Source: Diphasiastrum complanatum
Taxonomy: Eukaryota > Streptophyta > Lycopodiopsida > Lycopodiales > Lycopodiaceae
Reading direction: 5' to 3'
DNA: 64,000 nt
Assembly (NCBI GenBank): GCA_029204225.1
Contig: CM055097.1
Coordinates: 6,715,676 to 6,779,675, forward strand
Shown here: positions 1 to 64,000 of the stretch, piece after piece
Numbering within the stretch: the stretch's first letter is position 1
How the letters are laid out: every line of letters starts with the position of its first letter
Notes under the pieces: model-generated
Databases searched by the model: none
What the model saw: only the letters and a program-made list of their open reading frames with translations
Told to the model about the DNA's origin: nothing
Made by a program: the position numbers and the translations under genes

Positions 1-1720
1 ATTGATTTGAGTTTACCTGACCCCCAAGATCCCAAAAGATAAGCTTCGACTTATATGCCTCTATTCGACCAATATTGAGCCCTACAGTTGGAACTATACG
101 ATCTGGAGGAAGACCTTCAAAATCTGAGTAGAGAGTTTTCAATTTTTCTAGCAATGTCTGCCCAAGAAAACATCCAAAGACTTAGAACGGGGAATGTCAT
201 CTAACTATGGATTCCATTCGCACAACTTCCTCAAAAGTGATGTGATTAAAAAAATACTTACAAGAAACCGAAAGAAGACAATAGACCACAGTGACTCCAG
301 TCCACTAGACAAATTCATAAGACAATGGTGAAAATGAATCAATCTTAGATTATTTTGCCACATCATTACAGATCAAAAGATGCTGGTACCAGTGGCAAAA
401 AACTGAAAACACCAGTTGAACTCCAAAATCGACCAGAAGTCATAACCAACTCAAAGAGATCAAACAAGATCACTGCTGTACCAAAATACAACATCCTCAT
501 GATTATTTTTCTATGATTCAATGGCATTCATTTTAAGTACAGATTCACACGTCTATAAGAGGAAACATCAAGCCTTAAAAAGACTTCAAAAGATCTACTA
601 TTTTAAGAAACTATACTTGGATTGAGTACATAACAACAAAACAAGGGAATAGATTGCTAGGATGAATTGTGGAGCTATGGATATGATTGTGTTGTTTTAA
701 GCAGGTTGCCTAGTATCATGCACCTCTGAGATGCATGCATGAAGAGTGACAACTAGGGACCTCTATGTAGGAGGGGGTAGGAGATTTCCAATGCCACCCA
801 TTACACTTGAGAGTGGTCAGTTGTGAGGTGGTTGCTTGTAACATGCAACAGTAATATCTCTAGAATCTTGATAAACACTTGGAGGTCGCAATATCGATAG
901 TTCCATGGCTCTAGGGCAATCCTGGATGGATGAAGAATAGCCAAACCTAGCATGTCAACAAGATCAAACATACAAAGGAGCTTTAACACACATCGTCAAG
1001 TCTTTTGAAACCAAAACTTCATCAAATAGGATTCATCTTGTCAACAAGAAAGAAGATGGCAGCAAATGAATCAGTCAGTAAGCATGACCTAAAGATCCAA
1101 GCTCTCCTTTCCATCCAAAGGTCTCACAAGAAGTGATAAGGAAATCATATTCTCCTGGCTTTGGTACTGTTTGCAAGTGCTATTGGCAACCTCCCATGTG
1201 GAGCAACTTGCCATGATTAATGTTATGGCCATGCTACTATAGGAGGAACCCACCAGCACGATGTTATTCTAAGATGTGCCAACCAAGTGAAATAATTTCA
1301 GCCTTCTACACTAATAATAGGGCTACAATGGTTGGCAATGACAAGCAACTGGTCAGAGCTACAACGACAATAAGAATCGAAGGGGCCACATGACAATTAA
1401 AAGGTTGGAGCAATAGCTAGTAGCAACATAGCTTAAGATATCAGCAGGACAAACATGACATTTCAGGTTCGTGGAAAGCAAAGACATTGCATGTGGGAGT
1501 GCTGTAAAAGCCAAACTTCAAGTAGATGCTCCAAAACATGGATCTATTGCACAAGGTTATATGGTGATAAGAGCATCCAAAAGGGCAATGATACGAAGTA
1601 AGGGGATTAATTATAATGTTGATAGTCTTAAGATAAACAAGGCGTAAGACTTTGGATAGAGGAATTTTCAATATATTCTAAAAAGTGAGAGATTTCAAGC
1701 TTATTTGGGTGATAATTTGA
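1..1720. other. No recognisable gene; intergenic or decayed repeat
   Basis: I see no frame with a recognisable domain on either strand. The open frames here are short and lack codon or motif support. The last 400 bases may be the decayed gag-protease part of the Copia fragment that follows, but I cannot show this. Confidence 0.5.
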
Positions 1721-1724
1721 CAAA

Positions 1725-1990
1725 GACGGAGATGACATGGCATCCTCGATTATGCCATGTTAGCCTTCACAAGATGGAGATGATGACTAAATAGCATACA
1801 GTGACTACTCTTTTAAAACTACATTCAAAGACCTACCTGTTTCAAAATGTTTATTGGCTGGTAAGCAACATAGAGGGACACAACTGGTACTCCTGCAATA
1901 GATCTCCTAGGGATTGTCCACAATTCAGTGTTTATATCCTAATGTTTAGTGTAGGATAGTGTTCAAGAGAATAAAGAAGACATGCAATCT
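1725..1990 (+). pseudogene. Copia-type retrotransposon fragment (GAG-pre-integrase region)
   Basis: Translating about 1737 onward gives WHPRLCHVSLHKM followed by a stop. A neighbouring frame gives LAGKQHRGTQL. Together they match the H...H..C..C GAG-pre-integrase region of Ty1/Copia polyproteins (family patterns LWHxRLGHxS and CLLGKQHR). A frameshift and stops lie between the halves, so this is a relic. The Ser/Gln-rich stretch at 1959-2156 could be the integrase-RT linker of the same element. No LTRs were found for it. Confidence 0.45.
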
Positions 1991-1994
1991 TCAA

Positions 1995-3130
1995 CTCTAT
2001 GAAATTCATTTACAAAGTCTTGAACCATCAACTCCAGCCATATCACAACAAAATGCTATGACATCCCTATTCATGTCATCACAATCCAAGAGTAGGTATA
2101 GGTCACAAACACAAACATATCAAATTGTCTTTCATGCTTTATGCACCTACTTGTGAGATTGAAGTTCACAATTTAAGTTGAGAACTAGGTGACATGATAA
2201 GGTAAAGCTTCAAAAAAATATACATGCAGCGCAAAAGATCATAAAATTTCTATCAAAACAAGAAATTAGAATTCTTTCTAAAAAAAACTTTAGCCAACCA
2301 ACACTACTTTGACTCATCAGTATCCAAGCATAAGTTGCTATTTGGGTTTTATACTTGGTACAAAGATTGTCAAACTGAGTTTCTATCACTTCTTCGGGTG
2401 GGAACAATGACTATGTTTGGGCCTCGCACATTTGATTGTCTAATGTTTATGAAACTTAGACCCAAGGCCCTGTTTACTTTGCACATTCTGATAACTTGAT
2501 TACGATTCTACTTCTAACTTCCAGACAGGTCACAAAAGGCAGTTGATTATGTTGTAGATTGATGATGCCAAGAATAGCTTAAAACAATAAGCCCAGGACC
2601 CTAGTGATGTTGATTTCAAGGACTACTTGAGCAACATAACTCGGAATGAAACATGCAATCTGAAATCTTGACATGCAATTGTCATGCATGTAGAAATGAA
2701 AAAACAGCAAGTAATGGATCCCAAATTTTAATCTTGGTTCAAGTCTGTGTGAACTCTACTCTATGCTAAATCAATGAATCAAAATGGAAATGAATTCTAC
2801 TTGCTGGCCACTCCAATCAGCAGGACCAGATCTGGAAAATCAGATCCTAATCCTCCTCTAATTGGCCCTAATCACTATTAGTGATGGAACCCTTCTAATA
2901 GAAAACAAATGCCTTCCTTCATCAATTTCTGAAAAGTAATCAAGGAGAAAAGATGGAATTTACAGATCTGAGGCAGCGCCCAATCAACAAATGATTGATG
3001 GCTGTTCTGGCTCCAGAAATGCATTAAATGGAAGTGGAAATGGTATGAATGGTAGCGCCCTCCTCCTATAATCAATTTGCACTTGATCTCATCAGATTTG
3101 GATGAGTGATGAGGGAGAAACATTGGAGCT
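1995..3130. other. No recognisable gene
   Basis: Only short unsupported open frames. A Copia linker remnant may extend to about 2160. Nothing else recognised. Confidence 0.45.
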
Positions 3131-3134
3131 GCTC

Positions 3135-3560
3135 AATGGTGTTGTCTAGTGAGTTGGCCTATGTATTGTGCACCTTTCTTGCAACTTTTGGCTCTCAATT
3201 TTTAGAGCTTGTACCTCCATCCATAATTCTTGATTTTCAATTCGTAGTTTATCTCTTTCACTGACTATCATCCAATAGCTTTGTTCCATTCTTTCCATCT
3301 TGTCAGCTAACAAAGAGCAATAACTTGCAAGTTAGAGATTTTGAAACTTTATGTTTTCGAAGTCTTGGACCACATGAAGATGTGCATGTGTTAGTTTTAG
3401 GCACATTGGATCTATAGCCTGACATTTCTTGCAGTACGATACATAGTCAATGCATGTAAGTGGATTGTGGTGCCAAGGCCACTTCTCTCTGATGGCATCC
3501 CTTATGGGAACATGGGGACCTCTTAAAAAATGTGAATCTTAATGTGCCATAGCCAAAGCT
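3135..3560 (-). pseudogene. Unrecognised decayed ORF with a charged coiled-coil segment
   Basis: Reading the minus strand from about 3560 down to 3135 gives one almost continuous frame, with one stop near 3337. It holds a Cys/His-containing part (VSYCKKCQAIDPMCLKL) and then a heptad-like charged helix (DKMERMEQSYW, ERDKLRIENQELWMEV). Open reading over about 140 codons with a coherent coiled-coil character suggests a former protein, probably from a transposable element. I do not recognise the family. Confidence 0.35.
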
Positions 3561-3569
3561 TCATCGTTG

Positions 3570-3978
3570 TAAATAAGCATTAAATGCAATTGAGATCAAC
3601 ATGAATTCAAAATACTTGATGTTCCTTGTCGGTCTTTGAATCAAGATGTCCAAACTCATCAACAAATTTTAGCGGATGCCAATTCCCCTTCAAGAATTTC
3701 ATCTAGAGGTCAGAATCTCGTTAAGTATATCATCTATGAAGGATCTAGATGTCTTTCAAGTCTTTCACCAAAGCTAGAGTACATATATAGTAGTCCATGG
3801 CAAGTAGAGGTTTCGTTATCACTGCCAGCTTAGCTTTGAAAGTGATAAGCTTCTACAGATGGGGCTTGAAACAACTTAAAGTGACATGAGTTGGCCAAGA
3901 TAAACCCAATCTTTGGGTGGAAGTCCTTCCCTTGTGATGAAAATACATGTGTTCTATCGTTGTCCCTTGTGACGGAAA
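3570..3978. other. No recognisable gene
   Basis: The expected remainder of the 3' LTR that starts at 4266 is not visible here, so that LTR seems truncated or replaced at about 3979. Nothing else recognised. Confidence 0.45.
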
Positions 3979-4266
3979 GGACCAGTAGTCCAAGATGGCT
4001 ACCTACCTTCATGACTGTTGGCTGTCCAATAACTTGACTAATGGCTATCTAGCTACCATAAGTTACATAAAATAATTAAGTACCCCAAATAACAAGTTAG
4101 GTACTTAATTCACATGTATAGGCCCCTAGTGGACCCACGAGTCCCTACAAGTTAGTTTCATACTAACTGGGGCCTAAAATATAAATGACCATGGTTACAC
4201 AGATCTCGACCTTTTGGGTCATAGTAAGCTATGGCTTCTACATCATTTACATTTATTATTCTAACA
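3979..4266 (-). repeat. 3' LTR (truncated) of Copia element B
   Basis: On the minus strand the LTR starts TGTTAGAATAA at 4266, directly after a polypurine tract (AAGGAGGG at 4267-4274). It matches the LTR at 5314-5793, including shared blocks around ACCATGGTTACACA and TCGACCTTTTGGGTCA. Similarity stops near 3979, so about 190 bases of its U5 side are missing relative to the other copy. Confidence 0.7.
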
Positions 4267-5313
4267 CCCTCCTTAAATGAAAATGACATGTAGAAATGAT
4301 ATGTATTCAATAAGAAAATCAGCATGTTGCTTTAAATTTAAAGCTTCACAAAGAGCTTTAAATAGAACTCTAGGCACTGCCTTAGTGAACATATCTGCAA
4401 TATTTATCCTCCGTGGGAATATTCAAGCGTGATGTCGCCATTATGAAGCTTCTCCCGAACAAAGTGATAGAGGATCTCGATATGCTTTGTTCTTGCATGA
4501 AATACTGGATTTCGTGCAATGGCAATAGCACTTTGACTATCTGTAAATAGGAGAGTAGCTGAGGGCTGGCCATGCTTCATATCGACAAGTAATTGTCTCA
4601 GCCATATACACTCCGTAGTGGCTGAAAACGTTGCTCTATATTCTAATTCACTTGAGGATGTAGCAACAGTGGGCTGCTTCTTGCTTAACCAAGAAACTGC
4701 ATAATTTCCAATGAAAAAGCAATGACCACTAGTAGAGCGTCTAGTGTCTTGATCTCCACCCCAATCCGAGTCACAAAAACCAGCCAAACATGCATCATCA
4801 CTAGAAGAATAAAGCAGACCAAGTGTTTTACTTCCTTGAAGATATCGAAGGATCCTCTTCAATGCTTTCCAATGTGATGTCAACGGAGCATGCATGAATT
4901 GACTCATGAGGGAAACACTATAAGATATGTCTGGTCTTGAGTTGCATAAGTAAATGAGACTTCCAACCACTTGACAATATAGTGTAGTATCAAATGGTTC
5001 ACCACCACTTTGATTACTTAACTTCAGGCCCGTCTCGGCTTGCAATCTTCCATTTTAAAACGCTTCAAAATATGCTTAATGTACCGTTGTTGGGTAATGA
5101 AGATTCCAGCTTTCCTTGCAAAAACTCAAGACCAAGGTAGAAATGCAATTGGCCTAAATCTGATGTATCATAAACTGAAGCAAGATCAGATTTTAAGGCT
5201 GCAATATATTGTTCATTACTACCCGTAATGATAATATCTTCAACCTAAAGCGAAATGAAGATGATAAACTCAGAGGCATGCATGACATAAAGCGTAGATT
5301 CACTAGGACCATG
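4267..5313 (-). pseudogene. Copia element B: C-terminal reverse transcriptase and RNase H
   Basis: The minus strand encodes the end of a Ty1/Copia polyprotein. The RT catalytic box reads VEDIIITGS near 5235, where YVDD is expected, so one catalytic aspartate is replaced. RNase H follows (5045-4404) with FCDSDWGGD, TSGHCFF, SWLSKKQ, ATSSSELEYRA, TDSQSAIAIA and the terminal KHIEILYHFVRE. The frame breaks near 4410, and the ADMFTKA tail continues in another frame to the stop before the polypurine tract. Gag, protease, integrase and the RT N-terminus are absent between the LTR end at 5314 and the RT: an internal deletion of most of the element. Confidence 0.85.
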
Positions 5314-5793
5314 TAGGAAATAGAAGCCTAAGGATCCAGAATCTTAACTATTCAATCACACAAAGCATTCTCAAAAGAAAGAGAGAGATGGCTAGAAACC
5401 CTCTTGTAGAAACTCGTGGACAGCCAAGGAGAATAGTCAGTATTGCTTACAAAAGTGTTTCATACAAATGGGATGCACACATATATATAGTCCAAGATGA
5501 CTATCTAACTTAATGACTATTGGCTATCCAACTACTTGACTATTGACTATCCAACTTTCTATAAGTTACATAGAAAGAATAAGGTACCTCCAATATGTCA
5601 AGTTGGGGTACTTAATGTCACAATTAGGCCTAGTGGACCGATGAGTCCCTACCAAGTTAATTTCATACTAACTTAGCTAACTCTAAGTTTAGTAGGCCTA
5701 ATATAATAAATGACCATGGTTACACAACTCTCGACCTTTTGGGTCAAAGTAACCTATGGTAATGTAAAGCAATTCCATTTACATTCCAACATT
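5314..5793 (-). repeat. 5' LTR of Copia element B
   Basis: About 480 bases, starting TGTTGGAATG at 5793 (minus strand) and ending TTTCCTACA at 5314. It is similar to the LTRs at 3979-4266 and 8530-8877. No primer-binding site follows; RT sequence begins almost at once. The LTR start cuts element A's integrase reading frame at the codons for VWYG. The 5 bases on either side (GACCA and TTTCC) do not match, so no target-site duplication brackets it as a solo LTR. Confidence 0.7.
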
Positions 5794-5795
5794 TC

Positions 5796-7918
5796 CATAC
5801 CAAACTTCATAAGGAGTTAATACTTTCAATGCTTTAGTAGGACAACGATTGCTTATGTATGCTGCCGATATAACCGCTTCAGCCCAAAACTTGTGAGGCA
5901 GCCCCTTTGCTTTGAGCATGCAACGAGCCATCTCCATAAGTGTGCGATTCTTTCGCTCGGCAACACCATTTTGTTGAGGCGTATAGGGAGTTGTCATTTG
6001 ATGTAGAATTTCCTTTTCTCAAAAAAATGCACCGAACGTATTCTTAATGTATTCCCCTCCTCGATCGGTGCATAGGGTCTTCAAAGAATGCCCAAACTGA
6101 TTTTCCACCATTGCTAAAAAATCTTTGAAACGTTGAAAAACTTCCGATTTAACCTTCATAGGATAGATCCATGTAAAACGGGAAAAGTCATCAATAAAAG
6201 TCACAAAATAGATGCACTTTCCAATGGATTCGGTCCTCATTGGACCACAAACATCACTATGAACCAAATCAAATTTATCAAGAACCCTTATAGTTCCATC
6301 AATTGGAAAAGGTTTCCTTTGAAACTTTCCAAGTATGCACCCCTCCCATACATGCCCTTCCGGTTGCTCAATAGTAGGAATGTCTTCTACCATATTAAAT
6401 GTCTTCAGCTTCTTCAAACTTGCAAAGTTGAGATGCCCAAACCTTGTCTGCCACAATTCAACCAACTCCAATGATTGTGATGTAGAAGCAACAAGACATT
6501 TAGAGGGAATTTGTCGCTCATAGGTATCCATAATGAATAAGCCAGCATGCATTGTTCCCGAAACAATAATCAAGACAAGACACTTATCTTCTTTGAACTC
6601 AACAACTAGTCCTTGCTTCAACATAATTGAAACCAAAAGAAGATTCTTCTTGATTCTCGAAACATAAAGCACATTCTTAATGTACTTTTCTTCACCATTA
6701 GGCAAAATGATGGCTACAATTCCAATTCCATGAATAGAATAAGATGCATCATCCACACATTGTACCTTACTTCCATTTTGCACTTTCACTAATTTAGTGA
6801 ATGCTTCTTTACGAGAAGTCATATGACGAGTAGCACCACTATCAATCACCCATTCAATGGGCTGAAAATGCAAAACATAATCTGAATTCCTCATAGATGT
6901 AGTAGTACTAGTAGAAGCAATATTAGACACAAAAGCATAGTCTTGGTTGAAGAGATCACCACCAGCTTCAAGCTCTTGCTCCAAAGTAGCAAGTAAAGCA
7001 CTAGTATCAATTCCTTTACTCTCCTCTTTCGCAAGCTTCTTCTTACAATCCTTGATGAAGTGCCCATACCTTTTGCAATAATGGCACTTCCCTTTTTTCT
7101 TTTGAGTGTTGACATTTTGACCTCCAACGGGCTTTTGCTCATCCTTGGAAGGAGGATTCCCCTTTCTTTTTGACTTGCCCTTGCCTTTCGTGAAGAAAGC
7201 TTGATCTTGTTGAGTGTCACCCGCAAGGTTTTGCCTCGTTTGCTCCTCTTGAAGAAGCAGCCCAACAAGTTCATCAAAGGAGAGTTGTTGTCCCCTAAGA
7301 GAGATACTCAAAGATGAAACAAATGGAAGATAAGATGAAGGTAATGAGTTGAGAGTAATGGAAACAAATTGAGCATCCTCAATCATCTCATCAATATTGA
7401 GAAGCTCCTCACGAAGATCCTTGATCTTCGTCAAGTGATTGGTCACTTGATCCCCTTCTTGCATCTTCAACAAAGAAAGCTGATTTCTAAGATACACCAC
7501 TCTTGCTTTTGACTCTATACATAGTATAAAGTGTATCTCACGCACTTTTAGATGTCTTACAAGACCTAATATGAGGTAAGATAGATCTTTTGACAGCAAG
7601 AGCAACCATAGAATGTGCTTGTGCATCCCTTCTATCCCACTTCTTTTGTTCTTCTGAAGATGCAGAAGATGATGTTGATGATGATAATCCACGAGGTTTA
7701 GGAGGTGCCAGAGACGGAGGCCTTTCCTCATCACCATTGACCAAATCCCACAGCCCTTTTGCTATGAGAAGATTCTTTATCATGTAACTCCACAAGGAGT
7801 AGTTTGTGCCATCCAACCGATCTTCACTAAACAAAGAACCGATAGCTTCCGATTCTTTAGCCATTACCTCCAACAAAATTTCAGCTTGTAGTAGATAGGA
7901 AAGAGAGCCTTTCCACAA
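5796..7918 (-). pseudogene. Copia element A gag-protease-integrase, 3'-truncated
   Basis: A Ty1/Copia polyprotein on the minus strand. Gag starts near 7864 (LDGTNYSLWSYMIKNLL). A frameshift near 7540 moves to a second long frame. That frame carries the zinc knuckle CHYCKRYGHFIKDC (about 7050-7090), the protease motif WVIDSGATRHM (about 6840), the GAG-pre-integrase RFGHLNFASL and the integrase core. The DDE residues are visible in HSDVCGPM, TDRGGEY and, after one in-frame stop at about 6019, GVAERKNRTL. The frame ends at YEVWYG where the LTR at 5793 begins; RT and RNase H are lost. The element cannot be autonomous as it stands. Confidence 0.9.
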
Positions 7919-8517
7919 CCAAATCTACTCAAAAATTTGCAGTAAACAAAGAGCTAAAAGTAGGAGCACAAGATGTCTTTCAATCTGCAACCAAAGTGCC
8001 CAAAAGATAATGGATAGATGGTTGTCTTTCTGCACAAAAAAACCAGCTTCTTGAAAATTAGATTAGCTTCGATTGAACACCGAAACCCAATTAGGAAGCC
8101 AAATAGAGTGATCAACACACACTCCAATAGGGCTGTTGAAAGCGCCCTACTACTTGCTGAGAATCTGCAAATTTCCAGCCACAAGTTGACTTAACCCTGA
8201 ATAGGGTTTGCTAAATTTTGGGCACCCTCCTACACAAATGCAAACCTGAAAACAAAAACAGCAAGTGCCCTCCTCCAAACAAAACTTGCTGAAAACTGGT
8301 TGCATAAAAATCAGATTTGAGATTCTGATTTTTGGGTGCCCAAAATTTCTCCTCCAAGATCTCTGCTGGCCGCCCTCCTTCAACCTGAAAAGAGACAAAA
8401 AAGCTGATCCAAACTCCACTTGAAAAGATCAGCAAGATGCTGAAATTTCACAACAAAATGCAAAGAAGCTCCTCTTCTGGTAGGGCGCCAACAAACAAGC
8501 TTGCTGCAAATCCGGTA

Positions 8518-8529
8518 GCTCTGATACCA
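8518..8529 (-). other. Primer-binding site of Copia element A
   Basis: On the minus strand this reads TGGTATCAGAGC, complementary to the 3' end of initiator tRNA-Met, the usual Copia primer in plants. It lies directly next to the LTR end (CCTACA). The untranslated leader runs from here down to gag at about 7919. Confidence 0.85.
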
Positions 8530-8877
8530 TGTAGGAAAGCAAGAGTCAAGTCACCAAGATCTAGTTATCAATCAATCTCCACAGAAACAAGAGAGAAGAG
8601 GCTGGGCGCCCAACTCTAAGAGAGAGAGAGAGAGAGAAAACAGCAACAAGAGCAAACTTACTAAATGTAGGGCAGCCCCAAAAGTTAAGATAGGGCCCCT
8701 AAACAAAATTAGACCCCTAAGGACCCACGAGTCAGTACATGACCAAAATTGGGTCCAACTGAACTTAAGACAAACTTAAGATGGCCTAAATAACTAAATA
8801 CCCATGGTTACACAAATCTCGACCTTTTGGGAAAGTAACCTATGGATTAACTTTAGCATAGTCATTTATTTCTAGCA
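8530..8877 (-). repeat. 5' LTR of Copia element A
   Basis: About 348 bases, bounded by TGCTAGAAAT at 8877 and ending CCTACA next to the primer-binding site. It shares blocks with the LTRs at 3979 and 5314 (CATGGTTACACAAATCTCGA, CCTTTTGGG), so elements A and B belong to related subfamilies. A short (GA) tract lies at 8618-8638. Confidence 0.8.
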
Positions 8878-8904
8878 GATGTACATTCTCTAAATAATAA
8901 TGAA

Positions 8905-9120
8905 AGATACAAGTTTATTTCTAATTACTCTAATTGCAGCCATATTCCTTGTGAAGTGGATAGTACACCGATTTAGGGCTCCCAAGGATAGCATCTTATT
9001 CAGGAACACACTTTATAAACAGGACAATCAAACTGTTGTGCAAGGAGTGGCCAATGAGACATAAATAAAATACACCATATAATCCACAGGCCAATGGCCA
9101 AGCTGAAATTAAATGGAGCT
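8905..9120 (+). pseudogene. Ty3/Gypsy integrase fragment
   Basis: The stretch 9072-9119 translates to TPYNPQANGQAEIKWS, the conserved integrase C-terminal core of gypsy elements; the glutamate after GQ is the third catalytic acidic residue. Just upstream in the same frame is LLCKEWPMRHK and a stop. Before that, in a shifted frame, is KWIVHRFRAPK, matching the segment that precedes the second catalytic aspartate; the aspartate itself is not present. It is a short relic with frameshifts. Confidence 0.6.
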
Positions 9121-9950
9121 AAATTCAGCAAATAGCTACATCATTTTAGTTCATGTCGTGGGTAGATCAAAGCGTAATCTCAGGTAAAGCAATTTACAAG
9201 CACCAGTACCCCAGATCAAGTTTATGGGTTCCTCTGACCCATTTTACGTTTTGCTTTCTCAAGGCTAAGTGTGTGAAGACAAAACACGAAGAGTTGGGCT
9301 CTCTTATCTCAGAACAGCTATGCTTCGGACGTGTTAATAATCCATGATTGGACACTGCCTTAGTAAGCATTTGCAGCGGATCTGAAGTACCCAGAGTATG
9401 GTCTTCCTTTCTCTTTGACCCGCACAAAATTTGGAGTGTTGTCATAGCAGAAGATAAATGGAATGATGCCTAAAGCAATAAAAGCGAATAGATTACCGTT
9501 TTTCCAGCTTTATCAATCCCAAGGATAAGCACATGAAACTCCGCTTTGCTGAACAGGTACTTCCATAGCCCATAAAGCAAAGAGAACATCTCTCCCCTCC
9601 TCCTCCCCTTCTCTCCGATCCAAGTCCAGCTCAACGTCCCTGCGCTCCCTCGCGCGAGCTGCCCGTCTTTCTCTCTCTTTCTCTCTCGCGCGCGCTAAGC
9701 CAGTATGTGTGTAAATGCTCAACGTGAAACGAGGGCCTTTCTTTTTAATGAAAGGAAGGCCCCGGCCGCCTCCAAGGGCCTTCATTGGAGGGAAGTTCCT
9801 TACTCGAGGGCCTATCTCCACTTAAGGCTCAAGGCCCATTACCTTTTCACAACATAATGGGAAGTGATAAGGTGGAGAGAACACATATTTAGGAGAGAGA
9901 GAACTCACATTAAGTCTAAAGAAAATGGCAGATTTCGGAGGAAAAAGAAA
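9121..9950. other. No recognisable gene; CT-rich patch
   Basis: A pyrimidine-rich stretch at about 9590-9700 gives Arg/Glu-rich open frames on the other strand that I regard as compositional. Nothing else is recognised. Confidence 0.45.
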
Positions 9951-10046
9951 GTTACATGCATATTCCATTCTTGGAAGTGCTTTCAAAATACAAAGAAAGT
10001 TACATGCATATTTTATTCTTGAAGGTGCTTTCAAAATACAAAGCAA
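9951..10046 (+). repeat. 48-bp tandem duplication
   Basis: Two adjacent 48-base units (9951-9998 and 9999-10046), each starting GTTACATGCATATT and ending in a TTTCAAAATACAAAG block. They differ at a few positions. Confidence 0.85.
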
Positions 10047-10049
10047 ACC

Positions 10050-10975
10050 TGAGCACCTGACATTACATGGTCTTAAATTAACCCTTTAATTGAACCCATC
10101 CCCATTCAAATAATAATTCCAACAGGTTGCCAAATCATGCCATAGAGTCAACCTAGAACCTTTATGGTCACTAAGTTGGTTTTTACTTTGGTTGTGATAT
10201 TAATAAACTATTGCAACAATTTGCTAAAATATGAGGTCTCTTTATCTCGTGAGTTTGTTGTGATGATATGCTAAGAGATGAGGTGTTTTTATCAAGTGAA
10301 TTGGAGCATGGAAATCTTATTGTTCGGCCTTGTCTTGCAAAGGCAATACTATGTGTTTAGGTTGGTCAATGGAGTTTTGAAAACAATCAATATTAAAGAC
10401 TAAAACAAGGTGGTAGTCTTAGCTTTTCAGGCTTAGGCCTTGAGTAAGGGCTCGTAACATGTAAGTGATTGAGATCATGCATGCATGGAAAATAGCAAAG
10501 GACATTCGGTAAATGGAAGAGATTTTTAAGGACTTTTACATAAGTTGGCATGGCCAAAGACTCTTGTGCATGCCACACTTTTTTTGCATGCCACACTTTA
10601 CTTCACACTTTTGTGCATGTCGCATTTTACTTCAATTTACATGAAAAAAGGGTTTGTCCACATTGAGCAACTCAAGTTTCTTTATGACAATCATCTCAAA
10701 GAGAAGATGAAAGGGGTGTGATGGAAAGCTCCTCAAGGTTCAACTTACAAGACAAACACAAAGAGAATACGGTGGAGCAAACCAACAAATGAGAAGCCAC
10801 TAATCAATCTCTAGTAGCATCACCCCTATAAAGTCCCTCACCAAGGATACTCTAGCCAAAGCAAGCCACAACAAAGCAACACAAGAGAATCGAATGATGG
10901 ACAAACCAACCCAACCAAACCTAGATCAAACGGATCTAGCACCCAAGTTATGGATCAATCACTCATCAAGAGGTG
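10050..10975. other. No gene; contains a fragment of the LTR family found at 22443
   Basis: Bases about 10728-10830 resemble 22444-22560 (shared blocks around ACAAACACAAAGAGAA and GGTGGAGCAAA), so they are a relic of the same minus-strand LTR family. A small direct repeat around GCATGCCACACTT lies at about 10565-10620. The rest is unrecognised. Confidence 0.45.
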
Positions 10976-10979
10976 TCCA

Positions 10980-11207
10980 GTGAAGTGTCACAGTATTTTG
11001 TCCATGTCATGTATAAGGGAATCAGAATAATTCATGACGTCGATAGCCAGTCACTCCAGTTGTATGTGGTTATTAGTTATGTTACGTCATTCTGGACGTG
11101 GTCGATACAAGTAATTAATAATCATATGAAGGACCAGACCTATATCTGGACATAGGAGCACTTGCATGATGTATGACTACTATAATGCAAGAATAGGAGG
11201 TCAATAG
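10980..11207 (+). repeat. LTR fragment of the family at 41557/44358
   Basis: Similar over about 220 bases to the U3 part of the LTRs at 41557 and 44358, including GTCCATGT..TGTATA, TTACGTCATTC, GTAATTAATAA and GCAAGAATAGGAG. Similarity ends exactly where the LTR at 11208 begins, so a Copia element inserted into this older LTR. Confidence 0.65.
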
Positions 11208-12489
11208 TGAAGAAACATTGTGTTTCTACTTTAGAGCCTTAGTATTTTTCCTTGTATTTGTCTTTTTCACCACATACTCAGTTGGTCGACATTTCGGGTC
11301 AGGCCGACACTTCCAAGCATCAATGTTGAGGACGAACTATTGGGCATGGACGAACTATCGGACCTCAACTGCTTGAGCGTAAAGTTTTTCAAACTATCAC
11401 GCTTTGTCGCCATGCAACGCCAACGGAAACGTACTTGAACATATGCTTAGCTTAATCTTAGCTAATCAATCTTGTAATCTAATCCAGCATAATATATGTA
11501 TTGGATCAAAGACATATACAGATGGTGGATTATTCTCCTAGTAATCGACTAATCAACATTTTAATCTTCATCCAACTTTTATCCAGACTTGTAGTTTTTT
11601 CCGTGTTTCTACACAGTCTGCATATGGCTCACAGTGACATTTTACATTCATTTCTGCAGACAGACAATTTGCGACCAAAGCCACCGACTTGCATTAATCC
11701 AGCAGCAAGTAGTTTCTGAGAAGTCCTAACTGGATGGATGCCAGCACATCACAGCCAACTGGATGACGCTTTTGACAACCTAATTGCTTAGTATAAATAG
11801 CTATTCATATTTCAACCCAAAGCAAAAGAGAATGATCAAGAGGATGATGACGATGATTTTCAGATCAAGTATCGAATAGTTAGCTCTCTCTCTCAAGCTT
11901 GCGAGCTTGAACACTCTTGAGCATTCTAGCTCAATTCTTTAGAGTTGATTAGAGATTGCTATTGCGCTAACTGTTTATCAGTAGTTGCGCTTAATTCAGA
12001 CTTACATTTTAGCCTCTCAGAGATAGCTTAGAGTACGCGGCTCCGATCCGCAACTTATTGTACTCATTTACATTTGTTTCATTTTTGTACTGAATCAGTA
12101 CTATCTTCTTATTCCGTTTAGCCTCGCCTCAGAATATATGTGTTTTTGTAGTTCTTCACGACTAATTATTTGTCTGGTATTTCGCGACTAATAATTTGTC
12201 TATAGTGTTTTGCGACAACTTATTATTTGTCTTATTTTTCGATGCTTAATGTTTGGCTACGTAATCACTGTAGTACTAATGATTTCAAAGTTAGTTACTA
12301 TAAGATCAAACGTGATTTCTATCACTATTGTTTTGTTCAAAATTGATAGGCGTAGTCATGCATAAAGAAAGAGAAAGATAGTTTATTTCGCTGCGCGCGA
12401 CAAGTTTTCTTTCTTGTCGTTCGAATTCTTTTTATTCGAATTTTTTTCTTTTTGAATTCAACCTATCTTTGACACACCTCTTTCCAACA
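11208..12489 (+). repeat. 5' LTR of Copia element C (about 1.28 kb)
   Basis: It starts TGAAGAAACATTGTG and ends CCAACA directly before a primer-binding site. The start is supported by the same sequence following a polypurine tract in the minus-strand element at 17180. A TATA box lies at 11792. A run of variant units of about 25-30 bases around ACTAATTATTTGTCT lies at 12150-12240. It is distantly similar to the LTR at 37616-38406 around the TATA box and near the 3' end. Confidence 0.7.
11792..11799 (+). promoter_or_regulatory. TATA box of the element C LTR
   Basis: TATAAATA inside the LTR, about 690 bases before its end, in a context (GTATAAATAG) repeated in the related LTR at 37952. It is the likely retroelement promoter. 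Confidence 0.5.
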
Positions 12490-12501
12490 TGGTATCAGAG
12501 C
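12490..12501 (+). other. Primer-binding site of Copia element C
   Basis: TGGTATCAGAGC, complementary to initiator tRNA-Met, immediately after the LTR's terminal CA. Confidence 0.85.
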
Positions 12502-12609
12502 GTCAGAGTGCAAGCTCTTACGTTTGGTATCTTTCGTGATATCAAATTATTTCTCAGCTCAAATTAATTTGTTTCGGTATCAGAGAATTGATTTCCACAA
12601 CACTGTATC

Positions 12610-13352
12610 TTTCTCTTAACGACAATCAAATGATCGACAGTCTAAAGTTCCAGATGGATTCTCAAAGTATTAATTGTCAACGAGTTGTGGGATGTTGTTA
12701 CAGGTATCGAAGTGAAGTCTGAAGACGACACAGACGACACAAAATGGAAGTCGAAGGATGGTAAAGCTTTCGCGCTTATTATCCTCAATATATCAGATAC
12801 TCAGATTGGCCATGTAGCTGAAGCCATAACTTCAAAGAAGTTTGGGACATCCTGAGATCACTATATGATGTGAGAGACGTAACTACTTAGTTACATCTTC
12901 GAAGGAAATTCTTCACACTCAAGATGTCGAATAATGATTCTTTTCAGAATATTATTAACCAGTTTAAGAATCTCTTACAACAGATAGTCATTGTCAGATC
13001 AGTCAAAGACGATCAAGACGCAATTGTGACATTACTTTCAAGCCTACCCTCTACATATGAGAACTGGGTGATGATCATCACAACACACTCAGATTTAACT
13101 CTTACTAGAGAAATCATTATGTTGCTGCAAGAAGATAATCGAAGAAGTCAAGACATTTCGTCTACCTCTTCGTCTCATGCTCTATATGTCAACAAGGGCT
13201 CAAAACGACAGAAGTTGAAAAGCTCCAAGCAATCTACATTGAATCAGGAACAAACTCAAGGTCAAGAACAATCATCAAATCCACATTCGTCGAAGAAGAA
13301 GATGTTTTGCAGGTATTGCAAACGCAATAACCGTGAGATCCAAGATTGTTGA
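12610..13352 (+). pseudogene. Copia element C gag
   Basis: The reading frame begins in the LWDVVTG region (ELWDVVTGIEVKSE near 12680). It continues through ALIILNISDTQIGHV and, after a frameshift and a stop, LRRKFFTLKM, then an open frame from 12924. The frame holds the UBN2-type gag helix region (LLSSLPSTYENWVMI) and a degenerate zinc knuckle, FCRYCKRNNREIQDC. The knuckle's histidine is replaced by arginine (CGT for CAT), and a TGA follows the last cysteine. Protease, integrase and RT are not found downstream, so the element is truncated and dead. Confidence 0.8.
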
Positions 13353-15865
13353 ATTCTCAAAGCGAAGAATGCAGCCAAGCAACCTGATCAACAAGCAAAT
13401 ACAATTACTGTTGGATTTACTCCTCCTACTCTCCTAAATTCCAATTTTAATCTGCCTCCATTCATGCTGCATATTTTTCTAACGTTGTCACGCAGTCTGC
13501 ATTTTTACACGCAAATTCGCACAGACGAAGAAAAGGCAGATGAATCGCAACACTGTGTTCTTACACAGGTCATGGTGACAGGCGAAAAGGGGACACTACC
13601 TTACTGAATGCCAAAGGTGCCCTAACAGATAAGACACCCTGTAAATCTTATCCTAAGGCCATTCGTAAGAGTGACACACTTTTGCGTCATCACCAACGTT
13701 CACTTCAGTACTGGCTGACATTGCACCCTTTTCACCTTTACCCCATGCAGTTGCGCTAACAGATTGGACAACAATTGCAGCCACCCATGATCTCCTACAG
13801 ACAGCACATCCACTCTGTACTTTCGCATCTGCACACCTGTAATATTATGTATATATATTGGATACCATCTGCGTATTCGAATATGATGATCAGATGATCA
13901 ATTGAGTTAAGAAGAGACAAAGAGAAGAAGTTTCATTCCTCATTATAGACATAAATAATCTTTGTAGATTCATCCAACAGGTCCAACTGATCTCCAGATC
14001 CAAGATGCTCTCCTTCATGTAGACTCTTTCAGAGACGTCTTACGTGAAATACGGGATGCACATGAGATCCATCCAGGAGTTCTGATTGGTAAGCTAAGGA
14101 TCCGATTTTTTTCAAGATCTTAAACAGTCCTCTATATCTAGAGGATGAATAGTAATGCAAGTCGGTATGCATTACATTTGAATCCATCGAGATTCTCAAA
14201 GAATACCCAACCCTCTACTTGGAAGTCTCTCGGTGATCTTTTCAGGCTTGCATAATGTCGGTCCCCATCCTAGGTACCCTAGACATTCTCACGTGCAATC
14301 CGTAGCATTTCCCACATATCATGTAGGAAATCCGCTACTTCCTGAAACTTGAACGTCCGAGTCTCTACCGCAATGGTATAGGTTTAAAATTATACGTAAG
14401 TACGTATAGGCTATAACCGATAGCCAAATGCTTACTATAACCCAATCTCCATCAAGGTGATTACCTCTATGGGGAGAAAATATGAATAGATATCTTAACT
14501 GATTTTTTGATCTTGTAGGTAATTCTTCTTTCAACCGATCAAGTATAACTAGAATCTGAACTATGATTCGTTAATCATAATTCATCGGATTCTTGTCCTA
14601 TACTTAATAAAAGAAGGTAACTACCAATGATTAGAAGAACTATAAGTTCAGAGTCATCTCTAGTTTAGCAAATACGGCCGACCAAAAGTGACCAACTTCG
14701 AATCGCGAATCTTCATAATGCCACTTTGGTAATCCGTAAAACCCAAACAGATACTCTAATTACTTGGTCTTTATCCAAATAAACATAGTCGATTTGGTAA
14801 GATGGCCAGTCATTACCAAAATTCCACTATCTTGTTTTATTCTTCTAGGGTAATTTACATGAACACAATCCTCTCCTATGGATTAGTTATTCCCTAGAAT
14901 CTGAGTTATGATTCACCAATCTCAACTCTCCAGATTCTCGAGACCAAACCATATCATAAGAGTACATCATGAGAGTGCATTACAATTCTTAAAAGATACA
15001 TGAGCTATTCACAAAGTCCTTTCCATCTGAAAAGTTCCAGACTTTTACAACTCACACACGGTGCCAATATAAGGATTGTAATCTAAAAAATGCCCTTATT
15101 TTAGACATGGCACAAATTGTCATTCCAAAGTTAGGGTCCCAATCTAGAATACGTCTAGATTTTTCTCTTAAGTTCTAATCTAGAATAACTTACCGAAACC
15201 TCATTACGAGAAGTTCTAGCTTTTGGCAAACAACTATCCAACTCTCCTGAGTCTTCTGGGATAACATTCCATCCTTTCCGAACGGAAAAAGATAAGTCCC
15301 AAAAAGTTCTCATGTATTCTATGCACACCCATCAGTAAATGAATCCAAAATGACTCATAGACGTTGTGACTTATAAGCTATACATCTCAACAACAATATA
15401 CATAAGTAAGATTATATTGTTGATTTTCCACAACTAACTCAGAAGTAACGCTTTTGAATTGGTTAGCTGTATCTGATTTAGAAAATATTTTAAATGTCAA
15501 TCTGATTCTGAATCACTTCTAGGTCAATAAGCAATTCTCAATGAGAAATTACTAACCCAGCGAGAAATTGTCTTAAACACAATTCGCATCAATATGCCTA
15601 TGTATCAACAACTAATATATGCATGCAAATAAACTTAGTTCACATAATACTTTGTAGATCCTCAGGATTAGAAGTTTGTACAAAAGGTTTTAATGATCCC
15701 ACAAAGATTCACTACATTAGCATATCTCTACATATAACTCCTGATCTGTACACAACACTTTCGTAATCGAAGATCCTGTAACTTGGTTATCCTCTAAGAG
15801 AGAATATTTTTCAAAGAGTGCTATTTCACATCTAAAATCTCAACTGGAGATTAACTCAAAAGAAT
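13353..15865. other. No recognisable gene; decayed repeat sequence
   Basis: A short gag C-terminal continuation runs to about 13600. Beyond it I see no motif on either strand. Two diverged copies of a short segment (around 14510-14600 and 14835-14945, both with CTAGAATCTGA.TTATGATTC) suggest an old repeat. No LTR pair for element C is visible. Confidence 0.4.
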
Positions 15866-17023
15866 ATATTGTTAGCATGAACGTTCGTCCTTGCATCAAC
15901 CCACGGATCTCAGTCCATACTAAGAAACAAACTCCCATCTTGCAATAGAATTCCAAGTTCTGACACAAATCAATCGGACTTGTTATCAGCCACTTTTCTA
16001 CCGCAAGAGTACTTTCTAAATTTCCCCCCTTTAAATCTTCAAACCAGATATTTACTATAATCCATAAATGATTTCTGTAATATCTAAAGTTTCTGATTCC
16101 TAAAACAGGTCCGTCATCTATAACAGATTCCACCTGGATTCTCTGACAGATGCTTATCCTTGATAATTCTCTTCTCTTCCTACTTCTTCCCCTTTTTAAT
16201 AGGAAATGACACTTGTTTCTAAGGGGTGTAGATCAATAGAGATTTGCCCAGGGAGTCTAAGAAGAGATCCGAGAAAATCTTGAAAGCCAAAAGAAGTGTT
16301 GCATCTTTGTAAGTAAATACCAATGATGTCCCAACACAATGACTTTAACAAAAGATCTTCGTTATTACCAAGCTTGAGAATTGACCCGTAAATCAAAAAA
16401 GGATTTCTTGAATATTTAAGTAGAGAAAATAAGTTTAAAAAACGGTTTCATTAACCTTTTCTGTGACATCACCCATGATCAACGGGTAATCAGTATTACC
16501 TTCCAAGGAATCACAAATTTTCGGGTTAATACATGTGTTAAGAAATTCACCAATATATCATTTATAAAGAAATAGCTTGTCGGGTTTCCGGTTTTGTAAA
16601 TTTGAGATATCCAAAAAGGGGTCATGACCAATATCTCAAATTTCAAAAAACTCGTGACATTTCCTGTTAAAAAGGGAGAGAAGTAGGAAGAGAAGAGAAT
16701 TATCAAGGAGAAGCATCTGTCAGAGAATCTAGGTGGAATCTGTTATAAATGACGAACCTGTTAAAGGAATAAAAAACGATAGGACATTTAGATATTACAG
16801 AAATCATTTATGGATTATAGTAAATATCTGGTTTGAAGATTTAAAGGGGGGAAATTTAGAAAGTACTCTTGCTGTAAAAAAAATGGCTGATAACAAGTCC
16901 GATTGCAATATGGGAGTTTGTTGAGAATCGTTCCTTACTAGAAGCAATCAATTTGACCTCAGTATGGACTGAGATCCGTGGGTGATGCAAGGACAGAAGT
17001 TCATGCTTACAATATAAAGTCCT
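15866..17023. repeat. Large inverted repeat (two arms of about 350 bases, 440-base spacer)
   Basis: The left arm (15866-16212) is the reverse complement of the right arm (about 16652-17023) with scattered differences and small indels. Matching blocks include TCTAAATTTCCCCCCTTTAA and TTCTCTTCTCTTCCTACTTC on one strand. The unmatched spacer is 16213-16651. It could be a foldback element or two opposing copies of one repeat. No transposase is encoded between the arms. Confidence 0.8.
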
Positions 17024-17044
17024 AAATCCAAGGATCCTATTATT

Positions 17045-17180
17045 AATGACAGTGGTCCTCACCATTGATGCTTGGAAGTGTCGGCCTGACCCGAAATGTC
17101 GGCCAATTGAGTATGTGACAGAAAAGGCAAATAGAAGAACAAATACTAAGGCTTTAAAGTAGAAACACAATGTTTCTTCA
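17045..17180 (-). repeat. Start of the 3' LTR of Copia element E
   Basis: The minus strand from 17180 reads TGAAGAAACATTGTG, matching the first ~130 bases of the LTR at 11208 (CGACATTTCGGGTCAGGCCG shared apart from one base). A polypurine tract (TAAGAGAGAGC) precedes it at 17181-17191. Similarity ends near 17050. Confidence 0.7.
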
Positions 17181-18720
17181 GCTCTCTCTTAAACCATGCA
17201 TTTTCCTGATTTCCAAGCTGGCTCTCCGCCTTTCAAACATTGCCTTATCCAATGCCTTTGTAAAAATATCAGCTACCATTTGTCTTGTGAGTATGAAGAC
17301 AGTCTTCAACTCGTCTTTCTCAACCAAATCCCTGATCAAGTGATACTTGATGGCAATGTGTTCCATTTTGGATTGAAACACTCAGTATTTTGTCAGATGA
17401 ATAGCGGAGGTGTTGTCCATGTGTAGGATCAACGGTTCATTGGTGCTCTATCCTACTCCACCTAGGAACTGTCTGAGCCATGTCAGCTCATTTGCCATTA
17501 TGGCTGCAGAAATTTTTTTTGCCTCACAAGATGATTGGGCAGTTATTGTCTGCTTTATGCTGATCCATATAACATCTACATTGACTGTTATGGTGCATCC
17601 TCCTGAGACTCTTTTTCTATCATCTTTCAGAGATGCCAATAGCTTGCATCACTGTAGGATTCGATCTTGAATCCTAGCATAGGCCGTAGTCCTTCGTGCT
17701 CTGCAGATATTGCAGGATTCTCTTGGTGATCTTCCAATGTGTTGGACCTGGATTGATATTGAATTGGCTCAATTTGAGCATTGATGTCTGGCCATTGCCA
17801 AGTACATCAAAGAGCTGATAAGCCTTCTGTAAGGCTTAGGCTCCATTGCTTGTCATTTTGCTTCATCTCTGGGACAGTCCTCGTTTGTCAACACTGTGCC
17901 AAGAATCATTGGAGTATTGACTCCCTTGCAATCTGCCATGTCGAAATCATCAATGATCTTTTGAATGTATCTTGACTAATGTAGATGCAATCTCCCAGCC
18001 TGAAGATCTCTATCGATCTGGCTTCACATGCGCAATCAGATTGTCGCTCCGTGACAAGATCAGAGTGCCAACTACATAGACACCGATTATGATAATCTCT
18101 CCATTTATGATTTTCACATAAACGTTGCAGTTAGCTGATAAAGGCTGGAAACCCAAGGATCTAATTGCGTGATCCTTCTTTTTGTAGCACTGCCTGGCAG
18201 ATTGTTTCAGTCTACAGAAGTTTTTGTGCATTTTGCAGACATAGTCAACAAGTGACTCACAAGTAAAACCTGTTGGTTGGTCCATGTAGACCTCCTCTTT
18301 CAGCTTTCCATGCAAGAAGGCTATCTTATCGTCTACGATGTGGATCTTTAGATCATAGGCAGTTGTATATGCAAATAATATGCATAGAGATGTGTGCTTC
18401 ATAACATGAGAGAATGTCTTTGTATAATCAATCCCATACCTCTGTGAGAAGCCCTTTGCAACTAGCCTGGCTTTGTATCTCAGCACATTGTCGTCTGGTC
18501 CATACTTATGCTCGTAGACCCACTTACACTTGACAGTCTTTATGTCGGCTGGTAGTGGCTTGAGAGTCCATACCTTGTTCTGCTTCATGGAGCTCATTTT
18601 GTCTTCCATGGCCTTGATCCACTTGTTCTTGTCTGAATAGTTGATAACTTCTTCATAAGTTTGTGTTTCACTGCTGAATCCACATAATTCTTCTTGGGTA
18701 GAAGATGAGCTGTCAGGTAT
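17181..18720 (-). pseudogene. Copia element E: reverse transcriptase and RNase H
   Basis: The minus strand encodes Copia RT (18609-18010: KCKWVYEHKYGPD, RYKARLVAKGFSQRYGIDY, then KLKEEVYMDQPTGF). The catalytic box is YVVGTLIL instead of YVDDLIL, so both aspartates are lost. RNase H follows with breaks (17639-17448, SSCEAKKISAA) and the terminal EHIAIKYHLIRDLVEK to MVADIFTKALD (17378-17178). The frame is interrupted between 18010 and 17640. Upstream it is cut near 18720, where a gypsy element begins. Confidence 0.85.
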
Positions 18721-18721
18721 A

Positions 18722-19632
18722 TAACTGGCTGTAAAGATATGATGGATTGCCTCTATTTTGAGCCATCATACATTCAATTTGGTTGTGTGAGACCTAGGCA
18801 CCATTATGTTGAAGTTTTGCTTGTTGAAGGAGGCCAAAAATGCATTTTTTGCATGATCTGAGCTTATGATTGCTTGTTGGACTTGTTAGAAGATTCTATG
18901 CCTCTCTAATGAACCTTAGTAGAGTGGTTGTAACCTCTGATTGGATGCTTATTGCTCTGGAGATGGATTTTTGAGTATACCACCTTGAAAAAGTCCGCCA
19001 TCCTACCTGTTTTTTGGCCATTGACAGCTCACACGTGTGAATCCTAAAGTTGGCAATTTTTGAACTAAAATTTTCGAAATGTTATGATGTATGATGCATG
19101 CTTGTAACTCAGTGTAGTGCTATCCTATTGATGAAAATGTATGGATAGACTTGTATGCATGCTGGGATGCATGTTGCAAGCATAATCAGCAGATTAATCA
19201 GAAGATTTCTTGCATGAAGCTATTTTAGGTAATTCTAGATCAAAAAGCAGATTTTCTAGTGACTAGGCTATTTACGAAATTTTTTCCATTTTTTCGAAAA
19301 AGTTAGTGCATGTCAAGTTTGATGCATGCAGGATGTTTCAAAATGATCTCGATATGTGATAGTGCATGTGAATTTGATAGATCGATCTTCTTAATTTCAC
19401 AGTTGGTCCATTTCGAACGGATTTCAAAAATCCCAATTTTTCGTAAATTTTGGATATTGGTCCTAAAAGTTATCGTTTAAATAAGTCTGATATTGATTTA
19501 ACGGAATTTTCTTAATGTGAAAGACCTTGCTGAGTAATATCGGCCAGTTATGAAGATCCCGAACATTTCACTTGTTAGTTGATGATTTGGATCTTGACTA
19601 ATTAAGCTAATTTTACATTTCAGGAAATCAAT
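18722..19632 (+). repeat. Gypsy element F untranslated leader, shared with the LTR element at 41557-44840
   Basis: From 18730 to about 19250 this matches 42776-43390 inside the non-coding LTR element D (ATGATGGATTGCCT, GCATGATCTGAGCTTATGAT and others). The two are therefore the same family: F retains coding sequence and D does not. F's own 5' LTR is missing, replaced by element E. Confidence 0.7.
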
Positions 19633-21240
19633 ATGGTAGATGATAATGCAACTGCAACTCTCAATGGTCAGGTGCCTATGCCTACCTATCTACAGATTTT
19701 CCAATCGTTAAGCCCAACGCTTAATGAAATAAACAACAAGAACACTTCAAGGGATCAACAGATGGAAGTACTGTTGAATCAAGTGAAAACTCTATCCGCA
19801 TCGAATTTGGGCTTTTAGCCTGAACCATTTTTGGGTGAGAAGAAAGAGAAAAAATCCAAGGTTGTAGATGACTGGTTAACCAAGTGGACCGGTTATTTTA
19901 ATCTACATGGAATTTCTAAAGACAAAAAAATTGAGAGTGTTATTATGTTCTTCTAAGAGAAATTTTCATCGTGGTGGCATGACCTGCAACCAAAACCTAC
20001 CACATGGGAAGAGTTCATAGAAGTGTTCAGAAAGTCGTTTGTGGTTGTAGATGACTCGGACGTCTACCAAAGATTTGTCAACTGCAAAATGGGTTCTCGG
20101 AGTTTGGACTCTTACCTGCAAGATTTTATGGATTTATGGAATAAAATTCCCTCATTCGATGCAAAACTGGCACTATAGCAGACTGTACTAATGGCTAAAA
20201 AATCCTTGACTTACCCAATTGATCAAGAATTACTCATTATCTTAAGAATCCTCACATTTCCTTGTAATCTTCAAATAATGTGCTTCAAACTTTCGATGAC
20301 ATCGTACAAGTCGCGAAGGCGTATGATTCCACAGTGGTGATATCTAGAAAGCAATTGTAGGCCAATCCATCTAAATCATCCGGACCCAACTAGAAGAAAA
20401 GAAAGAAAAGAGTTTGTGGGAATAAAAAATCTAAGTATTTTGACGAACTGGATCAAGCTGCATCTGAGTCTAGATAAAAGAAACATTTGTCCCGAAAAAA
20501 AGCTAGAAGGACCAATGTGTGTTTTTGTTGTAGTAAGCCTGGACACATTATGAAATTCTGCCCAGAACGAAAGAAAGGCGCAGTTCAAGTTATTGAGATG
20601 TCAAGTAAAGAAAATCTTAAGTTGGAAATTAATAAGGTTAATTGTGAGTGTGATTGTTTTTTTAGTAGTGCTTCATTATTGCCAAATGAATTATTTCGTT
20701 TGAAAGGCATTGTTAAAGGACATGAAGTTAGTCTTTTAGTGGACAATGGATCTACTCATAATTTTATTAACTTTGGTCTTGTGCAGAAACTCGGCCTGGA
20801 AACTGAAGCCAGTAACCATAAATATCAAGTATATCTAGCTTCAGGTGCAGAGTTGGAGACATGGGATGTTAAAGTTTCAAGGCTCCCAGTTTGGATCCAA
20901 GATTATAAAGAGTTAATTGATTTCCATGTTTTAGATTTAGCATGTACAAACATAATTCTAGAATACGAGTGGCTATTAATAAACATCCTGAGATAGATTT
21001 TGAAAAGCGTGTTCTCTCTTTTTAGGAGGGTAATGAAATAGTTACATTGTTTGGAGACAAACATGCACATCCATCTGGGATGAGTTCATTTGCTAATGTA
21101 ACAAAAATTTTTGATTCGCAGTATGAAGCTTATTCTCTATTTGCTAAGCCAATTTTGGATTTATCTTAAATGCATCTAAGTCGTTGTGAATTGTCAAAGA
21201 TTCTTCACTCAGTAGACTTAGATCAGGAGCAAATTGAAAA
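19633..21240 (+). pseudogene. Ty3/Gypsy element F gag and protease
   Basis: Gag starts at ATG 19633 and continues through an in-frame stop. The retrotransposon gag domain includes WWHDLQPKPTTWEEFIEVF (about 19970-20030). A CCHC zinc knuckle, CFCCSKPGHIMKFC, lies at about 20520-20561. The aspartic protease follows (20700-20990) with LLVDNGSTHNFI; the usual DSG is DNG here. Its C-terminal part reads IILEYEWL where DxVLGMDWL is usual. An open stretch continues with stops to about 21240, then similarity is lost. RT, RNase H and integrase are absent. The element is dead. Confidence 0.85.
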
Positions 21241-21249
21241 AAATAAGAT

Positions 21250-22429
21250 ATGATTGTTGGCTTCAGTTGTCAGCCTAAGTTTATGCACAAGATGACAATT
21301 CAAAAAGCTGTGAGTAGAACCACTGTTTAATAAAATACTAACCACCTCAACTTCACATGTGTGAGAACATAAGGTCTGAAATTTTGTTGTAGAGCATACT
21401 TTCTATAGGAGGCTTCATTCAATATAAGTACAACACCATGCTAGCGCCCAAAGAAACTTTACCAACATTCTTTAACAGTCCATTAGACTTTCCCGAAGCC
21501 TTCAATCAGGTCCAGAGATGTAGTATGGGTTGAGAACGAAGATTTTCTACCTTGTGGGATGGTGCTCTTGCTACGAACTTTCATGGAGATGGAGCACAAG
21601 CCTCTAACAACCAATATCTAGGTCTAATAGTTTGTCGAGAAGGCCAAGATGAATACAAATCAATCTTAATTGATGATTCTCTTGTGGATTTGTAACAATG
21701 AATTTCCTAAGAAACATGAAAAAAAGATATTTTTCAGTCTTTTTTGGGTATCCTGCACTCTAACCTTTTAAATATTTGCCCAAACCTTCTGGAAAACTTA
21801 AAAAAGACATTAATTAATATTCATGCAAGGTCTACAAGGTGATTTACAACAATATGTAATCAAATCTATGAAAAAAATGCAAAAATCATGAATATTAGCA
21901 ATATTCCAAGTATTTTCCTTATATAAAGCCAATTTCTACCTCATGCATCTACATACCACTTACATGCAACTCAAATTACTTATCTACAGCCATCTAATGA
22001 TCTAATTTTGCTAGATTATGGTTCTTACTATCATTTTCTAGCCAAAAACCCACAAAAACAAGCAAATTTTGACCAAAATCATAGCCTAGAGCCATAAATC
22101 TTGTAAATGACCGACATGCATCGTTAATTGAGAAATTAATGATTCCCAATATGAAAGTAAACTTGTTGGAAATTTAGATCTACCATTAGTTTTGTGCTAC
22201 AAAAGCAAAACCCTAAAAAATCATTTCAAATTGGCTAATATCGACATCAATCCATAAAAACCTAAAAAGCATCAACAAAGATGGATCTTCATGACATGTA
22301 AGTGAAACCATTGGGAGAACACCCATTTGGAAGCTTGCTCTCCACCAAAAAGAGAAATCTGATTGATCCACTACCAAAGATTCAATGAAAAGCTTCACAA
22401 CTCCAAGTCCTCTTATCTTTGTAAGCCTT
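21250..22429. other. No recognisable gene; likely leader of the minus-strand element whose PBS is at 22430
   Basis: No gag domain could be recognised below the primer-binding site at 22430-22441 on the minus strand. Only AT-rich, stop-rich sequence. Confidence 0.4.
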
Positions 22430-22850
22430 GCTCTGATACCATTGTAAGAAAACCTCCTCAAGATCTTGCTTATAATACAAACACAAAGAGAAGATGGTGG
22501 AGCAAAACCATCCAACCAATGAGAATCACTGATTAATCTTCGATAGCATCACCATCGAGAAACAAGATAGGATGCATGTGTAGAGAGAGAAAGAATTGGC
22601 AATGAAAACTATCAAATGGAAATGGAATGGTAGGAGGGCGATTTCCTACAAGGATATATTGGCCCCAACCTCACTTGTGCATGTGTCCATGCAAGCTTGG
22701 TAAATCCCCAAAAATGGTTTTCATTACTATTGATGCTCTACACATTCCTATAGCCGGACTATCACATGCACTAGCTCCACTAATGTGTCTAGGCCTCATA
22801 AGGTTATTAATTACATTTATGGCCTAGTTTGAAATAATGAGGCATAGCCA
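22430..22850 (-). repeat. Primer-binding site and LTR of an LTR retrotransposon (element G)
   Basis: The minus strand carries TGGTATCAGAGC at 22441-22430. One base away is the end (CTTACA) of an LTR that occupies 22443 upward. The outer LTR border is unclear and 22850 is a guess. A related fragment lies at about 10728-10830. Confidence 0.5.
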
Positions 22851-25800
22851 ATAATCTCACGTACTAGAGTTCCATGTATCTAAGTCTAGGATTATGTCGA
22901 ATTCTATATGCAAGACGTGGATGTAACAAGAGAGGAGAGTGGAGTTTTCTTTTTTGAAGGAAGAGTGTAGTTTTGATTTAATCGGAGAAAATTATTGGTG
23001 CTTGTTGATTATGTGAGTGATGCAGAATTAGAAACATACGTTTAGCCTTAATGTTTCAGCTTCTTTGCAGCAAATTGTTCCATGTGTGGAGAAACTTGAA
23101 AGTTGGGTACAATAGTGTTGAACGTAGTCGCGAGGAAGGCTCGATGCAAATTTGAAGCATTAGTGTGAAGCATGAGCCCAATGACTTGTTGTTGGTAAAG
23201 CAAAGAAAAACCCCTGACAATCAACCCAATTTGTTGCGATATAAATGCTTGTAGCAGAGTCATGGCCTGAAACATGTCCATTGTAAAAAAATAGACCCTA
23301 TTTTCATGTGAAGAATGGTGTGAAATTTTACTTCTTGTTTTGATTTGTAGATGTGTTCCGGAAATGCTCACTATCTGTTGCTCATGACTAGTGCTCACGA
23401 AAAACCTACAAAGCCCTACGAGCTCATTTCTAAAAGTATATATTCACCTACTAAATTTATTGTTGTAGGTTCTTAAAGTCTACTAATCTAAGGGCTAATA
23501 CTTTTTTAACCTATTGTTGAAAAACTTGTAGTTTTTAATTTGCTGAAAAGGAGCATTAGGCCTACAAGCTACAACTAAGTAGGGGCCTCAATGCAGCCTT
23601 CAACCTTCAACAGCTTATAGCCTTCAGCGGCCCACGGGCCCTTCAACGACCGCTTAAGCCTTCAGCCTCCCTCTCCTCTCCTCTCTCTCTCCCATGGCCG
23701 CTGAAACATTGTTATTTAAGTGTTAAAACAAGGACCAATAGGTTTTTTTAGCCCAACTTTGAAACAAACCTACAAATTTTAAAAGTAGTAGGTTAAAAAT
23801 GATTTTTTGCAAGTACTACACGGTAACATGTGCAATAGAGAATCATCTCGTTGAGCCCTGTTACATGAAACTTATGGCTTGATCTATCACTAAATCATTG
23901 AAGGGGATAGATTTGAACAATCAAAGTAACCAAATAGTCCTGATGTAGGCTAGCAATACATGAAGCCAGATTTCAATCCTCTGGAGAAAATTTGCAGCCA
24001 TAAAATTCGTCTCCTCTCTCTTAATTATCATTTTTTTGCTCTCTCTTTTTCTCGTTTCCTCCCTCTCTTACTTGTTGCTGCTCCGTTGCTCCTACTTGGT
24101 AGTGTGTCTCTCCTCTCTACTGCTCGTTCAACCTCCCTCCGTAAGGATTGTCGACTATAGAGTGGAAATTCCGACTCTCACGAGAGGAAACTCGTTGGCA
24201 TTCCTTTGACTTATTTGATTGACTTTGTGTAGTGTCGCGAATCTGTCTCGAACTTGCGTGTATTTCTATAGGTTCTTCATTTGTAGCAGGTTCTTGAGTA
24301 AATAACTAGGTCTAAGACTTTGTCATGGATACCTGAAAGGAATAGATGGTAATGTATACAGGGGCAACTGGATCGAATGGGGTTTGAAGTGGAATTAAAA
24401 TTCCAACAATTATTGCATCACAAGTCACAAGATTTCCAATCGTAGAATACCACAAATACTTAGAATTGTTCATTAAGATCATTATAAAGACCTTGACAAT
24501 TTCTACTTGAACAACTACTTCCATGCAAGCTTTTTCATGAAGTTGAGAACACAATGATCAAACCACAATATACATAAAAAGACTCTTATCATTTGCACTA
24601 CAATGCCATCCAAAGTAATAGAAACAAATTCAACTACACTTTCCAAAACTTGTTTGTGGATTGCAAAGCATGTACAATATCAAATAACACCATAGTCGCA
24701 TCACAAAACTCAATACAAAACACAATGCATAAATATGAACAACAATGTGAATACAATGTTGAGCTTGACACTACTTTGCTTTGCCAACCCTATTCAACAC
24801 ATTCTTCACAAGAAAACATAAAATTTCCATACACAGTCATGGATGAAGATAGTTACTTTGCAAAATTTTAGAAGGTTCAATCAAACACAGCTACTAATCT
24901 TTGACAACAATATGTGCTCATGACTTTAACCAAATCAATGAATTCATTTAGTTTCTATTGGCACAATAGAAACTCAGAATACATCTACATTGCTACTTCT
25001 AGCTCAAGGATTACTTTGTCATTATTATAGATGTCACTCAATATATATTAAATTACCAAAAGTTCTTTCATTGACATACACTAGTAAAACTGCATATAAC
25101 TTTGGTGGAATTACCATTCATTCAACATATACCTATAAATACAAAAGATTTAACATGATTATGTAGAGACAAACTTCAAGAAACAACTACTAGATATCGT
25201 GATTCCCAACTTGCCATATTTGATGAATTAGTAGGCCATCACATTTTTCAAATTTGCTGATCAATGACTTCAATCAATAAAACACAATCCAAAATGTTTT
25301 CTTTGGGAGATCTTGATGTAATAAGATGTGGTGACATTTTCCAAACTGATTCTATTTTAAATGTTTGGATTTTCAGAACTTTGGATACTTCTCTTTAAAT
25401 ATTTGTGATGTTATATGTAAATGAACTGTTGCATTGTTATGAACCAAGTGAAACAAAGTAAAAAAGATGCGACACAATGATCCCATATTCATTAACATAT
25501 TGTATCGAATAAGAGAGGCCACTCACTTCAATGAAGACATTCATTGGATTAACATACAAACCTACAAATCCATTCCAAATACACCAAATATTCTTTAGTT
25601 GTGCTATACCAACAAAGAGATGGAAGCATACAATCAACAAGCTTTCGAGCAAGCAAAAGGCATCAGTTTTTACTTAAATGAACATGACGCACATTCTTAT
25701 GTATCAAATTAATATCATGAAATATTCAAAATTTATATCTAACCACACCATTTCATAATCAACATTTCAAAGCTGACACGTGTACTAGAAAGATAAAAGA

Positions 25801-26821
25801 TCGTGCATACAAATCTCACATGCAAAATAAAACTCAATACACAAACTAACATCCACAAAACTCAATTGTTCCAACTAGTGTTAGGTAGGTATTGCTTTTT
25901 TTATGATATTATGTGTGTGTGTGGGGAAGGCATGTTAAAATTTTGAAATTTCACAACCAGCAGCTATGGGTGTTGCTAACATAGGAAATGCGAGGTTCTA
26001 GTTACACATTTGGATATTCATTTGGGGCGAGTAGGAACATGTATTGGCTGGGTTTCACCCATGGTGTTGGCTAGGTAGTGTCAATTTCTTATCTTTGATA
26101 TTGATATCAAATGGCCAACTTTTTATTTCAATGTTATGTAAATTTTCGCTATGCCACCTACACAAAAATGTTATATATAACGCATGGCAAAAGTACACAT
26201 ACCCAAATCTAACAAACACAAAGTTATACAAATCTTAATAGACAAGCACAAAAGCAATCACTACCCTTGTGACTTGCCACACTCCATTGTTTTTTTTAAT
26301 CTTGCCAATAGGTTAGATTTAATATTAGGAGTTAGAATATAAAGGTTAGGGCTACACAATGCCACATGTCATAGACAAAACACATTTTAAGGAATTCTAT
26401 TGGTCATGTACTTTAGTGTTTGAACATCACTAGTCAACCCACTTTTTATTGATGGGCACATGCACTTTATTTTATCTCATATTTAGCATTTATATTGTAG
26501 AAAGCTTATAAATATTGTGGCTATTCATTTTTTTTTTAAAAGATGTGTAGATGAGACCTTGAATACAAAGGAGTGGAAAGTTAGGGTTTATGTAAAAAAT
26601 CAAGGTTTTGGGGCCCAAAAAAATTGCAAAAATGTGTGTTAATGCAACATGGACATTTCAAGTAAATCCCATGATTTTCAATACGATTTAATGAAGACTC
26701 GTATATATGTCGTGGTTGTTTACATTTGTCGCAAGATTGTGTGTAAGCTATTCTTTTAAAATGGAAAGCATGAAAAGTTAGGGTCTATGTAGGGTTTCTA
26801 GGAGAAAAATTAGATCGTGAG

Positions 26822-26825
<4 letters not shown>
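22851..26825. other. No recognisable gene
   Basis: AT-rich sequence with only short open frames. Around 23430-23830 blocks such as TTAACCTA and CCTACAA recur in both orientations and may be the ends of a decayed TIR element, but I could not define termini. Nothing else supported. Confidence 0.4.

Positions 26826-26873
<48 letters not shown>
26826..26873 (+). repeat. (AG)n microsatellite
   Basis: About 24 uninterrupted AG units. Unlike the tracts in the 46.9-47.6 kb region it is not flanked by the LINE 3' end module. Confidence 0.95.
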
Positions 26874-26876
<3 letters not shown>

Positions 26877-27289
26877 TGCTTAAATTGGCCTTCGGTAGAC
26901 ATATTTTTGTTACAATGTACCATTATAGATGTGATCGGGTTGTCTCGTAGATGCGCAGCTTAGGTGGCCCTCAATCTCAAGATCACTAGTGCGACACCTA
27001 TCCTGGAAAGTGATGGAAGAATCGCAAGGGAAGGGCGAGAATTCAAAAAGAAATGGCAATCCAATCCATTCAGGAAAACAAACCATTCAATTTGATGGTA
27101 TGTACGCCACTTCCAGCAAACAATGTGAAAAAGGAGTATAACATGGCTCCATAAACGTATAACATAACTCCATTCTTGTTTGCTTTGCACTATTGCCTTC
27201 CTACCATGAAGAATAGTGTGATCTGTTTGAGAATTAAACTTGTGCTGAATTTTTGCTCCGTCCACGGCCTTTTGAAGATATATTCACAA

Positions 27290-27701
27290 TCAAAGCATTC
27301 TCAGCCACTTTCTCAAGGCTAGGTTTGAAGGAATTCCTACTAAGCTACTCTTGCACCAAAATTCTAGCTGACTTTTCATAGTTAGGAATACTTTCACTAT
27401 ATTAAACTGTTGTTTCAAGAAAAGTAGGTGTGTGGAGGAGGTAATTTCAAAAAGACCTTTGAGAATCTTCAAAGCCTCTTTTGGAGATTTGGCCAAATTG
27501 ATATGAGAACTTGTCTTGGACTAATCTATTATTTTTGTAGAATGCCTTGATCATTTGTCATATTTAAGCGATTCTTTTCTTGGTGGTTCCTTCTGCAACT
27601 ATGGGCCTGATTTTCAAACCTCTCACAATGTTTGCTTGATAATTAGTACCATCAAGCTTGTTGGATTCATTCAGAATCAAAGCATGAATTACATCACTCA
27701 T
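27290..27701 (-). pseudogene. Copia gag fragment (element J)
   Basis: The minus strand from ATG 27701 gives MSDVIHALILNESNKLDGTNY, the typical gag start (KLDGTNY). After stops it continues with SPKEALKILKGLFE and THLLFLKQQFN (27490-27400), the UBN2 helix region of Copia gag. A decayed continuation may reach 26960. It lies about 440 bases upstream of ALG12 exon 1 and in the opposite direction. Confidence 0.6.
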
Positions 27702-28137
27702 TTTGCTTCTTAAACCTTTATGCTTGTTGTCCCAAACATTAAAATAGAGAATTTATCAAATTAGGCGCTCAAAAATTAGCCTTCTACAGCTGTCCAAATA
27801 GCTAGCACTATTTATGGTTGCTCAATTTTCACAGCCTAGACTGAATTCCTGCACCAAAGAAACGAACAAACCTCTCAAATGGGCTGTTTTCTATCTTTCT
27901 GCTTATCTAGGAGATGCAAGATGTGTTTAGAAACACTTTTCCTCACCAAAAATGATGAAATAAGCTAAATCTAGCTACACCTCCTAACATTAGTGCTATG
28001 AAGGTTAATTTTATCTCAATCTTTTTGGTTTCTCATTGCAATATTTTGATGGTTTCGTTCATGAATTTGAGCTTTGAAACTTATATATGACAACATGCAC
28101 TTTTTGGTGCATCCATACTCTTAGTTCTAAGTGTTGA

Positions 28138-28260
28138 ATGTTGCTAAATGAATGTGATTGTTGTCACAATCTAGGGTGGGATGTTGTGGTAATCACAATT
28201 GTTGTCTTTCATGTCCTCATGGCTCCATACACAAAAGTGGAGGAAAGTTTTAACATCCAG
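28138..28260 (+). CDS. ALG12: ALG12 exon 1
   Basis: 41 codons from an ATG preceded by TGA in frame; donor CAG|GTATTC. It encodes the first hydrophobic helix and the catalytic-loop motif [13 protein letters not shown], with adjacent acidic residues at 35 and 36. An upstream 5' UTR exon cannot be excluded. Confidence 0.9.
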
Positions 28261-31200
28261 GTATTCTCTCCTTTCAAGGCTAGCTAGTTTCCCAAGTCTT
28301 GGTTTTTCTCTTTGGAATAGGATTTGTACATTTGCTTATATCTACCATGATCTAGTTGCTTTTGTCTCGATGTCATGGCTTTTAAGAATGGCAATGTAGA
28401 ATTCATATGATTGTGTTATACTATGCTTGTCATTATTGAATTATTCATAAAGAATATTATTTTTTAAGTTGCTCATAATATCTGTATAGACTCTCATGTC
28501 TTATGGTCTTTTGTTCTAGCCATGTTGTTTAGCCTCTTCACGTCCTTCTATTGGGGGCAAGAGATTCATAATACCCTCACAAGGTTTATCTAGCAATATA
28601 TCTATGTGCAACTAAGTAATTTTGAAGCTACATATAGGAGAACCAAGAAATGTTGTTGTTCCAAACTTGGCTACGCTCCTTATCATATGGGATTTCTACA
28701 TTGGGTGCGTGCCCATCCTCTCTCTCTTTATCATTATGGATTTCTACATTGTAATGCTACTCAAAGGGTATTGTGGGAAGCTTTAACCTCATCACAACTC
28801 TAGAGCTGATATTGTGTAAGGAGTTAGTGTCAAAGACGACATTGATTTCCTAATGTTCTAGTTCCCCAAGTGCCATGGTGAGTGTTGTCAAGACAATGGT
28901 ATTGTTGTTGAGCATTTATTAACATGAAATGTTGTTTGGCTGGTGGAACCAACTTTTAATGTTGCACGAATCGCTGATTTGAAGCCATCAAATCTACGAT
29001 TCCGAATCGAATTGGAATCGACCTTATGGAAAAAAGTCTTGAATTGCTCCCGAGGCCCTTCTCATTTCTAGTTCGCGTGAGTTAGAGTGAGGAGAAGAGC
29101 AAGGAGAGTGAGGGAGAAGGAGAAGAGAGGGGAAGGAGAGTGAGAACAGGGGGGAGAGAGTGTGAGTCTTGATATATAGTTTAGGGAGTGAAGTAGGTGT
29201 AGGAAGTGTAGGGAAGAATCAAGATGAAGAGTGTTAGGAGTGAGCTTAGAGGTTTAGGAGATCAAAGAGGTTAGGGGTGAGCTTCGGCGTGAGGTTAGGA
29301 TTGGGAGAGGAGTGAAGGGAGTGTTAGAATTCATAACTTAGGATAGACTTTTTGTAGTGAACTTGAAAGTTGAAGCCATATAGTAGAGAGGGGTGGATAG
29401 GGAGATGAAGGGGTAGGTGAGACAACAGGAGTCCAGGTTACAAGTTAGAACGTAGGTTTTAGGGTATATGGAAGGGTCATGGTTAAAGCAAGAGATCTCG
29501 CTTGGGAATACGTGACAATTGATGCAAGGTTTTTGGTAGCTCGGTCACAAAGAGGTGGACTTGCAGGTATTGCAATGTTACCTACATAGGTGGTCCTTTA
29601 CGGATACGAGCACACGTTCATACTGGCTATGACAGTGTTTCTTGCTCACAGGCGACATTAGATATTGGATTGGTGAGACTTGGTGGTGCAACAACAGTTG
29701 CAATGAATGCGCCTTGTCCTACGACTGTAGGTGAAGTTTAAACGTTTGCTTGTAAAGTTGTGACTTTCACTTTGGCATTCAAGTTTTAACACTATGATTG
29801 GAATTTGGTTCTAACTTCTAAGCCAATATGAAGGATTCAACCTTCAAAAAATTGCATGAACCTAGTTTTCACATCTTGCAAAACTTTAAACTATTTTAGG
29901 GCACATTAGAAAATTCTTATGAGTACAAAGGCCAAAATATCACAATTTTTTTCTAGAAAGGATTATACCCTTTACAAGAGGTTAGGCCATTTATCCTTAA
30001 GGGCTAAGGATCTTCTTTTTGCTCTTAGAATCTTCAACATTTTTTTGCTCTGGTAGAAACTTAGTAGCCTTGCATAAGATCACATTTTCATAAAGCCACA
30101 AATGACATAATGATGGCGTGATACAAAATATGAGTTCCCATGTATTGATCTATTCTTTGATAGTTGGTGTGTCATTATCACAAACTTTTTGTTGGGTTAT
30201 AGTATTTGAAAGTTGGAAAGGCTTACTACATCTGGAGTCTTTTTGTTGGTGACACCATGTTTTGCAATTTCCTTTTGGTTTTCAATTCAAGCTACTTGAT
30301 CTTACTAGAGCTACATTGAAATGTTGTTGTTGCTTAGATTGTCTACTAAAGTCTATACCTTTGTTTATGCAGGCTATTCATGACATTTTGTACCATCGAC
30401 AAGAAATTGGAAGGGCAAGTTTTTAAGCATGAAAGCACATGGAAAATTGATTTACACATTTCAATGGACATATTATAAAACTTCACAATTTAGCTTTGTT
30501 TCAATTGATGCAAGCTACCCATGTTGTTAGAGTAGTCTTTTATTGTGATTATAGAGCTCAACCCTTTGATTGCTTGTTCATCCTTGCAGTATGACCACTT
30601 GGAATTTTCAGGTGTTGTGCCTCGAACATTTATAGGTTGGCATACACCAGTTACTATGACTTGGGTATCCAAAAGTTACCTTTTTTTTGTTGCTTTGAAG
30701 TATGAAAAGACATAATTGAAGTCTATATGAGTTTGGACTTCCAAGCACCTCGATAAATTGAAGGTCCATTTTCTAAGAGAAACTTTTCAATTTGGCGCAT
30801 GTAGGTGCACTCGTGGTTTCTATTTTGAGTTCACCTTTTATATGGGTCACGAATTTGTTGAAACTACCAAAGATTTACTCTCTTCATCTAGGTAAGCTCT
30901 TGTTCCCAAAAAAATTGATTCAAAAGTACTTTTGGACTTCAAGCATATGAAATAGAGCAATTCCAAAATCATTTGTTGCAAATACCATGAAAGGAAACAA
31001 TTTATTTATTTATTTTTAACGTTTCACATATCCTATTTTAGTATTGTTTATGTCTAAGGCCAGGTAGTTACAATTGTTGACTTGAGCTTTAAAAAGGAGA
31101 GGGACTTGCTTATTTTATTAGTTCATTATCTAGGCCAAATGAGAAAAAATGTCATTTGGGAACTCTAGCTAGATAGATAAAGGAGTTTATATCTTGAGCA

Positions 31201-34200
31201 ACAGTGTGAAATCATTTTTGTTGGCAACTAATGATAGGCAATTGTATGTCTTGCTCATTAAATTGTGTCACATTAAGCCTATGCATTGGCTATAAATTCA
31301 GGCTTGACATTAGAAGGACCTTGAAATGCATGTGTGTCGTGCAAAGGTACCTGCTGCAAGGTAATATTGGTTGCAACATTATCTTAGATAGATTCGTCAG
31401 AAAAGAGTAATTGATTTTGAGCAAGGTCCAAGACTTTTGACCAAACCAGATGACAAGTAGGATGGGTGTGGTCACAATCTATGGTCTAGTGAAGCTCGCA
31501 TGACCAAGAATCATGTGTTACAACAAAAGCAACCAAGTAGAGACAAGTGGCTAGCAAATAGGATAGCATAAAGAGCCAAGCAATCACCCTACATCTAATC
31601 CGCCCTACATAGCAGTTGCCATATGACACTCTGGAATAAGCTTTGTGCTATAAGTTTTCCAACCTTTCAAATTCGGCTCATCAAATAAATACTTCAAAGT
31701 AAGGTGATTAGTAAAAAGAGTAATCTTAGAACCATAGAAGTATTGACACCAAGCCTTAGAGAATGAATAATTGCATACAATTCCTTATCTTGAGTTGGGT
31801 ATCTCATTTGGAATTCCTCAAAAGATATGCTCAAAAAGATTTTTAGAAGGTTTCCCCGAGGGTCTTTAAATATAAGTAGAGTCAAAGTACTGTAAGCAGA
31901 GTACCTCACAAACATGTCACAACTTGTTGGTTTGATGCACCTGAGTTCTAACAATCGACTATCAACTACAACAATTGCCTATTATTTAGCTCTATTCAAT
32001 ACCAATCATTAGTCACAACATTGACCTACAAACTTGTTTATTAGCTGGTCACAATGTAGACACCCTGATAAACCTGCTATGGAGTCCATTGTTGAGACCA
32101 TGCATATGAAGATAAAAATACCATATTAAAAACCGAAAATTAACAAAGAACAGAAATCCATCTCAAGATGCAAAAATCCTAAGACTATGATGAGAATCAT
32201 GTAACGACATTCAAAGAGGCTTGGAATCATGGTGTGCATGAAATGGTGGAAACAAAATACAACTGAACAGCACTCAAGTCTCTTTCTAGTAAGAAGAAAG
32301 TATCATATCAAGGAGCAAACAGAAGGGACAATTTTAACTGCTAGAGACATTAGAATTTAGACCACAGAAGCTTAATTAGTTTCTTTGATATATCTCTCAG
32401 CACTCGCACATTTATTGACAGTTCTTTAGATCCAGCCTTTTGTTATCACTATGGAAAATATTAGCTTTTTCCCCGCTATATTTGGTGTTTCTTGTCTCCC
32501 TCTCTATGTTTGTGTTTGGTGGAAACCTAGATTTTGACCTGATTTCTTGCTCAATAATACATTCCTCTTTCAAGTTCGATAACAACATTTTAAAGCAAGT
32601 CCTATATCAAGAAGAAAATTCATTCATTTTATCTAATCTCTAACAATTTTTCATATGGCAATTGTTATTTATCCTTCGTATCATCACATCTTTTGCTAGC
32701 AGGTTGAAATTTCTTTCGCTATGCTGTTAAAATTTTTATTACCACTACTTGACCTTATTTAGGCTTTCTACCCTATCATGTATATTATGAGGACTACTAG
32801 TTCAAACAAAAATGTCCAAACACATCAAAATGTGGGGTATCTTTGTTATTTGGAGATCTGCATATTTACTAACTTCTTTAATAGCCATACAATTTGGGTC
32901 CAACTTTCAATCTATTATATTTTTCATATTGTTAGGGGAGATGAAGGTAGTTTGCTTTCATTGGATAGAGAAGCTAGTGTTTTAATATTTTTGGAGCTTG
33001 ACTTATGTACTCATGTTTTCATGCCTATATGAATTATGTGGAAATGTTGGTGCAGTACGCTTAACATTGGGAAGCATAACCCTTGCTACATTCTATTCAC
33101 TAAGGGTACAGGTAATGCCTCAAATATAACATATTTCTAGTATCATCTCGGAAGGTAGTAGTATCATATACTTTTTACTAGTGTATGCATGAAATTAAGT
33201 AGAAACTATGTAAAATACCATGTCTCCTAAAAACGGTTCGACCTCTCATTTAACTTATAGGCTTTGTTTAAACCATATTGGATTGGATCTAGAAAATTGG
33301 CAGCAAAATGTACATTTGAGATGTGTGTTACCATTTATGACTATTAAAGACATGAGAGCATGTCGTTGATGCATGAAAATGTCAAAGTAGATACTATTTA
33401 TTCATGGTTTATAATTGGGTCTCTTTCTTTTCAAATCATACTTGAGTAATCAAGTTTTTGTTTTGTACTATCCATATCATTATCAATCTTGAATGTTTGT
33501 CATATGCCTTTTAGGCCAATTTGATTCTTTTTGAGGATTAATCATGATTCACATTACTGAGACATGCCTAAACTAATGCATAAGCTCTAAGTAAATTGTA
33601 ATCAATGATCTGGTGGAATGGGACCTTAATGGTCATTGGTAAAGAATGCCACAGTTAGCGTCTACTAGACTGTGGATGGATTGATCATCCAGGACACTGG
33701 CACCTCCTAACATCAATCTCAGTCAATTCCTTGTTTGATTGTGCCAAGAGGCCTTATAATAGTCCCTGCCTCGAGCCTGCCCTCGGCCAACAAGGGACCC
33801 CTTGATGGTGCACGATCTGTAGATGGTGCTCTAGAGGAACCAATGCCACTAGTATTGCTAGGTCTTGCTCCTGTGTCACCCTGAATCCCAACATCTCCAA
33901 GAGACTGAGTCTGAGAGGAACCAGGCTCATGGGATGTGGAAGGCTCTGGCCACTTTGCTGAATGAAAAGCTACAACTCAGAAAAATTGTAGCACATGTTG
34001 CAAGCAACAGTTTCCAATTTACATAGAAGACTCACAAATTTAGTAGTTGGAATGTTGAATATTTTAAGCTTCAATTTTCAAACCTTGAACTTCTGATTCC
34101 CGACTTCAAACAAGTTGCAAGTTACAACAAAATTCAAATAGATTATAGGACTCAAGAGTCAGGAGAGCCACCTCTGGGCAATGGCATTGAAGGACGGGCC

Positions 34201-37200
34201 TCCGCTAAGTCCTCAGGAGGTAAGGCAGGTGGATGTAGGAGCTCTTGTAACGACTCTGGTCCCTGTGTGCAACCCACAATCTCATGTCCTCGTAAACGTA
34301 GCAGGTGTGCCTTTATTTGAGCAGGGCCACCTATGTATCTAACACCGTAATACCTCTCATGGCTCATCAAACACATTGCACAAAAGAGGTCAAGACTCAA
34401 GATTCAAGATTGGACTTTGGAGAGTCGAGACTCAAGACTCAAGCCTCGAAGGGAACCTTCTCTCACGAGTCACGGACAACCGTACTATGTAGTCTATACT
34501 ATGTGCTATCATCTATGTAGTCTGTTGACACTTGACAGTTGAATGTTCAGCGTTCAAAGTTCAAACTTTAGTGTTCACAACTAGACAATAAGCAAGAAGC
34601 CTATTCTGGAATTGAACTTGTGCAGCCCTTGCACGAAGGAAAATCATTGGATATTGCTTCATCTCTTCTTTAGTTCAAACACAGTGGTAAGGGAATAGCA
34701 AACAGGAAATAGAACGTCCCTGAGAAAATTGAAGTTGGAACACCATGTCGTAATAATTCATATAAAAAAGCATATACAAGAATCTCAAATTCATGAACGT
34801 TTGAATTTTGAAATCACACATGTATTTAAAATAGATGAGAATTCGATTGGTAAGTCATCATATGTCATGTGACTCTATAGAGTTTTTTGGGGTTTCTCTT
34901 ATTTTTCTGGTGAAAGAAGAGTGCAACTATACCGATTAGTTACTCAAGCACACATCATAGAATTGATGAGGAACCATAGCCCCCCTAAGCATCTTGTCTA
35001 GATGCCTTGATCCAATGTCATTCTAAGGGTCTAGTTATAGACTCATGGATATTGTATCAATTAAGCATAAACGACTATAACGGATACAATCAAGCAATCT
35101 CCCATGAAGAATGGACAAGAGCATATGATATAATCAATTCCTAAGCCCTACAAGCTACAACAAAGGGTTCTTCCAGGACGAGCCCAAGCAATGCCAAATC
35201 ATAAGCTATCTAATGACTAAATGATAGCCCTATATATACTATCTAGAGGCCCTTAAGGAAACCTTCTAGAGATTAGGGCAACTTAGGATACCTGGGTCCC
35301 ATAAGGACATGCCTTGAATGTTAACTGGCCCGGTACCTAAAGGGATACTAGTTAGGGGCTATTTTTAGTACATGACTCTTTCCAACGTTAAAGAACATTT
35401 CCCTCATCCGGGGCTTACAAAAAATTACTGAACCTTACTAGATCACTAAACTCTAGAAAACTAGAAGAAAGCCCCAAGCAATAGCTTTGGTAATAGCCAA
35501 TTGTAAATAAATGTGAAAATAGAACTATCTCAAAAGTATTATGAAATCCCATACTATAGGCAAAGTGAAAAAAATGCATGAGGAGGACATAAGTCGCCAC
35601 AACAAACATTCTTACAACAACACACAAAACAAAACATGGTACATCAACTGTAAATAATGCTGTGAAAAGCATCCAGGCACTTAGAAGCAACACCAAGGCA
35701 CTCAACAACAACATCAAAGCATGCAACATCAACTGGTCTTTGTGGATCAGAGACAATATCGAGGCACTCAGGAGCAACACCAGGCCACTCAGCACCAAGG
35801 CGCTCAGATACCAAGTTATAGACTCAAGCATAGCAAAGGGTTCTCCCATGAAGAGCTTAAGCAATACCAACTCATAAGCTATCTAATGATTGGATGATTG
35901 CCCTATACACTATCTAGAGGATCATGGCAACTTAGGGTACCTGGGTCCTATAAGGACATTCCTTTAATCGTAATTTGCCTAGAACCTAAAGGTATACTGC
36001 TTAGGGGCTATTTTGAGTATAAAATTGGTTTCCTATCTAATTTATTAGCTACAAGCTATCTTCAAAAGAGTGATATTCATCCATCTAGCAATGAGGCCTT
36101 AATGCCTATGTATACTCACAACAGGACCAACAAGCTTGGGCTCTGCTAGTGCTGAAGTGCTAGAACCCAATGTTGCCAAGAGACTCCATACTTTGTGTCC
36201 AAATGGGAGATCACTTGAGATAGACACCATGGAGACATGATAGACCAGCCTAGTCAGATTGAGAAAGAATTGTGCCCCATGTCTCTTCTGTGTACATAGT
36301 TGTGGGTGCGACCAAGGTGTCAAAAAGTGGCACTTACTCCTAGCATCTCATATATATCGCTTAAAAGAGAACTTTTCTAAGCTGACTAGGGAAGATTGTC
36401 CTTTTTCTAAACAAATAGTAGCTACATGTCTCATACTAACGATAGGATTTGCGAAAAGTTTCCCCAAGTATGTATGAGACGAGACTATCTCCAAAGGATG
36501 GCAATCCAATGTAAAGATGTGTCTTTGTGTAAAGGATTTGGATGTACTGAATATGTGATCTTGATCTTCTTGAAGTTGATCGCCAATTTGCAAGCAGCTA
36601 ATGAGGAGTTCAACGTATCAAGGTGATGCTAGTTGCGGAGACCATAACCACGTTGTCAACATGTAGGAAAATAGATATCAATGCCTCACACAATCTACAA
36701 CCTTGTCCATCATCCTCCCAAGATTGACTAGGAAGCAAATGACAATCACAAAGAAAGAAAATACTAATAATAATTCAAATAAAATAAAACAAAAAACAAG
36801 GACCATAATATGTAGACAAGAGTTACCGAGACGTGATTGATAGTGGTGCTACTTGTCATATGACTTCTAACAAAGAAGCATTCACTAATTTAGTGAAATT
36901 GCAAAATGGAAGTAAGGTACAATGTGCGGATAATGCATCTTATTCTATTCATGGAATTTTGGAATTGGTAGTATAAATTCATCGAGACAAGCCATCCTTT
37001 ATCCTAAAATACCTTACGACTCCCATATGATGCCGTAACAATTAACACGATATCCGATAAGAAACCAAGCTCCTTGAGCCTTTGAATGAGCATATGATGA
37101 GGAGTCAAAGGTTCATGAAATTCACAAAGCAATCGTAAACCCTCTCCTCCTTTGTTTCGCCTCCTTGATGAGTGCTTTGAGCATGAATGTATGACGTGAT

Positions 37201-40200
37201 CTAGATGGATGTGCATGAAGCATGCTACTTCAATGCATGTAGTTGTTTGGTCTCAATCTCACTACTCCTTGTAGCCTGTAAGATGGTGCCTTAGAGCTTA
37301 GCCATGATGTGTCTAATCATGTAGGTGTGATAATTACTTGGGTGGTCACCACTTTTGTGGATTGAATGACGATGATTTTGGTACACAAAGGAGAAGGGGT
37401 ATCGGAAATGATAACAATATTGAGGAGGGTGGCAAGCATGGGGGATAGATAATCAACTGCATGGATGATAAGGTCAGACTCAAGCATCGAAGTCACGAGC
37501 ATGATTGCGTTTCATCTTATCAATAGCCTCACGTACTGAGATGGTAATGGGTGTAGTAGGGATCGTGTATAAGTTGGTGGTATATATGTTCCAAGTGTAT
37601 AAAATTTTCAGGGGGTGTACATCCATTCATCAATTCATTTTCTGCAGTTTTACTCGTTATCGTACAGTCTGCAGAAATACACAAGAATGGTCAATAGTCA
37701 GGTTCGACAATGACAAAGACTATCGAAGGGGTCGAACTATCATTATAAAAACATTTGTTTTGAAGCTAACTACCTACTCTAATCATTGTTAGCAAGTAAC
37801 TACTGTGTAACCTAATTGGATAACTGACAGCTCAATATGGCTAAGTGCCAATTGTGATCTACAACTCATTGTGGGTAAGTGCCAATTGCAACCTGGCTAA
37901 ATTGCTGCCCTAACCGTCATTTGGATAAGGCTATTCGGCATTCCTAACTGGTATAAATAGTTGATCATTTCTAGTGTTCTTCTTCTTCTCTTCCTTCCTC
38001 TTTTGACAAGAAGTCAAGGATCATCGAGCACTGCTAGTATTGCTTCATTGCTAGTTAGCGGAAGTGCATTAGACAAAGTCGATTAGATGTTCAGAGTTAG
38101 TTTTGAGTACACGGTTGCATCCGCTATTGTTTTGTGCTCGGGCTATTCATCTGATTTGTACATGCTACTTATTGAATCAATTATACAGTTTTATTGCAGT
38201 CAATATTATGTCAAAATGAATGAATTTTTTCTGTTCTATTGTAATCTGATTACGTTCTATCAGATACTTGGCAATTGGCACAATAGTTTTGTTCGAATTT
38301 GATAGGCTTAGTCAAGCATTAGAAGAAGGATTTCTCTGCAGAGCCGGATAGTAGCATCTATCGAATGCACTCTTTCTCTATCGAGTCTTCTTGCCTTCTT
38401 CCAACAATTCGAACCGGCTAGCTAGGTTCGAATTGGGAAAAGGTTCGAACCTTTTCTTTTCGAATCAGGCCGGTTTGAACCGGTTCGAACCGACCCCTAA
38501 CGGTTCGATGCAACATTGGATGACAGTCATAATCTTACCAATTATTACAAGGGAAAACATCGGGATCTGGAATTTGGTTATATCACTTGGAAGGAGAGAG
38601 AGGCTGCCCAATGAAGAGTACCTTATTTGATTGCTAGAGGAGCGAATAGTTCAGATTATGTTGTCTATTGACAATATATAAAAAACACTGTGTTGGGGCC
38701 CATGGCTCAATGTACGGCCTGTAACTGCCTTAAAACTCTGAAGAGGATGTCTATGGAAAATAATATATATGTACTTGTTTGACAACGATAATGAACGTTG
38801 TTGTGGTAAGGGGCACTCAAAGTTTATCGGCCCTTGTGTGTGTGCATTATTTGAAATGTTTTTTCTCCTTCGGAGTTGTTCATAAACAGTGGTTATCCTT
38901 AGACTTTGTTACAATGTGCACTCAACTGATTGAATTACCTCATTTGATAAACATTATGTTGGCCTTGACATTACCTGTTTGGAAATGTTGCATTTGCCTG
39001 CAGATTTCAAAACACTTTGGGCGTAATGTTTGTAATGCGTTCACATTGCTCACAACAGTGCAGTTTCACCTGTTGTTTTACTGTTCTAGACCTCTTCCGA
39101 ACATATTTGCTTTGTGCTTGGGTATCGTAATTCTTCTTCTCACTTACTTCTCCATGCATTTTGTGGTATGTTATCATTAAGTACCCTTTACTGAACTTCT
39201 AAGTTCATCAAATGTGCATCGGTGGTTCCTTTCATCTTTATGCATTGACTGGATTGGTTGAATAATAACAGTGAACCTATCTTATACATTTTGGATGAGG
39301 AAACAACCGAGATCAACATTGGGAGTGCTTGTAAGTTCCTTTCTTGCCTTGTTATGGCTGCTGTGAAAAGTTCATGCCTACATGGCATTTAGCTCATTAA
39401 TCTAAACTTCGACTGATAAAAGTGGTAAACTTTTCATTGGAAAATTTCAGCCTTAATATTAGGTAGTGATTGGTTATAGTTTTAAGCAAAATGAAGGAAA
39501 AGGTGTGTTTATTTGGCAACGAATATGTCTAATCTGTATCTCATCTTTCAGCTTTATCATTTGATTTTAAGTACATAACTTTTAGTATCAGAGCTAAGAA
39601 CCTGTCCTTTTTCCCTATTCTCATGGCTCAATGAATGCTTTTGGGTTCCAATGGGTCTTGCCTAAAAAGTAAGAGATATTATACTTTTTTCATTCCAGTA
39701 CCAAAAACCTGGTCAATAATGGCTTTTAGATTGTTCAAGAAAGCGCGTTGAACAGGAATTTGCTCTTCCATAGAAGAGTTTGTGCAGCGAAATTTGCAAT
39801 ATAGTGCCTATGTCCAAACTTCAAAAACTTTAGATATTTGAAGGCTTTTTGCCATGTGAAAGCAGGGGGATTTGTTGGTGTCAGTAAAATGACCTAAAAG
39901 TGACAAAAAGAGGTGGAGGGCCAAAAGATAATTTAAAAGCTGGCTTCTGAGAAAATCGGCTTGTAGGTGTGTTTTTTGAAACCCAGAGCAACCTTTCGGC
40001 TATTTTAGCAGTCGTACTGCTAGAAAAGGCCCAAAAAATATGGAAAAGAATGTTCTTGAGAATACAGTTTAGAGATTTTCGATTGGCACTCAGAAATATA
40101 TGAAAGAAAAGTTGGAAAAAATGGAATGTAATAGTCAACTAAAACACATAGGTGCCCTAGCAAACAACTACTTGCGATAGTTCCACTTACACGCCACAGG

Positions 40201-43200
40201 TGAGGCTCATAGGTCTTATAGGTGCTATAAGTAGGTGATGAAAGTGCATATCAACCACATTGTGTGAGGTGACAGGTCATCTCCTATAGCTACTCTACCA
40301 GGTAAATTCTACAACATATATATTTTTGTACTTGTAGTAGTCACTAACTCTTGTGAACATAAGATTCAAACCATGTTGCACCGAAGGTCAAGCACCAAGT
40401 GGGACTAATGGACCACACAATCAATAACATGAATTGCTACTTATCTTGACCTCAAACTTTGGTGAATGAATCCAGTTCAAGAAACAAGGTTAAGTTCAGG
40501 TTTGAAAGCCATAACCACTTAGCTAGAGTGGTGAAGCAATCTTCTTAGTCACGTGGACAATTGCCTCCAGTCACAGGATGCATACCTTTGGTCCTCACAG
40601 AATAGCACTACAACATTAAATTGAGCCTTAAGACCTCAAATAAGGGCTGGACCTGATTTTATGTGACAAGTTGAGGGCTGTTCTAGATGGCAGGAGCTTC
40701 ACTAAAAGTGTTGGGACCTACTTTTCACTTTTCATTTTGACACCATGTCACCTTCCAGTGCAAATCGTCAAGGGAACACTGTTTGGTTAATTTTTGTCGG
40801 ACTGACTGCAAAGGAAATTCTCTTAAGGTAACTTGGTACTTGGAGTTTTGCTGATTCCTAGGTTGATCAACAAGACCCCTGGCAAAAAGCCAATGGCCAT
40901 TGTGGCGCTCTCTATTGAATGAGACTCCCTATCTTTGGGTAGGCAGCGGGGTTTTGGGGGCTCCCATCTCAGCACCTCTATCAATGTCGCTGATGTTTGT
41001 TGTCGTGCAGGAGCTTTTCATGAATTGCTCATCTCTTATTTCTTTTGGATTTCATTGAGATGAAACCCCTTCTTGTTGGCCTATTTGAATTCAGGCTATC
41101 TTTAGTCACCTCACTGCTCAAAGTAGGACCACTCGGGTTGTTATAGTTCATGTTTGCACGCTCCTCGCAGAATGATGGTGAGATCTCGTCAGAGGTCAAG
41201 AATGATGATTGACTAATTGCTTGCTACGATGAGTCCGTCATGTAGAGTATTGCTAGACAAGGCTTCTGAGATACATGTATCTCACCTTTCCTTAAATGAC
41301 ATGTTTTTTTAAGTATAAACATTTTATAAACTACTTTATTGTGTGATTCTTTTCTAGTCATGCATTTTTCTGTGCTAATATGAGTTATGAACCGAAGCAA
41401 AGACTATAGCATCAATGAAGCATAAAGATCATATATGAGGCAGCAAAGAGTAAGCCCTTCAAGAATAGCATAGATGCATCACAATGATCATGAAACCTAA
41501 TTAGGACTAAGAAATTTACCAATAGCAAGTAATGAATAATAGTGTGTCCTGCTTATTGTTACGTCCATGTTCTGTATATAGGATTCGGCATCATCCTAGA
41601 CTTGGATATTCGGTACTCCAGTAGTGTACGAGATTATTCGTTACGTCACGTCATTCCGGACTAGGCCAGAAATGTAATTAATAACCTTGTATTGGACCTA
41701 TGGAGCTTTTGCATGGTGATTGACTACTTTTGTTGCAAGAATAGGAGATCAAATGCTTTGGCTTGGAATAGGGGATTCTATAAGACATATTCCTCAGCTT
41801 TTGGGGCCTATATATCTTGTAGAAACTCGCCCTACTCCTCATTCAATTTTCCCGTTTTCAAGAGCCAAGGTCCTCTCTTCTCTTGCATTTAGTCACCATG
41901 GCTCGAGGGTGAAGCGGTTAGGGATATGACTATCCATTTCTTGTTGGTTGGGTGGTTTGCCTCCACAAGTGTTCTTTTGGGTGCATGCAGCAAGATCTAG
42001 GTAGATCTTAGCTTGGCGATCAAGGCTTTGCATCGATCAGAAGGTGGAGTTGCTTTTTTCTTTTTCCCAGTTTTTTGGTATTTTCTCCTTGCTTTTTACT
42101 TCCTGGTGGTGGAATTGACCTCCAAGTAAGTGGTTTCTCTGATTTTGGTTTGGCCTAATGGTCATTATCATGGAAATTTTTCATAGAAAATGATGGAAAT
42201 TTATGGATTTTTGAGCTAGTATTCAATGTTTTGGCTTGAAATTTGTCAAAGATACCGTTCATGAACGTTTTTCAGATGCGTACTTGCTATTTTCCGGTCA
42301 TTATGATTGATTCTAATGATTGCATGCTAGTGGAAAAGTAAAAAGTGGGCCTAGATAGTGTTTTTTAGCCAAAAATTGGGGTTTTTGGGCTAGAAATGGG
42401 CCTTATGATCCATGATCGACCAAGATCAGAACATTTAGTGCTTGCATGTAATTGAATTACAGTGGATTTGCCCTGATTGCACTTGCATGTGGGTTTGATC
42501 CACAAGAATTGCCAAAAAGGTTGAAAATTAGTCAAAAAACATGGTTTTTTGGTGGTTTTTTCAATGTTTTTGGAGATATTCATAAAATCCATGGCTAATA
42601 CTTTGCATGCACGTTTTTAGAGGTGTAATGATGCTGTCCTAAGGCTGTCATGAAGTTTGGTAGGGATTGGACATCATTAAGCGGTTCAAAAGGTAAAAAA
42701 ATAGTGTATTTTTGGGTTTTTTGAGCTTGAATAACTCTCAATTGGTGGTCTGAAACCATTGGATCTTTTTACAAGCTGAAAGATATGATGGATTGCCTTT
42801 GATTTGAGCCATCATACACCCAATTTGGAGCTGGGGGGCTTAGGCACCGATATCTTGAATTTTTGCTTGTTGAAGGACTCCATAAATGCAATTGCATGAT
42901 CTGAGCTTATGATTGCTTTCTGGACCTGATGGAAGCCTCTATGCCTCGTTAGAAAAGTGCTTGTACCTCAGATTGGATGCATATTGGGCTGGAGTTAGAT
43001 TTTTGATGATATCACCTAGGAAAAGTGCACCCTCCTATTGCAATTTCAGTCATTTACTGCTCTCACGTGTGAAGCCCACGTGGTAGGGTGACGTGGCAAG
43101 TGTCTTGCTAACCCACTCTCCCTCTGCACCGTGCTTTACAACAACCAAATTGGAGTCCTGTAGCAAAAGTTATGGCCGTCGGAAGTTTGGCAGATTTTAG

Positions 43201-46200
43201 AGTAAAATTTGAAAAATTTCCGAAATGTTTTGATTGCATGCAGGCATGTGAAGTAGTAGAGTGCATTGCTAGTGTTGAAAATGTTTTTTTTGACTTAGTA
43301 TGCATGTCTGGGTACATGGTACTGAGTGTAATAGTAGTTTGAACAGAGAAATTTCATGCTTGGATACAATTTCCATAAAAGCAGGTTGAAAAGTGATTTC
43401 CCAATTGCAATGATTAAGTATGGTTTTGGAATCCTGTAAATTATGATTGACGAATCATAGGATTCTAAATATTTATGATTGACGGATCATAAATTGATGA
43501 TTAATTGTCATCAGAAGATTATAAGGAAATGTTAAGATGATGAGTAATTATCGATCTATTGAAAGAGTCAAGAATTTAGATTCGTTAGTTGAAAATCTAA
43601 ATTTCTTCACTCCAGTGCCTAATTGAGAATGTATGTATCTCACATGCATTCTCATAAAGGTAATTTATTTTTACTTATGAGGAATTTGCTTACCTTAGTC
43701 GATGAAGCTCTACTACAGATGGCGGTCTATAGATGCTTGTGTACGGTTTTCAGCCTAGATCTCCGGTTAATTGGGAGACAGACAAATCTATCGAGATTGA
43801 GTGGTTGCTATTTTCTTGCATGAGATGCTAGGAATAGAGCACTTAACTCAAGAGACTATCTAGGGTACTCAGAATTGAGTTAAAGTCATTTTTATCTTGA
43901 TGTATCTCCTAGAGATTTTGGTAGAATGAATTATTATACCTTAGTTTTAATATTCTAAGTGTATTTGTATCAAGAAGCATTTATGACAGGTCTACACGAA
44001 GTTGTGGATAGTCTTGGACTATAATTATTTGTTTCTTTAACTTTTGAACATTGATCTCCAATATAAGGTGATAATTCACCCAATGGTTCATGTAAAATGA
44101 ATTTACATGAAGGTGACGTTACTAGTTAGAGAGAATCAAACCCAATATGAAAATTTATCGCTTAGTGTACTTCTAAAAGCAGTTATAATACTTCAAAGCA
44201 GAGATAAACAATTGGGGAACTGTTCCATCTCTAAGTACTTATTTGATATTTGAAGTCAGACTAAGGGTAATGATTTTCTGGTAAGTGTGAAAGTTAAAGG
44301 GTTGTTTTCTGAAATTCTTGCCCGTTTTGGGGACAGAAATTGTTAAGGGGGGAAGAATGTGTCCATGTCTTGTATATAGGATTTGGCGTAATCCAAGACT
44401 TGGATATCTGGCGCCCTAATGTGTGAGATTATTAGTCATGCCACGTCATTCCAGACTAGTCCAGAAATGTAATTAATAACCTTGTGAGGGCCCAAGTGTT
44501 CTAATTGGACCTATGGAGCTTTTGCATGGTGATTGACTGCTTTTGGTGCAAGAATAGGAGATCAAATGCTCTTGGCTTGGAATAGGGGATTCTATAAGGA
44601 ATATTCCTCAGCTTTTGGGGCCTATATATCTTGTAGAAACTCGCCCTACTCATTCAATTTTCTTGTTTTCAAGAGCCAAGATCCTCTCCTATCTTGCATT
44701 CAGTCACCATGGCTTGGGGTTGAAGCAGTTAGGGATTTGACTATCCGTTTCTTGTTGGTTGGGTGATTTGGCTCCCCACAGGTGTCCTTTTGGTTGCATG
44801 GAACATGATCTAGGTAGATCTTGGCTTGGCAATCCTTACACTTGTACCCACAGAGAAGCCCTAAAGGAATTTGGCCCCAAGCAATAGCTGTGGTAATTTA
44901 CAATCATAAGAACTATTGCAAAATAATTTGAGTGCTCATAAGACAGGAAAAGTAATGCATGAATCGACGAAAATACTGAAGGAGAGGACATAAGTCGTCA
45001 CAATAGGTATTCCAAAAAGTAACACACAAAAAGAAAAAAATTCACTAAGCAAGTACATCAACAATAAAATAGTGCTAAACTAAAAGCAACTACTATAAAC
45101 TGATGTAAATGCAGAAAGGAATCCAAGCAAAAGGGAAACTCGCTCCAGGCACTCTGATAGCCCAAGAAAGCCATAAGAAAATGTCGATGTCCATAACAAC
45201 TGAGATATTCAAAGCTAGCCAAATAGCCCAAGAATACCAGAGGAAAAGAATAGGTCAGGAACTAGAGAAGCAACTCGGGAAGAACATTTCAAGACAAAGA
45301 ATGCTAGGAAAAATGGAACAAAAATAGATCATCCTGACAAACAACTTGAATGGACACCTGTGCAGCAAGCCAAGGTATACACAAGGCCCAACAAGAAGGT
45401 ATAGAAGTATCCAAGAGAATGGAGTCGAAACTCCAAGGGCACAAGGCAACTCAAAAATACATCGATTGGAAGAAGTAGGACTCTCACAATATGGCTCAAG
45501 ATAGATATCCTGATCAACCACTACATCTGGAACAACTTGAGAATCATTGAGTAGTGGATACATATAAAACATAAGAGCATGTACAAATTCATCATAGTCA
45601 AAGGGTAAGCATCGGATCGAAATGTCTACCACCAAGCGGTAGCGCGGCCTCTAAATTTGGACGTTCGCAATCATATTAGCGTAAGAATGTGGATAGGTCT
45701 CAAAATAAGAAGCTAGTGTATTCAACCAATTTGGTAAGTCAATGTCCCTAGAATACAGCGAAATGGGAAGAAATGCCAAGTGTTACCAAAATATGTAAGC
45801 AATTCGTGCTTCAAGTCGTGCTGTATGGAAGGCCAAAGATCCATGATGAAGTTGCAAAATGGAAATGGAAATGGAAATGAGAAGCAAGCAAGTTAGAAAA
45901 CAAACTAACAGAGAGAAAGAATGGACGTGTTTTTTTAAATGTCGAAGGTAAATTGGAATCAGGTAAGGCGTAAAATAAAATGTAAGAATTAAAGCAATAA
46001 AATGTATCGTAAGTGAGCTTAAAGCGGAATTCTTTTCTTTAAATTAAAAAGTTAACAAAGAATTGAAACTAAAATAATCAAACTATAACGAGTCTAAACA
46101 AGAACTTATCGAACATAAAGTTATGGATATTGTATCAATGGAAAGAAACTAACAAAACTAAGAATAATAAATCTAACAAAGCGACTGGGAAGAGTTGGGC

Positions 46201-46899
46201 TGACATGTTGAGACTAGGCAGGGTGCAAATAGGGCAGCTTGAAGTTCGTTCGGGTAGGTAAAAACAGGCAGGTGGGTAGCAAGAAGAAAGGGCCAGCAAT
46301 TGGGTAGGAAGAAAGTGAAATCAGCAGGAGAAAGAATGCAGGCTTGTAATAGGCAGGTAGAGAGGTAGGGAAATGCGCCAACTAGTCAGATGGACACAAG
46401 TAGTAGGCGGTCTCCAAAATGTAGGAGAAATCGTGAAGGATCCAATGATGGCAATTGGCGATGATGGAGGCGAAAGATAGAGATCTACGCAGGTAGGCCA
46501 ACAATGGAGGTCAGAGAAGAAGAAGAAGAAGAAGCTTTATTAATGTCTTTTCCATGCCAAAAGGCATATAAGACTAAGGAAATACATGTCAAGTATGTGG
46601 TAACCGTGGAGCGTGTAAACGCCTCCAAAAACTATAATAAAGAAAAAAAAGGAAACATCTAGTACAAGTTAAGATAACTACATAAATGATAATCTCTGTG
46701 CATGGTAGTCAAATGTGTCCATGTCAAGATGCCAGGTCTGTACTGGCGCTGTAGAAGGATGTAATGAGAGCTGTAGCATGAGGAAGTGCAGGAGCCCGCT
46801 GACGTCGCCCGTGAACAGAAGCATGTATAGTGTGTCTCTGTGTAAGAGGTCTGGTAGGGCGTGTAACTCTCGTGACTGCCTGAGGCTGGGTGATGCGTC

Positions 46900-46981
<82 letters not shown>

Positions 46982-47525
46982 TTTATTAATGTCTTTTCTA
47001 TGCCAAAAGGCGTATAAGACGAACAAGTGCATCAGATAAAAGTGGAACCAAGACGGAGCAATGCCGTCAACAACATAACTAAATCAAAATTAACTAAGAA
47101 GAGGATAATGTCCAGGATTATATGGTACGTAGACCATTTACAGACTCAACTGGCATCTCTTTAGTGCTCTAACTCTCTCACTAACTTTGAACAGTCTCAA
47201 ATATCTCATTAATAGCAGCAGGTTTAATATCTACGAAACGAATGATACCATCCTTGTAGATCAACTGCTTTCCATTCGTTAGAGCCTCCTGTTTTACTTT
47301 CTTCCGTTCTTGAACCTGAATGAAAGTAAGGTCTTCATCTAGGTATATCGTGGTGCCTCGCAGTGTAGATCTCTTCCCTAGCGCTGCATGACGACCAGGG
47401 GCAGATGCAAAGCGTATAACAAGAGTACTTGGATCTCTCTTAGGCCGCCATGCAGTATCCATATCTTTGTGGTGGTGTTGAAGACTCTCTTCAAGAAACT
47501 TTTTAGCTTCACCAACAAATGTGAG

Positions 47526-47611
<86 letters not shown>

Positions 47612-50600
47612 TATTTAACGTCTTTTTCCATGTCATAAGGCATATAAGACCAAACAATACATCAAAGAAATGGAAATGAGACAGATCGATGCCGTCAATC
47701 AACAACACTAAACAAAAGAGATTAATGGCCAGGATTATATGGTGCAAAGACCATTTACAGATTCAACTGGACATCTCTTCAATTCTCTAAGTCTGATCAA
47801 TCTCAGATATCATTATGACATATATCTATTTAGTTTCAACTAAAGGTTTAGCGTCAACAAACCTGATATTGCCATCTCTATATATTAAGCGTCTCCCTGT
47901 TTCCTTTGCATCCTGCAGGGCCTTTTTGCATTCCACAACTTGGACAAATGTAAGATCTTCATCCAGGAAGATCTTCGTATCTTTTAGCCATAGATGCACA
48001 GAAACACGTTTCTGAGGAGATGCGTTTCGGAGACCGCATTTCGGAGAAACACGTTTCTTAGACCAGAATCGTACTAATTTTTTTTTTTTTTTTTTGGAAA
48101 AATAGCTTATGGCTGAAATAGCGTTTTGCCTCTCAAAAGTGCAGTAGATGGGGCACAAATAGATCTTATTTTCAATAGCTATTTGGTTGTTATTTGCTCT
48201 GGTTGTGGTAGCCCCCCGGTGGGGGGTTTGGGGGGCAACGCCCCCCAACGGTAAGGCCTCTTCATGATTTGGCCTTTCAACTCCCTGAGCGAAGACCCAC
48301 TTACTGGGACCATCCGTGATCGTAACGAACAGGCTAGAGGTTAGTTTTGAATTTTTATCCTTGACAGAACCCAACATGGATTAATGCACCTGAACTGGAC
48401 CATCCTGCACCCGAAACAGTCTGGGACCATCTGTGATCATAACGAACAGGCTAGAGGTTAGTTTTGAATTTTTATCCTTGACAGAACCCAACGTGGATTA
48501 ATGCACCCGAACTGGACCATCCTGCACCCGAAGTAGTTGGCAAACTACATAGTAATGATGCTCTTAATTAGAGCTTTCATCTGATACCCATATTGCCCAA
48601 AAAAAATTTAAAAAAAAAAGGTTTCTGGAATTTTTTTGCAATTTTCAGAAACACATTTTTGAGCCGCGTTTCTGACCGCGATTTGGAACGTGTTTCAGAA
48701 ACGCAGTGCATCTATGCTTTTAGCTTATGTCTCTGATGTAGTACCTCACGCCTAGACTCCAACGAAGTGAAGCACAGGATAAGAGTGCTAGCATCTTTCT
48801 TACGTCAAGTTGAGTTCAAACCATTGTAGTGGTGCTGGAGATTAGTTTCCAAGAATCCCTTGGCCTCCTTAAGGGCATCTTGGGAATCCTGGACACCTCT
48901 GACACGAACATTAAGAGCCTTTTGCTCTCGCAGCCTGCTGAGAGAGAGAGAGGGTAGTAGGTAGCGTGGAGGAGAGGAGCAGAATTGTGAGCAATAGAGA
49001 CAGTAATCGCTGGCTCAGGCAGGATTAGAGGGGCGCAGATAGTAGCACAAGTAGAGCGCCGACTGGAAGCAAGCAGCTATGGAGGCAATAGGCAGTAAGA
49101 TAGAGAGAAGAGATGGTAGTTCTTAGTCCCCTTCAATGAAAATCCTAAAACCTGCAAGGAAACCACACAGATCATAAAAGGAAAGATTAGGTAAAAAAAG
49201 AAAAGCACTAGTCCCACAAAGGCAGGAAAGTGCTCTGATACAAAGTTATGAATCGAATCACAGATTTTAGCATTAATGAAGCATAAAGATTAGATATGAG
49301 GCAACAAAGACTTGTGAGCCTTAGTGTGGGATGTAAAAGTGGAATAGAGCCCAGATTTGGGTGATGTTCATACTTTTGCTTTGTTCTTTTGTTATCTAGG
49401 CATCATTGGCTCTAGATCTTCTCCTTATGAGGTTGATCTTCTCAAGAGAGGTGAACGATGTATTAAAATGTACTAGCTATAGATCTTAATCAATCTTCAA
49501 AATCACTCAGCGCTCTTGAGAAGCAAATTACACTTCATGAAGAGCCATTTCATAAGCATGAACCATATTCTTAAAAAGGGACATATGAGACATTTCTGGA
49601 CAAGCTTGAAGACTGTGCCTTCATCCTTGGACATTTTCTGGTCCATATTGCCCTACAATGCGAAGAAATTGAAGGAGAGAATCTGGAAACCACATGCATA
49701 GCTATTGAACCTTATCTGTTAACATTATAGGAATAGCTTGAAGTATTTGTTTGATAATTTCTGTAGCCAAGTCTGTTAAGAATATAGGTTTGGTAGTCGT
49801 TAACTTGTAGTCTTTGCTATGTGGTGGCTATACATAGGGTTGGGTTTCTTGTGGTAATGGCAAAACAATTAGTGTGGCTTGCATGTTAAACATGTTCGTA
49901 CTTAACTTATTTTCAAAATTTCCTTTGATTTAGTCAGCACAAGACGTTTCAAAGCCTTCAGAACGTTTTCGGAGTTGAAAAATATTGCTCTAGAATGTAA
50001 GCAAGCTTTTTTTGTTGATATTATGGTTTGCAGATTTTTGCAATGATAGTATTTCGATGCGATGTGTTACTTCTCCTAGTTCCAATTGGGTTGACGCTTT
50101 TGTTGGTATGTGTTCATAGTACATACTTCTTGACATTCGATTGATTTCTCGTTAGATGCTATGTTGAAGGAGTTTAAATCCTCCATCTCATTCTCGACTT
50201 ATGCATTTTCAAATATGAAGTAGCAAGAATTGTGATAGTCACTTGCATTTTATGTTTCAATTCATTCTTTGGCATAATAAGTTAATCCAATCGCATTTGC
50301 TTATTAATGTTGCATTATAAAACTCTTTTGTGTCAATTCATAAAATCTCGACATGTACTTGCTAGGAAAGCAAGATAGCAAGGGTGCCAGGGGACAATGC
50401 AAACAAAAGCATCCCAAGCTATCAGAAAGGTCCATCCATGCAAAACATCTTGAACATGAACCAATTTCACAACCCAAGCCAGTCATATGCCCTGAGAGGC
50501 CTCATGAAAGCATCAGTAACATGAACTTCATAGGTTGTTGAGACATAAACATGGACATTGTCCCAACATGCGTTGTTGTGAGAAACCGCAAAAGAATGAG

Positions 50601-53600
50601 TGAAGAATGCCATGTAGTATGAAAGAAGCAACTATAGTTGTTGTACAAAGCTGAATGGCCAAAGAGCAACGTCATAGCTAGAGCATGCAACGACCTGTTC
50701 TTTCAATAAAGGATCCTGTTGTTTTTTATGAGGCTAAACAACAACTGAAACTGTTGATTTTCAGAGGCTAATCAACAACCTAAACTTCCAAATCTGATTG
50801 GAAACAACTAAATCTATTACTAGACAAAATGTGACCTTGGATAAATTAAAAAACTCAAAGAAAACATAGAACTTTTCTTCAAATCAAACTAGACCTTCCT
50901 AGTAGAATTGATTTCACTTGGTACCACCACATGAACGATCAATTATGACTTGGATGGTTTCCAGGGATTTACCTTGACAACCACAACAAACAATCACTTT
51001 GATTAATCATAAATCTCAAAAGTGATTTTAGTTCAAATAGAAATAAAACTGAACTGAATCTCCCCCGCAACTTGTCACATCTGTCACTTGTAACATCATT
51101 TGCCACCATAACAAGAAATTGTGAAAGAATGAAACGTCGTCTTCACTTGAATATTGATTTACGTATATATAAACCCATAGTCTATATCTCCCATACTACT
51201 CCCTCTTAGAATACGATTGATACTCCCATCAATGGTAGTCGAGTACGAAAGTATTGGCAGCCTCAACCACTCGTTTAAATAGTCCTCCTCGTGCTTTGTC
51301 TTGCATGTAATTGTCTATCCTCTCTATGTACGATGAAGTTGATTGTGTAAGACTTTGTGGTTGGGGACTCCACAGGTTTTACGATTGCATGTCTCCTTTG
51401 TTATGCCACGTATACTCCTAGATATAGCCTATATGTACATAGGTTATGAAAGTGATTTGCACCAGATTCATCAACAATTGTTGAAAGAGTAAAAGTAGGA
51501 ACATGATGTAACTTGTATGGTGGATCCTTATCATGATGTAGCTTGATATAAATTTTACTTGGAACAACCTCATTTGATTTATTTGATTTCTTTGGATTCG
51601 TGCTCTATCCGTTGAACTACATCTTGTGTTGTTGTTGCATGAGAAATATCTAATAACTCAGCTGAGTCCTTCAATTGTGTAACCTCTAGGTGTATCTCAC
51701 TTGCACATGTCTTTATCTCAAGGCACATATCCATTTTTTTTCCTTTGGATGATCCTATGTTTGTAACCTTTTTTGCAATGGAATTCAAATTTGAACGCTT
51801 AAGGCCCCACAATATTGCCAACATTCCTTCTAATTGAGATATAGTCATGGGATGTGCAATCTTTGCTACGACAAAAGATGTCTTATCAAACATACGGCAA
51901 TGTAAAAATTATTCGAAGAACAATTCTTCCAACTCACATGTAGCAATGGGAGGCATAATGTAGAAGTTAATTGAATAAAAGTATCAGATGGCATGCAGTT
52001 ATGGACTACTGGATCCATAGACTGCATGGATTACAGGGCCCATATTCATTTATATTTATTCGTTGGCCACGAGGTCTTTTTATTTGTGTACATGTGTAAG
52101 CTTTTTTTTATGCATTTATATTTAAGAATGGTAAGGGTCCAACTATTATTATTTGGTGAAGTTTCTTATTTAGGGTTTTCTATGAGGTATAAATAGGGCC
52201 TAGAAACATTCATTTGTTAGTTTTTGGATTTGGTACAACTATAGCTCTAGGTAGGTAGAACTCTTGCGAATGTTGCTACTGTGTGAGCTTAAGATCATAT
52301 ATGATGCCTTTCAACTTTCTTCTTCATTTATGATCATCTATACTCCATTTGATATCAAAAATTATACCCTAAACCGTGAATGCTAGGCACCATGCCTTGC
52401 CTTTACCAATTTTGGAAAAGGTCTAACATTGGTGACCAAGCCTCCAAATAAGGTTATAGTCCTTCAACAATTAGTCGGTGGAGAGTTTAATGGTTGAGAC
52501 CCTCGCATGCCTCTGCAACGACTTGTTCGCGGTGCCTCTAGCACCCATTGCTAGGAGATGTCACGGTTAGAGGTCCTCGCTCTCCAGTGACAACAACCTT
52601 GGGGTAAGGTCTTTGCCTGCTTCTTCAATTGAGGCTAGGGGGAAAAAGAAATCTCAAAATTTGTCAATTGTGTTCATAGCTTGGTATCAAAGGTGTTAGT
52701 TTTTTCTAATTTTTTTTTTTCTCTCTAGCAATTTCTCTCAACACGGTTCCCTGCTAGCTCCTACGTTGGCTATGATCACTGCATTCTTTCGACCTCATGC
52801 AATTACCCTATGGATCATTCTTTGATTAGCTAGTATCAGCCTACTTGATCATGTTTGTTATACTGCACCATTTCATTTTCTTATCTTGTTATTTGTTACT
52901 TTGTTATGGAGACATTTTTACGCTCCCGTGATGTGAGATGTACCTTTTAGTCTAATGTACCTATTGGTGCTCAGAAGATATAAATGACCCTTTCTTCTTT
53001 CTTGACATATATGAACCTTTTTTGCTTTCTTTCTTTTTCTAGCTGGTTTTTGTCTGTAGACCTACAAAGACATTTTGTGTCACAACTTCTTTTGTTTATC
53101 GTTAGAATCAAAATTTGTCAAATTCATTGTCTTCTTACTTATAGGACATTTATGGAACAAATATTACATTCGTGGCCCTTTCTCGAAAATCCTAATTTGA
53201 GAAGTTCTACCTTTCAACTTCTGGGAGAACTCATCTTTTTTCGTTGTTTTTTCGACAAAACTTGACAATAACCATATTTATAAGGGTGCTATTTTGAGGT
53301 GAGTTTGTTAATCCAAGTATCACGTCAAGTGGAGCTCTACATCAAAAGATCTTGCATACCGAGGTATATTATCTTATTTATATTTCACAATCTTTTCTTA
53401 CACGTGATTGGATCTTGTTCTTTCCTATTGTTCCTTAATCCTTCAGATTCATTATCCATTTTGCCCCTCTAGAAACGAAATTCTTGCAAAGTCAATCTTT
53501 GGTCAAATTTGAATACTCTTTTTTGTTCCAAAGGTTTTCAGATTCTTTTACAATTTTTGATTCTTAACAAGTTCATTGCACTTTATATGAGTTGCCAATC

Positions 53601-56600
53601 GGACACATCTTTCTCAAGATATTACACGTCGAAGTTTTTGCATCAACGAGGTTCAAGACTAGTTTTGTGTTGTCACTTTTGTCTTTTTGTGTCTATTTTT
53701 GGGGATCTTCACATGCTTGTTCTTCTTATAGGATTTTGAGTAGTATAAGCTCAATTTTGCTTTTTTCAAGTTTTTATTATTATTTTTAACTTCATCGCTT
53801 TTGTGCTTTTTGCATCCCTTTGGTGATATTTTTGAGCTCTTTTTTTGACTACTTTGGCGAAGAGGTGATTGATCATAAGTGCGGTAGTTGTCAGCTTTCA
53901 TGGGGTCCTCGCCTTTATGGATAGGGTGAATGAGGTTTGTAAACCATGGAGAGGGAAAATCAGAGGTGACAGCTCGGTTGAATAGAATGGAGAGGAAGGG
54001 TGAGAGGATGTCGGGAGCATACTTTAGAAGTTCAGCCTCTAGCTCATCAATGTCTTTGGCTTTATGGAAATGGAGTCGTGTGATGGCCTTCTCTATAAGG
54101 TCATCAGTGAATATGGCAGAAGTATCTGTGAGACGAGAGGTGGGAAGAGAAGGGGTATATGGGATGGTGTACAATGATGTGACATATGTGACCCAAGTGT
54201 TGAAGTCTGTGATCCGTGGTGGAGGTGACCGTGGAAGGAACTTTTTCCAGAATGAACCTAAAGAGGAACTAAAGAGGTGATCCATCATATTCTTACCTTG
54301 GCTAATCTCATATACAATTTTCTTTTTCCTGGTGAGTAGACACGAGATATGGTTTTGGCCATATGAGGGAGATGGGAGCGAGTATATACGGAGGTGGGTG
54401 CATTCCTATTGTGAACACGTTGGGGCATTCTCAGTTTTTTATTGATTTTTTATTTGAAAAGGAGCTAAAGCGTAAACCTAGGAGTTTATGCACCTGAACT
54501 GGACCATCCTGTACCTTAAATATTCGGCAAACTACACAGTAATAATGCTCTTAATTAGAGCTTTCATCTGATACCCATATTGCCCACAAAAAAATCAAAA
54601 AAAAAAAAACACGTTTTTGAGCGTTTCTACTAAAAACCCAAAACACGTTTCTGGACTGCGTTTCGAAACGTGTTTTGAGAATCGTAGTGCAACTATGGTG
54701 GCATGCATGTTTGAGGATGAGAAAATATCAGCTGAACAATTTACATGCTGTTTTTAATATGAAACAGATCTCAAAAATGGGAACAAATGTTACAATTGGA
54801 TGTCTTTAAACATGTTCATATGGACAACTGGCCATCTCAAGGTGGCAAGATCACCAGGGCAGTGTAATAGGAAAACTCTCGGAAGGTGCTACTTGGAAGT
54901 GAGCAGAATAATGTTACAAAGATTAGGCTATAAAACATTTTGGAACTTAATTCCTGAGGAAGCATCTATGAGCTAAGTTGTGCTTCAATTTGTTGCCTTA
55001 GGTAATCTGCTTGTAAATTTTTAGAAAGCCTTTGCCTTCTTGTAGGACAGCTCTTGATGTACTCCTGCAGATGATCTATGATAAAATCAGTTCAATGAAA
55101 CTAGGGTGAAGCTTTTAGAACAAGTTTGCAATCAGTGTAGAACGTTGCCAGGGTCCAGGGAAAAGTCTAGCCTATTCTGAAAAACTAAGCATTTCTCTCC
55201 TTAACTGTCAACACTGGTGCCTGGTTTATAGCGGCTTTTTCTCAAGGCCCATCACTTTCTTTGTTGCAAGTTGTGATAGGTTAAAACTGAAGGATTGTGC
55301 ATGGTTTGCTACAGACCAAATCCATTTCTTTTTGGGATGCTGTGAAATCCTGCGCAATAATGGCACTACTGAGCATTGGTAAGCAAGTTATTCATCTGTG
55401 CTAAATTTGGATTATAACGATAAACTGAGATGATCACAATTGATCGTAAGTTTTGTATACTTTTATTTTATGTTCAGTGCCACCAGTGTAATTTTTTTGA
55501 AGTCATATGAATTTTTTTTCAGTGGCGACAGTTTTGGTGGACTCTGTTATGTGGCAACGATGGCTCTGGCCGGAGATGGAAGTTTTTTGGTTCAATACCT
55601 TCTTAAACAGAAGTGCAGAGTGGGGTGTATCCTTTATGCTGTTGATACTTGTAGACATTAAGCACTATTCAGCTGATCAAATTTCACTTTATGTCTTCTG
55701 CTGTCATAAAACCACTTGAAAAAACAGGTTTTCTAATGTTTTGTGGTAAAACTTTATAATCTTTTCGTCCACATACAAAGTGATAATTATAAAAGAATGC
55801 TGCACTGTCTTGAAGTAGACATTGGAATCTGAAGTGCTTGGTTTATAGCCATGATCGATAAGAGAAGTATTGACCCTTTGAAACCATGCTTTAGCTTCAA
55901 GCCATAAAGTGCTCTATGGAGTTTACATACATGATTCTTTTTGCCTTCGATAGTATAACCTTCGGGGTGTATCATGTAACTGTCTTCTTCGAGAATATGT
56001 GTTTACTTTCATCAACCACAGGTCTTTCCTTTTCATTGGTATTTTACGTCAGCCCTTCCACGTTCAATGCTAGCAGCTTATCCTTTGGCATTGGTAAGTC
56101 CACATTCCATGAAGAATGTTTAGGTTTATTGAAAATGCTATAGAATGTTCAAGCCATTGATCAGCTGAATACTGATATGCTGCTTCATGAATGTGACCCA
56201 TGCTGTTTCATCAACCATTTTTAGAACCTTATTTCACTCTTTTAATATATTCTTGTATCAGTTAGTTAACACTTTCCTTTCTAAATTACGATTTTAGTTT
56301 TGAGACAATCGATCTATGAAGAATAATGAGCAATATCTATTGTAAATATTCTTGGAGTTTTGGAACAAACCATAGAACCCATGGTTCTTAGAACCGTGGG
56401 TCTTGGGAACCGTGTTGGGAACCATACCACGGTTCATGTGACATGAACCGTGGTACGGTGCTTGTAGTTAATTAATCAATTAATTATTTTTTTTTCCCAA
56501 TTCTCCCCCAAAACCCTCCCAAGTCATTTTTGGTCCTCATTTCATAAATTTCACAGATTTCACAAATGGTCCTCTGATTTGAAATGTTGAACCAGATTTC

Positions 56601-58833
56601 ACAGATTTTTGGCATCTGATTTCACAGATTGAACCAGATTTCACAGATTTCACAAATGGTCCTCTGATTTCACAAATGATTTCACAGATTTCACGAGATT
56701 CACAGATTTTTTTTGGCATTTTTTTGGGCTATTTTTCGAGGTGGGAAGCAAAAACAATTAATTAATTGATTAACTGTACGGTTCACCACAGTTCTAGGCA
56801 AAAAAATTTGTGAGCCGTACGGTTCTCAAAACCGTGGTGAACCGTGGACGGTTCATTAATTTTATGAAACAAACTCATTTCTAATATCATTTAAACCAAT
56901 GTTTTTGTTGGAATGTGGGTTATTGCTGTGTTAAAATAAAAATTATATCTTTAATATTTTTTTTCCAAGGTTTTTATTCCAAAGCATTTTTAAATTCTCT
57001 CAACAGAAATACTCTAAAGGCGGTTTCATGGTTCACTATTTCAACTCTGTCTGAGAAACTTTCTACTTTTGCAAAAAAGTAAATTCTGGAGGAGCTGGTT
57101 AGGACTTTTTTTATCTGTAGGAGGTTAGGAGTTTGACTTCAATTCACAACACATATGAGGGATACAAGAGGGAAAAAATGAACATAAATTCCCAACTAAA
57201 GTGTGAATCATAGTACCCACCGTTCTCAGAACCATGGGGTGAACCGTACATAGATGCCCAGAAACGCGTTTTGGAAACCGCATTTCTGAGAAACGCGGTT
57301 CTTAGACCAGAATCGTTTCAAAAAAAAAAAAACTTTTTTTTTGGAAAAATATCTTATGGCTGAGATTTTTTTAGGGGATCAATGGTCAAACCAGCGTTTT
57401 GCCTCTCAAAAGTGCAGTAGATGGGGCACAAACAGATCTTATTTTCAATAGCTATTTGGTTGTTATTGCTCTGGTTTTCAATAAATGCTCAGCCCTAGAA
57501 ACAGGGGGTTCAGGGGGCGGCTTCCCGATGGGGGGTTTGGGGAGCAATGCCCCGGTAGACCCTGGCCCCAACGATAAGGCCTCTTCATGATTTGGCCTTC
57601 CAACTCCCTGAGCGAAAACACACTTACTGAGACCATCTGTGATCGTAACGAACAGGCTAGAGGTTAGTTTTGAATTTTTATCCTTGACAGAACCCAACAT
57701 GGATTAATGCACCTGAACTGGACCATCCTGCACCCGAAACAGTTGGCAAACTACACAATAATTATGCTCTTAGTTAGAGCTTTCATCTGATACCCATATT
57801 GCCCCAAAAAAACCAAAAAAATAAAATTAAAAAAAAAACGTTTTTGGAATTTTTTAAAATTTTCAGAAACGCATTTCTGAACCGCGTTTCTAAACGCGAT
57901 TCTGAAACGCGTTTTGGAAACGCTGGTGCATTTGGGAGTTGCACGCGAAGTTCACATCATCTATGTGCCCCCCATGTTATGGACTAGTTAAGCCCTGTGC
58001 TCCCCTAACCCTAATTGGTAGTTGCCTTAGTTAGTATACCTTTAGGTACTGGGCCAGTTATCGTCAAGGGCATGTTCTTATGGGACCCAGATACCCTAAT
58101 GTGCTTAATCTCTAGAAGATTCTAGTAAGGGCCTCGATAGTGTATATAGGGCTATCATTTAGTCATTAGGTGGAATATTGTAGTGCTTCTCTTCTAATAG
58201 GTATTTGCTTGGGCTCTTCGTGGGAGATCTTTTGTCTATGCTTAGCTACTGCTTGTAGGGCTCTAACCATTCTTCTTCATTGATATCAATTTATTTGATT
58301 GAGTTCATAAGAGCACTTTCTTGATCCTGTTCCATTTGATTTTGTCTTTATTGTCCATTGCTGCCCCGAATCACATGCCTCCATCCTACTCCACCATCGC
58401 TGCCCCTGCCTGTTGCTTCTGCCTGCCATCACTGCCTCCATCGCTACTTGCTTCCGCCTCTTGCTGCCCGTTGCCTCCATCGTTGCTGCACACCTTTTCT
58501 ACTTTCTACTCTATTTATTTTCTGCCCATGTTACTCACCGCTGACGCTCACATCCCTGCCCACTATCTCCCTGTTATTATATGTACAATTCATGGCTTTG
58601 TCTAGGACATCATTATATCTTGGTTTTATACAGTACCTGCTCTTCTTATATAGCTAGATCTTTGGTTGTCACTTTGAGTCCACTGAGTTTCTTTTTGAAC
58701 TCAGCAGATGTTTGGAGACTAGTTTTTTCCATTATATGATTTTTGGATACATGTTTCTTTGCTCCTACATAGGGTATCACACTTTACATGTACTATTTGG
58801 TCTTATATGCTTTTTAGCATTCAAGAACAATAA

Positions 58834-58885
<52 letters not shown>

Positions 58886-61800
58886 ATGCTCTCCATGTCC
58901 GTCCACCCTTCCCTCCATCTCCTCACCTCCCTCCACCCCTCTTGCTCCCTCTACTACACAACCCTCCCTCTCCTGCTTGTGCTGCGCAACATCAGCAAGA
59001 GGCTACTACACGTTGTTGGTGCTGGTCCTGAGGCTGCAACAATAACCGACTGCTGATGCTGTGCTGCAGCCGCCCCCAAAAAAATTCCTCTCCTTATGAT
59101 TCTTCTTTCCTCCACATACTCTACTTCTCAAGAACCCTACACACATACAAAAGCAGTGGAATCTTAACGTGCAGCCAATAGGGACGAGATGGAAATGCCC
59201 CATCTTAGAGAGGTGAATATGAAGCTCCAAAAAGATGTGGACACATTGAAACAAGAACTTCAAGCTCATTTTTGCTACACTGGAATCATCCACTATATCT
59301 AGGTTTGCATTTTAGGATGCGAGATTGGGTTGGACAGGGATCTCTTTATCATAGCTTGCTACTTTCCTCCAAAGTCCTGTTTCTTTGCGGAAGACATTAG
59401 GTCTCCTTATGCTGACCTATCTATAGACATTGTCAGATTCACTGGTCAAGGGTATGTTCTTCTCACAGGCGACTCTAATGCCAGAATTGCAGCAAGTCAG
59501 GTTGACTTTCATGATATTGTTGATTAGTTATGCAGACGAGCCATTGATTGTGTTGATATGGAAATTACTAGGACTTTAACTGACTCACTAGGACCTTCCA
59601 CTAGATATGGTGAGCATTTGTTGCAGCTCAGAGAAGCCCATGAGTTAACCATTTATAATGGCCTAGCTTGTTGGCTTGATTCGAGCAACTACATGCCATC
59701 AGATATTGGTGGACATATTGTTATTGACTATCTCATGGAGTCCCCATCTTTTATCCCATTGATCTCACACTTCCAGATCCTTCCTACTACCCTTTCTGAT
59801 CACTCATTGTCCTTCCACATGGGTTCTATTTCGACCTCACCACCTCCGCCCCGTTCCTTCATTGATAGAGCACCCAAATATACCTTGCTCACCCCTACAT
59901 TGCAACCTACCAAGAGGCCCTTACTTCATTATTACACCACTTTCGACATGACAGTCCACTGGAGTCAGTGGTCACAGGCCAATTTTCTCACCACTTCACT
60001 TCATACTGCTGCCTTAGTATCCTCTCCATCGAAACCCTACAGACGTCCATCCACATCATCTCGTCCTGTTCGGCCTCCCTAGTTTAATGATGAGTGTTGT
60101 TCCGTACATTCCTATGTTGCCCATGTATGCCTACATGAACCACTTGCCCTTCATACTACTTGTCGATCTCTCCACTGTACACTCCGCTGCAAAAAACGTG
60201 CCTATGAAGAACAAGAAGGGAAACGCCTTGTTGACTCTCTATATAGTTCATCCCTCGTGCCCCACCTCCCCTCCTTGATGATTTACGTATCTAGGCCACA
60301 TATGCCATCTCATTATACACTCTACCCACTGACTCACCCATCTCCATCTCCCCACGCCTGTGTGAATTTTCACCTCTATCATGGTCCTAGAGGCCATTAA
60401 GAGAATGAATACATGTCGTACCAGAGACATAGAGGACCTTGAGTCATAATTGTTGATCCATGCTGCAACCATACTCTCATCTATCCTAGCTATTCTACTC
60501 AATCGGGCCATGTCTTTGGTTTCCATCGTCGTGGTGCACTAACATCATGCATCCCATTCATAAAAGTGGTTACCCCTAATGTTGTCATATAGGATTGATT
60601 AGGATTATTGGGCCCTGCTTGCATGCTAATTCTAGGGGCCTTTACGTATATTTAGTAAAGTGAAATCAGAATTTAGTTAGACTCAAGTTCAAGATTCTAG
60701 TGCTTGATTTGGAGCACAAGTTTTGCGATAGATGGGTGTTGGGTGCATTTACCTTATAGAGAGACAATATGCAATTGCTTTTAGTTGCTTTTGCTTTAGC
60801 TTTTGTTTTTTGGCATAGACTATTGTCTATAAGTATGTAGTGCACCCTAGTCCATTGTGAATGGGACATAGTTGGAGTACATCTCATCATCATTGCTTCA
60901 TCAATGTTGTTTGTGTTCTCTTCCATTTATGTGTATCACTATTGTCTAACAACAATAGGAATCTTGTCTTGGGCAACTTGTACAAGCAAGTCAATTTTCT
61001 AACACTCCCGTTGCCTTTCCGAATTTTCCTTTTTTATGCTCGATATGGTCCTTGTAGCCATTAAGAAGATGGAAACATGTTGTGCACGAGATGTCGAGGA
61101 TTTGGAATTTGAGCTCCTAGTTTTTCTCATGAAGCATTCTATCCCCTACTCTTATCAATGAATTTTATTTATAGGTATGTAAGTGGCTAAGAACCCTAGC
61201 CTAGATGGTTCTAGAAAGTCACCTCCCTTCTCTTTAAACTTCGGTAGAAAATTGTTCTCTCCCTTTTTCAAATTCAAATTGTATCATCATCCTCAAATTG
61301 ATGACCCTCCCTTGTTGATCTACCTAATTCTGATTGTGAATCAGGATTTTGTAGTCAAGAGTCTTTGACCATAAAGTTCCATGATCTTAGAACTGGTCAT
61401 TTGGACCATTAACCCAAAAGGGTGAAACATTGCCTCTCCCCCCCAAGGTAAAACTTTCAATAAAGAATCGACCGACTTCTAAGTTGTCTCTCCATGAGGT
61501 AACCCCTTCCATACGACCAAGTAATTAGGAGTTACTCGAATTTTCAAATGGCGTTCTTGCTTTCCAATAACTTTTTAGTTCATGGTCTTGAGAATTCACC
61601 TTCTCCAACTCTACCAGGCCCCCTTGCACAAGGTTGTTCTCATCATGCTTAATCTTACTTAAATAAAAAATTGGATAAAATTTAACGAAACTAGGGGGTT
61701 CAAGCTTGTAATCAACTTCTGCAATTTTTTGTGATTGTCCACACTTCACAATAATGAGCTGAGAACGTTGAGCAATTACGGTTATGTAGATCCTTAGAGA

Positions 61801-62138
61801 ATTTTTGAAACTCAGAGGAAAACTTTGTTGCCTTCCTTGAACTCCATCAAGCTAAATTGAATACTAGCTTGACTATGTTGTCGTTTTTTCAAACTTTGGC
61901 TCAAAATTCTCGTGCCTACATCTTGTTTTTTTTTTTACTAAACTCTTTTACATTGGGAGCACACTCTTTGCAATTCTATCACAATATTAATTTGTTGCTA
62001 TTGTGAAAACTGAAGATGTAAATGTTCACAAATCTATCTAGGTTGATGCAGGTTGGTATATTATTGGAGCAAAGGGTACGACAATATGTTTTCCCAGTAT
62101 TGGGTTTTGTTATTCTTTACTCCAAACTTCCCCACAAG
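28138..62138 (+). CDS. ALG12: ALG12, dolichyl-P-Man:Man7GlcNAc2-PP-dolichol alpha-1,6-mannosyltransferase (12 exons, 3' end outside window)
   Basis: A multi-pass ER membrane enzyme (GT22, GT-C fold). It adds the eighth mannose, alpha-1,6-linked, to the lipid-linked N-glycan precursor using dolichyl-phosphate mannose. Exons: 28138-28260, 30373-30414, 30590-30635, 30805-30891, 33056-33111, 39004-39121, 39272-39330, 50034-50105, 55315-55378, 55523-55626, 56022-56093 and 62052-62138. They join in phase to about 310 residues without a stop. Seen: first membrane helix (residues 15-28), luminal loop [14 protein letters not shown] and [75 protein letters not shown] and [10 protein letters not shown]. 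The last is cut by an intron inside the HKEL motif; the remaining ~180 residues lie beyond 64000. ATG 28138 follows an in-frame TGA directly. The identification rests on recalled family sequence, not a search. The Arabidopsis orthologue (EBS4) acts in ER quality control. Confidence 0.93.
28261..30372 (+). other. ALG12 intron 1
   Basis: No coding relic recognised. A purine-rich stretch (mostly GA/GGA) lies at about 29085-29170. At 28970-29030 a short patch of inverted ATTCGAATC-like words recalls the palindromic subterminal repeats of the elements described further right. Confidence 0.6.
30373..30414 (+). CDS. ALG12: ALG12 exon 2 (GC donor)
   Basis: 14 codons, [14 protein letters not shown], after acceptor TTTATGCAG. 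The only way to keep frame into exon 3 is a donor AGG|GCAAGT, the strong consensus of GC-AG introns. Using the GT four bases downstream would break the frame. Confidence 0.88.
30590..30635 (+). CDS. ALG12: ALG12 exon 3
   Basis: [15 protein letters not shown] plus one base; acceptor CTTGCAG, donor ATAG|GTTGGC. The family motif is YDHLEFPGVVPRT; the proline is serine here. Confidence 0.9.
30805..30891 (+). CDS. ALG12: ALG12 exon 4
   Basis: Phase 1 at both ends: a split glycine, then [14 protein letters not shown] and [10 protein letters not shown]. Acceptor CATGTAG, donor CTAG|GTAAGC. Matches the second hydrophobic segment and the P-K-x-Y motif of ALG12. Confidence 0.9.
30892..33055 (+). other. 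ALG12 intron 4
   Basis: Contains the gypsy RNase H fragment (31610-31954). The remaining ~1.8 kb is AT-rich with nothing recognised. Confidence 0.6.
31610..31954 (-). pseudogene. Ty3/Gypsy RNase H fragment
   Basis: The minus strand encodes [20 protein letters not shown], the catalytic KELYAII region of gypsy RNase H. In a shifted frame it continues with [21 protein letters not shown] frameshift lies between. The RT catalytic core is absent. Confidence 0.8.
33056..33111 (+). CDS. ALG12: ALG12 exon 5
   Basis: A split valine, then [18 protein letters not shown]. Acceptor TGGTGCAG, donor CAG|GTAATG. Corresponds to the RxVLG segment of the family. Confidence 0.88.
33710..34400 (-). pseudogene. 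BED-type zinc-finger fragment, probable hAT transposase relic
   Basis: The minus strand from 34400 gives [13 protein letters not shown] and then [21 protein letters not shown]. The spacing C-x2-C ... H-x(10)-C around IKAHLL matches BED fingers at the N-terminus of plant hAT transposases (DUF659 type). It is followed by a Pro/Ser-rich linker (34250-34152). After a stop, another Ser/Thr-rich open stretch lies at about 33960-33720 ([14 protein letters not shown]). No catalytic domain is seen, so the assignment is by motif only. Confidence 0.5.
35040..36025 (-). mobile_element. Candidate small LTR element (TRIM-like)
   Basis: Two similar segments, about 35040-35400 and 35816-36020, flank an internal part of about 400 bases. 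They share blocks such as CATAAGCTATCTAATGA, CTTAGG.TACCTGGGTCC and TTAGGGGCTATTTT. Next to the second copy the minus strand has a PBS-like TGGTATCTGAGC (35813-35802). No coding capacity was seen. Relatives: LTR-like 57985-58300 (opposite orientation), internal-like 44873-45090, and a PBS-adjacent piece at 49232-49320. LTR borders lack a clear TG..CA. Confidence 0.4.
36834..36976 (+). pseudogene. Copia protease scrap (element A family)
   Basis: Translates to [20 protein letters not shown] followed by [10 protein letters not shown] and ASYSIHGI. This is nearly the same as the protease region of element A at about 6840-6700, in the opposite orientation. About 140 bases only. Confidence 0.85.
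37616..38406 (+). repeat. Solo-like LTR related to that of element C
   Basis: Begins TGTACATCC after a purine run (CAGGGGG) and ends CCAACA. A TATA box (37952-37959) sits in the same GTATAAATAG context as at 11792. Near the end, GTTTTGTTC.AA.TTGATAGGC.TAGTCA is shared with the 11208 LTR. No primer-binding site follows, so it is a 3' or solo LTR. The two LTRs are diverged and differ in length. Confidence 0.55.
38407..38515. repeat. Cluster of short palindromes around GGTTCGAACC
   Basis: Contains ATTCGAACC-9-GGTTCGAAT (38407-38433), the perfect palindrome AAAAGGTTCGAACCTTTT, and repeated CCGGTTCGAACCG-like words. It directly follows the LTR end at 38406. Possibly the subterminal repeats of a decayed DNA transposon. 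Confidence 0.75.
39004..39121 (+). CDS. ALG12: ALG12 exon 6
   Basis: Starts [13 protein letters not shown] and runs through [20 protein letters not shown], a hallmark stretch of ALG12. Acceptor TGCCTGCAG. The donor TTGG|GTATCG gives phase 1, which fits exon 7. Confidence 0.92.
39272..39330 (+). CDS. ALG12: ALG12 exon 7
   Basis: A split valine, then [19 protein letters not shown]; matches the family segment VNLAYG.W. Acceptor AATAACAG, donor CTT|GTAAGT. The intron before it is only 150 bases. Confidence 0.85.
41557..44840 (+). mobile_element. Non-autonomous LTR retrotransposon D (gypsy element F family)
   Basis: The 5' LTR is about 41557-42032 and the 3' LTR about 44358-44840. They match over their length (GGAGCTTTTGCATGGTGATT, CTCAGCTTTTGGGGCCTATA). 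A polypurine tract (AAGGGGGGAAGAA) directly precedes the 3' LTR. Flanking 5-mers CTTAT (41552) and CTTGT (44841) are a possible target duplication with one difference. The 2.3 kb interior has no gag or pol domain. Its 42776-43390 part matches the leader of gypsy element F (18730-19250). The 5' LTR end and PBS are uncertain. Confidence 0.75.
46508..46902 (-). mobile_element. LINE 3' unit U0 with (TTC)n tail
   Basis: On the minus strand this ~370-base piece ends GTCTTATATGCCTTTTGGCA then TGGAAAAGACATTAATAAAGC and a (TTC)n tail (46533-46514). ATGCC-TTTT-GGCAT can form a stem-loop and AATAAAG resembles a polyadenylation signal. Its upstream border directly abuts the (AG)n tract of unit U1. No protein domain recognised in it. 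Confidence 0.65.
46903..46976. repeat. (AG)n tract, tail of LINE unit U1
   Basis: About 37 uninterrupted AG units between U0 and U1. On the minus strand it is the (TC)n tail that follows U1's AATAAAG-like signal. Confidence 0.95.
46977..47527 (-). mobile_element. LINE unit U1: ORF1-like C-terminal domain plus 3' end
   Basis: The minus strand has an open frame of ~113 codons from about 47522 to the stop at 47181. It includes [45 protein letters not shown] and [15 protein letters not shown]. The pattern resembles the RNA-binding and C-terminal domains of L1-type ORF1 proteins. A 200-base 3' UTR follows with the stem-loop and AATAAAG-like signal, then the (TC)n tail. The 5' end abuts the next (AG)n tract. 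No ORF2 lies between ORF1 and the 3' end. Confidence 0.6.
47531..47608. repeat. (AG)n tract, tail of LINE unit U2
   Basis: About 39 uninterrupted AG units between U1 and U2, preceded by a short imperfect AG run (47522-47530). Confidence 0.95.
47989..48716. mobile_element. Non-autonomous hAT-like element H1
   Basis: Begins CATAGATGCAC and ends with its exact inverse GTGCATCTATG. It is flanked on both sides by CTTTTAGC (47981-47988 and 48717-48724), an 8-bp target duplication typical of hAT transposons. The ends carry several copies of a palindromic AGAAACGCGTTTCT-like word. The interior includes a GC-rich segment (48211-48250), a 117-bp tandem duplication (48306-48539) and no transposase. Relatives at 57249 and 54486, and a scrap at 62524. 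Confidence 0.85.
48306..48539 (+). repeat. 117-bp tandem duplication inside H1
   Basis: Two copies starting GGGACCATC (48306 and 48423) and running through GGACCATCCTGCACCCGAA, with few differences. The relative at 57249 has only one copy, so the duplication is specific to H1. Confidence 0.85.
50034..50105 (+). CDS. ALG12: ALG12 exon 8
   Basis: 24 codons beginning [19 protein letters not shown]. It contains the conserved FRCD preceding a hydrophobic helix. Acceptor GGTTTGCAG, donor TTG|GTATGT. It follows a 10.7 kb intron. Confidence 0.92.
51990..52693 (+). repeat. Probable LTR end with primer-binding site
   Basis: TATAAATA at 52188-52195 lies about 490 bases before TGGTATCAAAGG (52682-52693), a slightly altered tRNA-Met primer site. 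The order fits an LTR followed by its PBS on the + strand. The LTR start is unknown and no gag was recognised downstream. Confidence 0.35.
53875..54288 (-). pseudogene. LINE reverse transcriptase fragment (N-terminal part)
   Basis: The minus strand from 54288 gives [15 protein letters not shown], then [40 protein letters not shown] and [17 protein letters not shown] followed by NYRT. This is the conserved start of non-LTR reverse transcriptase (K-A-x-D-x-x-x-AELLK ... LFN ... W..LIHPI.K..D...NYR). It ends at NYRT; a lysine-rich low-complexity frame follows. The YxDD box is absent. Related sequence is at 60378 and 61045 on the other strand. Confidence 0.8.
54486..54697. mobile_element. Right-end fragment of an H-family hAT-like element
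   Basis: Matches the right third of H1 (CACCTGAACTGGACCATCCT, TTAGAGCTTTCATCTGATAC), followed by AAACACGTTTCTGGAC-like words, and ends GTGCAACTATG. The left part is missing, so no target duplication can be tested. Confidence 0.75.
55315..55378 (+). CDS. ALG12: ALG12 exon 9
   Basis: [19 protein letters not shown] and so on; matches the family segment TKSISFWKALKYC. Acceptor GCTACAG, donor ATTG|GTAAGC. Confidence 0.9.
55523..55626 (+). CDS. ALG12: ALG12 exon 10
   Basis: [20 protein letters not shown] then [15 protein letters not shown]. This is a diagnostic block of ALG12 (VDS..W.R..WPE.EV.WFN..LN.S..WG). Acceptor TTTTTTTTCAG, donor GGT|GTATCC. Confidence 0.95.
55740..55985 (-). pseudogene. 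Copia reverse transcriptase fragment in ALG12 intron 10
   Basis: The minus strand encodes [20 protein letters not shown] and LYGLK. After a frameshift it continues with [16 protein letters not shown] and IIITLYVDE, the catalytic YVDD box with a D-to-E change. It fills about 60% of the 395-base intron 10, antisense to ALG12. Confidence 0.8.
56022..56093 (+). CDS. ALG12: ALG12 exon 11
   Basis: 24 codons beginning [20 protein letters not shown]. Acceptor AACCACAG, donor TTG|GTAAGT, the strongest donor in the gene. Confidence 0.95.
56371..56866. mobile_element. Non-autonomous hAT-like element I
   Basis: Starts CATAGAACCCATGG and ends ATTAATTTTATG. It is flanked by GAACAAAC (56363-56370) and AAACAAAC (56867-56874), an 8-bp duplication with one difference. 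The ends carry inverted GAACCGTGG/CCACGGTTC words and TTAATTAATCAATTAATTA-type inverted blocks. The centre (56540-56720) is an imperfect tandem array of TTTCACAGATTTCACAAA. No coding capacity. Its terminal CATAGA and 8-bp duplication link it to the H family. Confidence 0.7.
57209..57248 (+). repeat. Left-end scrap resembling element I
   Basis: CATAGTACCCACCGTTCTCA followed by GAACCATGG resembles the left end of element I. It runs directly into element H3, suggesting H3 inserted into another copy. Confidence 0.45.
57249..57936. mobile_element. Non-autonomous hAT-like element H3
   Basis: A second nearly full-length H copy, starting CATAGATGCCCAG and ending at a decayed GTGCATTTGGG. It shares long blocks with H1 (GGGGCACAAA.AGATCTTATT, AACGAACAGGCTAGAGGTTA). 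No 8-bp duplication is seen (GAACCGTA versus AGTTGCAC), so one end is rearranged. On the minus strand it keeps a frame starting [20 protein letters not shown] that is also in H1. Confidence 0.8.
57985..58300 (+). repeat. LTR-like relic of the TRIM-like family
   Basis: Reverse-complement match to 35085-35400 and 35816-36020 (TACCTTTAGGTAC, GGGACCCAGATACCCTAA, AGGGCTATCATTTAGTCATTAGGT). Confidence 0.6.
58660..58882 (+). mobile_element. LINE 3' unit U3 with (TC)n tail
   Basis: The + strand ends TTGGTCTTATATGCTTTTTA followed by GCATTCAAGAACAATAAAGA, then (TC)n at 58837-58882. The stem ATGCT/AGCAT replaces ATGCC/GGCAT of U0, so pairing is kept. Its upstream border is not defined. Confidence 0.65.
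59160..60540 (+). pseudogene. LINE ORF2 remnant: endonuclease and start of reverse transcriptase
   Basis: A short coiled-coil-like frame ([19 protein letters not shown], about 59196-59260) precedes an apurinic-type endonuclease: ACYFPPKSC and [11 protein letters not shown] (59330-59527), then [30 protein letters not shown] and [14 protein letters not shown] (59558-59820). SDH holds the catalytic histidine. A basic linker follows in another frame ([32 protein letters not shown]). The RT start is at 60378-60520 ([20 protein letters not shown]). Several stops and frameshifts; the rest of RT is missing. The resemblance to 53875-54288 suggests the same LINE family. Confidence 0.8.
61040..61115 (+). 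pseudogene. Second copy of the LINE RT start
   Basis: [20 protein letters not shown] matches the sequence at 60378 ([20 protein letters not shown]) at DNA and protein level, about 670 bases downstream. It is a separate LINE fragment or part of an internal duplication. Confidence 0.65.
62052..62138 (+). CDS. ALG12: ALG12 exon 12
   Basis: 29 codons: [18 protein letters not shown] then [11 protein letters not shown]. Acceptor GATGCAG, donor AAG|GTATGA. The next residues of the family (ELRF) should open the following exon, which is not found before 64000. Confidence 0.92.
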
Positions 62139-63239
62139 GTATGATCTATGTTTATTATAGGCTATCTTTACATGAATATTATAATGCAAATGAGAACCAT
62201 ATTTATGATGCCATCAGAATAGGCTAAACAAAATCTAGCATGAACGAATTGCTCCTTAGTAGTCACTAAAGATAAAGTAGTTGATGCATTCAAAGCATAA
62301 GCATCTTGAAATTATAAGTTTTATTTCTTGATTTTGCCAAGCATAAGATATATGGAGCCATCTCATTGTTAGCTCATGTATCATGGCCAATGGAATGCTA
62401 TTGACTCATAATTTCTTCACTTCTCCTTATAGTGATTTGCTTTAAGTTTGTTGACAATCATAGTTATGATGCCCTGTTCAATATATTCTTTTAGAAGTCA
62501 AAGAGACAAGCATTATAAGCTGCCATAGTTGTCCAGAAACGCGTTTCTGGGAGCAGAATCTGAAAAAAAAAACAGAATATGTAATCTTTTTTTCCATCAA
62601 ACTGATATTTGAATAGCCTAGTTGGACTACTTTGTGATGCTTTTGATCATTTAAGTTGTTCGTGCTATTCATTTATGAGCAAATGATGTATGTAAAAAAT
62701 AAGAGCACCCTCAGATTTTCCCAAATCCGACTATAGGTATTAGTTAGTATTTGTACTTCGGGGAAGACCGTGATTTTGGGGTGTTGTGTAGGTGAGACAG
62801 ATGATTTCAAGAAAGTGTCTAGAGATGAGAGATGCTAATATTTTATGGGTCAATGAGTGGAGCCATATAAATGATGTGTCTGTTATCTCAATCACCTTGC
62901 AGAGTATGTGGAGCAAAAGAAATTGGTGTATGTCTAGAAAGTTGTCAGATTGGAGTAGGGAAGAGGCCAGTAGAAAAGGGTAGATTAGAGCACATTTATT
63001 TTAAATCACAGACTAGTGAGTGGTCATGACTCACTATAGTCCAGTGGTTCACCAGGCACCTAAATTGAATTGTTTTTTTGGTAGATCAAGATGCAGTGAC
63101 ACAGCCAGAGGCCACCACATCACACCCCCCGGTTGCCTTCCACTCACCCCTCGCTTCCCATGGAGAGGATAGAACTGCAGATGGTGTGGGATCGACACCA
63201 CCTCCGGTCGCCGTGACCATACCAGCACCACAACATCCA
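62139..63239 (+). other. Start of ALG12 intron 12
   Basis: No ALG12 exon found after 62138. At 62524-62550 is a scrap of the H-family left end (CATAGTTGTCCAGAAACGCG). Open + frames at 62792-62983 and 63081-63254 (Pro/Thr/Ala-rich) may be upstream exons of the transposase relic that follows, but I cannot assign them. Confidence 0.5.
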
Positions 63240-64000
63240 GCATCCGAAGGGTAGAGATTCGAGTGGACCGTTATGTCGACTGCATTTTGGGATGAGGCAC
63301 GATCTATTGTCGTGGGCCTGCAGGCTATCTACATTGGCCTGCCCCTTACAGATTGAGAGGGTTGCACATTGGGCCTCTGCTATGAGTTCATGGACAGGTT
63401 GGGCGAGCAGCTGCGTCTTTGCACGACCATTAGCCCAAACAGGTATACCGCTTACTATATTGTCCTGTTGCACAACTCTTTAGTACTTACTACTTACTAG
63501 TAACTAATGTTTGAAATTTGAATTGATGAATCCTGATCCCTTGGTTGAGTTCAATATCTAGTTTTTGTGCAATGTGGCTGACCAGTGACTCCTGAGGGCT
63601 CATCATTAAATCATTTAACATTCAAATTTGTCTTGCAGACTTGAGAAGTCCAACACCTCTAGCAGAGTAGGTGGGAGTGGTTTCACCAGCCCTTGCATGC
63701 CATGGCCCACATACTCCATCCACTTTGGAGTGAGGAGCAATACATTGATAGGGAGCTGGAATGCCTATGTCTCCCAAGTTTATCCTGATGTACGCTAGCA
63801 GGATAAGTTACTGGATGAGCTCCATATATACAGGCATGAGACCTTGGAGTGCGTCTCATGAGACCTTTGGATGGCTGGAATGCCTATGTCTCCCAAGTTT
63901 ATCCTGATGTACGCTAGCAGGATAAGTTACTGGATGAGCTCCATATATACAGGCATGAGACCGCCCACTGACGCATTTGAGAGACAGTAACAAATTGACT
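63240..64000 (+). pseudogene. hAT transposase fragment, with a 119-bp tandem duplication, cut by the window edge
   Basis: The + frame reads FWDEARSIVVGLQAIYIGLP, then CTLGLCYEFMDRLGEQLR (63280-63420), the middle of plant hAT transposases. A plausible intron (CAG|GTATAC at 63440 to CTTGCAG at 63638) separates it from HQPLHAMAHILHPLW and SEEQYIDRELEC (63672-63760), the LHA.A..LNP block before the dimerisation region. A frame change follows, then NAYVSQVYPDVR, a stop, QDKLLDELHIY. In-frame stops make it a relic. Bases 63755-63843 recur exactly at 63874-63962. Confidence 0.7.
63755..63962 (+). repeat. Recent tandem duplication, period 119
   Basis: The 89 bases 63755-63843 and 63874-63962 are identical by eye (starting GCTGGAATGCCTATGTCTCC). 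The second copy ends early at GAGACC. Confidence 0.9.

Follow-up and report, generated by a model that had tools for sequence, protein, structure and literature searches.

A LINE superfamily of Diphasiastrum complanatum with a common 3' hairpin and pyrimidine tails, and its probable preference for (TC)n microsatellites

Four units with a common 3' module and their coding relatives

The window, i.e., the whole 64-kb stretch of DNA analysed here, holds four units carrying a common 3' module, just as the original prediction had claimed, and all four were located, U0, U1 and U2 on the minus strand and U3 on the plus strand (Table 1). The module consists of GTCTT, an inner 5-bp stem, a loop, AAGAC and TTAATAAAG, and is common to thousands of element copies. 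Across the 1.74-Gb genome, the pattern CTTATATGCC-N4-GGCAT-N5..20-AATAAAG gave 4,070 exact matches and GTCTT-N14..34-AAGACNTTAATAAAGCT gave 5,437, versus 0 for the reversed controls; therefore, the module is not due to chance. The tails had been described as 23-39 TC units or TTC, which holds for U0, U1 and U3, whereas the run of U2 is longer. The exact 5' end of U0 is not fixed, since its homology to LINE locus L018 begins 49 bases past the TC run of U1, and the body of U1 has 40 near-full genome matches at 92-100%, its own copy counted in. With looser search settings, a weak LINE match also lies after the TC run of U3, in proline/serine-type sequence.

Table 1. Positions of the four units and adjoining repeats in the 64-kb window (z, MFE z-score).
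Feature	Position	Strand	Basis or remark
U0 tail, (TTC)n	46508..46533	-	sequence reading
U0 3' module, GTCTT-ATATGCC-TTTT-GGCATGGA-AAAGAC-ATTAATAAAGC	46534..46574	-	RNA fold -13 kcal/mol, z -3.8
U0 body, 5'-truncated EN-RT LINE 3' end	46575..46902	-	homology to LINE locus L018
(TC)37, between U1 3' end and U0	46903..46977	-	repeat count
U1 3' module	46980..47020	-	sequence and fold, z -2.7
U1 body, 5'-truncated ORF1-only element	47021..47522	-	ORF1 C-terminal domain (47184-47522) plus 3'UTR
~(TC)43, between U2 3' end and U1 5' end	47523..47607	-	repeat count (47523-47608 in that count)
U2 3' module, AAGACGTTAAATAAAGC, inner stem partly broken	47608..47650	-	sequence and fold, z -0.9
U2 body, 5'-truncated ORF1-only element, L022 family	47651..48939	-	MITE splits body at 47989-48716
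(TC)6, adjoining U2 5' end	48940..48951	-	junction reading
U3 body, provisional 5' limit	58602..58799	+	sequence reading
U3 3' module, inner stem ATGCT/AGCAT	58800..58835	+	z -3.2
U3 (TC)23 run	58837..58883	+	repeat count

The units had been taken for one LINE family. U0 is indeed a LINE 3' end, but U1 and U2 are ORF1-only elements with a shared 3' end and not truncated EN-RT LINEs, and "the LINE" is a superfamily of EN-RT elements and ORF1-only elements. The longer elements contain ORF1, an APE endonuclease, an RT and a zinc knuckle, the endonuclease matching Exo_endo_phos_2 (E 1.9e-7) and the RT matching RVT_1 (E 1e-26), so that longer copies do carry the endonuclease-RT domains looked for, with frames broken in the copies read. 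RNase H gave no match in the proteins scanned. An APE endonuclease and an RT with no RNase H match fit the L1 clade, a combination not unique to L1, and in phmmer searches against PDB the RT scored higher with R2 (74 bits) than with L1 ORF2p (51 bits), scores that do not by themselves decide the clade.

The ORF1-only elements measure about 1.2-1.7 kb, form several families and have ORF1 as the sole gene. This ORF1 is under purifying selection, with dN/dS of 0.23-0.33 for U1 copies versus L032 and of 0.06-0.11, near saturation, versus L039/L041. It is homologous to the ORF1 of the LINEs and ORF2 is absent, both HAL1-like features, as is the shared 3' end; the module thus constitutes a 3' end held in common by EN-RT LINEs and non-autonomous partners. 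The protein is laid out as a coiled-coil-like region (weak matches) followed by a conserved C-terminal domain, a layout suggestive of L1 ORF1p; profile searches gave no convincing match to it, nor to any Pfam or PDB family. The AlphaFold single-sequence model of the window fragment (pLDDT 59.8) was too poor for structure search.

The 3' hairpin and the pyrimidine tails

The stem is longer than first noted, GTCTT pairing with AAGAC outside the inner stem, and the modules fold with the z-scores of Table 1, the weak value of U2 going with its partly broken inner stem. The inner stem of U3 and the ATGCC/GGCAT of U0 show, in the window sequence, the pairing-keeping change that had been pointed out. 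Alignment of copies revealed a conserved hairpin with compensatory changes, a result that pertains to the inner stem, the outer stem being held constant by the search pattern. Two-sided changes occur at all five inner pairs (at two pairs through a single sequence apiece) and fill 18 cells versus 4.2 in shuffles; the covariation score of 0.213, versus 0.126 shuffled, was reached by 0/500 shuffles, slid controls staying at or below 0.078. Further pair types in the inner stem were not in excess (9 versus 8.6 in shuffles). From this covariation, and from the sharing of the hairpin between EN-RT and ORF1-only elements, we infer that the LINE RT would bind the 3' hairpin.

The expected lack of poly(A) was borne out: the genome contains 0 matches to AAAAGACATTAATAAAG-N0..6-A8, in which the commonest end is given a poly(A) tail, and eight pyrimidines stand directly 3' of AATAAAG in 3,544 of the 4,070 matches. 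All 42 sampled copies have a pyrimidine tail, under a sampling pattern that demanded CT after AATAAAG. Nine of these tails contain fewer than five TC units by script, one of the nine (L040) being a parsing miss, and in five the TC run passes into another dinucleotide repeat, as in compound microsatellites. In each of the 21 tails with both repeats, (TTTC)n lies closer to the element than TC, and (TTTC)n appears to be the templated tail.

Junctions and arrays at TC runs

Of 21 U1-family loci, 15 distinct ones gave a determinable junction, and in 12 of these a TC run meets the 5' end of the element, at differing start points; L006, L058 and L067 have junctions without TC. What precedes the 12 TC-bearing junctions is non-LINE sequence in five (L005, L008, L055, L064 and L070, whose 300 upstream bases show neither LINE homology nor a module), the module of another element in six and a composite in one. 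The 5'-truncated L035, L037 and L039 likewise have a TC run at the 5' junction and non-LINE sequence before it, the run in L039 following a (CTAA)n run. Furthermore, very short copies, with (TC)5 at most 30 bases before the stem, gave 115 matches, with 26 distinct places among the matches listed, or about 20 without apparent duplicates; the same genome pattern gave 0 matches with (GA)5 and 0 with (TA)5, and with (AC)5 three duplicate places having a TC run in between. Since the TC run also meets the 5' ends, much of the (TC)n next to the elements is probably sequence of the target site, and the run is more than a tail; in calling it the tail, the original prediction claimed for the element what is probably for the most part target DNA.

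In the mixed sample, 34 automatic breakpoints were obtained from 42 modules, four of them with TC, and most of the other 30 are alignment breaks and not element ends. A first list gave 32 candidate breakpoints, three with TC (those of L035, L037 and L039), and the rest were left uncounted because alignment breaks are indistinguishable from ends in divergent families, a fault that the automatic set shares. At least three breakpoints without TC, those of L025, of L031 and of the L050 first unit, look like genuine 5' ends, and families outside U1 have 5' ends both with and without TC. Because some 5' ends lack TC and some tails have fewer than five TC units, the targeting is at most a preference, measured in the U1 family.

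Target-site duplications of at least 10 bases were found in 0 of 20 U1-family loci (16 distinct), the 5' search span of 1,100 bases falling short of the 5' end in some truncated copies. In L007, 16 bp of ordinary sequence adjoining the TC run are duplicated; a 25-base AC-repeat match in L007 and the 9-12-base matches in L023, L028, L036 and others were not accepted. Discarded as junctions were L015, whose upstream flank is, by eye, the MITE of the window, and L013 and L019, internal deletions as judged by eye from the translation.

Elements follow one another head-to-tail, each within the TC run of its neighbour, as do U2, U1 and U0. LINE sequence followed eight of the 42 sampled tails, with the same orientation in 8/8 and a start within 15 bases of the tail boundary in seven, and same-orientation arrays also occur in L005, L007, L008, L009 and the window. 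Because 15 of 200 random 150-mers of the window also match LINE, LINE sequence after tails is by itself a modest excess, and the weight of the arrays rests on orientation and on the start at the tail boundary, not on frequency. Looser settings add L016, L027 and L028 as weak continuation cases; those of L015 and L035 were judged simple-repeat matches.

Insertion mechanism and known systems

We consider it probable that these elements represent a stringent-type APE-LINE lineage, with ORF1-only passengers, that prefers insertion into (TC)n microsatellites. The 3' end of the element RNA would consist of the bipartite hairpin followed by UUAAUAAAG and C(UUUC)n; with the RT on the hairpin, the APE endonuclease of the LINE would nick a (TC)n/(GA)n tract on its GA strand, and the GA 3' end would pair with the pyrimidine RNA end and prime reverse transcription. 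Slippage on the template may then lay down the (TTTC)n beside the element, the rest of the (TC)n being target DNA, and the ORF1-only elements may be mobilised in trans by the LINE machinery. Earlier copies would offer landing sites, so that arrays such as U2-U1-U0 would result, each new copy adjoining a TC run. More tentatively, we picture a self-made habitat, in which the pyrimidine tract of each insertion might become the next landing site and arrays grow head-to-tail, while a separate, long-lived ORF1-only lineage, its protein under selection, might exploit the same RT via the shared hairpin.

An ordinary LINE with random targets and an RNA tail of its own, (UUUC)n(UC)n, could also produce pyrimidine tails in every sampled copy whatever the flank (the pattern demanding CT), and nesting into older tails would then account for TC at 5' ends, in keeping with the modules before six of the 12 TC-bearing U1-family junctions and with the TC-free ends of L025, L031 and the L050 first unit. 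We hold this to be unlikely: no LINE homology precedes five of those 12 junctions, nor the junctions of L035, L037 and L039, chance nesting into TC runs would be expected to be very rare, and five of the 42 TC runs continue in the manner of compound microsatellites. The uniform orientation of every array seen, in the eight continuations as in the other loci and the window, would also follow if arrays were single events in which the RT, on reaching the 5' end of one RNA, jumped to the UC tail of a second, the TC joints then being tails. Such template jumping leaves the TC runs after unrelated sequence unexplained, and L007, where one element, flanked by a duplication of its own, has entered next to an older TC run, makes it more doubtful still, and we give it little credence. 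A further reading makes (TC)n a piece of the element itself, present both as a 5' promoter or leader and at the 3' end. It can draw on L007, whose duplication encloses the TC run on the 5' side, and on L009 and L010, where the ORF1 frame opens a few bases from the TC run, but the 5' truncation points at which TC is met are many and varied and include even the hairpin edge, and we regard this reading as highly improbable.

Single components of the preferred (TC)n-targeting lineage have known parallels. HAL1 (half-L1), a mammalian ORF1-only element derived from L1, ends in poly(A) and shares the LINE 3' end; the present elements resemble it in being ORF1-only with a shared LINE 3' end, and differ in forming several families, in their pyrimidine end and in their plant host, a comparison made by description, profile searches having given no L1 ORF1p match. 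SART1 and TRAS1 of silkworm belong to the R1 clade and target telomeric repeats; the likeness is that of a required-3'UTR LINE landing in a short tandem repeat, and the difference lies in the telomeric target, the clade and the poly(A) end, as against TC runs and a pyrimidine end here. Kibi and Koshi, Tx1-clade elements treated by Kojima and Fujiwara in 2004, reportedly target (TC)n and (TTC)n, respectively. Both, and Togen, are like our elements in inserting into short-repeat microsatellites, Tx1 with an APE endonuclease as here. We know of no ORF1-only partners of microsatellite-targeted LINEs.

Tx1 elements carry an APE endonuclease and Togen is a fish LINE targeting (TG)n, near the restriction-like-endonuclease group NeSL (PMC4640811), whereas the elements here are APE-type and of a plant. 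In the accessible sections of the Ohshima review, L1-clade LINEs of monocots share with ZmSINE2 and ZmSINE3 a 3' hairpin with compensatory changes, read as stringent recognition (PMC3747384); the likeness is that of a plant LINE with a covarying 3' hairpin and an end shared with non-autonomous partners. The same sections describe a conserved CGAG flank and UCU loop around the hairpin, (A)n ends in 224/233 L1 families of flowering plants, no second kind of 3' repeat being given, and SART1 of silkworm with a required 3'UTR and a poly(A) end, and mention no target preference for the monocot LINEs (PMC3747384). The module, the pyrimidine end and the TC preference here differ from these, and so do the partners, which are ORF1-coding elements here and tRNA-derived SINEs in monocots. 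Titles and abstracts, in a search mostly outside subscription papers, yielded no plant LINE that ends in or targets (TC)n, and we found no plant case combining all of the components.

The review also proposes, in those sections, that ancestral plant L1s were stringent (PMC3747384). The present elements provide a plant-type LINE system for testing together the hairpin reading by plant LINE RTs and the origin of the APE-LINE microsatellite preference. Additionally, the purifying selection seen in the ORF1-only families suggests that ORF1, even where ORF2 is absent, works preferentially on the RNA that encodes it, and the system could supply a large genome with TC microsatellites.

A tRNA-derived SINE partner was suspected because tRNA-like sequence precedes the module in L043, L066 and L016, and was rejected. 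In each of these loci ARAGORN reported a pair of tRNA-like sequences spaced by about 260 bp (tRNA-Thr, except for one of the L043 pair, called tRNA-Leu); the three loci were left out as junctions. The pairs lie in a TGTTGG...TAACA repeat with a purine tract in front of it, and judged by this arrangement they look like part of an inserted LTR-type TRIM, not a SINE head.

The 3' hairpin module and its paired changes

The four units of the original prediction, U0, U1 and U2 on the minus strand and U3 on the plus strand, were all found in the window as described, and they belong to a real, abundant and coherent element system. The predicted 3' hairpin exists, although the conserved unit proved larger than had been given, an outer GTCTT/AAGAC pairing being added: the module reads, in order, GTCTT, 2 bases, a 5-bp inner stem, a 4-base loop, the inner partner, about 4 bases, AAGAC and RTTAATAAAG. 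This two-part hairpin was obtained with RNAfold for U0 (-13 kcal/mol, z -3.8), U3 (z -3.2), U1 (z -2.7, one inner-stem mismatch) and genome copies of other families in loci L014, L034 and L009 (z -3.0 to -3.7); the fold of U2 is weak (z -0.9).

Across the 1.74-Gb assembly (5,176 contigs), CTTATATGCC-N4-GGCAT-N5..20-AATAAAG has 4,070 exact matches versus 0 for the reversed control, and with the outer stem and TTAATAAAGCT end alone fixed there are 5,437, again versus 0. Eight pyrimidines directly follow 3,544 of the 4,070 (526 are without them). In agreement with the predicted lack of a poly(A) end, the poly(A) form of the commonest end, AAAAGACATTAATAAAG-N0..6-A8, gave 0 exact matches genome-wide.

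Paired changes, by which the stem was to be judged, are indeed in excess in the inner stem. The alignment comprised the 4 window modules and 28 more from fetched loci, 32 in all and each distinct (the loci gave 29, of which one was identical to U0 and omitted); two-sided changes occur at 5 of 5 inner-stem pairs, in 18 cells versus 4.2 in shuffles, and the covariation score (0.213 versus 0.126) was reached by 0 of 500 shuffles, slid versions giving at most 0.078. These 18 cells go back to a few events at family level rather than to 18 independent ones, since three pairs draw their support from the GCACC and GTACC families (4-6 sequences each), while the two-sided change comes from U3 alone at one pair and from L044 alone at another. 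The second inner-stem position is unpaired in 7 of the 32 modules, the U1 type included, and further pair types in the inner stem show no excess (9 versus 8.6 in shuffles). The constant outer stem is no evidence, because the search pattern demanded it in all locus rows; in L044 and U3 it is displaced in the alignment.

Two carriers of the module

LINEs in loci L009, L010 and L012 have the order ORF1, APE endonuclease (GDFNAR motif; Exo_endo_phos_2, E 1.9e-7 in L010), RT (YADD motif; RVT_1, E 1e-26 in L012) and zinc-knuckle-like C-terminus. The module, then a pyrimidine run, lies 3' of that end in L009 and L010, and none was found in L012. The endonuclease and RT suspected of full-length copies are present as domains, but the unmended reading frames are broken in the copies read. 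The inner stem varies between LINE families, with three different ones within L009. L009 (contig C7) and L010 (small contig C623) share a near-identical head-to-tail stretch with three modules each, and look like duplicates of each other, which may reflect a haplotype left uncollapsed or segmental duplication.

The second carrier is an ORF1-only element. U1 has at least 40 near-full matches (92-100%), its own included, 40 of 2,498 candidates having been scored. In L005-L008 such elements consist of a CTGCTCCATCG-like-repeat-rich 5' part, ORF1, a short 3'UTR and the module, about 1.6 kb in total, and no EN or RT frame was seen between 5' part and module. Imperfect CTGCTCCATCGCTGAGGCTG-type repeats upstream of ORF1 in U1-family elements are possible promoter or leader repeats. 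Additional ORF1-only families are L032, L041/L030/L039 and L022, the last grouping with U2. The ORF1s of U1 and of the L009 LINE share 49% identity.

Over 116-117 codons of ORF1, dN/dS was 0.23-0.33 for four U1 copies versus L032 and 0.29 for L039 versus L041; it was 0.06-0.11 for U1 copies versus L039/L041, a comparison close to synonymous saturation (dS 1.9-3.0), and 0.29 to 0.93 within U1, where changes are few. Most pairs involving L022 or the LINE are saturated. Low between-family values could partly be inherited from autonomous ancestors. Since U1 and L032 are both ORF1-only, their ratio argues for selection on ORF1 after ORF2 loss, with the caveat that an unsampled EN-RT LINE may have a closer ORF1.

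Pyrimidine tails and (TC)n at 5' ends

Tails were sampled at 42 of the first 43 sites from the outer-stem pattern search on contig C1 (40 loci, L013-L052). All 42 modules have a pyrimidine tail (the pattern requires CT after AATAAAG), that of L040 including two A's. By scripted count, 33 tails contain 5 or more TC units in a run and 29 at least one TTTC unit immediately after AATAAAGC; the 9 with fewer than 5 TC units include L040, a parsing miss. Where both (TTTC)2+ and (TC)5+ occur, TTTC is closer to the element (21 of 21), and five TC runs continue directly into another dinucleotide repeat.

The 5' junctions of 21 distinct U1-family loci were read: window U1, L005-L008 and 16 distinct loci of L053-L072 (20 loci, four near-identical pairs), which draw on 24 of the 39 other near-full U1 matches. 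Counting a run that meets the 5' end or stops about a dozen bases or less short of sequence recognisable as the element, TC is present in 12 of 15 determinable ends (L005, L007, L008, window U1, L053, L055, L057, L060, L061, L064, L068, L070; L064 has two runs with a short non-TC stretch between) and lacking in 3 (L006, L067 and L058, the last placed by eye), six of the 21 junctions being uncallable (L054, L059, L062, L066, L069, L071). Before the run, five of the 12 (L005, L008, L055, L064, L070) have no module or LINE homology across 300 bases, six (window U1, L053, L057, L060, L061, L068) have another element's module or a decayed one, and L007 is composite. Since start points differ among elements, the TC is more than a leader of their own. 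Three copies of other families that are truncated at the 5' end (L035, L037, L039) have a TC run upstream, itself after unrelated sequence, preceded in L039 by a (CTAA)n run. In the window, U1 begins at the U2 TC run, U2 begins at (TC)6, and U0 comes after the U1 TC run, its LINE homology becoming recognisable 49 bases further on.

Among very short copies, TCTCTCTCTC no more than 30 bases before CTTATATGCCTTTTGGCAT gave 115 genome matches, many overlapping, and 26 places among the matches listed, about 6 being apparent duplicates of another. In the same genome pattern, GAGAGAGAGA and TATATATATA in place of TCTCTCTCTC gave 0 matches each, and ACACACACAC gave 6, which fall in 3 places that belong to a single duplicated site and have a TC run in between. 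Therefore TC, in the element's strand orientation, marks 5' ends, whether it came from microsatellites or from older tails.

In the mixed sample, automatic breakpoints had TC in 4 of 34 (of the remaining 8 among the 42, 7 aligned as far as the start of the locus and the reference for 1 was too short). Of the 30 TC-free breakpoints, most are deletions or places where the alignment of divergent families breaks off; 5' ends that look genuine and lack TC are seen at least in L025, in L031 and in the first unit of L050. On this account our confidence was lowered slightly, and we regard it as likely that the lineage prefers (TC)n targets, a preference counted in the U1 family.

LINE-related sequence follows 8 of the 42 sampled tails, 7 times starting within 15 bases and with unchanged orientation in 8 of 8; the control, random pieces of the window, matched LINE in 15 of 200. 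Same orientation recurs beyond the sample in L005, L007, L008 (from base 38), L009 (two joints), L010 and the window (two joints). In L007 a 16-bp duplication brackets an element adjoining an older TC run, and records one insertion event beside it. No other convincing target duplication was found in the sampled and U1-family loci, as expected if duplications lie inside the repeat.

Proposed mechanism, known LINEs and neighbouring repeats

Target-primed reverse transcription within (TC)n/(GA)n would be the simplest model: the nick would fall in the GA strand, the GA end would pair with the pyrimidine end of the RNA, the RT would recognise the hairpin, slippage would give TTTC units, and target TC would remain on both sides of the insertion. 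Mobilisation of the ORF1-only elements would presumably occur in trans.

Kibi is a (TC)n LINE of the Tx1 clade. Our literature search, covering titles, abstracts and few subscription papers, returned no plant LINE with (TC)n ends or targets. According to a plant L1 review, (A)n is the 3' end of 224 of 233 flowering-plant L1 families and no other repeat ends any of them; the review also describes one monocot L1 lineage whose hairpin has compensatory changes and is shared with SINEs (PMC3747384). Most target-specific LINEs are reported to belong to early-branching, Tx1 and R1 groups, and Togen is a (TG)n-specific LINE of fish (PMC4640811).

Positions of features in the window and in fetched loci
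Feature	Location	Position	Remarks
MITE-like repeat inside U2	window	47989-48716	inverted ends CATAGATGCAC / GTGCATCTATG
8-bp duplication CTTTTAGC	window	47981-47988 and 48717-48724	flanks the repeat in U2
117-bp tandem duplication	window	48304-48532	internal to the repeat in U2
Related copy of MITE-like repeat	window	57266-57931	
Short LTR-type element	L016	204-536	TGTTGG...TAACA repeats
Short LTR-type element	L043	418-751	TGTTGG...TAACA repeats
Short LTR-type element	L066	608-940	TGTTGG...TAACA repeats
5' region of U1-family element	L005	7215-7600	CTGCTCCATCGCTGAGGCTG-type repeats
RT- and endonuclease-like stretch	window	53659-54405 (-)	same LINE group, by eye; no Pfam hit alone
RT- and endonuclease-like stretch	window	59528-60082 (+)	same LINE group, by eye; no Pfam hit alone
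(AG)24 microsatellite	window	26825-26873	TC run without element; no module adjoining

The short LTR-type element has a tRNA-Thr-like sequence in its repeats, as do Helenus TRIMs, and a purine tract before one copy; among plants, a 2024 paper characterised a family of this kind in Selaginella moellendorffii only (PMC10886601). The inverted ends and 8-bp duplication of the repeat in U2 suggest a putative hAT-type MITE, and by eye L015 is also interrupted by part of it.
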